Shown piece by piece: positions 1 through 64,000 of a stretch of 64,000 nt of DNA; positions within the stretch are counted from its first letter, which is position 1; the number at the start of each line of letters is the position of its first letter. The position numbers and the translations under genes were made by a program. Below the pieces are notes generated by a model. That model did no database searches. It saw only the letters and a program-made list of their open reading frames with translations, and had not been told where the DNA came from. The DNA is from Macrolepiota albuminosa (Eukaryota; Basidiomycota; Agaricomycetes; Agaricales; Agaricaceae). The stretch is from positions 62,001 through 126,000 of the forward strand of contig JAMWFC010000009.1 of NCBI GenBank assembly GCA_027475525.1. Direction: 5' to 3'.

Positions 1-299
1 TCACTGGTTTTCTATTTCTTTATACGCGCTACTTCTTACATGGATCTGCTTAATTATTTCCAGACAGTCCCTATTTTCTACTTAGGCAGGCGCGGTAATG
101 GCTATTGGACCGCGTCGGCAAAGGGGTTTTTGCGCTGTGATGATCTACTGAGTGTTTCCCCTTTTACTTATTTTTCTTTTGATTACTTACAAACTGACGA
201 TTTGAAGCAGAGGGGGGCGCTTATTTTAGCATCACACACTACAAAGTACGTATCAAATGATAGAGTCCACAAAAAGTTTAAAGCGCTAAGGGTCGGCAA

Positions 300-2678
300 C
301 TACGGATCATACTCGGGAAGGGCGGGATTGCCCAAAGGAAGCAAGTCCCCGTCCTGGATCGAGTTACTTGCTTGCCACTCAAGCGCAGCCGTAATATCGT
401 CATGGAGCTCGAGCAGGAGACGCTTGCGGCGAGCTAAGGTGGAAACGCGAGGACGCAGGTTAGCAAGTTCGTGACCAACGACTTCGGTCGCATCCTCGAT
501 ATGGCGAAGTTGTTGGCGAAGGTTGGCAGAGGGGCGGAGAGGAGTAACGGGATAGGAGAACTCGTCCAGACGGACGTACCCGGACAGTTACAGGCACACG
601 GGGTGTCCACTCATGGCGCTCGTCGCCGGGGGACATAGCTCTAGCGGAAGAAAGATGGATGCCGTAGGGAGGCAAGTATCTCCAGCGGCGACGACGCTCA
701 CCTTCCGGCACCAGGGTTCCTTCAGATTCTGGCGCCGCAGAAGTCTCGCGGCTACTAGGAAAAGAAGAGGAGCTGTGGGGAGGAGTAAGGGATGGAGTAA
801 TAGGGAGAGCAACCGGAGTGTCGCTAGCTGCAACCGACTCAGGGGCAGGGGTAGCGCCAGCGTCAGACATAACGACATCTTCGGCAGCAGGGATAGCCAC
901 TACGGCGGGAACAGGAGTGGGGGACCTATCAGTCAAGAAGTTAGCACGCGAAGAAAAAGAAGTTAGGAAAATGCGTACTGGTTACCACTGGGGCCACTCT
1001 GACGAGGGTTAGCGGCGATAGGGGGAGTAAGGCGAAGCAGGAGAGCGCGTACCGCCAACAGCACATCGGCATCAACAACGGGCTCAGCTTCATCATCATC
1101 CTCTCCCTCGGCATCCCTCTCAGTGCCCTCCCCCTCATCCGTAGAAGACTCGGTCGAAGACAAAACCACAGGCGTAGCAGGCACTAGCTCGCGGCGCTTA
1201 CCAGGGCTCTTGCCAGGAGACGCAACAACAGGCTTACGTTTCGAAAGAATGGGACGACGAGGAGAGCGAGCAAAAGGTGCCACCACGGTGGTACCATCCT
1301 GGGTAGTCGGCAGCGCCAGGCTGGCTGCGCTGACTACTGTGGGCTGGTGAGTAGCTGCCAGATCACGTTGCTGCAACACAAAGTTCCGGGCGTTACGGAC
1401 CAACACCGTGCGTTCATAGTTCCTTTGCATAATGGCGTCCCTACCACGTTCATGAGTACAAATCCCGTTGAAGGCGCAACCTTGTTTCAACGCATCGCAC
1501 CGATAGCAAGGCAGAGAGGCGGTAGGAAACCAGCAGCCCTCAGGATTGTTCTCAGACCAACACTTGTCACACTAAGAAAGAAGTCAGCGACGGCATGAAC
1601 CTACCAATGGGCGAACCAGTGCTTACCGCGCCAATCTTTGCCCTAAATGTGCGACGCTCCAAGGGCGTAACGGTAACCTTCTTCTTGCTGCCCAGTACTT
1701 GGACACCAGCCGGGATGCCGGTATCAATGACAGTAGTATCACGGCAAAGATGCAAAAGGTCGCGAAGCTCCGCGTCGGTGAACATGGTCTGGTTAGGCGC
1801 CTATCGACATTAACATTTAGGCGCTAAAGTCTAGCGACAACGAGCAAAGCACTTACGACATACAAAGGAGGAACACGAGCAGGGAGATTGATCTGGAAGG
1901 GGAGAAGTCAGAAAAATGGTTTAAGGAAGATAGGGAAGGAATGCACGGTACGTTTGGGAGAACTAGCACGAGCAAGGGGCGCTCATTCAATAACAATGGC
2001 GAAATTACGTGGAGGACTGTGGGAAGTTGGGCGCGTCGGGCCGGGTCGTGGCTCGCTACGAGAAACGGCAATACATTTGATGGCCGAATGGAGAGGGGCA
2101 GTGCAAACGGGAGAAGCAGCGCTTGGGGCAGGGCGAGTGGAAGAAGCAGCGCCACGAAAAGGGCTGCCAAGAACGGAAGGAGGCGGAACAGAAGTCGAAG
2201 AAGGAGGGGCGGTGGGCAGTAGGAAGACTGGCGACGGTGGGAGATGTGGCAACCGACTGCTCAAGGATTAACAGTGGAAAAAGGGGGAAGAAAAGGAAGG
2301 ACTTACCTCGCTGACCTCGGTACTAGCCAACAACACGTCGATCTCGTTGGATAAGGAGGGAGCCTAGTATGGGCGCTGAACCTTAGCGCCACAAAGCCAA
2401 AATCAAACTTAGAAACTTATGAAAAGGTCCGCGAAGGGGTGCAACCAATCGGCACCTTCGTACTTGCGGTACCGGGCCACACACCACTTGCGAACCTCAT
2501 CACCCCACTCCCAGGAACTGTCGGAGCCATGGACCACGAGCCAGCGCCGATAGAGTTGCATAATGCCAGGGACGGTTTGTGGCGCATCGGCGGGATCGAC
2601 AGACTTGGCGCGATCAAATAAATAGGAGGCCTTAGCCAGGAAATTGCGGAGAGCAGAGGCATCAAAAGGAGTGGACAT
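300..2678 (-). CDS. Multi-exon Cys-cluster protein of a repeat element (copy 1)
   Basis: Unrecognised gene, read on the minus strand. The first coding exon starts at ATG 2678 (MSTPFDASALRNFL...) and is Trp-rich. Its middle exon (about 1600-960) has paired cysteines (CDKC, CYRC, then further Cys ending GICTHER), which looks like a zinc-binding cluster. An acidic stretch (ESSTDEGEG...EDDDEAEP) follows, then a P/S/T-rich segment. The last exon (about 545-300) is a leucine-rich, probably coiled-coil end closing in PEYDP and a TAG at 302-300. Introns at about 1626-1572 and 975-925 have clean GT/AG ends and keep frame. The exon joins between 2410 and 1790 were not resolved and my one attempt met a stop, so the gene may be damaged there. 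Base composition is CpG-rich. A decayed inverted copy lies at 3870-5080, so it belongs to a repeat, probably as an accessory antisense gene of a family A LTR element. Confidence 0.5.
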
Positions 2679-2812
2679 GCTGAAAAGATGGGAAGGAAAA
2701 CACAGGAAGGTGAAGTGCTGAAAACGACTTTTATAACACGCCGGCGGCATTATACGGACCGTAGCGCAGTCAAATTAATGACGGCGTTTGACTGAGGACA
2801 GTCAATTTTTCA

Positions 2813-2824
2813 GTTGGGGGGAGA
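2813..2824 (+). other. Putative polypurine tract next to LTR A1
   Basis: The G-rich purine run ttggggggagatga directly abuts the TGATAGG start of LTR A1. This is what is expected just upstream of a 3' LTR in a plus-oriented retroelement, and would make the Cys-cluster gene at 300-2678 antisense to the element. The call rests on position and composition only. Confidence 0.45.
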
Positions 2825-3869
2825 TGATAGGCTTCTACTCGGACTGAGCGCATCAAGGGACATTATAGGCCGACCAACACTTGACACACTAGAGACTCTA
2901 GCGACCAGCCTTGGGTACAGAGCAGCCCTAGCGCGGGCGCTCTATGGCAAGACTTATCCATTCATCTCAATCCCCAGTATCAGCCCCTCAGCGCCCTCCA
3001 CTCAGTTACTTTGAAGACCAAAGAAGGCCCAGAACTCATAGCGCTAGCACAACGGCGGGAGGTGACTCTGACCAAACCCCAATCAGTACTGAAAGGAGTT
3101 AGCAACTGGCGCTGTCAATCACCGAGGCACCTCAATCAGAAGTCTAAAGGAATCAATGACGAACAAGACAGGATACACGCAGACCCAACATTTAAATCTA
3201 TCAAAAGATGGAACAATGTTTAGCGCCAGAATTAGCGCTCACGGCGTCTGTCGAGGATTCCCTGATCATACCCTGGGATGGCATGGCCAATTAAATTACA
3301 TCAAAAAGTGAGCAAACTCGTACCACTTCTAAGTAGTTCTAGAGTCGCCGTTGGTCGCCGTCACCCATGTGCTGCAGGTCGCCGTTGACAGGTGGCCGTT
3401 AGCTACAGTCACGAAGAGAGGCGCTAATTGGTAGCGCCGTCAATGGACTTATTTTGGGAATACCGTAGCGCATAGTATAAAAACTAGCTACTTGCCATGT
3501 ATATAACAACGAATCGTAACCTCTTGGACACCCAGTTACACTTAGTGTTCAAATCGCGCTAGCACTGCCTGACTTTATCACCAAGTTCGGCGCTAGCTTT
3601 GTCTATCTCATCTTTGTCGTTTACGGTGCCACCTACAGGCACGCTACGCTGTGCTATTCGTTTATTTCTCTATAACTCCTCCAAAACTACGACGCTTACC
3701 ACTTGCTAGGTAGCACCCGAGGCGCTATCGTCTAGCGCATCACCCTATTACCTCTGCTCGAGCACACCGGGACCCTGCCGGGACTCCTCACAAACCCATA
3801 TGCCAGGCGCTGGAGACGGCATTGTACTGCGTATACGTCCAGCACACCCAACCACAGTTGGCGTCATCA
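2825..3869 (+). mobile_element. LTR family A, copy A1 (about 1045 bp)
   Basis: Starts TGATAGG and ends ...CATCA, giving TGAT/ATCA terminal inverted bases. The start is fixed by comparison with copies at 14020, 20836 and 39632, which share sequence inward from TGATAGG but differ outside it. The end is fixed by comparison with copy A3. A TATA-like gtataaaaa lies near 3474. CpG is well kept here and most of it sits in TAGCGC/GCGCTA words. Flanks (ggaga / acgca) do not form a target duplication, so this LTR is part of a rearranged or recombined element rather than a simple solo LTR. Confidence 0.75.
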
Positions 3870-5080
3870 ACGCAGTCTTAGTTTGTAACACCTGGGCCTT
3901 CATGCTGCAGCAATGCAATCTGGCAGCTACTCACCAGCCCACTGTGATTAGTGCTGCAAGCCTAACGCTTTCCATTACCCAAAATGGCACCACCGTGGTG
4001 GCCCCCTTTGCCTGCTCTCCCCATCATCCCATTCCTTTGAAGCGTAAGCCCGTTGTCACCTCTCCTAGCAAGAGTCCTGGTAAGCACTGGAAGCTAGCAC
4101 CTGCTACTCCCGTAGTCTTGTCTACCACTGAGTCGTCTACTGATGAAGGGGAGGATACCAAGAGGGACGCTGAGGGTGAGGATGACGATGAGGCTGAGCC
4201 TGTAGTTGATACTGATGTGCTGTTGGCAGTACATGCTCTTCTGCTTTGCCTTACTCCCCCTATTGCCACTAACCCTTATCAGAGCAGGTTAGTGGTAACT
4301 GGTGCATAGTCTTCATGTTTTCTCTTTGGTCACTTTAACCTCTTTGTTGCCAGGTCCTCTACTCCTTCACTTCCTGTTGTCGTGGATATCCCTCCTGCCA
4401 AAGATGTCATGATGTCTGTCACCAGTGCTACCCCTGCTTCTGAGCCTGCTGTGGCTAGTGCCTCCCCTGTTGCTCTTTCTATTACCCCATCTCTTACTCC
4501 TCCTTGCAGCCTTTTTCTCCAGTACTCACGAGTCTTCCACTGTGCCTGAGTCTGAAGAGATTTTAGTGGCTCAGGGCAAGTACCGTTGCTGCTGGAGGTA
4601 CTTGCCTTCTTATGGTGTCCACCTTTTCTCTGCTAGGGCTATGTCCCCAGGCAACAAGCACCATAAATGGACTCCTTGTGCTCCTGTAACTGTTTGAGTA
4701 AGTCTGCATTTATTAGTTTGTTCTCCCCTTCTCTGACCTCTGCTAAGTTCAATTCCTTTTGGACTTCTCCCCCCATTATGCACATTTCCAGCAACGCCTA
4801 CCCTTGGCTCAGGGATGAGTTCTCTTATCCTGTCACTCCCCTTTGTCCTGCCACCAATCTCTGCCAGCAACTTTGCCACATCGAGGATATGACCGACATT
4901 ATTGGTAGCAAACTTGCCATCCTGTGACCTTGTGTCTCCACCTTAGCATGCCGTGAGCTCCTCCTGCTCAAGCTTCATGATGACATTACTGATGCGCTTG
5001 AGTGGCAAGCAAGTAATGCCATTCAGAATGGGAACTTGCTTTCTTTGGGTAATCCTGCTCCCTTCGAATCTAATGTGTAG
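3870..5080 (+). pseudogene. Decayed inverted copy of the Cys-cluster gene (copy 2)
   Basis: Homology to copy 1 begins abruptly at the LTR A1 edge, inside the exon just before the LQQ...AATHQPT segment. The N-terminal and cysteine exons are therefore missing. The acidic stretch, the P/S/T region and the C-terminal coiled part are recognisable to the stop at 5078-5080. Relative to copy 1, changes are dominated by CG to TG or CA: arginines become Cys, His, Trp or stop (for example CTGCGT to CTGTGA near 4920). The copy is inactive. Confidence 0.8.
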
Positions 5081-5380
5081 TTGCCAGCCTGTAGCGCTTT
5101 GAACTCTTGCAGACTTAGTCAATTTTGATACGTAGCCTGTTGTAACTGTACTAAAGAATAAACACTCCTCCCCTTTGTTCCGAAATTGTCAGTTTGTAAG
5201 TAATCAAATACAAAGTAAGAAAAAGGGGAAACACTCAGTAAATCATCATAGCATAGAAAACCTCTTTGCCAGCATGACCCAATAGCCAATATTGCACCAG
5301 CCTAGGAAGAAATAGGTATTGTCTGTAGAAAAATAAGTCAATTCATGCAAAAAGTTTAATGTGTAAGAAATAGAGTGCCA

Positions 5381-7189
5381 CTAATTGCTTGTGGTTATTT
5401 GGTGATGGTGGGTATAAGCGCCAGATCTCAAAGGTTAACTTCCTTTTTGCGCAGTCTAAAAATGAGTCAAGCGCCTCCTATTGGTTCGCATCCTCGTCCG
5501 GGTCCAAGTCCCTTAAGAAGTGTCCTTCCATGCTGTCGCTAGTTGAAATGCTGCCCAAGTCCTATAAATTGCCCATGCCTCAACTGAACCTCATCAGTCT
5601 TTGCAATGGAAAGCCCAACTGGCCTTGTGTGGTCTTCCTGCTATGATTGTGCTCACATCATAATTGATTCTCCCATCTTTCTGGAATGCACTACCTCCTT
5701 CTTCCACCACTACCTGGCTATCAGCGTGCCAGGACTGCACAACGGAGTTGTTGAGTTAGGTCGTTGCTGTCAGCTACTATGTGTGGCTTGTGAAATTTGG
5801 AACAATGATGCGCCTTTGACTCGTTTTGATATGGAGAAGAATTGGAGTCAGATTTTTCAGGTGTGCTATTGCCTTTTTTGTCCTCCTTCTCTTCTAATAG
5901 TTGCCAAATAAAGCAAATTTTGACCAAGGAGACAAAAGAGCAACTGGAGCTGTTGCTGGAGGAGACCCACTATCTGGTTTGTCACCTTGTTACCTTGTTT
6001 CTCCCATCTAACATGTCACCTCGCTAGGCTCCCCACTTGTCTACCAGTGGTTGGCTTTTTTGCGGTCCTGCCAAAGGATGGAGGCCTTCCAGGCCTCTCT
6101 TTTTGCCTGGTCCTTGACTTGCTTCCGCCTCCCATGTTGTTATGTAAGGCAACTTCTTCTTTTCTGTGGCGCGACCAGACTAACAGATTTTAGATATTTG
6201 ATTTCCTGTGTCGTAGATATATGAATTGCATCGCTGTTGTTGCCCCCCCCCCCTCGTGATTGTTTTGCACATGTAAGAATTCCCAAATCTCTGCAACCCT
6301 GCAAGTAGCTTGAGGTATTTTATGGGTTCTGGCGCTGGTAAACTGTCAATATCACATCATGCCAAAACCTTCCCTCCTTCTTGATGAGCCCACACGTCTT
6401 TACCATCTTGTGATCCTAGATTGTCTAGAGCAGTTTCTTGTGTTAATGCCTACTGGCAGCTTTTTGCATGAAAACGGCAACACCATGATTCTGGTGCACA
6501 GGTACTGAATCCTGCTAGCTGCATCTGAGGAGTAGATGATCACCATAGACCCATCCTTGGCCACCGTATGCCTCCCCTTAGCGTGGATTGTGAGTAATGC
6601 TCATGTGTTGTGTAGGCACCGGTTACAGATACCGCTTCGAGTCTGGCCAGCCTACTCTACAAAACAGGAAGCTTGGTTAGTTCTTATCTCTTCCTAATCT
6701 GAAGTTGTTAATTCCATGCTATTTTTAAGAGCCTCTCCTGGCTCTCCCTTCCCCCTCTCGTTAACCTCAATGCTTGTAGAGCCATATTTGAATGCACAGC
6801 CTTTTCTTTTATGTTATTTGAGTTTCATCCAGACGAGGATAGGTGGTACTCATCCCCCAACCCCTCTGCTGCCCCTCCGGGCGCTCCTCGTGCTCCTCAC
6901 CCAGGCGCTCCTTCTGTGCCTCCTCCTAGTGTTCCTGTACCTCCCATACCTTCTTTTAACGTGCCACCTCCAGGCACTCCTCCCACCCACAGGTGACCTA
7001 AAGATCAAGTCAAAGGTCTACATCAACGGTCCTCTTTTGTAGGGTAGCTTGATTAGTTGTAGTTGTAGTCAGCTTGCTAGTTCCTCTTGTATTAGTACCA
7101 ACTCCCTTTATTTATTCTTTTATAGTTGTTGCATTGCCTAAATCTGATCAAGGGGCGCTAACAACTAGTGCCTCATTTTTTGTATTCAT
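5381..7189 (+). other. Unresolved repeat-derived region, plus-strand coding fragments
   Basis: No complete gene is seen. Short plus-strand stretches have coding flavour: 5606-5850 (a Cys/His-containing fragment) and 6811-6996 (FEFHPDEDRWYSS followed by a proline-rich repeat PPSVPVPP). They follow copy 2 in the same direction and converge on the gypsy pol stop at 7190, so they are probably further exons of the same accessory antisense region. A run of 12 C lies near 6243-6254. I do not recognise the proteins. Confidence 0.3.
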
Positions 7190-10100
7190 TTACTGCTCCT
7201 CATTGTCATCTGGAGTGGTCTCATCATTGTCCACCAACTCAGTCTCTTCAAGCTCTCAAAGTTTGGCCATGTCAATATCCAGCGCCAACAAAGGTAATGA
7301 AATGTGTTCACGTGCTAAGTAGGGAATGAGTTAGAATGCCGCTACCAGTTGATGCAAAACTGAGCCATCCAACTTGCAGAGTATGTAGGCACCTCCTCTA
7401 TTGCGGGAAACTACTATGAGGGGTCCTAGGTACTGAGGTTGCATCTTTTTGTTATAGGTAACTTCAATTTTTGAGTTGCACATTAGTACTAGAGCACTAG
7501 CTGTAAAGTTGTAATCCCTGATTGTAGTGCTATGCTTGCTTTCAAATCATAGTGCAGCCTGTCGTCTAGCTTGAAATACCACCTCATGTAAGCGCTCGAG
7601 ATCCTCCATGTGTTATTGTAGGTCTATAGCATGCCTGGTGATCAGATCAGTTGAAGACAGTATTGAGTTAAGTGGGGGTTGTAAGTATGTTGCCTCCACA
7701 ACGTCCGCTGGGAGCAGGGGATGGGTGCCAGTTGCTGCATAGTAAGGAGAACAGCCCATCCTCTTTTGTATGGTAACCTATTCAGACCAAAAGACCGAAT
7801 AAGTTGCTTCATTCCAGCGACTTTTGTCACCATTTACCACCTTGAATAGCACCTGTTGAACGTCAAAATGCGGCCTTTCCACAATACCATTAGCGCATTT
7901 GTTATATCCTGAGACTTGAATGTGCTGTATGTTGTATTTCTTCACAAGATAGGTAAGCACCTTGACTATAGGTGCTCCATTGTCTGTAACAATCTTGTGA
8001 AGGGCTCCCCATCTGCAAATAACATCTTCAAAGAGCCACTTAGCTATAGCATTGGTACTTTCTCACTGGAGCATATGGAACTCCAGCCAATGTACCAAGG
8101 AACACCTTCCCTGGATGATGTACTTGTAGCGCCCTGACTTGGGCATGTGCATAGTGTTGATATATATCTTTCCAAACAATGGTGCTGGAGTTGCTACTGT
8201 TGAAGGAATGAGAACTTGGTGTGTCTGCTGAATTTGGCAAAGATGACAAGTGCAAATATACCACACAATATCGGCGCTAACTTGAGGCCACCAAAAATGT
8301 TCCAATAGATTCGCCCATATTGTGTAGAGTCCCCAGTGTCCCAAATCATCGTGCATAGCGTGCAGAATTCTGATTTGGCTGTCTGGTTTGATTACTAATT
8401 CGTGAGTGCCAGCCCTATTTTGTCACCAAAGTCGATTTTCAACTATAAAGAAAGTCATTGTGTATCGAATGAAGGTGGCATATTCCATATCTGTAAGGTC
8501 TGATGGTCGGCACAAATCCTGTAGCCACTTTCTAACCTGATCAACTCATTGGTCTTCTGACTTAGCTTTGGCGCTACAAGGTACTGCCAAATATGGTAGG
8601 TTGTGACTATCTTCCCGTAAGGGTCTGAGTTCCTCGATTATCTTTAGATGGCTTAGCGACATTATAGATACTGGCCATGTAAAAAGTCGATAGAGCCTGA
8701 TATGGTTTAAGTTGATATGGGATAATAGGGTGTAGCCATGTCAAGATAGGTTAATCTTTGCAAAGGGCTGAAATAAATAATTGAATAATATGTACAAAAC
8801 TGTGCAGCCGGTCAATCCAGTCGTCAAATATGTCATTGTCACTTTCATCTAGTGTCTTGTCTCCTAGCTGCCTAGGTCATTTAGATAGTCCGTCAGGTCT
8901 GTGAAATGCACTTTTAACATGGACGAGCTCAAAGTGAAACATTAGTATTGCTACTACCCAGCAATTCATACTAGCTGAAGGTTGAATGCCTGGATTCTGA
9001 AGCATTCCTTTGATGTAATGTGCATCGACTTCAACAATCAGATTTTGAACCCCAATGAGATACATTTGTAGCACCTGAAACGCTCAAAACAAGCCATATA
9101 ACTCTAGCTTGGGCTGACTGTAACACGATTCTCTGTCATTAAGGATAATTGATCTGAAGCAATTGTAGCATCTGATTTTTTGATTACACCATCACACTGG
9201 CATAAAAAGAAGCCGACTGCAATATAGGAGGTGTCAATGGCAAGTATAACAGGATCAGAAGTAGTATAGTCAATGGGAACTAGCAGCTTCACTTCCTGCA
9301 GCGCCTTCATTAAATCTTTTTGGGCGTTAATTTGGTCAGGTCCAAATTCAAAGGGGACCCCAGAATGAGTTAAGCGATTAAGAGCGTGTCTGATGTGAAA
9401 AATGGTGTATAAACATATGCAGAACGCCTACTGTGCCTAGAAACACATGAACTTCTGAGAGGTTATGACTTCCTACTTCTCCAGAAGCACTAATCGGCTC
9501 TCCTTGGGGATTCGGCCCTCTGGCATGCAAACGTGCCCTAAAATTTTAAATTGCAGCGCACAAAGAACCAGCTTGTGTCCAGAGAACGTTCCACCACAAT
9601 ACTTCATGTGCTGAAGCACTCAGTTAACCAGTTGAAAGAAGTCTCATAGTGCCATGCGGATATTGGGATTTTCTGAATGCACTTTGGGCTTGCCATTTAC
9701 AAGGCACCAATCTTTTGGGCCCTTAATGCCTACGCTGTCGATAAAACTAAGCACATGTTGAAGTATCTCAGGTTGTAGAATAAATGTAATGTTATCATGA
9801 AATATGAGTACCAAATTTGTCCATCCCATGGGAAGTGTAACTAGTCGTAGCACCCCAAATGGCATTTGGAATGTCATCAAGTCATGAGAGGAAGGATGAA
9901 TTAAGCGCTCATCATAGCCAACATACAAATCCAGGGTAGCGTCACATATTTGTTCTGCAAAAGATTCAGCAACATGAAGAGAAGGGCAGTACCCCTGAAT
10001 GACAAATTGTGACTTTGTTTAGCGGTTCCAAACTATGAACTATATGTAGCTTCCCATTTTTCTTTAGTATGCAAAACTATCTCGATCTATAGGCCAAATT

Positions 10101-12494
10101 AGAAGGCTTGTAAACTCCTGCCACTATCTTGGAATGAATAATTTGGCAAACTTTGGCTTCAATGCCTGGTGGTATAGGTTGGTTATGCTCAGTCCACGGT
10201 ACATGGAATATTGTTGGTATAACTACTGGTGGAAAGAAGTCAGTTCTAAGTTTACTGCGTTCTGAATCCTTCCAAGCAAATGCTTTGTTTTGTTTTTGCA
10301 TAATGTCAACTAATACATCTAGTTTCGCTGTCGATAGAAAGCCTGTATCATGGGTACTAAGGAATAGTGCCCATTGTTCCTCCATAAATCATCCTGTAGG
10401 TTCAAAGGGTGGCGGATTCAGATTAAGTTCAGGAAGGGTCGTTAACAGGTCGCCAACGATCTTTCTCTCAATGCAAAATTCCTCAGATACGATGCTCACT
10501 ACCGGTTTTGTTTTAAGCGCTACTGGCTTGTACTTCTTTTTAACCTGAACCTCTTTGCACTTAGGGGTACTGTTGTTAGCAAACATATTATAAATGGAAC
10601 TTTGGTTTCTAGCAGAACCAGATATCAAAGGTTCTTTAGAATCAGGAGTAGAAACAAAATAAGTGTCTGTTGAAAGATTTTCAGTAATATCGGACATGGT
10701 GAGGTATAAGTAGGATAAAGCTTCACTAGTAAGCGATGTAGAAGAGTTCAAAACTTCATGGGCTAAAGGGGTATGTGATATAAGGGTTACTTGCCCAGTC
10801 CAATGATTATAGTCCAAGATAAGCACTTCATCTCCATGATCCTCATCACTCATCTCCTCGATGGCACTGGAAAACACTCGCAAGGCTTGTTGCTAATATA
10901 AAGTTGCTTTCTTGGTCCTGGCTTCTGGAATTTCCCTTGGGAAAATGTCAGTACCATCCTCCTGACCCCAGAGTTAGGGTCGCTAATAGTTAGCGTTGTT
11001 TCATCTTCGGACGTCGTCTTGACTACTGATCAAGCTAACACGTCGAAGGGCCTTTCCAATAGTAAGTTGTATGTGGGTGATCTAAGTATGTGAGTTTGCA
11101 GATAGAATATAAGGTCGCTAATATCACATGGCACGTTCCAGGCTATTTCCAAGGATTGATTAATCATGCCATTAGCGCTCTGCATGTTAAGGATGATTAT
11201 TGGGTCATAAATAATGCCCAGTTTGTTAGCAATGTCAGCCACTATTGAAATAATTTGTAATCTGCTGTCCACAATAGACTCTATCTCGCTCTGTCCATCA
11301 ACTGTCAACATAATTGAGCAAATTGCATGAGAGTCTTAGGCTACAGTAAGAATGGCAGGATTGTCGCTAGATCTTAGCAATTTGAGGTAAGTTTTGACCA
11401 GGTCAATGGACATAGCTTCTTTGGGTGGTGCAGCCTCTTCTTTGATTTCTGGTGCTACCGTCTCTGTTATGTACGTGAATCCAGGTAGTGCATCGTCACA
11501 TTTATCCATCGCCATTACATTGTTAGCTACATTTCATTGAGGGATAACCACAGTATGCATCTGGTTCCTGACATCTGGCACCACGCTGCATAGCTCTCCT
11601 ACTGATAGCATAACCTGACTTTGCATGATGCGATCAAAAACTACCTTAGACTTTTCCAGGTCATATATAGGCACTGTGGGTCAATATCTCCCTATAGGTT
11701 TGTCTGGTGCTCCAAAGTTGCAATTAAGGGGTGGGGCATAGTTGCCCTCAAGGCCAGCATAAGGATGCAGCAGCGGCTCCATAACAGCCGGCACCTTAGT
11801 TGTTTCTGGTACATCATTGTTAGCGCTAAAAGTTGAAGCTTTCGCTGGGGCAGGGTCTGTCATTGTGCCTGAGGGCTTATAATCTTTTAAAGGCTGCTTG
11901 CTCTTTTTGATTTCTACCCTGTCAAAGACCTGATTCTTTAGCAACTTCAGCTCCTTTTCTAGCATCTTGATTCTCTCCTCACGTGACAACGTAGCTCGGT
12001 TGCTGATAGCGTTTAGCTGGAGTACTTTGTGAATTAGCGCTTGTTGGGGAGTCGCTTCTGTTTCTGTTATCGCCATACTATTCAAGTTACCTGTTGCTAA
12101 GTTTCCAGGGTTTTGATGGTGCTACTCGTCAATGCATCCCTGGAAAGTCTTATACTTAGAATAAAGGGGAATGTTAGCACCCAACGGTAAGACTAGTTTC
12201 CCATCCATACCATGGCATGCTTTCCCTTGTCATAAATACTGTTCAAGGATAGTGCATTGACTCCTGGTCATGGTATGTCCTGGCTTGCCACAGAAATAGC
12301 AAAGTCCTGTCTGGACGTTGTTTCTTGGTGCCAAGAGACTAGTTGAGATTAAGGTCTCCAGTTTATTCATGATGTTAGCAACTGCGTTGTTAACGGCATT
12401 TTCCAAATCCTCCTTCTCGACATACCTGTTGCGGTCATTGGCAGCGCTAGGAGCTGGCAACTCTAGTTTGGGTGCCATCCCTCCATGGTCCAAG
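7190..12494 (-). mobile_element. Dead Ty3/gypsy retrotransposon internal region (gag end to pol end)
   Basis: Read on minus, the domains are in Ty3/gypsy order. A gag zinc knuckle (CYFCGKPGH, 12493-12230) comes first, then a charged linker (12085-11681), an aspartic protease (11311-11030) and a pol linker (10883-10389). Reverse transcriptase follows (10385-9640; FPPVVIPTIFHVPW and FQMPFGVLRLVTLPMGW), then RNase H (9310-8877), a zinc-binding H2C2 head (8356-8230), the integrase core (TDNG near 8000, NGIVERPH near 7880) and the C-terminal GPY-type segment YLGPLIVV (7420-7380). The pol stop is at 7192-7190. It is inactivated: the protease DTG is replaced by DSR, the RT FIDD by FIDS, the first integrase Asp by Asn (GAC to AAC), and there are several TGA/TAG stops and frameshifts. 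Gag is truncated at its N-terminus at LTR B1. Confidence 0.9.
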
Positions 12495-13013
12495 TGTCAG
12501 GAGACTCCTCATTTCTTCCTTTTCTCACTCCTTATCTCTTCTCTCTCCCTTCATTCATTCTCTTATTTCTTCTGACATTATTTCATTTTACTGTTTCTAT
12601 TTTTTCAACACTATTTGTTAGTACTACTCTCAGCCCTTGAGGTGCTCTGGTTCTTTAGCTACCATTCAGACAAGTGTGGGCCCTTCAGCACCGCTTCCAG
12701 ACTGCTTATATAAGCCAGAGTTTGCCTTTCTGACTTCTAAAGTCCGGAGTTTTCCTGCCTTGTTTGCACAGTTGTTTGGTTAGTCAATTTTTGAGTTTTT
12801 AAGGTTTTGTTGTACTGTACAGTTGTTTCCCATGCTTCAGAAGCCCCAGAAGTGTCCAACCTGGCATAGGGAATCCCTAGACTTGTTTTCTTTGGATCTC
12901 CCTCTGCCAGGTGAGTAGTTTTTATGATATTGTCAGTACATACTCTAATACACTTTGGATCTCCCTCTGCCAGCTGTGTAACTGAGCCACAGCCTCTAAA
13001 GGTCGCCCTTACA
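12495..13013 (-). mobile_element. LTR family B, copy B1
   Basis: About 519 bp, TGTCAGG...CCTTACA on the plus strand, so the element reads TGTAAGGGCG...CTGACA on minus. It is highly similar to the copy at 14607-15105, including the pyrimidine-rich block and the TATA element (cttatataagc). Flanks are ccaag and cccgg, so there is no target duplication. It abuts the truncated gypsy gag on one side and LTR A2 on the other, which suggests recombination or that it is one end of a partly deleted element. Confidence 0.8.
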
Positions 13014-14020
13014 CCCGGTGTGCTCAAGCAGAGGTGATAGAACAATGTGCTAGATTATAGCGCCTTGGGTGCTACCTGGCAGATAGTAAGTGTCATAGCT
13101 TAAACAAAGATATAGAAGAAAAGACAAGTAGCGCAGCATATTGTGCCCATAAATGGCACTGTAAATGACAAAGACGAGATAGACAAGGCTAGCACCTGAC
13201 TCAGTGACAAAGTCAGAGAAAGCTAGCGTGATTTGAATGCTAAGCGTAATGGTGTGCTCAAGAGGTTACAATTTGTTGTCATATACATGTAAAGTAGCTA
13301 TCTTATATACTATGTGCTACCGTGTTTGCCAAGAGAAAAAGTCCATCTGCAGCACTACCTCCTAGTGCCTCTCCTTGTGGTTTCCTCTAACAATGACCTG
13401 TCAATGGCAACCCTTTGCACATGGATGATAGCAACCAATGGTGTTATGACCCACGGCAACCAATGGCGACTCTATATTGACTTAGAATTATATGGGTCTG
13501 CTCACTTTTACTATAACTCCGATTGGCCAGGCTGTTCCAGGGTATGGTCAGAAAATCCTTGACAGACGCCATGAGCACTAATGTCAGCGCTACTCATTGT
13601 ACCAGTTCCTGACAGGTCCAGATGTTGGGTTTGAGTATATCCTATGCTGCCATCATTGATCCTTTTAGACTTCTGATTGAAGTGCCTCATCAAATGGCAG
13701 TGCCTGCTGCTGACTCCTTCTAGAAGTGATCAGAGTTTGGTTAGAGTCCCCTCTGGAAGTGATTAGGGTTTGGTTAGAATCCCCTCCCACCATTGTATTA
13801 GCACTATACATTCTGAGCCTCTTTTGTCCTTGAAATAGGTGAATGGAGTATGCTGAAGGCCTGATAGCTGGCGATTAGAGTAAATGGATAAGTCCTGTAG
13901 TAGAATGCCAGAGCTAGGGCTGCTCTATATCCCAAACTGGTCACTAGAGTCTCTAGTACGTCAAGTGTTGGTTGGCCTATAATGTCTCTTGATGTGCTCA
14001 GTCCAAGTAGAAGCCTATCA
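13014..14020 (-). mobile_element. LTR family A, copy A2 (3' truncated)
   Basis: Reverse-oriented relative to A1; TGATAGG starts at 14020 on minus. The last part of the LTR is missing because LTR B1 joins at ...gcacaccggg. Upstream of its start lies protease coding sequence of another element (14277-14021), so A2 sits inside or against that element. CpG content is between that of A1 and the fully decayed copy A4. Confidence 0.75.
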
Positions 14021-14277
14021 ATGCAAATTGCATTGATGTGAGCAAACTGGGGTGTAATGTCTGTAGTGGTACTCCCTGAGTTCCACAGAGTCCAGGCCAG
14101 ATGTCCATTGACATCAATGTAGGTGACCAAGCACTCCTTCTCCTTGGGAGTATAGTGTGGCCACTGCAACTTATTAGTTGCCTTCTGCAGGGTAACATGT
14201 CTCATTTGGATGCGTGCTGGTGGATCAGTCTGGCAGTCTAAGCATAGGAGTCTGGCCCTGTGTTTGACATGTAGCAA
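14021..14277 (-). pseudogene. Retroelement protease fragment cut by LTR A2
   Basis: The minus-strand translation contains AWTLWNSGSTTT, the active-site region of an LTR-retroelement aspartic protease (usual DSG; here Asn replaces Asp). It reads straight into the TGATAGG of LTR A2, where protease homology stops. A run of 13 A at about 14277-14289 and gag-like charged sequence (14606-14410) lie upstream. It is not functional. Confidence 0.65.
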
Positions 14278-14606
14278 AAAAAAAAAAAATTACTCATTCC
14301 TAACTATGTCATGTATGCCATCTCATTCTCCAATGTCTCTCCCCACTGACAAATTTGCATCCTAGGTAGCATGGGAGGCCCAGAACACAAAGTATTGTAG
14401 GCAGCTTGGTTAAAAGCACATGGTGTTGCTCATGCAGCAATGTGAGTAGGCTTTAGTAATTCTGCTTGATATGTCTGACTTCTTTTTTTGAGCATCTCCC
14501 TGCTTCAGAAGTGGCTCCAAGTCATCTTCTAAAGTCTGATCCTGAGGCAGGCCTGAGTCATCTTTTGAAGCCTGTTGGTGTATCAGAGGAGATCTATCAG
14601 CAGGCC

Positions 14607-15105
14607 TGTCAGGGGACTCCTCATTTCTTCCTTTTCTCACTCCTTATCTCTTCACTCTCCTTCCATTCATTCTCTTATTTCTTCTGACATTATTTCATTT
14701 CACTGTTTCTATTCTTTCAACACTATCTGTTAGTACTACTCTCAGCCCTTGAGATGCTCTGGTTCTTTAGCCACCATTCAGACAAGTGTGGGCCCACTCA
14801 GCACCGCTTCCAGACTGCTTATATAAGCCAGAGTTTGCCAGAGTTTGCCCCTTATTTGTACAAGTATTTGTGTAGGCAATTTTTGAGTTTTTAAGGTTTT
14901 GTTGTACTGTACAGTTGTTTCCCACGCTTCAGAGGCCCCAGAAGCGTCCAACCTGGCATAGGGAATCCCTAGACTTGTTCTCTTTGGATCTCCCTCTGCC
15001 AGGTGAGTAGCTACCTTGATATTGTCAGTATATATTCTAATACACTTTGGATCTCCCTCTGCCAGCTGTGTGACTGAGCCACAGCCTCTAGAGGTCGCCC
15101 TTACA
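14607..15105 (-). mobile_element. Solo LTR of family B with 5-bp target duplication
   Basis: A 499-bp copy of the B1 LTR with canonical TG...CA ends, flanked on both sides by aggcc (14602-14606 and 15106-15110). An LTR with matching 5-bp direct repeats and no internal region is the product of unequal recombination between the two LTRs of one insertion. It lies between gag-like sequence on one side and unclassified repeat on the other. Confidence 0.9.
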
Positions 15106-15110
15106 AGGCC

Positions 15111-17050
15111 TTGACAAGGGCCCAGGGCCCACCCACTCACTTGTGGTGCATTAGCAATAGACCAGTGAGTGGTTTTGTACCTTGGGGTCACTGCTAACAT
15201 GAGTTGTAGTGTGTGCATTGCACCTATTGAATGGTGCTGTGCCTTTTCATGCCTATGAGCCCCTCATCACAAAAGGACTCATTGGTGTGCAAGACATGCT
15301 GCTTCAACAATGAGTAGTGTTCTGTTTTAGTGCTGTGAAAGGCACATTGTGTGTTCTGAAAGCAAGAGTGGCTGCTTGAGTGGCTTACCTGAAAGATGGA
15401 TGTGGAGGAGAGAAGCTGGGTGGTGGAATCAGAGGAGGGGCTATCAGGAGCATCCAGAGAGATGCAAACTGGGGGTGTGTCAGGCAGTGGGGCCCCTCTA
15501 GTAACATCTATAAGGAGGTTGCTGGAAAAATCCAGGGAGGTCCAAACAAAGGATGCACCAGGTAGTATGGCCCTACTAGCGGCATCTATAGAAGAGCCTG
15601 GAGGTCTTCTGGGGGTAGGGATCTTATCAGGGTAGGGGGTCATGGCTGGCCTATGGTGCTGGTTACACATAGGCCAACTTGGGTGGAAGCAAGCAGAGGA
15701 GATTGTAGCCAGAGATATCTGAACAAGCAGAAGCAGCAAGCATTGCCTAGTCCTTCCCCAAGACCTTCAAAGAGGGCATGTCCATCTTCAGAGACTCTGT
15801 CTCCTGCCTCCCTCCTGCATTTATCCCTGGCAGTGTTTTCCTCCTTATCAGGATGACTCTTGAGTGTCAACATGGAGGCTCTGCAGAAGCACCTATAGCA
15901 GGCCATGTGGGAGAGGGAGGAGCTCACTGATCAGCACCAGATGATGGCAGGACACCTCCAGAAAGTCCAGACATCCTTGGCATGCAGTGAGAAAGGGGCA
16001 AAGCAGGAGGTGGGGGGCCTAGAGGTGGGTGTAAGAGGACAGAAGAGCAGCACTTTAAGAGCTGAAGGCAGCATGAGTTGCTCAGAGAAAGCTAGAGGCA
16101 GAGTAGAATGCATTGCAGGCCTAGTTGGAGCAGGAGATGGGGTATCTGGTGATGATGTCCAAAAGTTAATCAGTAGCAGATACAGTTTATGGCTACTAAC
16201 CAGTACACAATGCGTTGAACGTGCTAAGTTTTGAGGCAGTTCTGGGCAGTTCCCAGAGAACAAGTCAGAAACAAGTTGATTGGCAAGCTTTGAAGGAAGA
16301 TTGGTAATGGTAGTTGATAAGAATGATAAAGTGCACCTATATGAGAGAGAAAAGTAGATATGAGTGAGGTGCAGCAAGAAAACTATAAGCTTAGCAATGT
16401 CTAAGCTGTGTGATGCCTGCTATAGATGCAAGGTGCATAGGTCCTATAAATATAACTGTAGCAAGCAGGCTAGAGGTGCTCAGACACTTGGCGACTATAA
16501 ACTTAGTCAACACAAATAAAATCTAAACCATGAGGTGAACTAAGAGGTAAATGGAGTATTCTGTTCTGTTAGTAACTAGTGACAATAGTAAATATTTATA
16601 GTAAAAAGGAATTCACTGTCACCAAGTAGCTAAGGGTTACCAAGGAGTGGCAAACTGTAAGGAATGTAATTAAATGTCATGCATCAAACTAAATAATGAA
16701 AAATGAAACAAGAAAGCTGTCTGTCTGACTAAGGGAAGGGTGCCAAGAGACATCAGGTGCCAGGGTTAACATCAAGGCATCTGTTATGGTATTATTTCCA
16801 ATTCATAAGCACTATTATCAGCTAGCTATGCCATGTGCTGATTGATTGATGCTATCTGTCAATGCTTGCCAGTGGTGGATGCCAGCTGTCATTCCAGCTA
16901 CTGCCAGTGCTATCACTGATTGAATTCATTGCTTGCTATGCATGGCCATCAGGTAAGGTCTAAAATGAATAAATTGTATGCACCAAGTTTAGAATAAGTG
17001 TGGCAAGATGTCCAGAGCTGATGCTGAGCCTGCCGTTGATGTGCCTAGCC
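15111..17050. other. Decayed retroelement and repeat sequence
   Basis: Open frames of 171 aa (15739-15224, minus) and 148 aa (16377-15931, minus) exist but show no domain and no intron-exon logic. They look like Ser/Pro-rich remnants of a retroelement-linked gene. At 16397 (plus) a short frame begins SKLCDACYRCKVH, a degenerate cysteine cluster. The block 16130-16830 recurs at 21575-22295. No intact gene is supported. Confidence 0.5.
16130..16830 (+). repeat. Dispersed repeat C, copy 1
   Basis: Direct repeat of 21575-22295 over about 700 bp. It includes the cysteine-cluster frame at 16397 and landmarks such as gtgatgcctgc and gaacaagtcagaaacaagtt. Copy 2 is more AT-rich. Probably part of a retroelement of unknown type. 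Confidence 0.75.
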
Positions 17051-17059
17051 TGTGTGGGG

Positions 17060-18150
17060 TCCATCTCTTTCTAGAAATTATAAACAATAGCCAGGTGCAT
17101 CTGCGCTTCAAGATAGAGCAGCAGCTTGTTTATCTCACCAGACCTATTGGATCCAAAGTCATCTGCATTCTCTGAGAACGGTCATTGATCACAACTATTT
17201 TGAACCAGGCCCACCACATAGTAGGCCACTTTGGAACTCAGAAAATGTTGGATTATGTGTGATGCTGATACTAGTGGCCATAAATGGCCAAGAAAACAAG
17301 TCAATTCTGCTCAACATGCGAGCTATGTCAATAGTTGAAAGTGTCAGCATTGAAGCTGCCAAGAAAGCTTCATTCACTTTTGATTCTAGTCAAATTCTGA
17401 GACTTAATTGGGCCAGACTTTATTGGTCCATTCTCAGAGTTAAAGAGTTTTAACTATTTATAGATAATAATCTGTAGAATGATCAGTATGGTCCACCTCA
17501 TTCCTGTGAGGACAACCATGACGGCCTCAAACTTGTTATGGATCTATCTTAAGGAGATAGTGAGATAGTGTGTCTCCATGGACTACCCAGCTTAATTGTC
17601 AGTAATTGAGATTCCAAATTTACTTCCAAGTGGTAGAAAGAACTACACAATCAGCTAGAAGCAAAACTGCTCATATCAACATCTTTTCATCCGCAAATAG
17701 ATGAGCAGACCAAATGCACAAATAGAAATATAGCATAAATACTTTGAGCCTTCATGAATCCTGATCAAAAGAACTGGGTTGATAAATGCTCATTCATTGA
17801 ATTTGCAATAAATGCAAGCATATTCAAAATCACAGAATACTCACCCTTCGAACTCAATAATGGCTATATGCCATCTATGATTTGTGAACTTCACACTGAC
17901 AAAGTTATTCATATTGAAGTTAAACAGTTTGTGTGCAATGCGCTAAAAAACTTAGTGAATGCCCATAATGCAATTATAAAATTGCATGTATAGCAAATAA
18001 AACATGCAAACAATTGCAGGTGTGATGAACCAGACATCAAAAAAAGAGAATCTAATATACTTTTTAACAAAGAACTTAAACCTGCCAAAAGACAGAGCGA
18101 AAAAGCTGTGTCCCAAGTGGATTGGACCGTGTAGAGTCCTCAACTAGTCA
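17060..18150 (+). pseudogene. Second dead Ty3/gypsy integrase (plus strand)
   Basis: Plus-strand frames give the zinc-binding head (HHIVGHFGTQKMLDYV, then CSTCELCQ), core segments (DFIGPFSELKSFNYL, SFHPQIDEQT), ENWVD-like NWVDKCSFIEFAIN, PFELNNGYMP, and the C-terminal LPKDRAKKLCPKWIGP. The second catalytic motif, normally TDRDSKF, reads SN*DSKF (Asp to Asn, Arg CGA to stop TGA). Several other stops and frameshifts occur. It belongs to a different gypsy lineage from the element at 7190-12494 and lies in opposite orientation. Confidence 0.85.
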
Positions 18151-18542
18151 CTCCTGCCATGCTGAGTAGGATATCTCAGCTCTATCATAAGCAGACTTCC
18201 CAGCATATCCATTCTGGCTGGGGTCAACTTAGCCTCAGCCTCTTCTCAGTTTGCCACCTGCTAAGCATGTACATATGGTGCCATTGGTGTGGCATTCTCA
18301 TTATTCTGCTTCAGAGCAATGTTGTTGTTCTATTCAGATGGCAACAGCTCATAATCTATTCTGCTGACAGTCAGCTTGCATTCAGTGCTCAAAAAGCTTA
18401 ATGATTAATGTTACCGTCAATCAGAATTCTAAAACTAAGTTCTAGTCTTATTTATTCACATATAGATTATTGTTGTTTGATGATTTAAAAAAGTGTAATA
18501 GTTTGACATGTACTTACATAAGACACAGAATCTGCCAAATCG

Positions 18543-21380
18543 GTAAATTTCTTTGTACATAGCATAAGTAAAAAGTATCTATTCAAATAAATACACATAT
18601 TTGTATCTAGTAATTGTCAGTATTATAAATAAATATTAATAGCATCTTGAAGAGATGCTATATTTGTTTAACTACTAAATAGTAATATCTTGGAAAGGTA
18701 TTACCACATTATCTACAACTATACATGTGATAAATACAATGCTGCAAATACTTCATTACAATATACAATCTTTTCATGTGAGTTTTTTAATATGCCTGCA
18801 CTAATAAAATTAGACTACAAAATATCAGAAGACAGAATACTCACAATATCTTTCAAAGCATTGTTAAAAATGTGATGAGAAGTTATGTAAATTGAAATAA
18901 TGTGTGTTACTGTAATATACTAAGCCATTTAGCTGTACAATGCATTAGAATATAAATAAATATATACTTTGTCTAAGTATTGCTTGTTATTACTCAGATA
19001 TAAATGAAAAGCTACAACAAGTTAACTGTCTTGGTTAAATCCTTTAATTGTGAAATGTCAAGCATTCTGGTTTCTATGAGCATAAGTACTAACAGTAATA
19101 TATAAATTTAACATTAGAAAACTGCTTATACACACTAAAATATCTATAAAAACTCACTAGAACACTAAATTAGCAATGTTTACCCATACTAATATATTGA
19201 AGTATCAACTAGTAACTATAGCTAAAGCAATATCTGCTATTTCTCTTATTTATCTGCTATGTAATGATGTAGCAGATGTGTAAAGACACTAATACTGAGT
19301 TCATCTTAAAGATGTATTTTAATGATAAATCAACATATTAATTGGTCTATCAATTTAACATAGTATATTTTCTAAAAAAATTTATGCAGAAATGTTTCAT
19401 TTTAACTGGTGTAAATTTATAGATTGAATAAACTGATGTTTTCTCTTTACTATATTGACTGACAGAATTTTACCCATTAAAGTATCATAGTCTAGAGTAA
19501 ATAATAAGTACTAAGTCAAAATATAGTAACAGTATTTACTTCTAGCAGGTGTCCATTGAGCAAGTCTACAACAATATAGAATACTAGTACTAGTCTATTT
19601 AAATAGCAATGAGAATGCATTTTCTAGAGCATACAATAGCATCTTGTAAAAGTGAGCTAGCTGTAACATAGCTGATAAAGAAATCATCAAAAGAAAACAG
19701 ACTAAAAGGCATAGAAAAATGAAAAGCATATTAGAAAAAAAAAAGTTGCAAGCTTATTTATATATAATAAATACAATAGTTACATATAACATCAAATAAA
19801 TATATATCAGTGCTTTAAGTTGTTTCAACATATTATAACTTTGTTCTATTTTTACTTTTACAGAAATAAACTGGTTTTTTCTGACTAGCTTTTTATAAAA
19901 TAGCATAACAATAAGTAAATATATATATATATTTGCTACATACTTTTTGAACAGTTGTCCAATCAAACACTGATATAATATTAATTCACTTTTATAATAA
20001 TATTATTTAATATTATTATTTTATTATTATTTAATAATCATTAAACAATTATAAAATAAATAAATATAAATAAATAATCTAATCATTCTACCAAACACTT
20101 ACATAATATATACTTACATCAAAAAAGCAAATAATACAAATAGTTCATGTGAAACTAGTTATATGAAACAACAAGTGATACTATGTAGTCTTATATGCTT
20201 AAACCAATAATTAATAAATAAATAAAAAATATTATTAATATATATGAATATATATTATGTTAGCATTTGGATATATAACCAACCATTCAATTACTGTTTA
20301 AGCAACAGTAAAAATAAAAATATATAAGTAAACTAGTCATCCAATCAAATGCTTATATAACATATAATCATGTTAATAAAAATAAATTATATTCACTGTG
20401 CATTGAAATATTTTTGTGTTTGTTATTTAATCCTTGCTTGATGAGCATATAAAACTGCATGTATTGACATGTAAATTGACTGTCTCTTTTTTAAAAAAAA
20501 TATATAAATCTTTTTATTGGTTTTAAAATCAGATATATAAAAGTTTGTTAATATACTATAGTACATTAGATGTAAAATATAACAATATTTAAGTTACTTG
20601 TATATAATATAAGGCCTACTAAGTATTATATATAAAACTGAATGATCTATAAATAAAATATATATGATTTGCTTATGCAAGTTTATCTGTAGCATACCTG
20701 CACTAATAAAATTAGTCAATGAGTAAACAAAAAAGAAAACAGAATATTCACAACCTCTTTTAAAGCATTATTAAATATATGGCAAGCAGTTAAGTGCTTT
20801 AGAACAATATATTAAACAACAATATTGTATGCTATTAATAGGCTTCTACTCAGACTGAGATTGTCAGCTTAGAAACTCAAGTAATCTTCTTGAATTTAGG
20901 ACAATCTGGCTTTAGCTCCTTAATACAGGCTTTACTTAATAGTCTCAATTACCATTTACTAGCTACTTATCACTACTACTTATTGCAAGGACCTAGGAGG
21001 CTCAGGACTCATAACACTAGCACAACAACAGAAAGGTGACTTTGACCAAACCTCAAATCACTTTCAAAAGATGTTAGTATTAGATGCTGCTATTTGTCAA
21101 GACACCTCAATCAGAAGTATAAAGAATTCATGACAGCAGAACAAAATATAATAAAACCTGACATTTTGACATATTAGAAAGAGATACAATGTTTAGCATC
21201 AGAGTTAGCACTTATAGCATCTGTTGAGGATCTTCTGACCATACTCCAAACCACAAACTACATGAAGAGAGTTCTACTTCAAAAAGCTACATTACAAGGC
21301 TGCAGATAGACAGACCATCAGACTACTTACTAGATGTAGAGCATGTTATAGCCTTACCCCCACTTTTTAGCCCTGCATAG
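18543..21380. other. AT-rich, CpG-free tract
   Basis: I found no CG dinucleotide between the CGs at 18541 and 21381. The tract is rich in TATA/ATAT runs and has no gene. It contains repeats: 18794-18880 resembles 20698-20780, and LTR A4 starts at 20836. CG reappears at 21381 in a short GC-richer insert (cggcttgctggcgg). Confidence 0.85.
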
Positions 21381-21570
21381 CGGCTTGCTGGCGGTAAAAA
21401 TAAATTTCATTCATTTATTCATCCAAAGTAGCCTGGCCAATCAGATCTATATTAAAAAGTGAGCAGATTCATACAATTTTTAATTAGTTTGAAAGTCACT
21501 GTGGCCAATAAACTATAATGCTGTTAATTGTTATCATCTATGTGCTGCTGGTTGCTATTGACAAGTCATT
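20836..21570 (+). mobile_element. LTR family A, copy A4 (decayed, truncated)
   Basis: Begins TAATAGGCTTCTACTCAGACTGAG, matching the A1 start with a G to A change in the first TG. It continues with recognisable A1 landmarks (ctgctggttgctattgacaagt for the A1 ctgcaggtcgccgttgacaggt near 3370). Essentially every CpG of A1 is TpG or CpA here. It ends where repeat C copy 2 begins. Confidence 0.7.
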
Positions 21571-21574
21571 ATTG

Positions 21575-22295
21575 ATGATGCCTAAAAGTTGATCAGCAGC
21601 AAACATGGTTTACGACTACTAACTAAGAAATATGTGTTGGGCATGCTAAATGTTTTGAAGGAGTCTTGGGCAGGTCTCAGAGAACAAGTCAGAAACAAGT
21701 TAAATAGCAAGTTTTGGTGAAGATCAGAAAGGGGAATTGGTAAGGAAAGTGCAGTATAAATAATGTGCTCACAAATAGATATGCCTAAATAAGAAAGGAA
21801 AACAGATATAAGTAAGTGTGATAAGAAATGCAGCAAGAAAACTAGAAGCTTAGCAATGTCTAAGCTGTGTGATGCCTGCAATAAATGTAAGATATGTAGA
21901 ATCTATATGAGTTACTGCAGCAAGCAGACTAGAAATGTTTAGACAATTGACAATTATAAATTTAGTCAGCATAAAAGAGATCTGAACCATAGAGTAAACC
22001 AAGAAAGGTAACAGGATACTCTGTTCTGTTTTAACTAGTGACAATGGTAAGTATTTATAGTAGAAAGAGTTTACTGTCACTAAGTAGCTAAAAGTCACCA
22101 AGGAGCAGTAACTTGTAAGAAATATAAGTTAAATGCCATGCATTAAACTAAATAGTAAAAAATAAACAAAAATGCTGTCCATCTGACTAAGGGAGAGTGC
22201 CAAGCAACATCAGACACCAAGATGAAATGCCAAGCTATCTGTCACAAGTAAATGTCATTATTCTCAATCCATAAGCATTGTCATCAGCTAGCACA
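21575..22295 (+). repeat. Dispersed repeat C, copy 2
   Basis: Direct repeat of 16130-16830, more AT-rich and with the cysteine-cluster frame interrupted. No coding function. Confidence 0.7.
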
Positions 22296-24133
22296 TTATA
22301 TTTCTATTTCATGTGTTATACAAGATGATGATGTTTAAATAGGTGTGTGGATGAGTTAAAGCAGATAGAATTCATAGTGTAAATTGGCTCAAATGATTAT
22401 AGTCTGAGTAAAAGTGAATAAAACATCTCATTTTTGATACAGCCATTATCTAACACAACTATGACTATAAAAGAAAAGAGTAAAAAGTCTCAGTTGATCA
22501 ACTGCTTTATCTCATGCTAGGCTAGCTAGTGCAGCACAGTTTATATTAAATAATAGGAAAATAAAAAATTAACAAAATAAATATAAGTAAACCTGATTGT
22601 CCAACCAAATGCTTATACAATATATAACAACATTAATTAAACATTGTTTGATGAGCAATGAGCATATGACCTTGCATCATCCAAATTCATATAAACTGTC
22701 CAAGGAGTCATTTGTACAATATGACCAATGACCTTAAACTTATAAATAAACATTATTTAAAGTAGATTTTCAGAATCAAAATCTAAAGCTTAAAAATGTG
22801 AGTATGGAATATTAAATGGAATAGAAGTACTTATTTGCATCACATTTGATTCTCTTACTTGTTGACTTTAGACTTGTCAACTTCAGACTTATCATACATT
22901 GGTTCAATTAATACAAAGTTAATTGTGCAATATGGTATGACAAACCTGTCCAAAACACTGAATGATGGTGAGAAGTTGGGGATGTTGGCAAAAATACCAT
23001 AATCAATATCTTACTAGAAGTGCTATTACTTGTATGGAATACAGAATTGATAGATCTATGACTTCAGCATGAGGAAACCATTCGACTAGAACAAAAGTGC
23101 ATGCAATCAAAAAATACAAAGTCCACAAGCTAAATTTGGAAGGTCAGAGGTTTTGGAGCCAGATATAATGAGTGAAAGTGCAGCTAATCATCTTTGAAGG
23201 CTTATATTACTATGTTACTATTGTGATATCTACCTCTGCTAACTAATAGCTAAGGTCATATTACAAGAATATGCCTTGGTAGACCTATTGTGATTGTATA
23301 TAAAATTGTGTCCATTGAAAAAGTCAAATAGCAATGAGCCCTCTACTCAATACAAACATTTGCATGATCCATCCATGTTTCCAACTCTGGGTGTCAGGTG
23401 TCATGCATGATGGTGAAGAAGCATGTAACCTTTTCTGAGACAAGAACACATAAGAGCTGGTGCCTGTTGATGGATGGAAGGTAGATGTCAAATGCTGATT
23501 GGATGCTAAGGCAGTAGACACACTGGATAGGCTGGATGGATGTGCAAGTAACAGTGCAGATGGTGGCAATGTTGATGTGAGTGTGGGATGTGGTTGTAAT
23601 GTGAAGATCTTTCTTTTTTAGCCTGAAGCATGCACATGCAGCTGAGTCTGCTTGATCAGGATAGCGTCAACTCAGATAGCTGGTGTCAGACAAGAACCGC
23701 TGACTGAGTGGCCTCAGAAGCTTCAAATTCAGTGTGGATTGGTGTACAAAACCTCGCATATAGCAGTAGAATAGAATTGAGCCTATCGACAGCAATGACA
23801 GTCCAGTCCCTTGTAGCGGCCGGAACAACCAACAAACAATACCAGAGCCCACTCTCGCAAGCAGGGGTGGGGTGATGATGGTTGTTGTTGTTGTTGTTAC
23901 ATACACGTTAATAGGGGTCCACTCAAGAAGCACTTGCGTCCCGCCAGCGGGTATTTCGGTCCGATTTAACCCTTTTTTTCATCTTCGGCTTGGTGGGTTC
24001 GTTTGATCAAAGGAAAAAGGAAAGGGGCATGATTGAATTCAAACTTCTGCTCTCTTTGGGCTTCTATACTCCACGAAGAACTTCTCGTGATGGTGGCAAT
24101 AGAGTGGATTCTAGTCGATGACAACGCGGATCT
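22296..24133. other. No gene seen
   Basis: AT-rich to about 23.3 kb, then base composition returns to normal. Contains a GTT microsatellite at about 23879-23897. No supported ORF, RNA gene or repeat family member was recognised. Confidence 0.5.
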
Positions 24134-24166
24134 CATGCCTACGGTTGTCGTCCAGGGTCAGGACTG
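24134..24166 (+). repeat. Left arm of a 6-kb-spaced inverted repeat
   Basis: Matches the reverse complement of 30180-30210 at all positions except one mismatch and one 2-nt indel over 33/31 nt (core ggttgtcg.cagggtcagga). Weaker similarity continues on both sides. It brackets the alpha-kinase and DDE genes. Confidence 0.75.
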
Positions 24167-24318
24167 GCTCTAGAGCGGCAACTGTCAAAGCTGTCGCAAC
24201 CAAGTGATGGGGTCCTTGATACTAGTTACAGGTCACAAATAGCAATTGAATAAAGCTCTTTGACACTAGTCACACGTTGCAAATAGTAATTAAATAATGC
24301 ATGTGGTCGTAGATGCTA

Positions 24319-26892
24319 CTATTTCAACATATCTTGCGCCACTTCATCATTTAAGATAGAAGTTACATCCATTCGGCGGTCAAGGCGACTTGCCTTTGCA
24401 TCAGGAGATTTTGTAGATAGTGGTTCTATTATGAGGTTGTGTAATCCAAGTCGTTTGCATACCCAGTTGTTTTTGCAGACATCATAATGCTCACGCATTA
24501 TTTTCGTGAATGACCGGGAACCCTGATCCCAATAATAATCAGGTTTTGGAGTGTTTCTGTTGAATATAATCTATGAGATGGTTTGTATTGATTCAGAGAA
24601 CTGTAAGGTTTACGTATGAGCCTGTGGATCAAAAAGACACAATACTCCCTTTGAATCAAGGGTACCTTGGTTTTATGTCAGTTGGTTGTGTCAATCTATA
24701 CTTGAAAAGAAACAATTACCTTGTAAGTCACAAAACAAGATACTGTCCTGAGAGTAGGCAACAGAAAAATGAACAAATGCATGGATAGCCTTTGTCATAT
24801 CATCTGATGCATCACCAAAGTTTTCATTTCCAGTGTATTTACGAACTTTGGGGTCTACAAGACCACAGGGAAGAAGTGGTGTTGCAATGAAATCTTGAAA
24901 AGGAACAGGGGTACTGCCAGAAGAAGTCGAGGAATGCTGAAGTATTCCAAGTATTGAGTCAGGAAAGTTGAAGTAGAACTCTAATAAAGAATGTAATGTC
25001 AGTACATAGTTACATCCATTAATATTGAACTTACTGGGAACTGTTTTCAACCCTTGAGCTACAGCATGTTCATCAAATTTCCCTTTAAACCAATGACATA
25101 AAGCCAATAGTTCATATTCTCCAGTCAGATTCTTTTTCACTTCGTCGCATGTGGTTTGCTCATCAAAATTTTGGGTCAGAATAAACTCTCGATTATTAAA
25201 TCGAGCCTACAAGGTTACAATAGATCAGCAAACTTGATAAATTTTGCTTGTAATCTAAAAACACTTACATAGATGGCACGTTTGGTAAAACCACGACCAA
25301 TATAACCAGTGTGGCTATAAGACTTGTTCTCCTTTGATGCAACTTCACCATCAATCCAATCAGTAGCAATTTCGATTACTTCCTCTTCCTTTGATACTGT
25401 TAGAATAACTTCGCCATCATCAAGAACAGTAGCAGTAGATCTGATGAAGATATATTTCTGCATAGGTGGATTTCGAGTCCATTGTAAAGCTGATGGAGAA
25501 GGTGGTGGTGGCATTGCTGAGTTCCGAGGTCTAAATGCACTTTTAAGCACAACTGGAGGAGGAGGCATCTGCTTATTAGACTTGTCATTGGAAGCAGTAG
25601 AACCAAGAACAGATGACTTTTTAGAGCTTGATGCAGGTATCAATGAAGTAGTATCAGCTCGTGCACGTTTGAGGCTCTTCTTTGAACTCTGAATAGAGCT
25701 GAAATATGAATTCTGAGATTTGCATTTATTTGAATACTGAATATTGAAAATCAGTTAAGAACTTACTGGATAATTTGCATTCAATTCAGATGGAATGATC
25801 ACAATACGAATCTTGACAATAGAAGCTTTGATATTTGATTCTGTAGTAAGCTTCTGTTGGCGGAACTCCTCGAACATTTCATAAAGAGGCTTGTTGCGGT
25901 CAAAATGACTTAGTGAGGCATAGTCATTGCTAGCACCGCTACAATCAGCCAAAAGTTGAATGTTTGCCCTGACTGTTTGTTAAAAAGTATCTTAATATTT
26001 GCTTTATAGATATACATACCATGTCAGCTCCTCAGCTTCAGCATTAGACTTCTGATAGTCATCCTTTGCTTGCTGAAGTAGTTCATCTAGACATGCTTTT
26101 GTTTCTTTCATCTTGTCAAAGGTTCGACGAACATGTACACCTGGCCGCACCTATAATCAATTTTTTGTTATTTTCTGACATTCTGCAGAAAATAAGCTAC
26201 AAACTTACTTCAATGAGTTTTGATTTTTTATCATATTGCCATAGTGCCGCAATCATAGTAATACCTTTGTTCTCTTCCCGAAGCTTGGCCTCAGCCTTCT
26301 TCTGCTGCCGTTCAAGATTGACTTGCTGAGCTCGTGAAAGATTATTGAATTTATTACTCGAACTTGTTGTTTGAACTGTTCGAGGTCGTCCTGCATGAAG
26401 CCTTGTATCAGAGGCTTGAGTACGATGGGTTCCAGCAAGAGATATAATATCTGAAACTAAGGCTGATGCTTGAGAACTTGTGGCTTCACCATCACCTTCA
26501 GAATTCAATGACGTTGTGTCCTGAGTCAACAAAGTTGCTACACCAGGAAGAATAATGATTTCACGTGGAACATGAGATTGCTCGCCTGTTAGATTCTCAA
26601 TTTTCATTATAGCTGTATAGTTACAAGATAACTCACGGTAGAAGTCAACACAGCTGGTACAAATTCTGGCAGAGATTCCATTGTAAAGTAGACCACAGCC
26701 AGCACATTGAGGCTTATCCTAGATAATGAAAGTTAATCAAAGACTTGAAATAATAAAAACACAAAAGTTATTAGTACATTTATAGCCCGCAATTCAGGTA
26801 CAGAAAGACCTGGTTTGCGAGACTGGCATCTAGAGCAAATATCACTGTCTAGACGTGGAAAGATAAACAAGCAGATTTTGCATGCAGTCATC
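24319..26892 (-). CDS. Alpha-type protein kinase with N-terminal zinc-ribbon-like cysteines
   Basis: Predicted Ser/Thr kinase of the atypical alpha-kinase (MHCK/EF2K) family. I traced nine exons on minus with GT-AG introns of about 45-60 nt, giving roughly 700 aa from ATG 26892 to TAG 24321-24319. The first 70 residues hold CKIC, CSRC, CAGC and CTSC pairs, a double zinc-ribbon-like head. The middle is basic and low-complexity with a PPPP run. The C-terminal kinase part has GRGFTKRAIYA, LVDPKVRKYTGN, ILFCDLQG and LFDPQAHT, the order expected of alpha-kinases, then a Trp/Cys-containing tail (NWVCKRLGL). Exon 1 is 26892-26778 and exon 2 is 26718-26209. No stop or frameshift was met. It lies 3' of the DDE gene on the same strand, 244 nt apart. 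Substrate unknown; this family is strongly expanded in mushrooms. Confidence 0.85.
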
Positions 26893-26976
26893 TAAGCAAA
26901 GGAGGTAGGTCACCGTTAAACTGCTTGAGTGCTGTACTGTCCTTTATATTGTAGCAAAAAGTAACAGATCAATTAA

Positions 26977-27128
26977 AACAGTAACACAATAAGATGTAGT
27001 ATCAAAAGTCTAGCTGCGGTCCATATACATAGTAAGAATCAATGAACATGAGAACAGTAACACAATAAGATGTAGTACCAAAAGTCTAGCTGCGGTCCAT
27101 ATACATAGTAAGAATCAATGAACATGAG
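26977..27128 (+). repeat. 76-bp tandem duplication between the two genes
   Basis: Two 76-bp units (26977-27052, 27053-27128) differing at one base (tatc/tacc), in the short space between the DDE gene stop (27136) and the kinase start (26892). The duplication could affect the kinase promoter. Confidence 0.9.
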
Positions 27129-27135
27129 GAAAAAC

Positions 27136-28679
27136 TCATGGAAATACAAGTGGATAGAGTTCCTTAAAGACATGCCACACGTTGTCAAACGTTAGGTCCT
27201 GGACTTGTAACGACTCATAAGCCACCTCTGCACGTTCTGCAAATTCTAGAGTTGAAAATGAAAGAAGCTGGTCTCCGCCCATCTCCTTTTTAATTTCCCG
27301 GATAACATCAAGATCCACTGGAAGAAGACAGTCTTTACCACCCCAACGCTCTGGAAACTTGAATGCTGTGTTACGTGACATTCCAGATGGACCAGGCTTG
27401 CTGGTGTTTTTACGTGACTTGAATGCATTCTTCTCTTTCATAAATTGCTTAAGGACCTTTCGTATGAGCTTAGCCCAGAGCCATTGGCATAATTCTCTAC
27501 AATTGATAATAGGTCATTAGTATATGATAAGTTGAATCAAACTTACTGATGATTCTCATCATCCTCATCATACCATCCCTCAATCTTACCCCTTTCGAAT
27601 ACCTCAATAGCATTCTTTCCCCAATCTATCTGTAAATGTCTCCATGAACGTTCAATAACAATGTTATGAACACTTCGAAGATAGATATGGGCAGGAAGTT
27701 CATTCAATTGAACATCAGAATGAAAGATTTCCCTACCATAGATATAGTTAGTGTTTTTCATATTACAAAATTTACTTACCGTAAAGCATTCTGAAGCCCA
27801 TACAGAAGTGTAGTTTCTGAACCACAGTCTGTACACAGTTGAAGTGGAATACCTAATTGAAAAAATTAATACAGTTCAATAGACAAGAAAACAGACTTAC
27901 CACCATGTTCCTCAACACAACAAAGAAACAAATATCCGACAATGATATTGTAGCGGTTGCTTGGAGCAATATCAGCATATAGCCATGTTCCAGTAGCTTC
28001 ATCGACAAAGCCATAAAGAGGAAAGCCAATCTTGTAAAGTTTGTCATGGCCATCGCATGACCATCTTTCATGAATTCCTAATGGTACTTTAGAATGGCGA
28101 AGAATCTTCCGTGCAGTAGGATTGCGTTGTTTAAAGCCTTCAGAATCATGAGTCTTCATAGTTTCACGTACAAAATCCCGTGGTAAATGTTCACTCTTGC
28201 GAGATGCAATGCGCTGACGAATTGTGCGAGGTCCAGCACGTTTAGCGGGATCAAGATCAAGCTGCTCCAGAACAAGCTGTTCTGCTTCTTGGCGGCCTTT
28301 GTTCTTGAGATTTTTTCCGCCACCTACAAAGCCATTGTAGCTGCGAGCACGTTTGATAGAACTTGCACTAAAAATGATCATTATTCATCAGCTCATATAA
28401 TGACCTAGTATGAAGCTGTAGACTTTACCTCAATTGAAAGCCATGATCACGGGCAAGATGTTGAGCAATCTCTTCATTAGAGTCCATAAGTTGCTCATGG
28501 TACTCCTTCAATGCCGCAACCAGACGTGGATCATCTTTTTTAACTACATAACATTATAAGAAAAATATAAACAAGCATGAATCACAGAATTGACCTTTAG
28601 TACCATGTTGATTGTTGCCAGTTGGATTGCGATTGTATGAATTGGACATGGCTGAAGATAATACTGAGGAACAACTCAT
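27136..28679 (-). CDS. DDE integrase-core transposase-like protein
   Basis: Six or so exons on minus, from ATG 28679 (or an in-frame ATG 30 nt later) to TGA 27138-27136, about 440 aa with no stop met. The catalytic-core signature is present: WSCDGHDKL (first Asp), CTDCGSETT (second Asp) and HNIVIERSWRHL (Glu), giving a DDE-type triad. Downstream LCQWLWAKLIRK and DLTFDNVWHVF are typical of the integrase-core-domain proteins common in Agaricomycetes. Introns are GT-AG: AAAG/gtcaat in the N-terminal part, then after CCVEEHGG, after LQNALR and after ENHQ. Intact catalytic residues suggest a recently active or conserved protein. Together with the kinase it sits inside an inverted-repeat-bounded unit, which suggests it may move that unit. 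Confidence 0.8.
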
Positions 28680-28879
28680 TGTCCTGACTTTTTAAAAGTC
28701 TTTCATTGACGGCAATACTCATACTTTTTGGAGCATGTAAGATTAACCTCAACCATGCATCAAAAGCATGTTCAATTTAGTATGACTCTCAAACATATTG
28801 AAAAAGCTACACAGTGCGTGTTGAAAAGACTTGAGGCTTTCTAGTTGTATCTAGACTTGTATGAATTTAAGTTAATGCA

Positions 28880-30060
28880 TACCTTGAAACGTGTTTTGAC
28901 TAGTTGGAGGCTAGTATTAGTATGTAGTAATAGCAATTAGTATTTGTTAGCACTTACTTTAAAACATGCTCCTGCTTGTCCATGAGGCCAGTAATAGTAG
29001 TAGTCAATCTTCATTAGACTTACTAGTAACTGCTTCAACTTTTACTAAATAATGTGTTTCTATCTACGGATCTGGTTTGCATGCATGTTTGATGATGTTG
29101 GCCCATGATACACATGAGGCGTGAAAAGACATGTCCACTAAATCGCGTTAAGCACTGACGCAAACATGAAGACTTGCTTTGATCTTCCCCTTCAAACAAA
29201 ACAGTATAAGTTAATACATTACTTTGAAACATGTTTCAATGAACCTTAGAAGTGTATCTGTAGCCTTAAGTCATGATGGTTAGTGTCCGAACTACATGAA
29301 TCTGAGGAATCATACTTATATTGATCATAAGTTCTGTGCTCGGAAATAATAGTCAATATTTGTTACATTGACTAGTAAACCTTGAAGCATATCTGTTCAT
29401 ATTAGTGACTTAGTAGTGGCTACTAACATTTCGTATCTGTAGCCTTGAGTCATGATGGTTAGTGTCCGAACTATATGGATCTGAAGCACAATGACGCAAA
29501 CATGAGGACTTGCTTTGATCTTCCCCTTCAAACAAAAAAGTCCAGTTAATACATTACTTTGAAACATGTTTCAATGAACCTTGGAAGTATATCTGTAGCC
29601 TTAAGTCATGATGGTTAGTGTCCGAACTACATGAATCTGAGGAATCATACTTATATGACTACTAACATTTCATATCTGTAGCCTTGAGTCATGGATGGTT
29701 AGTGTCCGAACTATATGAATCTGAAGGTCAGCACCTACTTTAAAACATGCTTCAACTTTGTTATCATGTTGAAGCAATAGTTATCATACTAGTGACTTGG
29801 TAACTACTCTAACGTTTACTAGATAATGTATTTCAGCACCTACTTTAAAACATGCTTCAACTTTGTTATCATGTTGAAGCAATAGTTATCATACTAGTGA
29901 CTTAGTAACTACTCTAACGTTTACTAGATAATGTATTTCTATCTACGAGTCTGGTTTGCATGCATATTTGGTCATGTTAGTCCTTGATACACGCGAGGCG
30001 TGAAAAGGCATGTCCACTAAATCGCGTTGCCCACTAAACTTCCTATGATTTATTTAGTTC
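28880..30060. repeat. Shuffled internal repeats upstream of the DDE gene
   Basis: At least four modules recur. Module ctgtagcctt-agtcatgatggttagtgtccgaacta appears at about 29259, 29428, 29590 and 29672. A 103-bp unit is tandem at 29733-29940. Module tctggtttgcatgcat...aaatcgcgtt occurs at about 29060 and 29948. Module acgcaaacatga-gacttgctttgatcttcccc occurs at 29157 and 29491. There is no coding sequence. The repeats lie between the DDE gene start and the right inverted-repeat arm, a place where many DNA transposons carry subterminal repeats. Confidence 0.8.
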
Positions 30061-30179
30061 TTGCCGCAACGTCGCCAGTAAGTAATTATATTATGATAGT
30101 AACTATAACAGTAACGGGGTGCCAGACACCCCAGTCACCTTTCAAAACAGGTGATCCGCTTGTCCATCAATGCTTCTCG

Positions 30180-30210
30180 CAGTCCTGACCCTGCACGACA
30201 ACCGTACATG
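30180..30210 (-). repeat. Right arm of the inverted repeat
   Basis: Partner of 24134-24166 on the opposite strand (one mismatch, one 2-nt indel). Beyond it, 30211-30837 holds nothing recognisable. Confidence 0.75.
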
Positions 30211-30837
30211 CCATGGATGCCGTTCCGAGTAGTAAGGATTTACCATTGATCATTTGTGTCACTTTACCTCTAAGTCATGTGTTTGCAACGCTTAAAAGTG
30301 TACTAGTCTTGAGATTCAACTTTTGGACTATTTTCTTCACGAGTAGGCAACGTCATTTCTCGGGGACTATGAGTGCGTGATCTATCGAGGGCTCCCACAA
30401 CAGTTCAATTTCTCAAGACTTCAGAAGTTACAGATCGAGGTCGAATTGTGTCTGCAACTTGAGTCACATCGGGGCGAGAGTCTTGTGACGGGAGTTAAAA
30501 GATATTCACGTATCGTTTAGTCCTCGGTCAGGACCGGTGTCCCTTTCAACTCCGATCATTTCGCAAACAAGTAGTGTGGCGCATTGCTATGTACATATTA
30601 CGCATCCTGATCCAGATTCACTTGCACAAAAAAGTTATATGCCGTAGTAAAGGAGGGCATACAGACAGCAATTCAACGTCCATCCAAGAATTCGTTCTGT
30701 ACAGCCAAACCGTATAGATCTCAAGGGAAAACGAAACAGAATGAGCGCTGAATATTTGGACTAAACCGCTGAAACATGGGATTTGCTTGTAGAATTTTCG
30801 TTGCATCAGAAGAAAAGCGGTGGTGACGGGTGATTAC

Positions 30838-32165
30838 TTACAATTGGCTGAACCGTCCGTCGTGTTCATTATTCAAAAAGGCGTCATAGAACAGAGCACC
30901 GAACTGGGCGCCCAAGAACGGAGCAATGATAGGACACCAGATCCAATATTGGCTAGTCGACGATCAGATCACGCGCTCTGGAATTATCAACCAAGTGATA
31001 CTGACTGACGGAATGTATAGACAGCCTTCCCATAACCGACCATGGAAGTTAATAGACGGGGACCAAGATCACGAGCGGGGTTCAATGCAAAGCCTAATAG
31101 CGTTCTCTTGAACACCACGTAAAGATATACAAGTACGGAGGGCTTACTAGTATTCATACCAAGGCTGGCAGCGATCCCAATAAAGGTGATGAATAACGCC
31201 AGGGGGAGCAAGCCGGCAGGCGCAGGGGAGTTGCCACGATCTGTGGCGGCGAGTAGGACAAAGACCAATATTGCAGTCGCAAGGAACTCAGAAAAAAAAG
31301 CTGATACATCAGTCATGTAGTCCGCCTAAATCCATAAAATGAATTTAAATCAACTGAGTAGAAGCCATATAACGCTGACCGCAAAAGTGGAGAATATGCC
31401 AGCGGTTTTGAGCGTTCGGATACCCCTTCCGCCTTCAAAGACGTCAATTGCGTGGAAATAGTTAGCATAGATAATTGCAGCGCCGACAAGAGCTCCCATC
31501 AACTGGGCTAGGATGTAAACTTGAATGAAGCAAATGAGACAGGTCGCGAATATTTTGTAGCTCAACACCAGACGACTGACCTGGTACTTTCTTCCAGGGA
31601 AATTTGCGCCAGGTTGCCATTGCCAATGTGACCTATCATTTTTAAGTGAGAATACGACCACTGGAATGAGAGTAGAGCATACTGCAGGGTTGATGTGGCC
31701 ACCAGAGATGCCACCACTAACCCATGCGCCCAATGCGATAGCTAGAGATGCCATTATACTAAGGACACATTTCCTGTGGCTAACATCTTACCTGCGCCCC
31801 ATCCCAACGTCACGGTCGCCCAGTCCTAGTGAATAGTCAGCTCAGTTATCAAGAACTGAACACTAAAGATATTGAGAACGTACACCCTTTAGAGAAGAAG
31901 ATACATCGGTGTTGCTCGACAGAACGGCTTGACAGTTGACCCCGAGGCCAAAGATGGTGAGAAGCATGGTTCCAGCGAATTCAGCAGCAGGTTCCCGAAG
32001 CATTTGCCTGTGTCATGGTCAGGAAATGCGCGCAGAGTTTGAGGGTGTGCCGACGCACTTGTATGGCCACCACCAGTTCTCTGGGACGGCGGTCAAAAGC
32101 GGTCCTTGATCACGTTCATCGTGAGGTTGAGATATGGTCGAGCTATACGACTTGGACCGAGACAT
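30838..32165 (-). CDS. Aquaglyceroporin (major intrinsic protein)
   Basis: Membrane channel for water, glycerol and similar small solutes. Nine exons sum to 885 nt (294 aa): 32165-32059, 32007-31884, 31825-31792, 31741-31683, 31632-31581, 31519-31380, 31325-31160, 31093-31006 and 30952-30838, with stop TAA 30840-30838. Every junction is GT-AG and keeps frame. It has the two pore motifs GHINPA (interrupted right after the codon for Ala by an intron) and [10 protein letters not shown]. The Asp after NPAR is usual in aquaglyceroporins. [27 protein letters not shown] and [15 protein letters not shown] are typical fungal segments. The start MSRSKSY was chosen because it is in frame upstream of NWWWPYKQMLREP. 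The gene is divergent from the bHLH gene. Confidence 0.93.
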
Positions 32166-33703
32166 CTTTCGGGACGTACTTTGCTTTTTCAATAATTTTC
32201 GTGAAGGAATTTATAGGTCGGGATGTACCGTGCACGTTGTGCGTCTGCATTGTTACGACAAGGTGGATGACAGCAGCTACATTTACTATATCTTGAGCCG
32301 AAGAACTCGAAAAGTTTGTGAACAACCATAGAAAGCAACGCTTGCGCAAGCTCTGACCCAGAGCCAGCGCGAAATGAGAATAAACTTGGATCTCGATTCT
32401 TGACTGACAGGTGAACTTGTTCATCTCGTAAATCATGTCTGAAAAAAGCATGTTCTGGGTCTCTCCCGTCACGATGGAAATTGTCGAGCTGTAGCAAAAA
32501 CCCCGTGTGTACAATTACATCCTTTGGCCAGATACCAGAGCCAGCGCGCAATAAACGTAAACTTGGATCTCGATTCTTGACTGACAGGTGAATTTGTTCA
32601 TCTCGTAAATCATGTCTCAAAAAACCATTTTTTGGGTCTCTCCCGTCACGATGGAAATTGTCGGGCTGTAGCGAAAACCCCGTTTGAACGATTGCATTCT
32701 TTGGCAAGATACACTGGGCTCCGTCTTTTGGCCGAATATACTGGATTCGCCTATGAAAATCAGCGTTATCAACGCGTAGATATCGAAGTCGTTTCATTGG
32801 ATGCATGTGCCGAGCGCCGCAGGCCGAGTGGCTGTACATCGATAATTCTCTCGGCCCGGCAGTCCTCACTCCTTCGATCTAGTTCCTTGGCCCTACCTCA
32901 GGAGTTTCTATCCAACCTTTGAATGATTCTGAGGTCATCAGCTCAGCTGCTTCGTCCCCATTATCAACGATTGCACAGCTTCTTGCTCAGCCTGGAGTTA
33001 GAAGGCTTTAGTTACCCGGATTCTTCAACAAAAGACCATTCCAATGGGTTCAGAAGGCTAAACACTATTCTGATTTGTCGTCCCGAATTTGTGGCCTCAG
33101 ATTGTCATAATCAAACGACTGCAGAACTTGCTGATAGCAAAAATAGTCCTGCGTCAGCACGGTGTACTAGGAATCCTCCGATGTACGTGAACTGTTATAA
33201 AATTCGAGCTGTCAGCAAAAATGCAGAAAAGAGATGCCGAGGAACACGAGGGAGCAGCGAAGACGTCTCATTCGCGTTACCATACACACACTCCGAGTCG
33301 GACTTGCCACAAACTTGGCTTCCTCACGATGCCCGTCAACTCCGCCGTCATCTTTAATCGTGGACTGGAATCAACGTTGATGGCAATGTGGTGTAGAGGT
33401 CTTGTGACTCAGGAGATTGGTGCAACTTGGACATTCCCGGAAGCAATACCGTTATTGGGACGCATGTGTGTGGTTCTTTGAGGGTATTATCTCCAGGAAT
33501 GGATGACGTCACGCGGACAGTGGTCGTTGCGACATTGCTTGATGTGGATAATGGACACCGCTGCTGATGGTAGGTCGAACCGTACCATTCTCAGTGCGAA
33601 CGTGCACCCCAGGAGCCAATCAGAACCGAGAACCGGAGTCGCGTGCAGACACGTTTCTGCGTGCACACGAGCTCGAAATAATTGCTGTCCAGTTGATATC
33701 AGA
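32166..33703. promoter_or_regulatory. Shared intergenic region, aquaporin and bHLH genes
   Basis: About 1.5 kb between two divergent genes, so it presumably holds both promoters. It contains a 177-bp tandem duplication (32361-32714). No coding exon is supported; the 226-aa minus frame across the duplication is a by-product of the repeat. Specific promoter elements were not identified. Confidence 0.45.
32361..32714 (+). repeat. 177-bp tandem duplication
   Basis: Units 32361-32537 and 32538-32714 start gagccagcgcg and share long runs (aacttggatctcgattcttg, ctcccgtcacgatggaaatt) with scattered substitutions. It is therefore an old duplication rather than an assembly error. Confidence 0.9.
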
Positions 33704-34987
33704 ATGTCTTCCGATCCCCTGCACACGACCACAACCGCCATGCCACAAGACAACTCCTACTCTGTCTCTGTCAATCCTCCTCGTCGTGCGAAACAGAATT
33801 CGTTTCGCACTCTCCTACCCCAGCCTGCCAGCCCGCCCAGCACCGATGCCTCAGAATTCGAGCCCACTACCGTCTCCGGACCCGCCAAGCGCGGACGTAA
33901 ACCCGGACCGCTCTCTCGCGCGGCAAGGGAGTCCCAGCGCAAGCTCAACCATTCTATCATCGAAAAGGCTCGTCGAACAAAGATCAACGACGCCCTCACC
34001 AGCCTGAAGCACCTCGTACCCCCTGGATACGGGCATCAGCCTTCGCAAGCAGAGGACGAAGAGGGGAAAAAGAAGAAAGGAAAGAAGGAAGAAAAGGATA
34101 AGGAATTCAAGCTTGAAATTCTGGAACGTACCGTCGTATTCCTCAAGGACCTCCTCAAACATGTCGAGGTCCTTGAAGCCAATGTCTCTTCCTCTGCAAA
34201 CACCCCTGCACTCTGCACCAAATGCTCTTCGACTTTAACTCCGGATCCAAATCCCATCCAACGTTCATTAGAAGAGAATTCATCACTTAAACGCAAGCGC
34301 TCACTATCCTTTCACTCTTCCTCCAACAATGTGAATGCGGAGTTCTCCTACAAACGCCGATGTCCCCGCACTTCCCCCCGCCTCCCACTCCCACCAATTT
34401 CCTCTTGGCTGCACAACCCCGACTCAGTCTCAGTCCCATTTACAGCCCGACAAATGGACCCGCAAATGGACCCACCACTCCTCAATCCCCTTAGCCATAC
34501 TTCTCCTTCTGAAAACGCGACGGCTGACTTGTTGTCTCCGGACAGCAACACATCAATGACGATGGGCTTACCATCCCCGCCCACCTCAACGCGCTTCTTA
34601 CCACAACAACACCCACACCCCTCCTCTTACGTCCCGACGCTCCATCTCGGTGCTAGTGCTAGTGCGAGCGAGAGTGCATCGCAGAATTCCTCTGGCCTTT
34701 TGACATCATTCGCAAACGGTAGTTTGGGAGCAAGTTCGTACTCTCGCTCAACACCCACGGAGTCAGCATCGCACCATACCCTGCAATCGCTGCTTTCGCC
34801 GACGCCGGAGGACGAAAGTGCAGCATCTTTGTTGCTACAGATTAGTACTGGCGGGGTTGAAACGTCAGCTACGCTTGCAGATGTTGATACGTCGCGAACA
34901 CTGTTGAGCGTTGGAACAAGGAGCAGGAATGTGCAAGCGCAGACGCCAGGTAGCATGTTGGGGCTTGTTCAAGTAAGGAGGAGTTAA
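33704..34987 (+). CDS. bHLH transcription factor
   Basis: Single-exon gene, 427 aa from ATG 33704 (MSSDPLHTTTT); the frame is open from 33503, but this start is the most natural. The basic region plus helix 1 read KLNHSIIEKARRTKINDALTS and helix 2 reads LEILERTVVFLKDLLKHVEVL. The two are separated by an unusually long, Lys/Glu-rich loop (about residues 108-131). An N-terminal RGRKPGP patch resembles an AT-hook. The rest is Ser/Pro/Thr-rich with no further domain and is probably regulatory. The Cys pair ALCTKC lies just after the bHLH. It binds DNA as a dimer in the nucleus by family analogy; target genes unknown. Confidence 0.9.
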   Translation: MSSDPLHTTTTAMPQDNSYSVSVNPPRRAKQNSFRTLLPQPASPPSTDASEFEPTTVSGPAKRGRKPGPLSRAARESQRKLNHSIIEKARRTKINDALTSLKHLVPPGYGHQPSQAEDEEGKKKKGKKEEKDKEFKLEILERTVVFLKDLLKHVEVLEANVSSSANTPALCTKCSSTLTPDPNPIQRSLEENSSLKRKRSLSFHSSSNNVNAEFSYKRRCPRTSPRLPLPPISSWLHNPDSVSVPFTARQMDPQMDPPLLNPLSHTSPSENATADLLSPDSNTSMTMGLPSPPTSTRFLPQQHPHPSSYVPTLHLGASASASESASQNSSGLLTSFANGSLGASSYSRSTPTESASHHTLQSLLSPTPEDESAASLLLQISTGGVETSATLADVDTSRTLLSVGTRSRNVQAQTPGSMLGLVQVRRS

Positions 34988-35738
34988 ATTCTTGCGAGAG
35001 TTGTCATGGTATATACTTATGTGCGGTATAAATGACATGTTAACGATGGAAGGTGTCCGAGGATTTCTTGTCTTTTTTCCCTCTATTGTCATTTTCTGGT
35101 GTGTATAATTAGGAGTAGAGCGCAGTAGACCTAGTAAAGTCGGTTGTCCCTTTATAAAGGCTGGACAGAGATCTCAGAAAAAGATTACTTAGCACAGCAA
35201 AAAGACTGGTCGGCTTCTTATGGTAGCTGTTCAGTGTTCTTGCACACAATCACGAGGCGGCAGACTGTACTCCCCTCTATGGAATGACTAGTACTGGCAG
35301 TCACTAGAGCCCTCCCCACTTTGTGTAACGGGCCCTCACAGGATAGTAACGCCCTTTGTCATAATAGGACAGACTTTTTCTTATACGACCTGAAGGAAGA
35401 AAACTATCATATGTTTGTATAATTTGTAGATGGAGATTCTGCACAACAAGTTGAATATCATACCCACAATCCTAGTTTCGAGTTCTTGTAAAAAGTAAAA
35501 GCAGTTAAAAATGAAGAGAAAGAAATGCAAAACAAAATTCTGGGGTCTCTTTCTGAAAATGAAGGAACTGGGGTTACACAATTCTTCGATCCTGCAGCAA
35601 GAAGTATATGTATCAATATGTATCTTGGTTCTTAATCAGTACTGTGACTTATCAATCTATACCAATAGACTTGGAATGGTATCAAATTTACCTGGGTATA
35701 TCTTTTATAGATAGAATCTGTGATTTTTGAATGGGCAG
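34988..35738. other. No gene seen
   Basis: 3' flank of the bHLH gene and AT-rich spacer up to the LTR A3 boundary. No supported ORF. Confidence 0.5.
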
Positions 35739-36503
35739 TAATGATGCCAACCTGGTTGGATGTGCTGGACAAATACACAGTACAATGCCGTCTTCAGCAC
35801 CTGGCATGCATAGTTGTGAGGAGTCCTGACAGAGTCCCGGTGTGCTCGAACAAATGTGATAGAACAACGTGCTAGAAAATAGCACCTCGGAAGCTACCTG
35901 GCAAACTGTAAGCACCATAGCCTGAGCAAAGATACAGAGATGAAGTCGAATAGCGCAATGTGATGTGCCTGTAGGTGGCACTGCAAACAATGAAGACAAG
36001 ATAAACAAGGTTAGCACTCAACTTGATGGTGACGTTGGGCTAAGCTAGTGTGATTTGAACGCTAAGTATAACTTGAGTGCTCAAAGGTTACAATTCATTG
36101 TTATGTGCATGCAGAGTAGCTATCTTTTATACTATGTGCTACTATATTTTTGAAATAGGTCCATTTGTGGTGCTACCAATTAGTGCCTCTCCTTGTGGTT
36201 GCAGGTAACAGCGACCTGTCAACAGCAACTGGCACACATGGGGAAACAGCAACCAACAGTGTTATAGCCCATTGGCCATGGTGACTCTAAACTGACTTAA
36301 ACTTGTATGAGTCTGCTCACTTTTTAGTGTAATTCTGATTGGCCAGGCCTCTGCGGGATATGGTCAGAAAATCCTCAACAGATGCCATGAGTTCTACTGT
36401 TGGCGCTAAACCTTGTATCAATTCTTGATGGATAAAATGCTGGGCTAGAATATATCCTGTTCTGTTGCTGCTGATTCTTTAAACTTCTGATTGAAGTGCC
36501 TCA

Positions 36504-36657
36504 TCCAATGGCAGCGCCTAATGCTAACCCCTTTATGGAACTGATTGGGGTTTGGTCAAAGTCATGTCCCTGCTGTCATGTCCAATGGCAGCGCCTAATG
36601 CTAACCCCTTTATGGAACTGATTGGGGTTTGGTCAAAGTCATGTCCCTGCTGTCATG
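36504..36657 (+). repeat. Exact 77-nt tandem duplication inside LTR A3
   Basis: Period 77. The identical segment is exactly 77 nt (36503-36579 and 36580-36656). It is absent from the other family A copies, and is suspected to be an assembly join. Confidence 0.9.
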
Positions 36658-37054
36658 CTAGTGCCATGAGTTGAAACAAAGTCAAGTATATGGTTAGCCT
36701 TACGGTCACACCAACAGAACCAGATCGATATTCGATTCTAGTACTACGAGTATGACAGTAAAATTGGCTGCCTTATGTAAGGCAGCCAGCATGTATGTAG
36801 AGTAATAATAATTAACTAATATAAGTATATATTAATTAATTAACTAGGTATAATCTGTTACATGCCCCCCTTTGAGACTGGTAGCCAGTCTCGATGTAAG
36901 GAGGGACACGTTTTTGTCCGGGTCACTAAGTAAGTCAATGTGGAGGAGCTCTGGTCCTCCACGGCTCGAAAATGTCCAAGTCATCTGTCAAAAAATACAA
37001 CGCCGACGTTAACCGACAGTATGAATTGAAAAGGAGATGAGCCGCCTACGAAAT

Positions 37055-38758
37055 TCACGCAGACGGCGGACGCGACAACTCGCGAGCCATATCAATCCTC
37101 ATCTCAGTGTCGACGTTAACCGAGGATGATGAGGCGACAGGACCCGACGATGTTGAGGCTGTAGGAGCCTGAACTGACGTGGTAGGGTGTGACGGAGAGG
37201 GGGGATAGGGCCCGTGTCGAGAGCGGCGTTGCCATAAGTCTCGACGGTTGGGGTTCATCCCCACCGGATAATATAGTCCACTTTCAAGGTACTCATGACC
37301 TTGATCGGATTCGCGGGCGAGCAGTGCGTGGAGACGAATCATATCATCATCCGTGGGCAATCGCCAATCGTCCCACCATGTGATGGCTGCGGGCTCTCCA
37401 TAGAGGTCCAGTCGACGATGACGTTCATCGTCGACCTCACAGAACTGGTCAATGGAGGCTGTGGCCGCAAGGAACTGGTTCTCGAGGTAGACCACGCCGA
37501 AGGTATAGGCGTGGTCCACCCACTCGATAGGTACGCGGTTGGCTATCATAGCCCGTAGCACGTCAGCATCGGTGATGTTGACGGCATTAGCCGCGTCGAA
37601 ATACGGGGGTCGGAACTGGACGTCAGTCCAGCTCATGGGTGAGAATGGGTTGCTGGGGTTGGCGGCGTCGTAATCCGCGACCGCCTCACGATACAGCCCA
37701 GGACGCGCGAGAATCAAGGCTAACAGCCTTGCAAAGCGTCCCCAAGCTCTTCCCGAAGGGGACAGTCCACACGTCAGGGCATGGCCCAGCAGAGTGCGCC
37801 AGTGAATGCGGTAAGCCCGATCCACTGCAATGCCGTATACCGAATTCATCATCCCTGGTCGACAGAAGTAGAGAACGTTCTGCGCCAGCTTGTCCAGATT
37901 GAAGGTGAAACGTACACCTTCGGAATCAAACCCGGAAAGCGTAAAAAACGGTCTGCCGGCTCGGTCCTTCCATCGCAGGTACCCGTCTGGGGTTGGCATG
38001 ACCGCGATGTTCATGTGATGGGATGATAAATCGAGAGGGGGCGAAATGTGCTCGTACTCTGGTGAACACACCAGAGCCATCGTCCTATCCCTCACTGACG
38101 TATAGTAATTAATACTGATGCGCTGAAACTCGCGCAACAGATAGTAAGCCTCAGTGCGTAGAGACACCGAGGTGAACTTGTTCTGCGAAAGCTCATAAAG
38201 CTTTCGCAACTGCTGGGGATTCATCGGGAATCCCCGCGGTACCACTCGACTCAACTCCTTCGAGGTATGGTAATACCTCTCTCCCCTTTCTTCCTCGTGC
38301 GTCTTCGCGGCCAAGGCTTCATCGCTCACAAATACCGTATTGGTGAGCCGGGAGTAATAAAAATGGCGGTCGAGTGCCCCGCCGTAGAACCAGTTGGAAC
38401 GCTCCACCGACGTTCCGCTGACAAACACCCCGAGGCCATCAGGAATACGGCCTGTGGCCTGCTCCACCCGGTCTTTATCGACCTTTGCCTGCCGGGCGGC
38501 CTCGTGCTTCCTCCGAGCCTCCTTCTTGCGTTTCTTGTCTAAACGCACTCGGCGTTTAGCGGGGGTTTCTCCTTCCGAGGGGGTCTCATCTGATGACTCC
38601 CCATAATCACTCCCGTCGCTCGGTTCATTCAGACCGAGCGCAGCCAACGTTAATAGTCGCCCTTCGACCTCGGCGTCCGTCCTCGTGTCCTTTATGGGGA
38701 CCGCGGACGCATACGCCCTCAGTGGTGCCTCGAACTGCACCACTGCTCCAAACCGCAT
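37055..38758 (-). CDS. Gag-like protein of the small LTR element
   Basis: Uninterrupted 567-aa ORF from ATG 38758 (MRFGAVVQFEAP). It has a highly charged Lys/Arg/Glu segment near residues 60-100, then a largely alpha-helical-looking region with many aromatic residues (LYFCRPGMMNSVYGIAVD, AWGRFARLLALILARPGLY), and a Pro/Ser-rich end (residues 515-567). It has no zinc knuckle and no enzyme motif. I do not recognise the family. Its location between LTR, polypurine tract and a second ORF suggests a capsid-like or accessory retroelement protein. CpG content is normal, consistent with a young insertion. Confidence 0.6.
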   Translation of the reverse strand: MRFGAVVQFEAPLRAYASAVPIKDTRTDAEVEGRLLTLAALGLNEPSDGSDYGESSDETPSEGETPAKRRVRLDKKRKKEARRKHEAARQAKVDKDRVEQATGRIPDGLGVFVSGTSVERSNWFYGGALDRHFYYSRLTNTVFVSDEALAAKTHEEERGERYYHTSKELSRVVPRGFPMNPQQLRKLYELSQNKFTSVSLRTEAYYLLREFQRISINYYTSVRDRTMALVCSPEYEHISPPLDLSSHHMNIAVMPTPDGYLRWKDRAGRPFFTLSGFDSEGVRFTFNLDKLAQNVLYFCRPGMMNSVYGIAVDRAYRIHWRTLLGHALTCGLSPSGRAWGRFARLLALILARPGLYREAVADYDAANPSNPFSPMSWTDVQFRPPYFDAANAVNITDADVLRAMIANRVPIEWVDHAYTFGVVYLENQFLAATASIDQFCEVDDERHRRLDLYGEPAAITWWDDWRLPTDDDMIRLHALLARESDQGHEYLESGLYYPVGMNPNRRDLWQRRSRHGPYPPSPSHPTTSVQAPTASTSSGPVASSSSVNVDTEMRIDMARELSRPPSA

Positions 38759-38776
38759 CACAACTCTGTCTGCTCC

Positions 38777-38930
38777 TCACGGAACATCTGCTCCAAACTC
38801 CACTTCCGACAGGACCACCTCATCCTGCCGCTTCGCCCCTGACTGCTGGGAGGTCACGGAACATCTGCTCCAAACTCCACTTCCGACAGGACCACCTCAT
38901 CCTGCCGCTTCGCCCCTGACTGCTGGGAGG
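38777..38930 (+). repeat. Exact 77-nt tandem duplication between the two ORFs
   Basis: Segment 38777-38853 (tcacggaacatctg...gggagg) is repeated identically at 38854-38930. The identical length equals the period, 77 nt. Because 77 is not a multiple of 3, it shifts frame between the two ORFs. Confidence 0.95.
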
Positions 38931-39243
38931 GAACATGTGTTGACGAGGACAGTCCTCGTAAACTGTTGTCAACCTCCACGAGCTTGTCATGTAACTCGGC
39001 CGGGGTTGGAGTGAGCTCTCCTGATTCCCGCACCTCAACTTCCGGTCCTGCATCTCGTGCTCTGAGGCGTTTTGCCTCAGGTTGCTCCAACGACGACGAC
39101 GGACGCTTCTTCATAGCGTTCGTGAAGGTTTTGATAGTATTGTCGTTACGCTGCTGCAGCATAACGATCTCATCCAACAGACCCGTAATCACCACCTGAG
39201 CCACCGGATCCACTAAAAACGCAGACTCCGGTGGCACTCGCTG
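38854..39243 (-). CDS. Upstream ORF of the small LTR element (partial, runs into gap)
   Basis: About 130 residues visible (VPPESAFLVDPVAQVVIT..., then basic KKRPSSS and acidic VREESGEL-like stretches) before a TGA. Its 5' end is in the N gap. A 77-nt tandem duplication at 38777-38930 lies between this ORF and the next. If one copy is an artefact, the two ORFs are in the same frame, separated by one TGA and seven codons. No family recognised. Confidence 0.5.
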   Translation of the reverse strand, partial: QRVPPESAFLVDPVAQVVITGLLDEIVMLQQRNDNTIKTFTNAMKKRPSSSLEQPEAKRLRARDAGPEVEVRESGELTPTPAELHDKLVEVDNSLRGLSSSTHVPSQQSGAKRQDEVVLSEVEFGADVP

Positions 39244-39343
39244 NNNNNNNNNNNNNNNNNNNNNNNNNNNNNNNNNNNNNNNNNNNNNNNNNNNNNNNNN
39301 NNNNNNNNNNNNNNNNNNNNNNNNNNNNNNNNNNNNNNNNNNN
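39244..39343. other. Assembly gap (100 N)
   Basis: Exactly 100 N, the usual placeholder for a gap of unknown size. The right side resumes inside the element's 5' LTR; the missing sequence includes at least 116 bp of that LTR and the start of the upstream ORF. Confidence 0.98.
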
Positions 39344-39423
39344 AGCATGTATGTAGAGTAATAATAATTAACTAATATAAGTATATATTAATTAATTAAC
39401 TAGGTATAATCTGTTACATGAGT

Positions 39424-42400
39424 CCTGGATCTCCTAATTCTCTAAAGTCAATGAGTAGTGTATGCTGAAGGCTTAATAGTGGTGGTTTAAACTGATAAAC
39501 AACACCTATAATTGAGCACTAAAGCCCATGGTGTCCTGTGTCTGAGAGAATTGCTAGGGTCTCCAGTATGGCCAGTGTCCATAGGCCTGTAGTGTGCCCC
39601 TTGATGTGCTCAGTCTGAGTAGAAGCCTATCAGCAGCATGGAGGTGTCCCAGTGAAGCAGCCACACTATTGATCATATGCAGGTAGATACTACCATATGG
39701 AAATTTATCATGTATGAAAGTTTCTTCACTCCTTCAAGTAGAAATAACCAGGTTTCTGAGCTTGCAACTAATATGTTGATGATGCCCAAAAGGGGCTAAG
39801 TACCATCAGATGTAATGGTGACCAAGCACACATATGTAAAGTATTGGGCATGTTGATTAGTTGCTCAGAAGTCCAGGCAGGGTTATATCTACTTATGGTT
39901 GGGAAGAAACATGCATTTGATAGTACTCAGCTGAGCAACTAAGTAGTAATCAAGCTATAAGCATTTGTAAAAGGTGTGTGAATAAGTTTAAAATAGATTT
40001 AGCAACAATAATATATCTATAATAATACTAAGAATTATGTAGACAAAGATGCTAGACAGAACTAGCTTTTAACAGCTTAAAAGCAGACTTCTGACTATAG
40101 CTACAAAAAAAAGTCTACTGCTATCTTTTTTTCATTATAATACATGCCAACATATTGTCTATCAGTAGTACTAATATAGTAACAGTAGAATTAAAGTGCT
40201 AGTATCTAGTAATATGAAGCAATAGTCTAGTTTTGATAAATAGGCTCTTAGTTTATCACTAGTTTGAATCCATGAGAAAAATAATAGATTACAGCTGCTA
40301 GACAAGTTAGCTTTTCTAGAGAGTGTAGTATACTCATGTTATTATATTGAACAAGTCAAGTTTCAAGAATATCCCTATGCCTAGTCATAGTGTCAGCAGC
40401 AGTGTCTAATCAAAATGCTGTATTTGTATTGTAAAGCTTGATTGTGGGCAGTAACTTGTTGATTATTCTTTAAAGAACCCTTCTGTAGTTCTAGGAAGTC
40501 ATAGCAAGTGAATTTGGAGTTGCTAAAGTATGATGATTTATTCTGTGATTTGGTATCCTTGGCCAGGGTAGAATCTTATAAATACATATCTTACCAACTC
40601 TGCAATTATGCTCATCAACATTTTTCACAGTGCATGTCCATAATCTCACTCCAAAAAAAGCAATTATAAAAATGATAGACATCATTTTTTCTAAAGATAC
40701 TGCTATTTGACACTTAGTCCTAGCTCTGGTATTATAAATTATTACACTGACCCTCACTCTGCATTTCATAAGGCCAGCTCAAAAATGGCCAGCTTTGCAA
40801 TTGTACAGTATGGACCAATCTGGTATTTTTAAAATTGCACTTTTTCTCACTTTATCAATTTGTCCTTCTGGAGTGAATTTCCTCACTAACAATAGTCCTA
40901 TAAGAGGTAGCTAACATTCCTGGTGGCAAATATAAAAGCTGAATTAAAGACATTGAAACAGTCTTTTCCATCACTCAATGTATGCAGTGGATAACACATC
41001 CAAGGCTGCAATATCACATAGAATCCAGATTGGCAACAGATGGGATATAGACTTCATATAGATGCACCTGTATGTAGGCTATGTCTGCTTTTGAAAATGA
41101 ATAAAGTAATTATCTTGACTCTAGAGCTATAACTGAAAGTTATTCTTCTCTTGTATAAACTTTGCAAGGAATGCTGCACTAAGAGTTTACTCCCAGGCAT
41201 GCTCCATGTTCAACCATTGCATCATCAATAAAAGGTGCATCTGAGCAGAACACAAATTAATACCTATACCAGTCTACAGCATTTTATTTTTTATAAAGAC
41301 ATCTTGTAAACTCATAGCAGGGCAAGAAGTAAAGAAAATAAAGGTAAAACATGAATGCAAGAAAAATAATATCTTTGAGAAAATATTTTTCTAATACTAT
41401 TACCTGAAATGAGTAAAATCATATGTATGCATGAGTAGATTAAGCACTATATCAAATGCCCTGTAATAAACCAATCCCACCTCATTGCTGTGTAATTGGA
41501 AGCTATCAGGTTCTGCTAATGTTGGAGACTTCTAGTAGCAAGTAAATCCTTACTGGATACAGTGATTCAGCACTTCTTTGCCAAAGGTATTTCTTTTCCC
41601 AGTCATAGAGAAACATGCATAATTCTTGACAAATTGCCCTCAAAGTTATAGAACACCTAGAAATGAAGTATTACTATGTATTGTACAAGTTTTAGAGCAA
41701 TTCTCAATGATTTGATGGAATGAGTAGATGAACAAGGTGTAAAAAGTTAAAAAATGACAAATCTAAAGATGTAATCTCACAGCTGTATATCAAAGAGCAC
41801 AGAGACTGTTTTAAAAAGTAGCTAATCATCTTGCTGGCATCTTTTTACATGACTTTAGTCACTACAACAAGCCAAATGGATGAGAAATAGAGGAGAAACA
41901 CATGGTTGAAGAAATTGAGGGAATCAGCATGACATTTGCGTTGATCAACTCTCATGCATAAGATGATCAACAGACAAACTCACCTCCTTTTGAGCTCTTG
42001 GACACACACTTCTTTCTTTGATCAACTCTCATGCATAAGATGATCAACAGACAAACTCACCTCCTTTTGAGCTCTTGGACACACACTTCTTTCTGGATTT
42101 GGCATTCTTACAGCAGAATGACTGGGCATGCACTCTCAGAACATGTCAAAAAGATCAAACATCATCAAGCTGCTAATTCTAAACTCCAGGCTGCAATTTG
42201 TCACATGTGATGCATCTGGGAAAAGGAATCATTTCTGTCATTTTGGGGATGTCTTCAAAATTCAACTATTTTATGGTACTTACTTCTATGTTAAAATTAA
42301 TACATCTGCAAATGTCAAAAGTAGAAATGCTTTAGAAACTTTCTGTATACTCAGAATGTCCCCAAAATTTTGTGGTATTCTATAATTCAACTTTATTCAT

Positions 42401-43635
42401 CATGTGTGAAAAGGAATGCCAGAACACTGTAGATCTAATATTTCTAAAAGAAATTCTGGGGCCTACAGAGCATGTTGGCTAAGACCAGAGGTTTTTAAAA
42501 GTAGAAAGTAATTCTTGTAAGACTTTACAATTTTCAGGCTATATGGAATAAGTATCTGGAGTCCTGGATCAGAATGGGACCAAAAAAGAGTTTAATACAG
42601 CAAAGCAGAGTTGAACACAACTAAGTGAAGCTTAAAGAAAACCAAGAAAAGTTTGAAAGATATTCACAGTGAATTTTAGTGGAAGTTTGCTGAAGAAGGT
42701 AATTTGTGGTTTGGATATAACAGAAATTTGACATTACTATAAATATGCTTCAAGGTTTGCTTCCATCTTTGCAAGTAGTGCTTGACACTGTACCTTATAA
42801 TATCTATGCATTGTTTACTACTCATGCAAACAACTTTTGGTAGCTGGAATGAAGCTTGGAAGTGGCAAGAATTTGGAAGTAAAGGTTGAAATTTCTCTGT
42901 TGTACTTTTTTCTGCTTCTCAATCAGCTTATGCTCTAATTCTGATAAGAATACCTACTGATTTGCTTGATCCAGAGTTTTTAGTGACTTCAGCTGTTTTT
43001 GCTCTTCATTTTGCTGCATGCTACAGAAATGTTGACTAGAGCAATAATAACCACTATACCTTAACAGATGTGAACAATGGCACATAATATCCCTACAGCA
43101 TCTCAACTATTAATTTAGCTAATTACATATACCAAGCTCTTTGCTAAAATAATGAACAAACTGTCTCAATAACTGAATATTTTGTTTGATTTATTGCACA
43201 GCCAATTTCAATTTAAGTCATATGATCCAAATGTAATTTTTAAACTAGTATGTGAGACCTTTACATATATTAATTTTGGATTTTATCACTTGGTGGTTAT
43301 TACTATATAAGCTAGTCTTTACAAAATAACTGAATATTGGAACAGTTTTTTGAGCTACTGTACAGTAGTTTTGTATTAGTACATTAAAATATTAAGACAT
43401 GAGCACAACCATCAACCCTACTGTCATTAACTTCTCTTCATTCACTTTATTGACTTTGACATGAAAAGCATCCATCTATAAACTCACTACTTTACTCAGT
43501 CAATTATATATTGGACTGAGTCAACACACTACATACAACCAAATAAAGACTTGCCAGTCCATTAAATATTAAGAGTATCAATCTTTAATACTTTGTATCT
43601 GTAATGTAAATACTTTATTAAATGATACCTTGACC
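39424..43635. other. AT-rich, nearly CpG-free tract
   Basis: Between 39424 and the CG at 43636 I found one CG, at 39939-like position 41939-41940, exactly at the edge of a 77-nt duplication. The start is the remaining part of LTR A3 (to 39632). The rest holds only short broken frames, none with a domain. No gene, RNA or identifiable element. Confidence 0.8.
41941..42094 (+). repeat. Exact 77-nt tandem duplication
   Basis: 41941-42017 is repeated without change at 42018-42094 (ttgatcaactctcatgcata...). The bases immediately outside both copies differ, so the identical length is exactly 77. Confidence 0.95.
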
Positions 43636-44283
43636 CGAAGTTTGTCTAAACATTTCATTCCCAAACCAAGGCCTTAACTAAATGAACTGAGGTCAGGGTT
43701 GGAATTAAGCCTTGAATGGGAGTTTAGGAATAAGCCCCCAAGGAAGTAGAAGTCTCTTTCCTCCTCCATGTGATGTGATGCTGTATGACAGACAGATGAC
43801 TAGAAAGCCCTGCCAAAAGGTAAGAGTATCAAGATTGCATAACTCGAGAGTGTGTATAGAGTGTGTATAGAGAGTGTGTATTATTCAATCTATTTTTAAA
43901 TTTCCAGTGGACCTTCTGATGATATGGTCTGAGATGATGAGGAAGCAAAGAGAACAAAGATGGATCAATTGGAAACTTACTCCGACGGAGGACTTCAGAG
44001 GAGTCACAGTAACCTTAAAACATTGTCTTGAAAGGGAGTGTTGCAGCCTTCCAAAGTTCTTCTTCAATTCCCCTGTTGACACACGTTCCGAGTCACACTT
44101 TCGGATAGTCGAATACATAGCTCAACTGAGACCATCAGTCCCGACGAACTGATTAATTGACGCTTGGGTACTAGGTCTATAGCGCGAGAGTCTCGGTGGG
44201 CCTAAGAGTACATCAACCATAGTCCTCGGTCCAAGGCATTAATGTAAAAACTTTTTCCGACAGGGGATGGTAAAGTATCAGGA

Positions 44284-46247
44284 TCATGTCAAAGGTGGGA
44301 CTGAGCAGTTTCCCAATTTTGGAGGAGCCCCAGAGGGCTCAAGCATGAGCTGTAGGATATGCAAATATCAGTCAACACGATCCGAAGAACAAATAGAAAC
44401 TTACCTTCACCGTCAGTATTGTTGTGTACACACACACCACAACCCCAAATACTACGAGCGAGGCGTCCACTATTCTCTGTTTCGCAGTTCTTGCGCATGC
44501 ACGGTAGTGCAACATTGCTGGATACACATATGTCAAGGGCACACTAAGCTCACAATCAGTGATATAGTCATATGTGGTGAAAACAAAACGCACCAAGCAA
44601 AACATCCAATCAACGCTACAAACTTCCCCAAGTCTGCTTTCCCAACCCAACTAATCGTGGTGCAAACCCCAACCAGTCCAAGCCTGACTACATTCTCTTG
44701 CCACCTGACTCTTGCGTTGCGCTTCTCATTGACTGAGCCAAATATCCAGTTTTCAAGGATATCTACCGCAGGCAAAAACTGAAGGGGGATGGATAGAAGG
44801 ATAGCCAGTGCGTAAAAGAGTTGAACCTATGCAAGTATAAGTTAAATTGAGATTGAGAGAGAGGCAGGTTAGGATGACGTACGATCTGTACTGAGAGCCT
44901 CGACGAGTCGAGGTTGATGAGGATATTTGTTTCGACCTTGGAGCCAAAGGCTAGATAACCGAGAGACCCTGCAGCTCCAAAGGCGACTTCAAAGCGTAAA
45001 TTATACGTACGAAGGGATTTGAAATGTGTAACCTACGAGTTACCGCGGCCATGACTGCCTTCACAACAGGAGAAAATTTGTGTGGCTCACGTAAGGAATC
45101 AGTTATTGGGATGAACTGGTAAGATTGTCCGCGAGTTAAGTGAAAATTATGTCAAGGAAAACAGAACGTACGAGTCCGATGGCTTGGAACGTATAGACCG
45201 CCGTCCTTGTTCGAAATATTAGTACACGATCAGTTATTCGACGAATTACATTCACCCAATGAATAGTGGGAAGTCCTTTGAGTTGAACATTCTTATATCC
45301 GCGACACCCTGCGAGGCAACTGTTGAAATTTCCACGCTAAACGCATACAAGAGCCCCAACAGAATAAATGCATTTGCTAACAGAGCCGTAGAGCCCAATT
45401 TCCCCATATCTCGTACAAGGGAAAACGGAACGAAGATGAGGAGCTGAAGGAGAATAAGATGATTTAATGAAACGAGCTTGGCACAGTTGGTTATGCCCGA
45501 TATGAATGCCTGGTTGGAGAAATGAGAAAGAGAAAAATCGGAACGGGAAACACTTGCCTGGATATTCTCCGCTACAAAGATAGTGTAACCTGACGAAAGA
45601 CCAACCTGAGATAGAAATATGGATCCGAGAATGATATAGCGCATGAGGGGCCCATATAGAGTTCCACCAATGTCTGCCGGATGACCGAAAGAAGTTGAGA
45701 GAAGATGAGCAGAAAATATGGTAAGACGTACCTTCAAAGCTACCCGACACGACGAATTTGGTTTCCAAGAGGAGGTGGAACACGTAGACAGAGATAGCAG
45801 CGATTATGACAAGCGTTGAAAGAGAAAATAGGAGACCGCCATTGAGGAATCTTATAAACGCGATTCTTCAGCTAACAGGCAATTCCATGAGCTCGATAAC
45901 GCACGCTTTCCCGAGGAACAAGACGCCTGTACCAACAAATGTTTTGAATAGCTGACATATGGGTGAGCATTGATTTTTACTTTTCTCGATTCCATCTGTT
46001 TACCATGAAAGCTCCCTCCGAAAGGGTTGCGGTTCCGACAGGAGATTGTCCACTCCTAAGTAATGGTGTCTCCTCGTCTGCACCGATATCGCGAAACGAT
46101 CCAGAGGGTTCAAAAGGTTGTGCAACACTTGTCGCATTATATTGAACGTGAGTGTGCTGGTTAGCAAAGCTGGAGGAAGCTGAAACGAGGGATGCCTATG
46201 AAAAGACGTGGGAATAAGCTGCTGTTAATGACAGGATCGCTTACCAT
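44284..46247 (-). CDS. Vacuolar amino-acid transporter, Avt3/Avt4-like (AAAP family)
   Basis: Predicted multi-pass exporter of amino acids from the vacuole, about 459 aa. On minus, the first coding exon is only the ATG (46247-46245), followed at once by an intron. A polar N-terminal tail (residues 2-65) leads into LFKTFVGTGVLFLGKAFLNGG, the conserved first membrane segment of Avt3/4 proteins. DIGGTLYGPLMRY, GLSSGYTIFVAENIQAF, NSKDFPLFIGTAVYTFQAIGL, IPITDSLREPHKF and AVDILENWIFG follow in family order. About eleven hydrophobic segments are visible. All junctions keep frame to TGA 44286-44284; one intron has a GC donor (CAG/gcaagt near 45553). The C-terminus after the last intron is a short divergent tail. 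Looks intact. Confidence 0.9.
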
Positions 46248-47623
46248 CGCGGCTACAATTCTCTTCTACCTCTCGCGGCATGGTCTCTGGTGTCTCTCGC
46301 ATCTTTATACATGTGAAAGATAGGAGTATGTTCGGCAAGTACCCGAATGGTCACGTCAACTGCATGGCTTGTTTACGCCCACATAACCATCGTATGAGCC
46401 CACCTTCTACACCCGACCTGGACTCATAAAGTATAATCAACAGCTATACTCAAAAGGACTTCCATACGTGTGTACAACCTCATTCCACGGCGCCCACGCA
46501 TAAGGGCTTGGTCTCAACACCGTTCAGACGCGTAAAATGTGCCCCCACCTTGGTCAAATGTATACAATTGCTGCACAAACTACAATTCTTCCATTCAATG
46601 CCATCTCCAGGATACAAAAAAGGACAATATGGTCTCGAAGTACACGGCTTTGATCTCATATCCTTTATTCTAGTCCACGTGTCATGTTGGCTATCTTCTT
46701 TGAGTTTAGGTGTGCATTCAAAGCAACAATTATAGAATAAGTGTTACCATTCAGTACGAATGATTGGCCTCAACCTCGAGCAATCGCTGGCCTTTTATCG
46801 CCAATGCTTCTTTTCTCGTCGACACATATACCAGAAAAGGTACGACATTTCCCTTTAGTGATGAACTTTTCAAGCTTCCACCCCTCTCCACTAGTCCACT
46901 GCTAACGGAGACGAAGTAGCTCATCATGGCTGTGCGGTGCCCCTGTGAAATTTGAATACTTGTCAGGGGTGTCCATGATGCTCGTACCTGAAGTCAACAT
47001 TGCGATCAATTTCAATAGATATCGGTTTCGATGTTTGTTTCTGGTATTTCGTGATGGTTGATAAACGTTATCATCCACTGTTGTATCGGCTTTACTTCAA
47101 AGTTTTGCCGGTATCTCCGTTACTCGTGGTGAAGGCAGATCTTCTGGAAGAAATTGAACTCTTCAAGAGGTCGATGAATATTTGACGCTCATTATCATTC
47201 CATAGAGGATGTCTACTACAAGTTTAGCATAAGCGTGTAGATGTTCAATTTATCCTCACGCATCCAAAAGTCTCGCACTAGCACCTTCAAGAGGTTACTA
47301 AAAATGAACTTTACGTGCGTTGCTTCGTTTCGTTCAAGGCTAGTCCAAATTTTCGTTGTATTCTGTCCACGCCACAGAAGCTTCGTGCTGAACCACCTAC
47401 CATAAATATGGAGCTGTGATTATCGATTTTGGGAACCACAGGTCACTGGAGATTGCCTTGTAGAACTACCATTCCACCGGGAGCCAGACCTTGTCCAGGA
47501 CCTGGAAAAACGTCCAGTTTTGGATAAGGGGGTGTTATCTTGTTGGTCGAGTTTTTACGGTACCATTCGCAATAGGTCTGGCTCTGCGACAAAGAGTTGA
47601 TTATTCGGTAGAATGTCTGGATC
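46248..47623. other. No gene seen
   Basis: 5' flank of the transporter and spacer. Short ORFs (the longest 75 aa at 46508) show no domain or splice logic. Confidence 0.5.
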
Positions 47624-49351
47624 ATGGTTGCCGTTCTCCAAACATTTGTAGATGATAAACCTCTATCAGATAAAAGAAATGTTCAGGATGTGGGACCAGA
47701 CTTGAAGCCTAAAAAGGTTGATTACCAACGGCTGCTTGTTTGTCTGATTAATGTCTCCATGTCTCGAATGCAAAAAAGTTTACAGAACTGGTGTAAGTGG
47801 CGTATTGTTTCTCACGTCTTGAAAGCAACATGAAAAAAAAACTGCTGCTAAAACTGTACACACTCTGTTCATCCAATGAAAACTCAATCCGAACAACCAT
47901 CCTACTTTCTGAGAGGCTGCCACTGTCAGGGCGCCGCGGCATGGACAAGGTTGAGAAACGGAACCTTGTTTTCGGAACTCGGAAACTTCCATAAACATGG
48001 ACTTTGACAAAGACTTCGTTGTTCATAACTACTCCACGACCTCAACACAACCTTCAAATTCTCTATTACACACTGCATATAAACTCATATGTGATACGTG
48101 CTCTGAATCTCCGGACTGGGTAAATGTCACAGCTGCCAATGCTCCCTTGATCAAAATTGGTCACACCAAAAGTAAGATCCTCTGGTTGTGACTAAAGAAA
48201 AGAGCTCAATTGTTAGTAGAACTGGTCCAGTACCCACCTTTTCTTGAAACCCTTCATGGAAAACGACTAAATGAACAGGAACGTCAGACTGACGTTGACT
48301 GGGGTGCTCCAATTGACGAACAAATTGACGCTTTTTCTCTTAAGGACTTGGAAGAATTCCAAACCACCGATCTTAGCTTTTTATTCAATGATACTTCTAA
48401 ACAAATAGCCTTGGATCTGCATCCGACGTCTATATCTCGAATACTGCCTTCAGTAGAGGAAGGTTCCCTCTATGCAGTAATACCACAGGTAGGGGGTACT
48501 AACGCACCTAATTTCGATCCCTTCCTGAGCACATTTTTAGCCTCATGTCCACCCGTCATCATGTTCTAAACTCAGCGGGTCTTTAAAATTGATACCTTAC
48601 ACAAAGACGAAGCCCATACTGATACCTCCCCGTACTGAATCATTCTCACCTTCACCCTACTCTCGTTCTGCTTGGCTGGTTCCAATCCGTGGCAAACCTC
48701 CTTGGGAACAATGTACGGCTGCTCTCGTGCTCAATTCCTCTTACGATGCTTCTCATCTCGACCCGAAGAATCGGGGAGAGATCATCTGGACGCCTATGTC
48801 CATTCAATCCTTCTGGAATTTCTTACTCGAGGTCAAGGCAAGTGGATCAGCTGGCGCAATTGGTCTCTCCTTCCATGGCTCGCGTAACACTCCATTGGTT
48901 TCCCAATCAATCCACACGGCATCTTCAGTGATACCAGGAAATCAGCAAAGCATGGTCGCCAGTAACCCTCGCTTGGAATCATTTACCTCCACTACAAATC
49001 CTCGTTCCCTCTTGTCGACTCTAGACTATATCAAAATCTATCACGAGGGTCTTAATGCAATGCACCTACGAAACATGTTGCATCTTTGGTCATATACGGA
49101 GCCACAGATATCGAGAAAGATCAGGGTCTTGAAAGGAGCCACCCTGGCCTTGATCGATGAACGTTCCAGGGGAATTTTGTTGTCTTGAAAGCGGACTCTC
49201 TAGATTCTATTATCCTTTGTTCAGATTTTGGTGGTGTGGAGAGACTGTTGTGGACGGAAGCAATATCCTAGATGCCAGGTCTCGTCATTCATCACGGCAA
49301 CATCCTTCTTGGAGTTCGTTCGTCTTTCACGCCCAAACCTTGCTCATCATG
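47624..49351 (+). pseudogene. Broken protein-coding locus, family not recognised
   Basis: A series of plus-strand coding stretches reads as one protein of over 450 aa: MVAVLQTFVDDKPLSD (47624), a Lys-rich part with an intron near 47791, DKDFVVHNYSTTS (48003), PIDEQIDAFSLKDLEEF (48314), RSAWLVPIRGKPPWEQC (48664), IIWTPMSIQSFWNFLLE (48782), LIDERSRGILL (49153) and CSDFGGVERLLWTEAI (49224), ending near 49351. The pieces are separated by in-frame TGA/TAA/TAG (48189, 48567, 49270) and by frame changes with no plausible intron. This suggests a decayed gene, or a gene with sequencing errors. Composition is Pro/Leu-rich in the middle. No catalytic motif is apparent and I do not name a function. Confidence 0.45.
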
Positions 49352-49570
49352 CCATGAATGAATGAAGGAATAAAATTCAGTCGTCGGCAAGCCACAGTAT
49401 TGAACTAAGAAGCGGGGGTTGATCTCAAGCATATATATCTGCGGCGTCTTAACCTGACACGGGCCACCACCAGATACTGCCACCGTCTCCATCCTGACTT
49501 CCGCTTCCTTCAAAACCTTCTTCATGCCAACTCTACTTCCACATGCTTTACCGTTTCCAGATAAGCACAA

Positions 49571-49730
49571 CTCTTGTGTTCTTGGATCAACCTTCTTGGG
49601 TTTCGCAAACTATGAAATACTCGGTTTAGAGCAATGCTTCAGAGCAGCTCTTGTGTTTTTGTTGGTCAACTTTCTTGAGCGAGCTTCGCGAACTAGAAAT
49701 ACTCGGTTTAGAGCAAAGCTTTAGAGCCAA
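49571..49730 (+). repeat. Imperfect approximately 80-bp tandem duplication
   Basis: Two diverged units, each with cttgtgtt-ttg...caactttctt and aaatactcggtttagagcaa. Intergenic. Not identical, so a genuine old duplication. Confidence 0.8.
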
Positions 49731-50572
49731 GCTTTAAAAGCTAAAAAGCTAAACGACCGTTACCTCTATGGAATAGGAAAACCTGGATCGCTATCTTGTA
49801 ATATATATGTAATATATGGAGGGATTCATAATCATAAATCTGACGTGCCAGTCCGAGGTGGCTGGCCTGTCTGTCGCGAGAGCCGAGTGACGGAAAGGGT
49901 GTGGTCTTTGAGTGAGGGTGGCTGTGCTGTCACGAGAATTCCCTTTTGCTTCGTGACACCCTCAGAAGTTTCGTTGCGCGCTAGTACCGGGCAAGCCGAC
50001 AACAGGAAAATTTTCCCGCCCGCCCAGCCCAAATCTTATCAAGACCCAACCGCGCCATAGTGATCTACGCGGTCCGAGAAGAACAGAGATTCGAGCAGTT
50101 CAGGTAAAGTGACTGTAGTCACGAATCATCCTTCCCACCCGCCCGAATCGCAGCTAAAAGTAATATTTTCTTTTCAGGTCGCGAAAGGTCGGAGCGCGTG
50201 GCATCCACACCACGTCCTCGCCCACCCCACTGTAGAAAATTGCTGTATATTTTGTAATACAAAATCGTAACAATAATATCCTTTCTTGCAAACACGCAAC
50301 GAAATCAAAGATCGGCGTTACGTGCTATCTAGTGCTGAGAGCCATCCTCGTTCCGCTGGAACTTTTCTATTTCTTGATGACATACACATATTTACTGCTT
50401 TTGAGTGTAAACAACACTTTCAGCATTACCTGGACACCACTCATCCAATTAGTTGCTGACGAAGTCTTCGTGACCCCATCATGGCAGTTAATTCATTGAG
50501 GACGTCATCAATTATCATATATCACGGTTTGACGTGACGTGACAAAGCCCGTCCTTGCCCACACCACGAACC
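49731..50572. promoter_or_regulatory. Intergenic region upstream of the promethin-like gene
   Basis: No coding signal. Presumably contains the promoter of the gene starting at 50573; no specific element identified. Confidence 0.35.
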
Positions 50573-51553
50573 ATGGCATCCAAAGAATCCCAAGTCACCC
50601 TGCCCAACTCAGAAGAAGACGACGAAATGTACTCCTACTTCAACAAAAGCATCTCTGCCGTGCAAGAACACGCTGATCAGTAAACCACACTCCCGCTTTA
50701 TCAAACCCTTACAAATTCACTCACAAATAACGACGAGTTTCGTAGCTTTGAACAAGTATACGCGCGTCCGGCTCTCAGGACATCTCAAGCATTCTTTGAT
50801 GAACACCCGATAGCTGCTGTGGGTTCTCTTAGGCATCCCTAGGCTGTTCTAATTGCGATTTGTTCGCATGTAGACTTTTATTGCTATTTTCGTGTCTTTG
50901 AGCATCGTGCCAGTGGTGTTGTTCTTGTGCGTCCTTCTTATTACTTTCTCTGCTTAGCAACACATGATAAATGTCTCTTATTAGAGGACTTTCGCTGTTT
51001 GCTATCGCTTCATTTACTATCGTCGCGCTGACCACGACCGTCATCCTTTCCGCAACCGTGGTTCTATCATTACGTATGAGTGGCCTTTACTTTCCTTTCC
51101 CTTCCAACACACTCAAACAATTCACCCTTAGTCTCTCTGCTAATCCTGACATTACTGATGGCACTCGCTTCGTCTGCTTTCCTAACGATATCTGGCATAT
51201 CCATCTACGCATTTGCGTCTCTTCTGAGTTTCCTCAGAGTACACGGAAACCACGGCGTATCCTTATGGGCAGACCAAATGACGGAACTGGTATTCGGATC
51301 TGGAACTCTTCCTCTTCCTCCTTCGGCTGATGCTGATTCCCATCTGAACGACGAGGGCTCGCCACCTACTACTGGTGGGCGGGACGAAGCCGCATTGTCT
51401 GATGCCGAAGACCATATGCCATTGGGAGAATGGCGGTTGTTCGAGCCAAAGCAGAAGCAGGAAGGCCTAGCGACCCCTTCCTCTTCCTCTGCTCACGATC
51501 GCGAACCTCTTTCCAGAGAAGAAAATGGAGACTTGGTGGATCACCCGAGATAG
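50573..51553 (+). CDS. Promethin/LDAF1-like small membrane protein
   Basis: Five exons (50573-50679, 50746-50818, 50874-50926, 50985-51073, 51132-51553) sum to 744 nt, giving 247 aa with GT-AG junctions in frame. An acidic soluble N-terminus (SEEDDEMYSYFNKSISAV) is followed by FFDEHPIAATFIAIFVSLS, then about 90 residues of almost unbroken hydrophobic sequence (residues 60-145) with several possible hairpin segments. An acidic, Ser/Pro-rich C-terminus (residues 160-247) follows. This layout, and the EHP...FI.IF start of the hydrophobic part, resemble the promethin/lipid-droplet assembly factor family of ER and lipid-droplet membranes. The family call is by analogy and not certain; the gene model itself is solid. 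Confidence 0.65.
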
Positions 51554-52342
51554 GTCAGAGACTTCTTACCTCCCCCGCGCCTAGATAAGGATACTCTTTT
51601 CATGCTGTAGTAGAATAAATTTGAAGTAGATATATGGAAAGAATGCAAGGCTCTTTGTCGTCGTGCGAGAGGTATCTGTAGGGAGCTGTTCGTTTCCTTC
51701 GTTTGTCTCTTTCTCTCAGGTTTTCGTATCGTCCTGATAGTGTGGATACCCAGATGTAAACGGTACAGACGTGGCCCTACCTACGTCTTCTCGTCGCATC
51801 GCGTCGCGTCGATGCGGGGCGAGGTAAGAATGAAATCAACTGAGGTATTCAAACGACCTGCTATCGCTATGGCATACATAGATTTACCATTGTCAACCCA
51901 ATGCATCAGTCTCGCGTCGGATGAACTATTCGATCCCACGTATGTATATATATCTACATCGACTTATGCTGCTCGATACATTTGTACTATCATAACCGAT
52001 CCGCGCTCCCGACGACTGTACGATTCCTTACCGACGTTGTGTCCACTGCTTTTCTTTTCATTATCGCCTGCATGATGTCAGCATTTGAGATTTGAAATTC
52101 GAACGTTTGAACCCGTCTCCGGCAATCATAACCAAGACTTGAAAACATACCACCAACATATGACCTTGGAGGGGACCACCATCTCTTCGACCGCTCATCT
52201 CCCTCTCTCCATCTTCCAGCGCCTCTAGATCACACAGGAGATGTAAACGGTAAGGCCCATTAAATTACCGATCTATGTTTAATTACCTAAAGTCTACAAC
52301 GGCAATGACCAGCCGGCCCCTTCTAATTTACCTATTCTCATC
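51554..52342. other. Intergenic, convergent gene ends
   Basis: Between the ends of the promethin-like gene (plus) and the GT8 gene (minus). No coding signal; presumably holds both 3' UTRs. Confidence 0.5.
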
Positions 52343-53466
52343 TCACATCACTAACGCAGCTCTCCTGCACTTATCAAAGTCCTCGCCCGCCTGTCCCCGA
52401 ACCATATCCTCATACGCCTCTCTCCACCAGCCGACCTCCTGCGCGAAAACGCCCCCGCGCTTCGCCTGCGCCTCGTCCAAAACCTGCCTCACCCTCTCCG
52501 GATCCCTCAACATCTTCCCGCTCCTATCCCGCTCGTCCACAAACGGCTTAACAAGCGTATAATGCACGATGCGCATCTCGCCCGCGTCGTCCATCGCACG
52601 CCACATCTCCGGGCTCACGGTCTTGATGGCGAGATTCGCGTTGTACGCGTACGGCAGGCGCGCGGCGGACGCGGCGAAGAAGGTGTTGAGGAACGCCTGC
52701 TCGGCTTCTTCAGGAGGGTACCGGGCTGTGGGCAGCACTGCCTTCATGCGGTCGAGCACGCCGTCGTCCGGGGTGTACGCCATGACGCCGGCGTTGAACT
52801 GGATAGTGAAGCCCCGCGCGTCGGTGTAGATGTCTGGGACGGCGGCGAAGGCCCACGGGAGGTGGAAGAGCTCGTCAAAGTTGCGCCGCACGAGGGTGTC
52901 GGCGTCGAGGTAGATGGCTCTGGACGCGGGGAGGGACCAGATGTTGAGCTTGGTGTACTGGTCGACGAAGCTGTGGTGGATGCCCTTGCCAGCGTGGGGA
53001 GGCGGAATGAAGGGCACGGGGATTGGCTCCCAGCCGGCGGCGCGGACGACGCACAGGGCCTCGTCGGATATGCGGCCCGGGAGGTAGGCGAGGAAGAAGT
53101 TAGAGGCGGATGTGTTGTGTGACTTGATAGAGTGGAGGAGGACGGCTGCCCCTATGGCGTACGAGTCGGTGTAGAGCGTCGTCACTATGGCGCGTTGTCG
53201 AGGGACTGCGGTGTCGATGTCGGGGACGAGCAGTGAGGGGTCACTGCGTGCTTGTGTTACTCGGGGCAAGCGTCAGCAGGGGCGACTCACAATTGCTGGT
53301 AGTCGGTGAGGGAGCTGTACAGTGGTGGGGGAAAGAGGGCTCGATGGGCGAGCCCGGTGGCGAGGAGGACGATGACGACGACGACGACGACGAGGGCCTG
53401 CCATGAACATCGTGGACGACGGCCAGGAGAGGGCAGGGGAGTATACTGTGGGCGGCAGAAGATCAT
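52343..53466 (-). CDS. GT8 family glycosyltransferase, type II membrane protein
   Basis: Sugar transferase of the glycogenin/galactinol-synthase-like GT8 fold, probably Golgi-located. Two exons (53466-53291, 53243-52343) give 358 aa. The N-terminus has a short cytosolic tail, then a Val-rich membrane anchor (about residues 24-44) encoded by a GTC repeat, then a stem. The catalytic domain has RAIVTTLYTDSYAIGA, TKLNIWSLPASRAIYLDADT (DxD metal and nucleotide-sugar site), FNAGVMAY and IVHYTLVKPF, in the usual order. The intron acceptor cacgcag/T was chosen because it alone keeps frame. It lies 67 bp downstream of the UPF3 stop on the same strand. Donor sugar and acceptor cannot be told from sequence. 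CpG- and GC-rich compared with the rest of the window. Confidence 0.9.
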
Positions 53467-53533
53467 GGAAGCGAATCAAGATGCATCTGCCAAGCTCAAA
53501 GTGATTCGCTGGATACCGCCATCAATTACTCTA

Positions 53534-54873
53534 CTAATGTCCCCCTCGGCCCCTTCCTCGTCTACTCTCCTCGCTTCCTCCCTCTTTCCTCGCCCTCGTT
53601 CCCCCTCCAACCCCACTGAGTGCTGCTTCAAAGTGTCGCGACCCCAGCCCAAGCACTGGCCGCGTTCTTTTCTGCGCTGCATCCTGTGACGCTGTCCCGA
53701 CAGGCGGTGCAATAGGCGGTGCAGCAACCGATACAACCGGAGTTATCACCGTCGCGGACTGTTTCGGCGGCTTTGCCGCTTTTGGGGGCCGCGGCGCTTT
53801 CCCTGACTTGGCAGGCGCCACCTTCCCCTGCTGCGGCTGCGACTGCGGCTGCGGCGGGCCTTTAGCCTGTGGCTGTGCTGCCTTCTTGCCCTTTTTAGCT
53901 GCAATGGAAGTCTCAGCTGCGGCCGCGGCTGGGGCTGGGGTTGGAGCAGGAGCAGGTTTTGCTCCCTTCTTCTTCGACTCGGCAGCACCTACGCGCGGAG
54001 GAGCCGCAAGGATCATGGGGTCCTTGTCCTTGTAGTGTGCATGCGACCTCAAGATCGCTTCTTTATCCCTGTGGGCCGATTTCTCCGCCTTGAGCGCTTC
54101 GAGCAGCGGCGTTGTCTTTGGCGCCGCCTGGGGCTGCGCAGCGGCGACTGTTGGTGGTGTCAGCGTGAGCAGGTAAACTGGCAAGACGCTTACGGAGTGC
54201 TTCGAGCGAGGGCGGTTCGGCTGTCTCTGCGGCTTTGAGGGAGGCAATAAACGATAGATAATCTTCGTCTACAAATATCATTATTTTAAGAACGCGTAAG
54301 ACTCGTAATGCACGACGAACCTTTCTCGATTGTATTACTTCGTGCGTCGACCTTTTTCTTCTCAGATGGAACCTTTTGGTACGGCGCATACTCCACAACA
54401 GCCTGATACTCATTTCCTTTTTCCAAACCAACTCAGAAAGACAAAAACCCACAACACAGGAGGCACACACCACTCTTATCCCTAAACAAATGCCCATCAA
54501 ACTCGCGCCCAAACAGCACCAGCTGCTCCTCGTTCCGAAACGCAATATACGCTCTCGAAGGCACGCTCTCCTTCCCCACCCTGTTGCCCCCATCGTGCAG
54601 CCCAAAGCACAAACCCAAACAAGCGAATACTCACCGCTTCTTAGGTTTACCAGGGTAATACACCTTCCACGCGGCGCTCTCGCGCGTCACCCACGGCGCG
54701 ACGCTCCCCCAGAACACGTCCTCGGGCAGGTTGGGCGGCAGACGCCGCACGACGCTTTTCAGCCGCGTGCGCTCGCCCGAAGCACCGTCTCGTTTGGGGT
54801 CTTTGGGTTTGGCTTTCTTCCCCCGCGTCGTGCTGGGCGTTGATCCGGATTGTACGTGGGGCGCGGTTGACAT
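53534..54873 (-). CDS. UPF3: UPF3, nonsense-mediated mRNA decay factor
   Basis: RNA-surveillance adaptor that links the exon-junction complex to UPF2. Five exons (54873-54635, 54580-54471, 54416-54321, 54268-54194, 54147-53534) sum to 1134 nt, giving 377 aa. The Smg4/UPF3 domain occupies about residues 35-200: VVRRLPPNLPEDVFWGSV, WKVYYPGKPKKR, SRAYIAFRNEEQLVLFGREF, VVEYAPYQKVP and DEDYLSFIASL. The C-terminal half is Ala/Pro/Gln/Lys-rich and disordered, ending in an Arg/Gly-rich tail (ESRRGRGRGGH). All introns are GT-AG. Start MSTAPHV is the first ATG in frame with the domain apart from an upstream in-frame Met-containing stretch that looks like 5' UTR. Confidence 0.93.
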
Positions 54874-57800
54874 TGGGTGTGTTGTGCTTGTGCTTGTGCT
54901 TGTGCTATGTGCTATGTGCTGGGTGCTCCGCTTGTGAATGAATGGATTGTGATTTGTGATTTGTGATTTAAAACGCTGACGCAATGTCGAGAATCCAAGC
55001 GGAGATTAAATATCTCATTTATAAACAGGCCGGACGGGGAAATTTTTTCTTCGAGTTAGTTTGCCTGCCGTCGTTTCATTGGTCTCTTTTCTTTCTTCTC
55101 TCCCTTCGTCCACGGCGCTGGGTGAGTACATGTTCCTCCGTATTATCCCCCCCTCTCCCTTCCCACTCTATTATGTGATGAACAAAAATTCACATTATCA
55201 AGCTCAACAGTCTGAGGGATTTCAATCCCGCTGCTGACTTCATACTTCTGCAATGCTGACACGTCCCGTCCCGTCTCGTTCTTCTCTACCTTTTACTTTT
55301 TTCGGTGGAGATTGTGTGGCTTACTTGACGTCGCTTTTTGTTTTGTTCTGCTAGGTCGTTCATTTGGGATGTTGGAGATTCGTTGAGTTGTTGAGTTGTT
55401 GAGTTGGTAGTGGAGTGGCGTGGATGGCATGGGTACCCTTGATTGAACTACGGTGATTGAAACTGTTGTTGTATCGTCTGTCAATCATGTAGGATGAAGA
55501 TGATTTGTCGATGGGCGGGTAATCCGTGCTCCGTGTTCGTCGTGAGATGGAGATCTCCAATGAACAATGAACAATGAACATTGTACCATGCTCTCAAACT
55601 CGAAGTCGACAACGACAAGCCAAAAAAAAAAAATCTTTGTCCTACACTGCTTGATTCGCCCGATGACCGTTCCGTGCTCCTTCATGGTGTCGGATGCTTT
55701 CAGGCGTTCGTTCTTGGTTCTTCACGAACGTCATCATCATCAATCCTCTGGTTCTTTGAGACGACACCTCTAATGAGACGAACCAGTTGTTTTTTTTTTT
55801 TGGAGAGTTACGACGAAGAAGCTGTTGATCATGAGGTGCTGAGCCGAACTTGGAAGCTTCAAAGAGTCAAGGAAACAACTGGGTGGGGGTAAGGGTAAAT
55901 TTATTGTTTGGTTGCTCTGAAACGAGTTGACACTGACATATTGAGTCAGTAACGGACGACGGTTGGTGACAAAGGAAGCTCAATGAATGGTTGCAAATGC
56001 AATGTGATGATGCTTTTGTTCGCGCTTTGTACATGTGCACGAGAAGAACCTTGCGTGTTCGTGCCTCGTCTGGCAAGTCAGCAAATTTACAAGTTATTAC
56101 CTCGACCTCGAACTTGTTCATCAATCATCTGAATGCTCCAAGGCCCGCGGGTTGCCACAGGACTATCAAACCTGTTCAGAGATGCTATATATATGCCACC
56201 TCCGTAGTTCGGAGTTACGCAAGAGTCCGGACAAAAAGATATTGTGCAGTAAATAGTCACGTTGACTTCCCCAAACTTGAGATATAGATAAGTATATGAC
56301 TTCTTACCTGTTTCCGACTTAATTCAAGTTCAGGAACAGCGTTTTCGTTGTCTCCGTCGTGGTCGTGGACGATGGTCGAGTTGGTGTCACGCCTGCCGAT
56401 TTGACGGCAAGTCGGAGTCTTAAATTCTCCTCGACGCATTCTCTTTCGCGTGTCCTTCTCTGGGCGGAGCTCGAAAAAGGTGGCCCTCAAAAGCCGTAGA
56501 GTTCAGGCTTGGATTTTACTAAATTTGCCCCACAGCGGATAAGTGCAGGAGCTTCACGAGGCCTAATAAACCATCTACATCACGATGATCCACTAGCCCA
56601 GCGATCATGTCTTCTTTCATTCGTCGAAACCATTGTGTGCACTTCGTCCAGCCTGCTGCCTCGGTTGAACGTTACCAACGCTCTTCCTGCGTGTCCCTGA
56701 CAGTGAGACACATTAATCAGACTGTATTACCGCATTATGGCATAGATAGCAGTGGATCTTAGCACCGCGGAGGTAAGGATATGTTACACGATCATCTGCT
56801 GTGGTAAGTGGCTGTGTCAAGTTATATTTATTGATCTCCATGGAATTCAGCCTTGGTTTATTCGGAAAGAGCCCCGAAATTCCAGATCTGAATCACTGCA
56901 CCCATGGTGCTGGAGTAAAGTCTCGGCCAGATAGAAGAAAGATGGAAGAATGAGGAGGGAGCTGTGGCAACAAGAGCTAGAGCCGGCCAGTTTGATCTGA
57001 TTCATGCGCTCACATCAATATCAAACACGACAACCCCGAACGCTTGGGATGTCAACCGGTCACGGACAGCAGAATATCACTGGCTACGGACTTTGCCGAT
57101 TCCTGAACCCCGTTTTAACCCTAACCCTATCTATGATTTGCCTTTTGCCCATACTGCAAGGTGAACCTGCCTATCACACACGTCTCTGTGAGGAAATACA
57201 TCGACATACAAGCACGTTGATCTCTGTACAAGTGCTGAACATATGACATACTGGCTGCCCTTAAACTCTGTTAACAAAAATCATCATCATTGCGTCACAA
57301 AAGAAGCTTAGAGAGGTAATAATGATCGCGTAACAGATGAGGTTTACAATATCAAAATTCCTCGTCTACGTCGAACAGCGGGGGCAATTGCAGCCATTGT
57401 CGTCGCTGCTATCGCGTCTCTATCCCTTCTTGTAGTTGTGGGACCTTTATTCGTTGGATCCCTCTAGACTATCTGGCTCCGGAATGTATCAAGGTTTTAT
57501 GCACTTGTTCTTTTACTGCTGGCAGGTTTGGATGGTTCTTAGCCTGCTTGCCTTCGTCATGCTATACATACTTCATGGTCCACCCAACCGTCAACGAATT
57601 AAGACCCACAGCCCCTGGAAATGTGTAACCTCTTAAAGTCAGTTTCTACTGTCTTCATCATGCTGGCATTCATCAGTTTACATAGATACCGGATACGTTC
57701 TTGAGCCTGCTGGTCTTGACGCGTTTAAAGATACTCCCAGGTTACGTATTTATCATGCACTGTTGGTGTTTGATTGATGCTCTTAAAATACAACATATTC

Positions 57801-58085
57801 AGTTTTTCTTTGTTACGGTTGACGCTACAGCGATTGAGATGATCAGACCATCTACGTCGGTATTTCATCAATTGGTTCTTCTATATTTCCATGGCTGGTA
57901 GCTCAGGAGCTCAGTCACAACAATAAAGTTTGGTTCCATAAATACGTGGAAACTTTGAACCTGCGGATACGATACTTTGATCCTCCGGCGCTTTACTGAG
58001 CCAACAAAACGTCTTCTTCACGCTATTGACCACCATACAGTGTTGTTTCTACCTGCGTCAAAGAACTGCAATCTTCAGTCTGCAC
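54874..58085. other. Long intergenic stretch, no confident gene
   Basis: Contains A/T homopolymers (about 55622-55632 and 55790-55801) and many short ORFs without domains. At 57340-57474 a frame gives RRTAGAIAAIVVAAIASLSL followed by more hydrophobic residues, which reads like a transmembrane exon, and 57480-57640 has more hydrophobic fragments. I could not connect them into a gene. They may be exons of an unrecognised membrane protein or a remnant. Confidence 0.4.
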
Positions 58086-59617
58086 ATGGTCTATGGGCGT
58101 GAAGTTGCAGGGCGATCCAGCCACACTGTTGTTGATGATAACAACTCCTCTCTTTCATACTCGGGAGCCTGGAAAAATGTTGGGTCAGAAGAATTTATAG
58201 CCAAGACTAACGTTACCCCCTCGCGGGCGAAAGAAAACACCGTACATCAGACTCAAGACCCTGATGCGTCAGCTACATTCTCCTTCACAGGTCTGTCCTT
58301 CAAGTTTATGGGGTGCTGTTGATAATGGCCTTCTCATTCTTGGGACAGGCACTTCTGTGTTTGTATATGGCTTTTTAATCTCGAATTGTCAACCATCGAT
58401 GGAATTCACTATTGATGGTGAAGCTTCCAAACCGACCACAGCAAATATCTTGTCAGATTGTGCTAATGGTGCTTTATCACCCCACAAATGGTATTCAAAT
58501 CCTGATCTTGAACCTGGTCAACATACACTCAAGATACAAATGAAAGATGCAACATCGGAGGGTGATCAATATTTCATACTGGATTATGTCGAGTACACAC
58601 CTTCTTTCCAAGATATACCCAATTCGATATCGACTACAGCGGTTCGCAACTCAACATCCACATCATCCCTCTCCAAGACTGTTTCCCCTCCATTGCCAAG
58701 TAACGTACCTCATCAAAATACCACTTCTATAGCATCATCACAAGGCCCATCCACATCATCACAAGGCCCATCCGCATCACAAGGCCCATCCGCATCACAA
58801 GGCCCATCCGCATCACAAGGCCCATCCGCATCACAAGGCCCATCCGCATCATTACAAAGCCCATCCACATCAACATTGACCACCAATACAACTACACATA
58901 TTCACTTCGTATCAACCACTGTTCCATCTTTACCTTCATCGAATGTTATAGTGGCTAGCTCCTCCAATGCTGCTCACCCTGCCAACCCTCATTCTGTACA
59001 CATAGGCATCATTATCGGTGTCATTTGTGCATCCGCAGGCATACTCTTCGTGATTCTTATTTTATTTTTCTGGAATAAACGGCGCTCAAGGACGAATGGT
59101 TCTACTTTGTCCTTGATAACTCAAAAGATCAAAAAATTAAAGAGAACCTTAGTGCATTGGACGGTCCCTGATAGGCAAATAGGTGATTATTCATCTTGGT
59201 TTTTTTTTTCGTCAAGTTGTCTTTACATGACACATGTTTATGGCAGATCCGTTCCCGTCTTCTTTGCAACCTCAACCGACGCAACAAAAATTACATCCTC
59301 CAATGCTGACAGAGCCGGCCACAGATTCCCTTCAGGATAATATATCTGATAACACAAGTGAAACGCGTTCCAAAGTTAAACTTGGGGAGTTGGGAACTTG
59401 GCTCAAACGTGAAGCTTCCAACATACGAGTACGCTACTCACGGCTGGGAAGGAATAACGTGGACCAAGTCACCCTGGGTACAAATTTCGATGATCACAGA
59501 CGATCACAGTCTACCCTTCCACCTCCATATTACAAGACAAAACATCAAATGAATGACCAAGGAGATAATCATTCTCTACTACAGGGGGTTGTTTTGCAAG
59601 AGGGAGGTAGCAAATAG
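58086..59617 (+). CDS. Mucin-like single-pass membrane protein (paralogue 1)
   Basis: Three exons (58086-58290, 58349-59182, 59247-59617), 469 aa from the ATG used; the frame stays open to 58026 and an upstream signal-peptide exon may be missed. The extracellular part has VDDNNSSLSYSGAW and ENTVHQTQDP, then GTSVFVYGFLISNCQPSMEF and DQYFILDYVEYTP, a beta-rich jelly-roll-like module common in Agaricomycete surface proteins. A Ser/Thr/Pro stalk follows (about residues 200-310) containing an 18-bp coding minisatellite (SASQGP units), then a membrane span (GIIIGVICASAGILFVILIL), basic stop-transfer NKRRSR and a cytosolic tail ending near LPPPYYKTK. Its tail-to-tail neighbour at 60159-61588 is a diverged paralogue. 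Function unknown, probably cell surface. Confidence 0.8.
58736..58855 (+). repeat. 18-bp coding minisatellite
   Basis: About six units of tcacaaggcccatccgca, encoding repeated SQGPSA in the stalk of the mucin-like protein. The first unit carries an insertion and a CG to CA variant. Units 2-6 are nearly identical, so copy number probably varies between strains. Confidence 0.9.
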
Positions 59618-60158
59618 ATTCTGGACTTTATAAGATTGTGACAATATGTTGAGATGGATTCTGGCCTGCGATTGCGTTCACCATTTCCTTTTTTTTGCAG
59701 GGAATGAAGTGGCTCTACCCACTGCACACTCGGTCCAGCATCGAAAAAATTTGGGAGCACAATGGAGGTTAGAGTGAGCTTATAGTCCGGCTCCCTTTTA
59801 AGCAGCGACAGAGATTCAAATATATGTTCAAGGACCCTCTAGATGTATGTCACACGTTGTTCGCTGAAGTATGGTCGTAAAGACGATCGTTTTCATCCTT
59901 CAAATTGACATGAAGTTCATGCGAGGACTAAATTCAGTATGGACTGAGTAGACACTACCTCATAGCCATAGTCGTATCTGTAGGAATATGCCACGGTAAA
60001 CCTAATCCACTGAAATGAAAGTGCAAAGTGCAAGTTTCTGGTGCTAAGAAAACCACACATTCTAGCCTTGGCCCAATAAGGGTATATATGCAATGTCACA
60101 AAACCAGTGGTTAAAGGGTATCCGTCCGTTACATCTTCCCTGCAAAACAACTCCTTGG
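59618..60158. other. Convergent 3' ends
   Basis: 541 bp between the stops of the two paralogous membrane-protein genes. No gene; expected to hold both 3' UTRs. Confidence 0.5.
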
Positions 60159-61588
60159 TCACTCATTGCTCCGGGTGTCGTCGTAATAAGGAGGCGGAAG
60201 GATAGGTTGTACTTGTCTTCCATCGTCCGTACTCGTGACGACCTGATCGGTGCTATTCCCTTCTAGCTGGGCGTAGCGTACTTGCATTCCGGCAACTTCG
60301 CGTTCAAGCCGAGTTACTAGCTCTTGAAGTCGCGTGTTCGTTGCGTTGGAGTGACCAACCGAATTTGCCTCGAAGTCATCTGAGGTTAGCTCTTGTGAAC
60401 TTGAGAAATTTGATTTCTCTTGCGCCATGCGAGGTTGTAGGGCGGACGGGAATGGTTCTACTTCTACTGAATGTGTTATGGAATATACTGAAGAAAGGAG
60501 AGAGTAATAGTAATAGATACCTTCTCTAGGTAAATGAGGGGTATCATCATGAACCAAGACTCTCTCTGTCATTTGATAACGACTTGTTCCAGAGCGCCGT
60601 TTTCGCCAGAAGAACATGACAATGAAGACAAGGACAAGTGCGCCTACAACAGCACCGATAATGGCACCTACGAGGACTGAATGGGTATTGTTAGCAGAGG
60701 GCGATTGCTGTTGGTGAGCAGACTTGGAGGAGCTGGGTACTATTGCATTTGATGAGGATCCAGTTGGTGCCGTGTTAGATCCACTTGAAACAGTGATAGA
60801 TGTTTGAAATTTTGTTGTTGTAGTGATGGTAGATAGCGCTAAGGATGGGCTTTTTGATCCTTCAGATTCGGTGGTACTGGAGGTTTGATGAGGCAGGATA
60901 GTCGATGTGTGACTTGCCTGAGACGAGACAGTTTGTGTTGGTGACTGCCCAGTAGTACTAGAAGTGGGAGTAGGTGTTGGTCTAGGTGTTGAGGTACTAA
61001 TACTCGCAGATGATCTGGTGGTCGTCGGAGTGGTTATGAAATCCAAAGGCATGTACTGGATATAATCCAGTATAAAATATTCGTTAATCTGCGACTCGTT
61101 ACCTCTCATCTGCATCGTAAGAACATGTTCGCCAGATGAAAGGTTTTTTACTGAGAACCACGGCATGCTCGTCAAAGCACCATCAACACAACCGGACAAA
61201 CTTTGCGCTGCTGTCTCTGTGTCTTTGTCATCAACGGTGAAAGTCATCGGTGGTTGACATCCCGTAACGACGAGGCCGTGAACAGACACAGAGGTGCCTG
61301 TTCCGCCATTTATGAAGAATGAGAAGCTCGCTCTCAACGATATTCCAGAAAAAACAGACCTTTGAAGCGGAATGTAGCGACAGCTGTAGGGGATCGAGTC
61401 TGATGCACCGTATTCTCTTGGGCTATTGATGGGGTATCCTTAGTGCCGCCCACAAGATCTCCTGCTCCAACAGCACTCCATTCTCCTGAGTATGATATAG
61501 AATTGTCGGTATCATCGACAAGCAAAGGCTGAATGGATCGCCCTGCAACTTTAGGCAGATACAGGTCATCGACCATGTGCAATTTCAC
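60159..61588 (-). CDS. Mucin-like single-pass membrane protein (paralogue 2)
   Basis: Three exons (61588-61360, 61297-60521, 60466-60159), 437 aa, at the same intron positions as paralogue 1. The same layout is seen: VDDTDNSISYSGEWSAVG and ENTVHQTRSP; GTSVSVHGLVVTGCQPPM and NEYFILDYIQYMP; a Ser/Thr-rich stalk; a membrane span (SVLVGAIIGAVVGALVLVFI), then WRKRRSG; then a coiled tail (LQELVTRLEREVAGMQVRYA) and the C-terminus LPPPYYDDTRSNE. The second intron is 54 nt with no stop, so its retention would only lengthen the protein. The N-terminus may lack an upstream exon. Confidence 0.8.
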
Positions 61589-64000
61589 AAGTCGGACCGC
61601 CTTCGTGAAACGGTCAAAAGGAAGTGACGCAGTATAGTGGTTCTTGGTTTGAGTATAAATGGTTTCTTCGTTTGCGAAAACAGTATGGGATAGCCGAACT
61701 GAAGAAGGCCTTGGTCAAGAGTTCAACGATTGGATCGTCATGGAGTATCCTACCGTCAAATCCTGGAGGTTATATGACCGAAACTCTCGTTGCCGAAGTA
61801 CGACTTGAAAGTTGAGGAGAAGAATGGTGGCTGCTGAAGTGCTGGCCAAAAGCTTGAATTGATGATGCCAAGCAGACAGATGATCTGATTGATACACAAT
61901 GGAAGACGAGGTAACTAGGATGATGAGCGCTGAGCATATCACACATTGGTTGAATTGTCCAGTACACTAGCAGACATTCGTGCCAAAGCTGAAATCACTC
62001 ATTTAAAAGACGTAGAGTATGTGTTGAGTGGTAACTTGGACTGATCTGAAAAAACGCGGTCACTTCTGATTGTCATTATCTGAACTTCCCAGACTGGTCC
62101 TGTCCAACAATATATGTGATGCTGACAAATCCTTATCAGCAGTGCAAGAGTACTGATAGAGAAGTACACACCACATGTCTTCCATCCATCAAGAGTTCCA
62201 CATGCAGCGACGCATTTATTAATATCGACTGATGGGGATGGATGTCAGCATGATAAATATGTCAGACACAATCAAGGATGTAGTGGAAAATTATCGGAAT
62301 GACAACCATTGAGGGGCGATAAAATATGTATGACCACGAGGGTAAATATGTATGACCACGAGGGTAAATATGTATGACCACGAGGGTAAATATGCTGTAA
62401 ACCATCAAGCCTCGGAAAGGCAGTGTTGAAAACATCTAACACAGCCAGACCCAATGATTCTAGACGCATCGATGTGAAGGAAAGTTCCATCATTGACATC
62501 CGTCTCAAATGGAAAGGTTTCGAGAAAGAAAATGCTCCAGAATAAGCAAAGAACACCAGACTGGATGTGCGACAACAACAGCAACGAAAATACGGGGATT
62601 ACCCTCGTTAAGGCTGCATGCACGGCTAGTGCACTGCTGAAGAAGCGAGCTTTTCAACACCGACCGGTTATGTAGCCGTGTGAATAAGAAACTTTTATCG
62701 TCATACTAGTGACGGCAAACGTAGAAGAAATGGTTCAGCTGACGCAGTAAGGATAACCTGGTAGTTTGGCAAAGGGAGATCAGATGAAAAAGCAGTTCTG
62801 AGAAGGATGACCAAAGGAGTCCCTGATGGAACTGCTGATGGGCGTAAGACGCTGTTCTACTGCTCAAGTTCAATGGGACTGCTTGACAGTCTCTGCAGCG
62901 GGGATGAACTCATAACAGATCGTGGATTGCTTCAGGCCGCATGTTTAACAACGAGTCGTTACATGTCGGGACACGTGGATCCTTCATTGCTTCCACTCAC
63001 GCCGAGTCAACAGATTCTTCTTGCCATCAAAGTTATCAAAGGTAACCATTCTTCCTAGATCCTTCTCCGGCTCTCCTCCCGGTCACTACTGGGCTAGTTG
63101 AAAATGACGCCGACACGTTCAAGAGGTTCTAAAGCGGCTCTACCAGCTGAGGTCGGACCAGAAGAAAAGCAGGAGCAGGAGAGGTCAGTGGAGTGAAATA
63201 AGCATGGAGCTCGGCGTGGCGATGTTGAGGAGGGCAGCAGAGAAGGGAGAGGGAGGGTCAGAAGCGTAGGAAGCAGAAAGTGAAGACGGAGAAGCGAAGG
63301 ATGGAGCGCCAGGGACGAGGGAATGATATCAATATTGTGTGCATTTATTTGTTCGTCCTACTGCCGTCCGCTGACCTCGTCTACGGTCTTTGTGTTTTCG
63401 ACAGGCTGTTTCCTCACGTCTCAATCGCGCTTCGGTCGTAGAAGAGCCAGCGAAAGCCAAAATGAGTGTACCTGAGGATATCTCGGTTAGGGGAGACAAC
63501 GGAAGCTTGTGGAGACTTCGCGTGCTGCTATCGGTGCAGAGGAACAGGGTATTGATGTAGAGCGGGCAAGTAATTGAGAATGGACGCTTGGACAGAATGA
63601 TGAGTGGAGGAAAAAGATGGCGCGTAAGAAGTAGAGTGCAGACTCTGCAGTCCATGGTGTGTTTCATGTCTTTTGTCATGTATCTACTAGTATGGAATGA
63701 TTGTGACTCATTGTTCTATTGCAGATAACGCCCACGCAGCAAGAAGGCAATGTAAGAAGGATATATATCATATTAAGCCGGAGTTGGTGGCATATAATAA
63801 ATAGAAGGGAATGGCGCTTGGCATGTGGCACCGGGCTCGCTGGTGGCTTTCGACCCCCAAGGTGGGTTCGTTCCAGGTATGTCGTTCTCTTGCCCTCTCT
63901 GCAACTTATCTTTTTACGTTATTTGTAGATTCGATTCGTCAGCAAGAGCAATGGCTTGCGACCGCGACCTTGTAACGGGACGCGAACTCAATATATTATG
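61589..64000. other. No confident gene
   Basis: Only short, unsupported ORFs (for example 83 aa at 62807 plus and 116 aa at 63679 minus). Holds a minisatellite at 62322-62395. A gene continuing beyond the window end cannot be excluded. Confidence 0.45.
62322..62395 (+). repeat. 22-bp minisatellite
   Basis: Three identical units of aaatatgtatgaccacgagggt plus a partial fourth. Intergenic. Confidence 0.95.

What the first reader, a model, noticed from the sequence alone, without database searches (positions are those of the whole stretch)
24134..30210. Inverted-repeat-bounded unit carrying a DDE integrase-like gene and an alpha-kinase
Two apparently intact multi-exon genes on one strand (DDE transposase-like 27136-28679, alpha-kinase 24319-26892) are bracketed by a 31-33 nt inverted repeat with one mismatch and one 2-nt indel, 6.0 kb apart. 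Shuffled internal repeats lie near the right end. The unit sits next to 6 kb of decayed repeats yet its genes are not decayed. Inference: a DNA transposon (or domesticated unit) that carries a protein kinase as cargo. Both families are strongly expanded in mushrooms, and co-mobilisation would be one explanation.
Basis: partly seen in the sequence, partly recalled or inferred. Interest (0 to 1): 0.85.

Follow-up and report, generated by a model that had tools for sequence, protein, structure and literature searches.

The report
Mobile transposon carrying a protein kinase
This piece of a mushroom-type fungal genome is a recently mobile DNA transposon that carries, beside its transposase, an unusual protein kinase gene kept under selection during its evolution, so many kinase genes of this type in this genome belong to jumping DNA.

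Summary
Confirmed and sharpened. Window 24140-30206 is a complete 6067-bp DNA transposon: TIRs TACGGTTGTCGT..., target duplication CATGCC on both sides. A copy on contig C92 differs at 2 of 6067 bases and has its own duplication (GTGGAG) in unrelated flanks; contig C72 holds the empty site inside a 98.98% identical 2064-bp alignment. It encodes an integrase-fold DDE transposase (rva_4; 431 aa) and, on the same strand, a 707-aa alpha-kinase.

Termini, duplication length and transposase place it in the IS3EU superfamily. Kojima 2025 reported rust IS3EU elements with an alpha-kinase (plus TET/JBP, opposite orientation), so kinase cargo is not new. Here: mushroom lineage, same orientation, no third gene recognised; five distinct TIR- and TSD-bounded insertions span both genes; 16 of 23 kinase places in the genome lie within 5 kb of a transposase; both genes are under purifying selection between subfamilies; kinase and transposase distances correlate over 11 pairs, less clearly among close copies. 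Eight of 21 related kinases, in seven named species or isolates, sit with a transposase. The aligned kinases lack the usual ATP-site lysine (0 of 19). The kinase's role is inferred.

The parts
24134..24139 (.). left target-site duplication CATGCC
   Evidence: present once in the C72 empty site
24140..24166 (+). left terminal inverted repeat TACGGTTGTCGTCCAGGGTCAGGACTG
24319..26891 (-). alpha-kinase gene, 9 exons (26778-26891, 26209-26718, 26020-26150, 25767-25968, 25269-25712, 25035-25206, 24720-24980, 24614-24665, 24319-24556), 707 aa; CxxC-rich N-terminus, ubiquitin-like domain, alpha-kinase domain
   Evidence: folds from the homologue P0002
26972..27123 (.). 76-nt direct tandem duplication between the two genes
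   Evidence: D6
27136..28679 (-). DDE transposase gene (rva_4), 6 exons (28586-28679, 28429-28543, 27901-28367, 27780-27852, 27547-27732, 27136-27496), 431 aa; motifs WSCDGHDKL, LCTDCGSETT, HNIVIERSW
   Evidence: fold from the homologue P0009
28938..30035. subterminal region with interspersed and tandem direct repeats (40-133 nt units); no frame of 80 aa or more listed between 28680 and 30206
   Evidence: (D1-D9)
30111..30155 (+). right-end motif: hairpin GGGGTGCCAGACACCCC followed by a second hairpin, 96 nt from the element end; 85-126 nt from an element end in 9 of 12 occurrences in the fetched loci, no end recognised in 3
30180..30206 (-). right terminal inverted repeat
30207..30212 (.). 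right target-site duplication CATGCC

Best explanation
Window 24140-30206 is a young, structurally complete cut-and-paste DNA transposon of the IS3EU superfamily, probably autonomous. Its integrase-fold DDE transposase acts on the TACGG...CCGTA ends and inserts the element with a 5-6 bp staggered cut (chemistry inferred from family and fold). The second gene, an alpha-kinase with a cysteine-pair N-terminus and a ubiquitin-like domain, is a heritable part of the transposon and not a passing passenger (supported by shared boundaries, correlated divergence and purifying selection). Its most likely role is an accessory factor that acts on the transposase or on host chromatin or repair proteins to favour transposition or escape silencing (inferred, about 0.55); a strict need for it in transposition is less likely, because kinase-less relatives exist.
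Against: No transposition or expression was observed. 15 of 31 transposase places have no kinase within 8 kb; one of them, C30, is a TIR-bounded 2421-bp element with an otherwise full-length relative of the transposase. So the kinase is not needed by every relative. No kinase in the aligned set has lysine at the usual beta-3 position (0 of 19), so catalytic activity is uncertain. dS between subfamilies is high (1.2-2.7) and the projected codons of decayed copies cross some intron edges, so dN/dS is rough. Within the own genome the distance correlation rests on deep copies: r 0.85 with 8 copies (21 of 9999 permutations as high), but only 0.33 with the six closer ones (148 of 720). Part of the 11-pair correlation can reflect host relatedness. 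The C92 flank has no second allele in the assembly. C72 also holds a 90% identical paralogous stretch without the element, so calling C72 the allele rests on the 99% identity.
Confidence: 0.87

Rival explanations
1. The kinase is a passive passenger captured by one transposon lineage, with no role for the element.
For: Kinase-less transposase places exist; eukaryotic elements can pick up host genes (general knowledge); among six closer own-genome copies the distance correlation is not significant.
Against: The kinase stays with the transposase across deep subfamilies and seven other named species or isolates, with correlated distances, and is under purifying selection between subfamilies. A passenger under no selection should decay.
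Confidence: 0.1
2. The unit is a domesticated host gene pair that happens to retain old transposon ends.
For: Genes intact in the window.
Against: Near-identical second copy in different flanks, and an empty site: the unit moved recently.
Confidence: 0.01
3. The kinase is an immunity-like or addiction-like trait selected at host level, not for transposition.
For: Purifying selection alone does not tell the level of selection; unusual lysine-less kinase family.
Against: Insertion polymorphism and decayed copies fit element-level selection; nothing in the calls points to a host trait.
Confidence: 0.1
4. The protein is a pseudokinase scaffold: it keeps the fold but binds a partner, with no phosphotransfer. 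(This concerns the kinase's mode of action and can hold together with the main reading.)
For: 0 of 19 aligned kinases have lysine before the invariant glutamine; the Pfam match in the window protein covers only the C-lobe, though in P0002 it covers positions 3-180 of 185.
Against: The DxQ motif is present in 19 of 19, the DPQ aspartate in 18 of 19, and a nearby lysine (K463) in 16 of 16 that are aligned there; a relocated lysine is known in WNK kinases (recalled).
Confidence: 0.3

Closest known systems
IS3EU transposons of rust fungi with transposase, TET/JBP and alpha-kinase (Kojima 2025, PMC12730594; abstract, outline, passages and figure legends seen)
   Same: TIR ends TAYGG..CCRTA, 6-bp TSD, transposase plus alpha-kinase in one element
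   Different: Those elements carry a TET/JBP gene between the two genes, which lie in opposite orientations; here same orientation, no third gene recognised, mushroom lineage. The term alpha-kinase occurs twice in that text. In the own genome, C1:37480-43917 shows the opposite-orientation layout.
IS3EU/GingerRoot superfamily in general (Kojima 2023, PMC10045372; passages seen)
   Same: TA..TA termini, TSDs usually 6 bp, integrase-like DDE transposase without upstream HHCC motif
   Different: Kinase gene; 3 of 13 elements here have 5-bp TSDs
Alpha-kinases (MHCK-A, TRPM7, eEF2K, ALPK1)
   Different: Usual beta-3 lysine replaced, T in 14 of 19; N-terminal cysteine pairs and ubiquitin-like domain; carried by a transposon
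Other fungal transposons with TET/JBP accessory genes, such as Kyakuja and Zisupton (PMC12730594)
   Same: Eukaryotic DNA transposon carrying a regulatory enzyme that may counter silencing
   Different: Different transposase and different accessory enzyme

Membership tests
IS3EU superfamily | termini TA..TA; TAYGG..CCRTA in rust members | tested here: met
   window TACGG...CCGTA; definition
IS3EU superfamily | TSD usually 6 bp | tested here: met
   6 bp in the window and C92 copies; over the 13 elements, 6 bp in 10 and 5 bp in 3
IS3EU superfamily | integrase-type DDE transposase | tested here: met
IS3EU superfamily | no HHCC motif upstream of the catalytic core | tested here: met
   read directly in the translation: no CxxC before WSCDGHDKL; definition
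IS3EU superfamily | transposase groups with Repbase IS3EU transposases in a tree | not tested
   no Repbase sequences on hand
IS3EU with TET/JBP (rust type) | TET/JBP gene between transposase and kinase; the two in opposite orientation | tested here: not met
   same orientation, and only 244 bp between the two genes (26892-27135). PF12851 gave no hit in the genome, but the control rang nowhere
alpha-kinase family | PF02816 domain and fold | tested here: met
   (18 of 18 homologues of alignment A3 match at E up to 0.1)
alpha-kinase family | active-site aspartates and DxQ motif | tested here: met
   19 of 19, 19 of 19 and 18 of 19
alpha-kinase family | beta-3 ATP-binding lysine (position recalled from MHCK-A and TRPM7) | tested here: not met
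   0 of 19; based on sequence alignment, doubtful for P0139, and not on superposed coordinates
alpha-kinase family | phosphotransfer activity | not testable with these tools
   needs an assay

The most novel reading that the evidence does not exclude
An alpha-kinase is an ancient standard component of a basidiomycete IS3EU lineage, from rusts to mushrooms. It acts as a lysine-less accessory kinase that reprograms the transposase or the host's silencing or repair, and the alpha-kinase expansions of basidiomycete genomes are largely transposon genes and not signalling genes.
Probability: 0.35. Interest if true: 0.78.

Novelty: new variant of a known kind. Interest (0 to 1): 0.6.

Why it matters
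One paper states that the alpha-kinase family is highly expanded in rusts (PMC4469406, one passage). If most such genes sit in transposons, the counts measure mobile DNA and not host signalling. A transposon that has kept a protein kinase under selection raises a testable question: what does a cut-and-paste element need to phosphorylate? The window copy, a near-identical sister and an empty site in one assembly make a good experimental start.

Tried and rejected
Domesticated pair: rejected, because the unit has moved. Chance inverted repeat: rejected. Right end as an unrelated dispersed repeat: rejected, it is the end of this family. The first kinase model had one unspliced intron (725 aa; used); alignment to homologues corrected it to 707 aa. 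The C81 pair looked like a second recent transposition, but it is one identical stretch of 7998 bp present twice on the contig and is not counted as two insertions. C114a and C114b share the same TSD and mirror-image flanks and count as one insertion. No clean TSD for C1 (TCAAT/TCAGT). No TET/JBP match in the genome, control silent, so inconclusive. No second allele for the C92 flank. A within-genome distance test on six closer copies was not significant. Rows dropped: one search used 4 own-genome pairs (C122, C6, C90, C114b) and 7 from other species, leaving out P0003 and the other own copies; alignment A3 holds 18 of 21 kinases (P0003, P0007, P0137 left out); A4 holds 24 of 120 listed transposases; C87 was dropped after one search failed, because its transposase piece does not overlap that of C45. 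Both ends of C90, C45, C87, C46, C57 and C81 were not resolved, and further TIR pairs seen were not fetched; these are outside the TSD count. Literature: searches found one paper holding both alpha-kinase and IS3EU (PMC12730594); most subscription journals are not held.
Full report
What is there. The window lies in an unnamed assembly (G000:C122:62001-126000; 100.1 Mb, 129 contigs). The nearest named protein relatives are Arthromyces, Lyophyllum and Termitomyces, mushrooms of the Lyophyllaceae (recalled). A 27-nt inverted repeat with one mismatch bounds 24140-30206; none of 100 shuffles has a match at up to 3 mismatches. The flanking 6-mer CATGCC stands at both ends. Contig C72 carries the same flanks with one CATGCC and no insert: one 2064-bp alignment at 98.98% spans the joined site, and two further pieces on the left match at 99.5% (1023 bp) and 98.6% (483 bp), separated by other length differences. 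A paralogous stretch elsewhere on C72 also spans the join without insert, at 90%. On contig C92 a copy of 6067 bp differs at two bases (24149 and 25808), is flanked by GTGGAG on both sides, and shows no flank similarity to the window. So the unit is one mobile element that moved recently.

Family in this genome. With the TIR pattern and up to one mismatch, 36 forward and 35 reverse sites are found; the backward control gives 0 and 0. I read both ends of 14 elements. Thirteen have exact direct flank repeats, 10 of 6 bp and 3 of 5 bp (C6, C115, C30); two of the 13 (C114a, C114b) are duplicates of one insertion. The fourteenth, C1, has different TIRs and an imperfect repeat. Other TIR pairs were not fetched. 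Matches to both genes lie between the ends in six of the 13 places, five distinct insertions: C122, C92, C6 (7470 bp), C65 (20.9 kb) and C114 (11.4 and 20.3 kb). The long ones hold further sequence that I mostly did not read, and the C114a kinase is partial (237 of 707 residues matched). Elements of 842 and 871 bp (C106, C62) keep only a 3' piece of the kinase. A 1025-bp element with TSD AACGCA is present in C126 and absent from its 98.9% identical counterpart C30, a second presence/absence case.

Pairing. I grouped the matches by hand into 31 transposase places and 23 kinase places; one search scored 62 of 84 candidates, so these are lower bounds. Of the 23 kinase places, 16 lie within 5 kb of a transposase. 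Of the other 7, C62 and C106 lie inside TIR-bounded short elements, C46 and C114:4546368 lie next to a TIR end, C45:1922967 has a TIR end about 6.5 kb away, and C114:4593787 and C16:227029 show no link; no protein of the search sets matched the 6 kb fetched around C16. Of the 31 transposase places, 15 have no kinase within 8 kb. Duplicated stretches inflate both counts. The Pfam rva_4 model lists 35 other matches, at no place in common and none at a kinase place. It does not list the window gene, which it matches once spliced, so it misses intron-split genes. Still, integrase-type transposases without kinase are common here.

Other species. Searches returned 7 and 18 kinases, 21 distinct (only the candidates sharing most words were scored), and 149 transposases, 120 listed. 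Eight of the 21 kinases have a transposase on a contig of the same listed length in the same species, or are gene models fusing both: Arthromyces (P0001/P0009, adjacent tags; P0003 fused), Tephrocybe (P0129/P0044, adjacent tags), Termitomyces (P0141/P0093, adjacent tags), Amylocystis (P0006/P0017), Phlegmacium (P0128/P0051), Collybiopsis (P0134/P0032) and Tricholoma matsutake (P0007 fused). Equal contig length is indirect evidence. The other 13 could not be paired from the listing.

Selection and co-descent. Window copy against seven diverged copies: kinase dN/dS 0.18-0.27 and transposase 0.04-0.18 without a filter; 0.12-0.19 and 0.04-0.18 with a local identity filter, one transposase comparison saturated. 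Synonymous divergence is high and some projected codons cross intron edges, so these are rough. Among closely related copies both genes give 0.35-0.86, as expected of decaying copies. For 11 kinase-transposase pairs the distances correlate (Mantel r 0.80, p 0.0005), and both trees give the same order for C122, C6, C90, C114b and Arthromyces; deeper nodes are weakly supported and partly differ. Host relatedness could add to this. Within the own genome alone r is 0.85 for 8 copies (21 of 9999 permutations as high) and 0.83 for 7 (148 of 5040), but 0.33 for the six closer ones (148 of 720), so the signal comes from deep divergence. The simplest reading remains that the two genes descended together inside the element.

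How it works. Shown: boundaries, recent movement, joint presence. Supported: co-descent and selection on both genes. Inferred from family knowledge: the transposase cuts at the ends and joins with a 5-6 bp stagger. The right-end hairpin motif, 85-126 nt from an element end in 9 of 12 occurrences (DNA folding z-score -2.6, 2 of 200 shuffles as stable), and the repeat-rich right subterminal region may be protein-binding or promoter sequences. Inferred: the kinase acts in trans as an accessory factor. In favour of host-directed action: kinase-less relatives exist, the protein has possible interaction modules, and rust relatives carry a TET/JBP dioxygenase in the same element. Against firm claims: in 0 of 19 aligned kinases is the residue before the invariant glutamine a lysine (T in 14; P0139 doubtfully aligned), while the DxQ motif is kept in 19 of 19, the DPQ aspartate in 18 of 19 and K463 in 16 of 16 present there. 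A stand-alone alpha-kinase of the same genome (C16) reads CIKQ at what looks like that position (by eye; the piece used was not aligned there). So activity may be altered or lost.

Known or new. Kojima 2025 (PMC12730594; abstract, outline, passages and legends seen) describes rust IS3EU elements with 6-bp TSDs and TAYGG..CCRTA ends, and states that all TET-bearing IS3EU families hold a TET/JBP gene between transposase and alpha-kinase, the latter two in opposite orientation. That makes kinase-bearing IS3EU known. The present element differs in gene orientation, in lacking a recognised third gene, and in host lineage. The evidence of selection, co-descent and genome-wide pairing was not in the passages I saw. 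I therefore call it a new variant of a known kind.

Noticed in passing
C81:424800-432800 and C81:981200-989200 (L041, L042): Two stretches 100% identical over 7998 bp, about 556 kb apart on one contig: recent segmental duplication or assembly artefact.
   Followed up: partly
C114:3317365-3337659 and C114:3387880-3399258: Mirror-image duplicates of one kinase-bearing element with the same TSD CTTAAG, about 50 kb apart and of different lengths.
   Followed up: partly
C126:2120388-2121412 against C30: 1025-bp TIR element present in one of two 98.9% identical loci, itself inserted in a kinase-less relative of the window element.
   Followed up: yes
L043, C1:37480-43917: Related element with transposase and kinase in opposite orientations, as in the rust elements; imperfect 5-bp flank repeat.
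   Followed up: partly
C16:227029-227286 (L051) and C114:4593787-4594047: Stand-alone alpha-kinase genes; the C16 one reads CIKQ where transposon kinases have LTQ (by eye), so it may be a host kinase.
   Followed up: partly
window 30987-31787, minus strand: Aquaporin-like reading frames (recognised by eye, not tested) begin within 1 kb of the insertion.
   Followed up: no
proteins P0003 and P0007: Public gene models from Arthromyces matolae and Tricholoma matsutake fuse the transposase and the kinase into one protein, probably annotation errors at such elements.
   Followed up: partly
The window transposase and the Pfam rva_4 model list no place in common in this genome, so several deep lineages of integrase-type transposons coexist; the model search misses intron-split genes.
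   Followed up: no
C62:1132866-1133736: Short derivative with the same TSD sequence CATGCC as the window element, a possible target preference; only two cases.
   Followed up: no
C72:207390-210681 (L030): A 90% identical paralogous copy of the window's flanking region, also without the element.
   Followed up: partly
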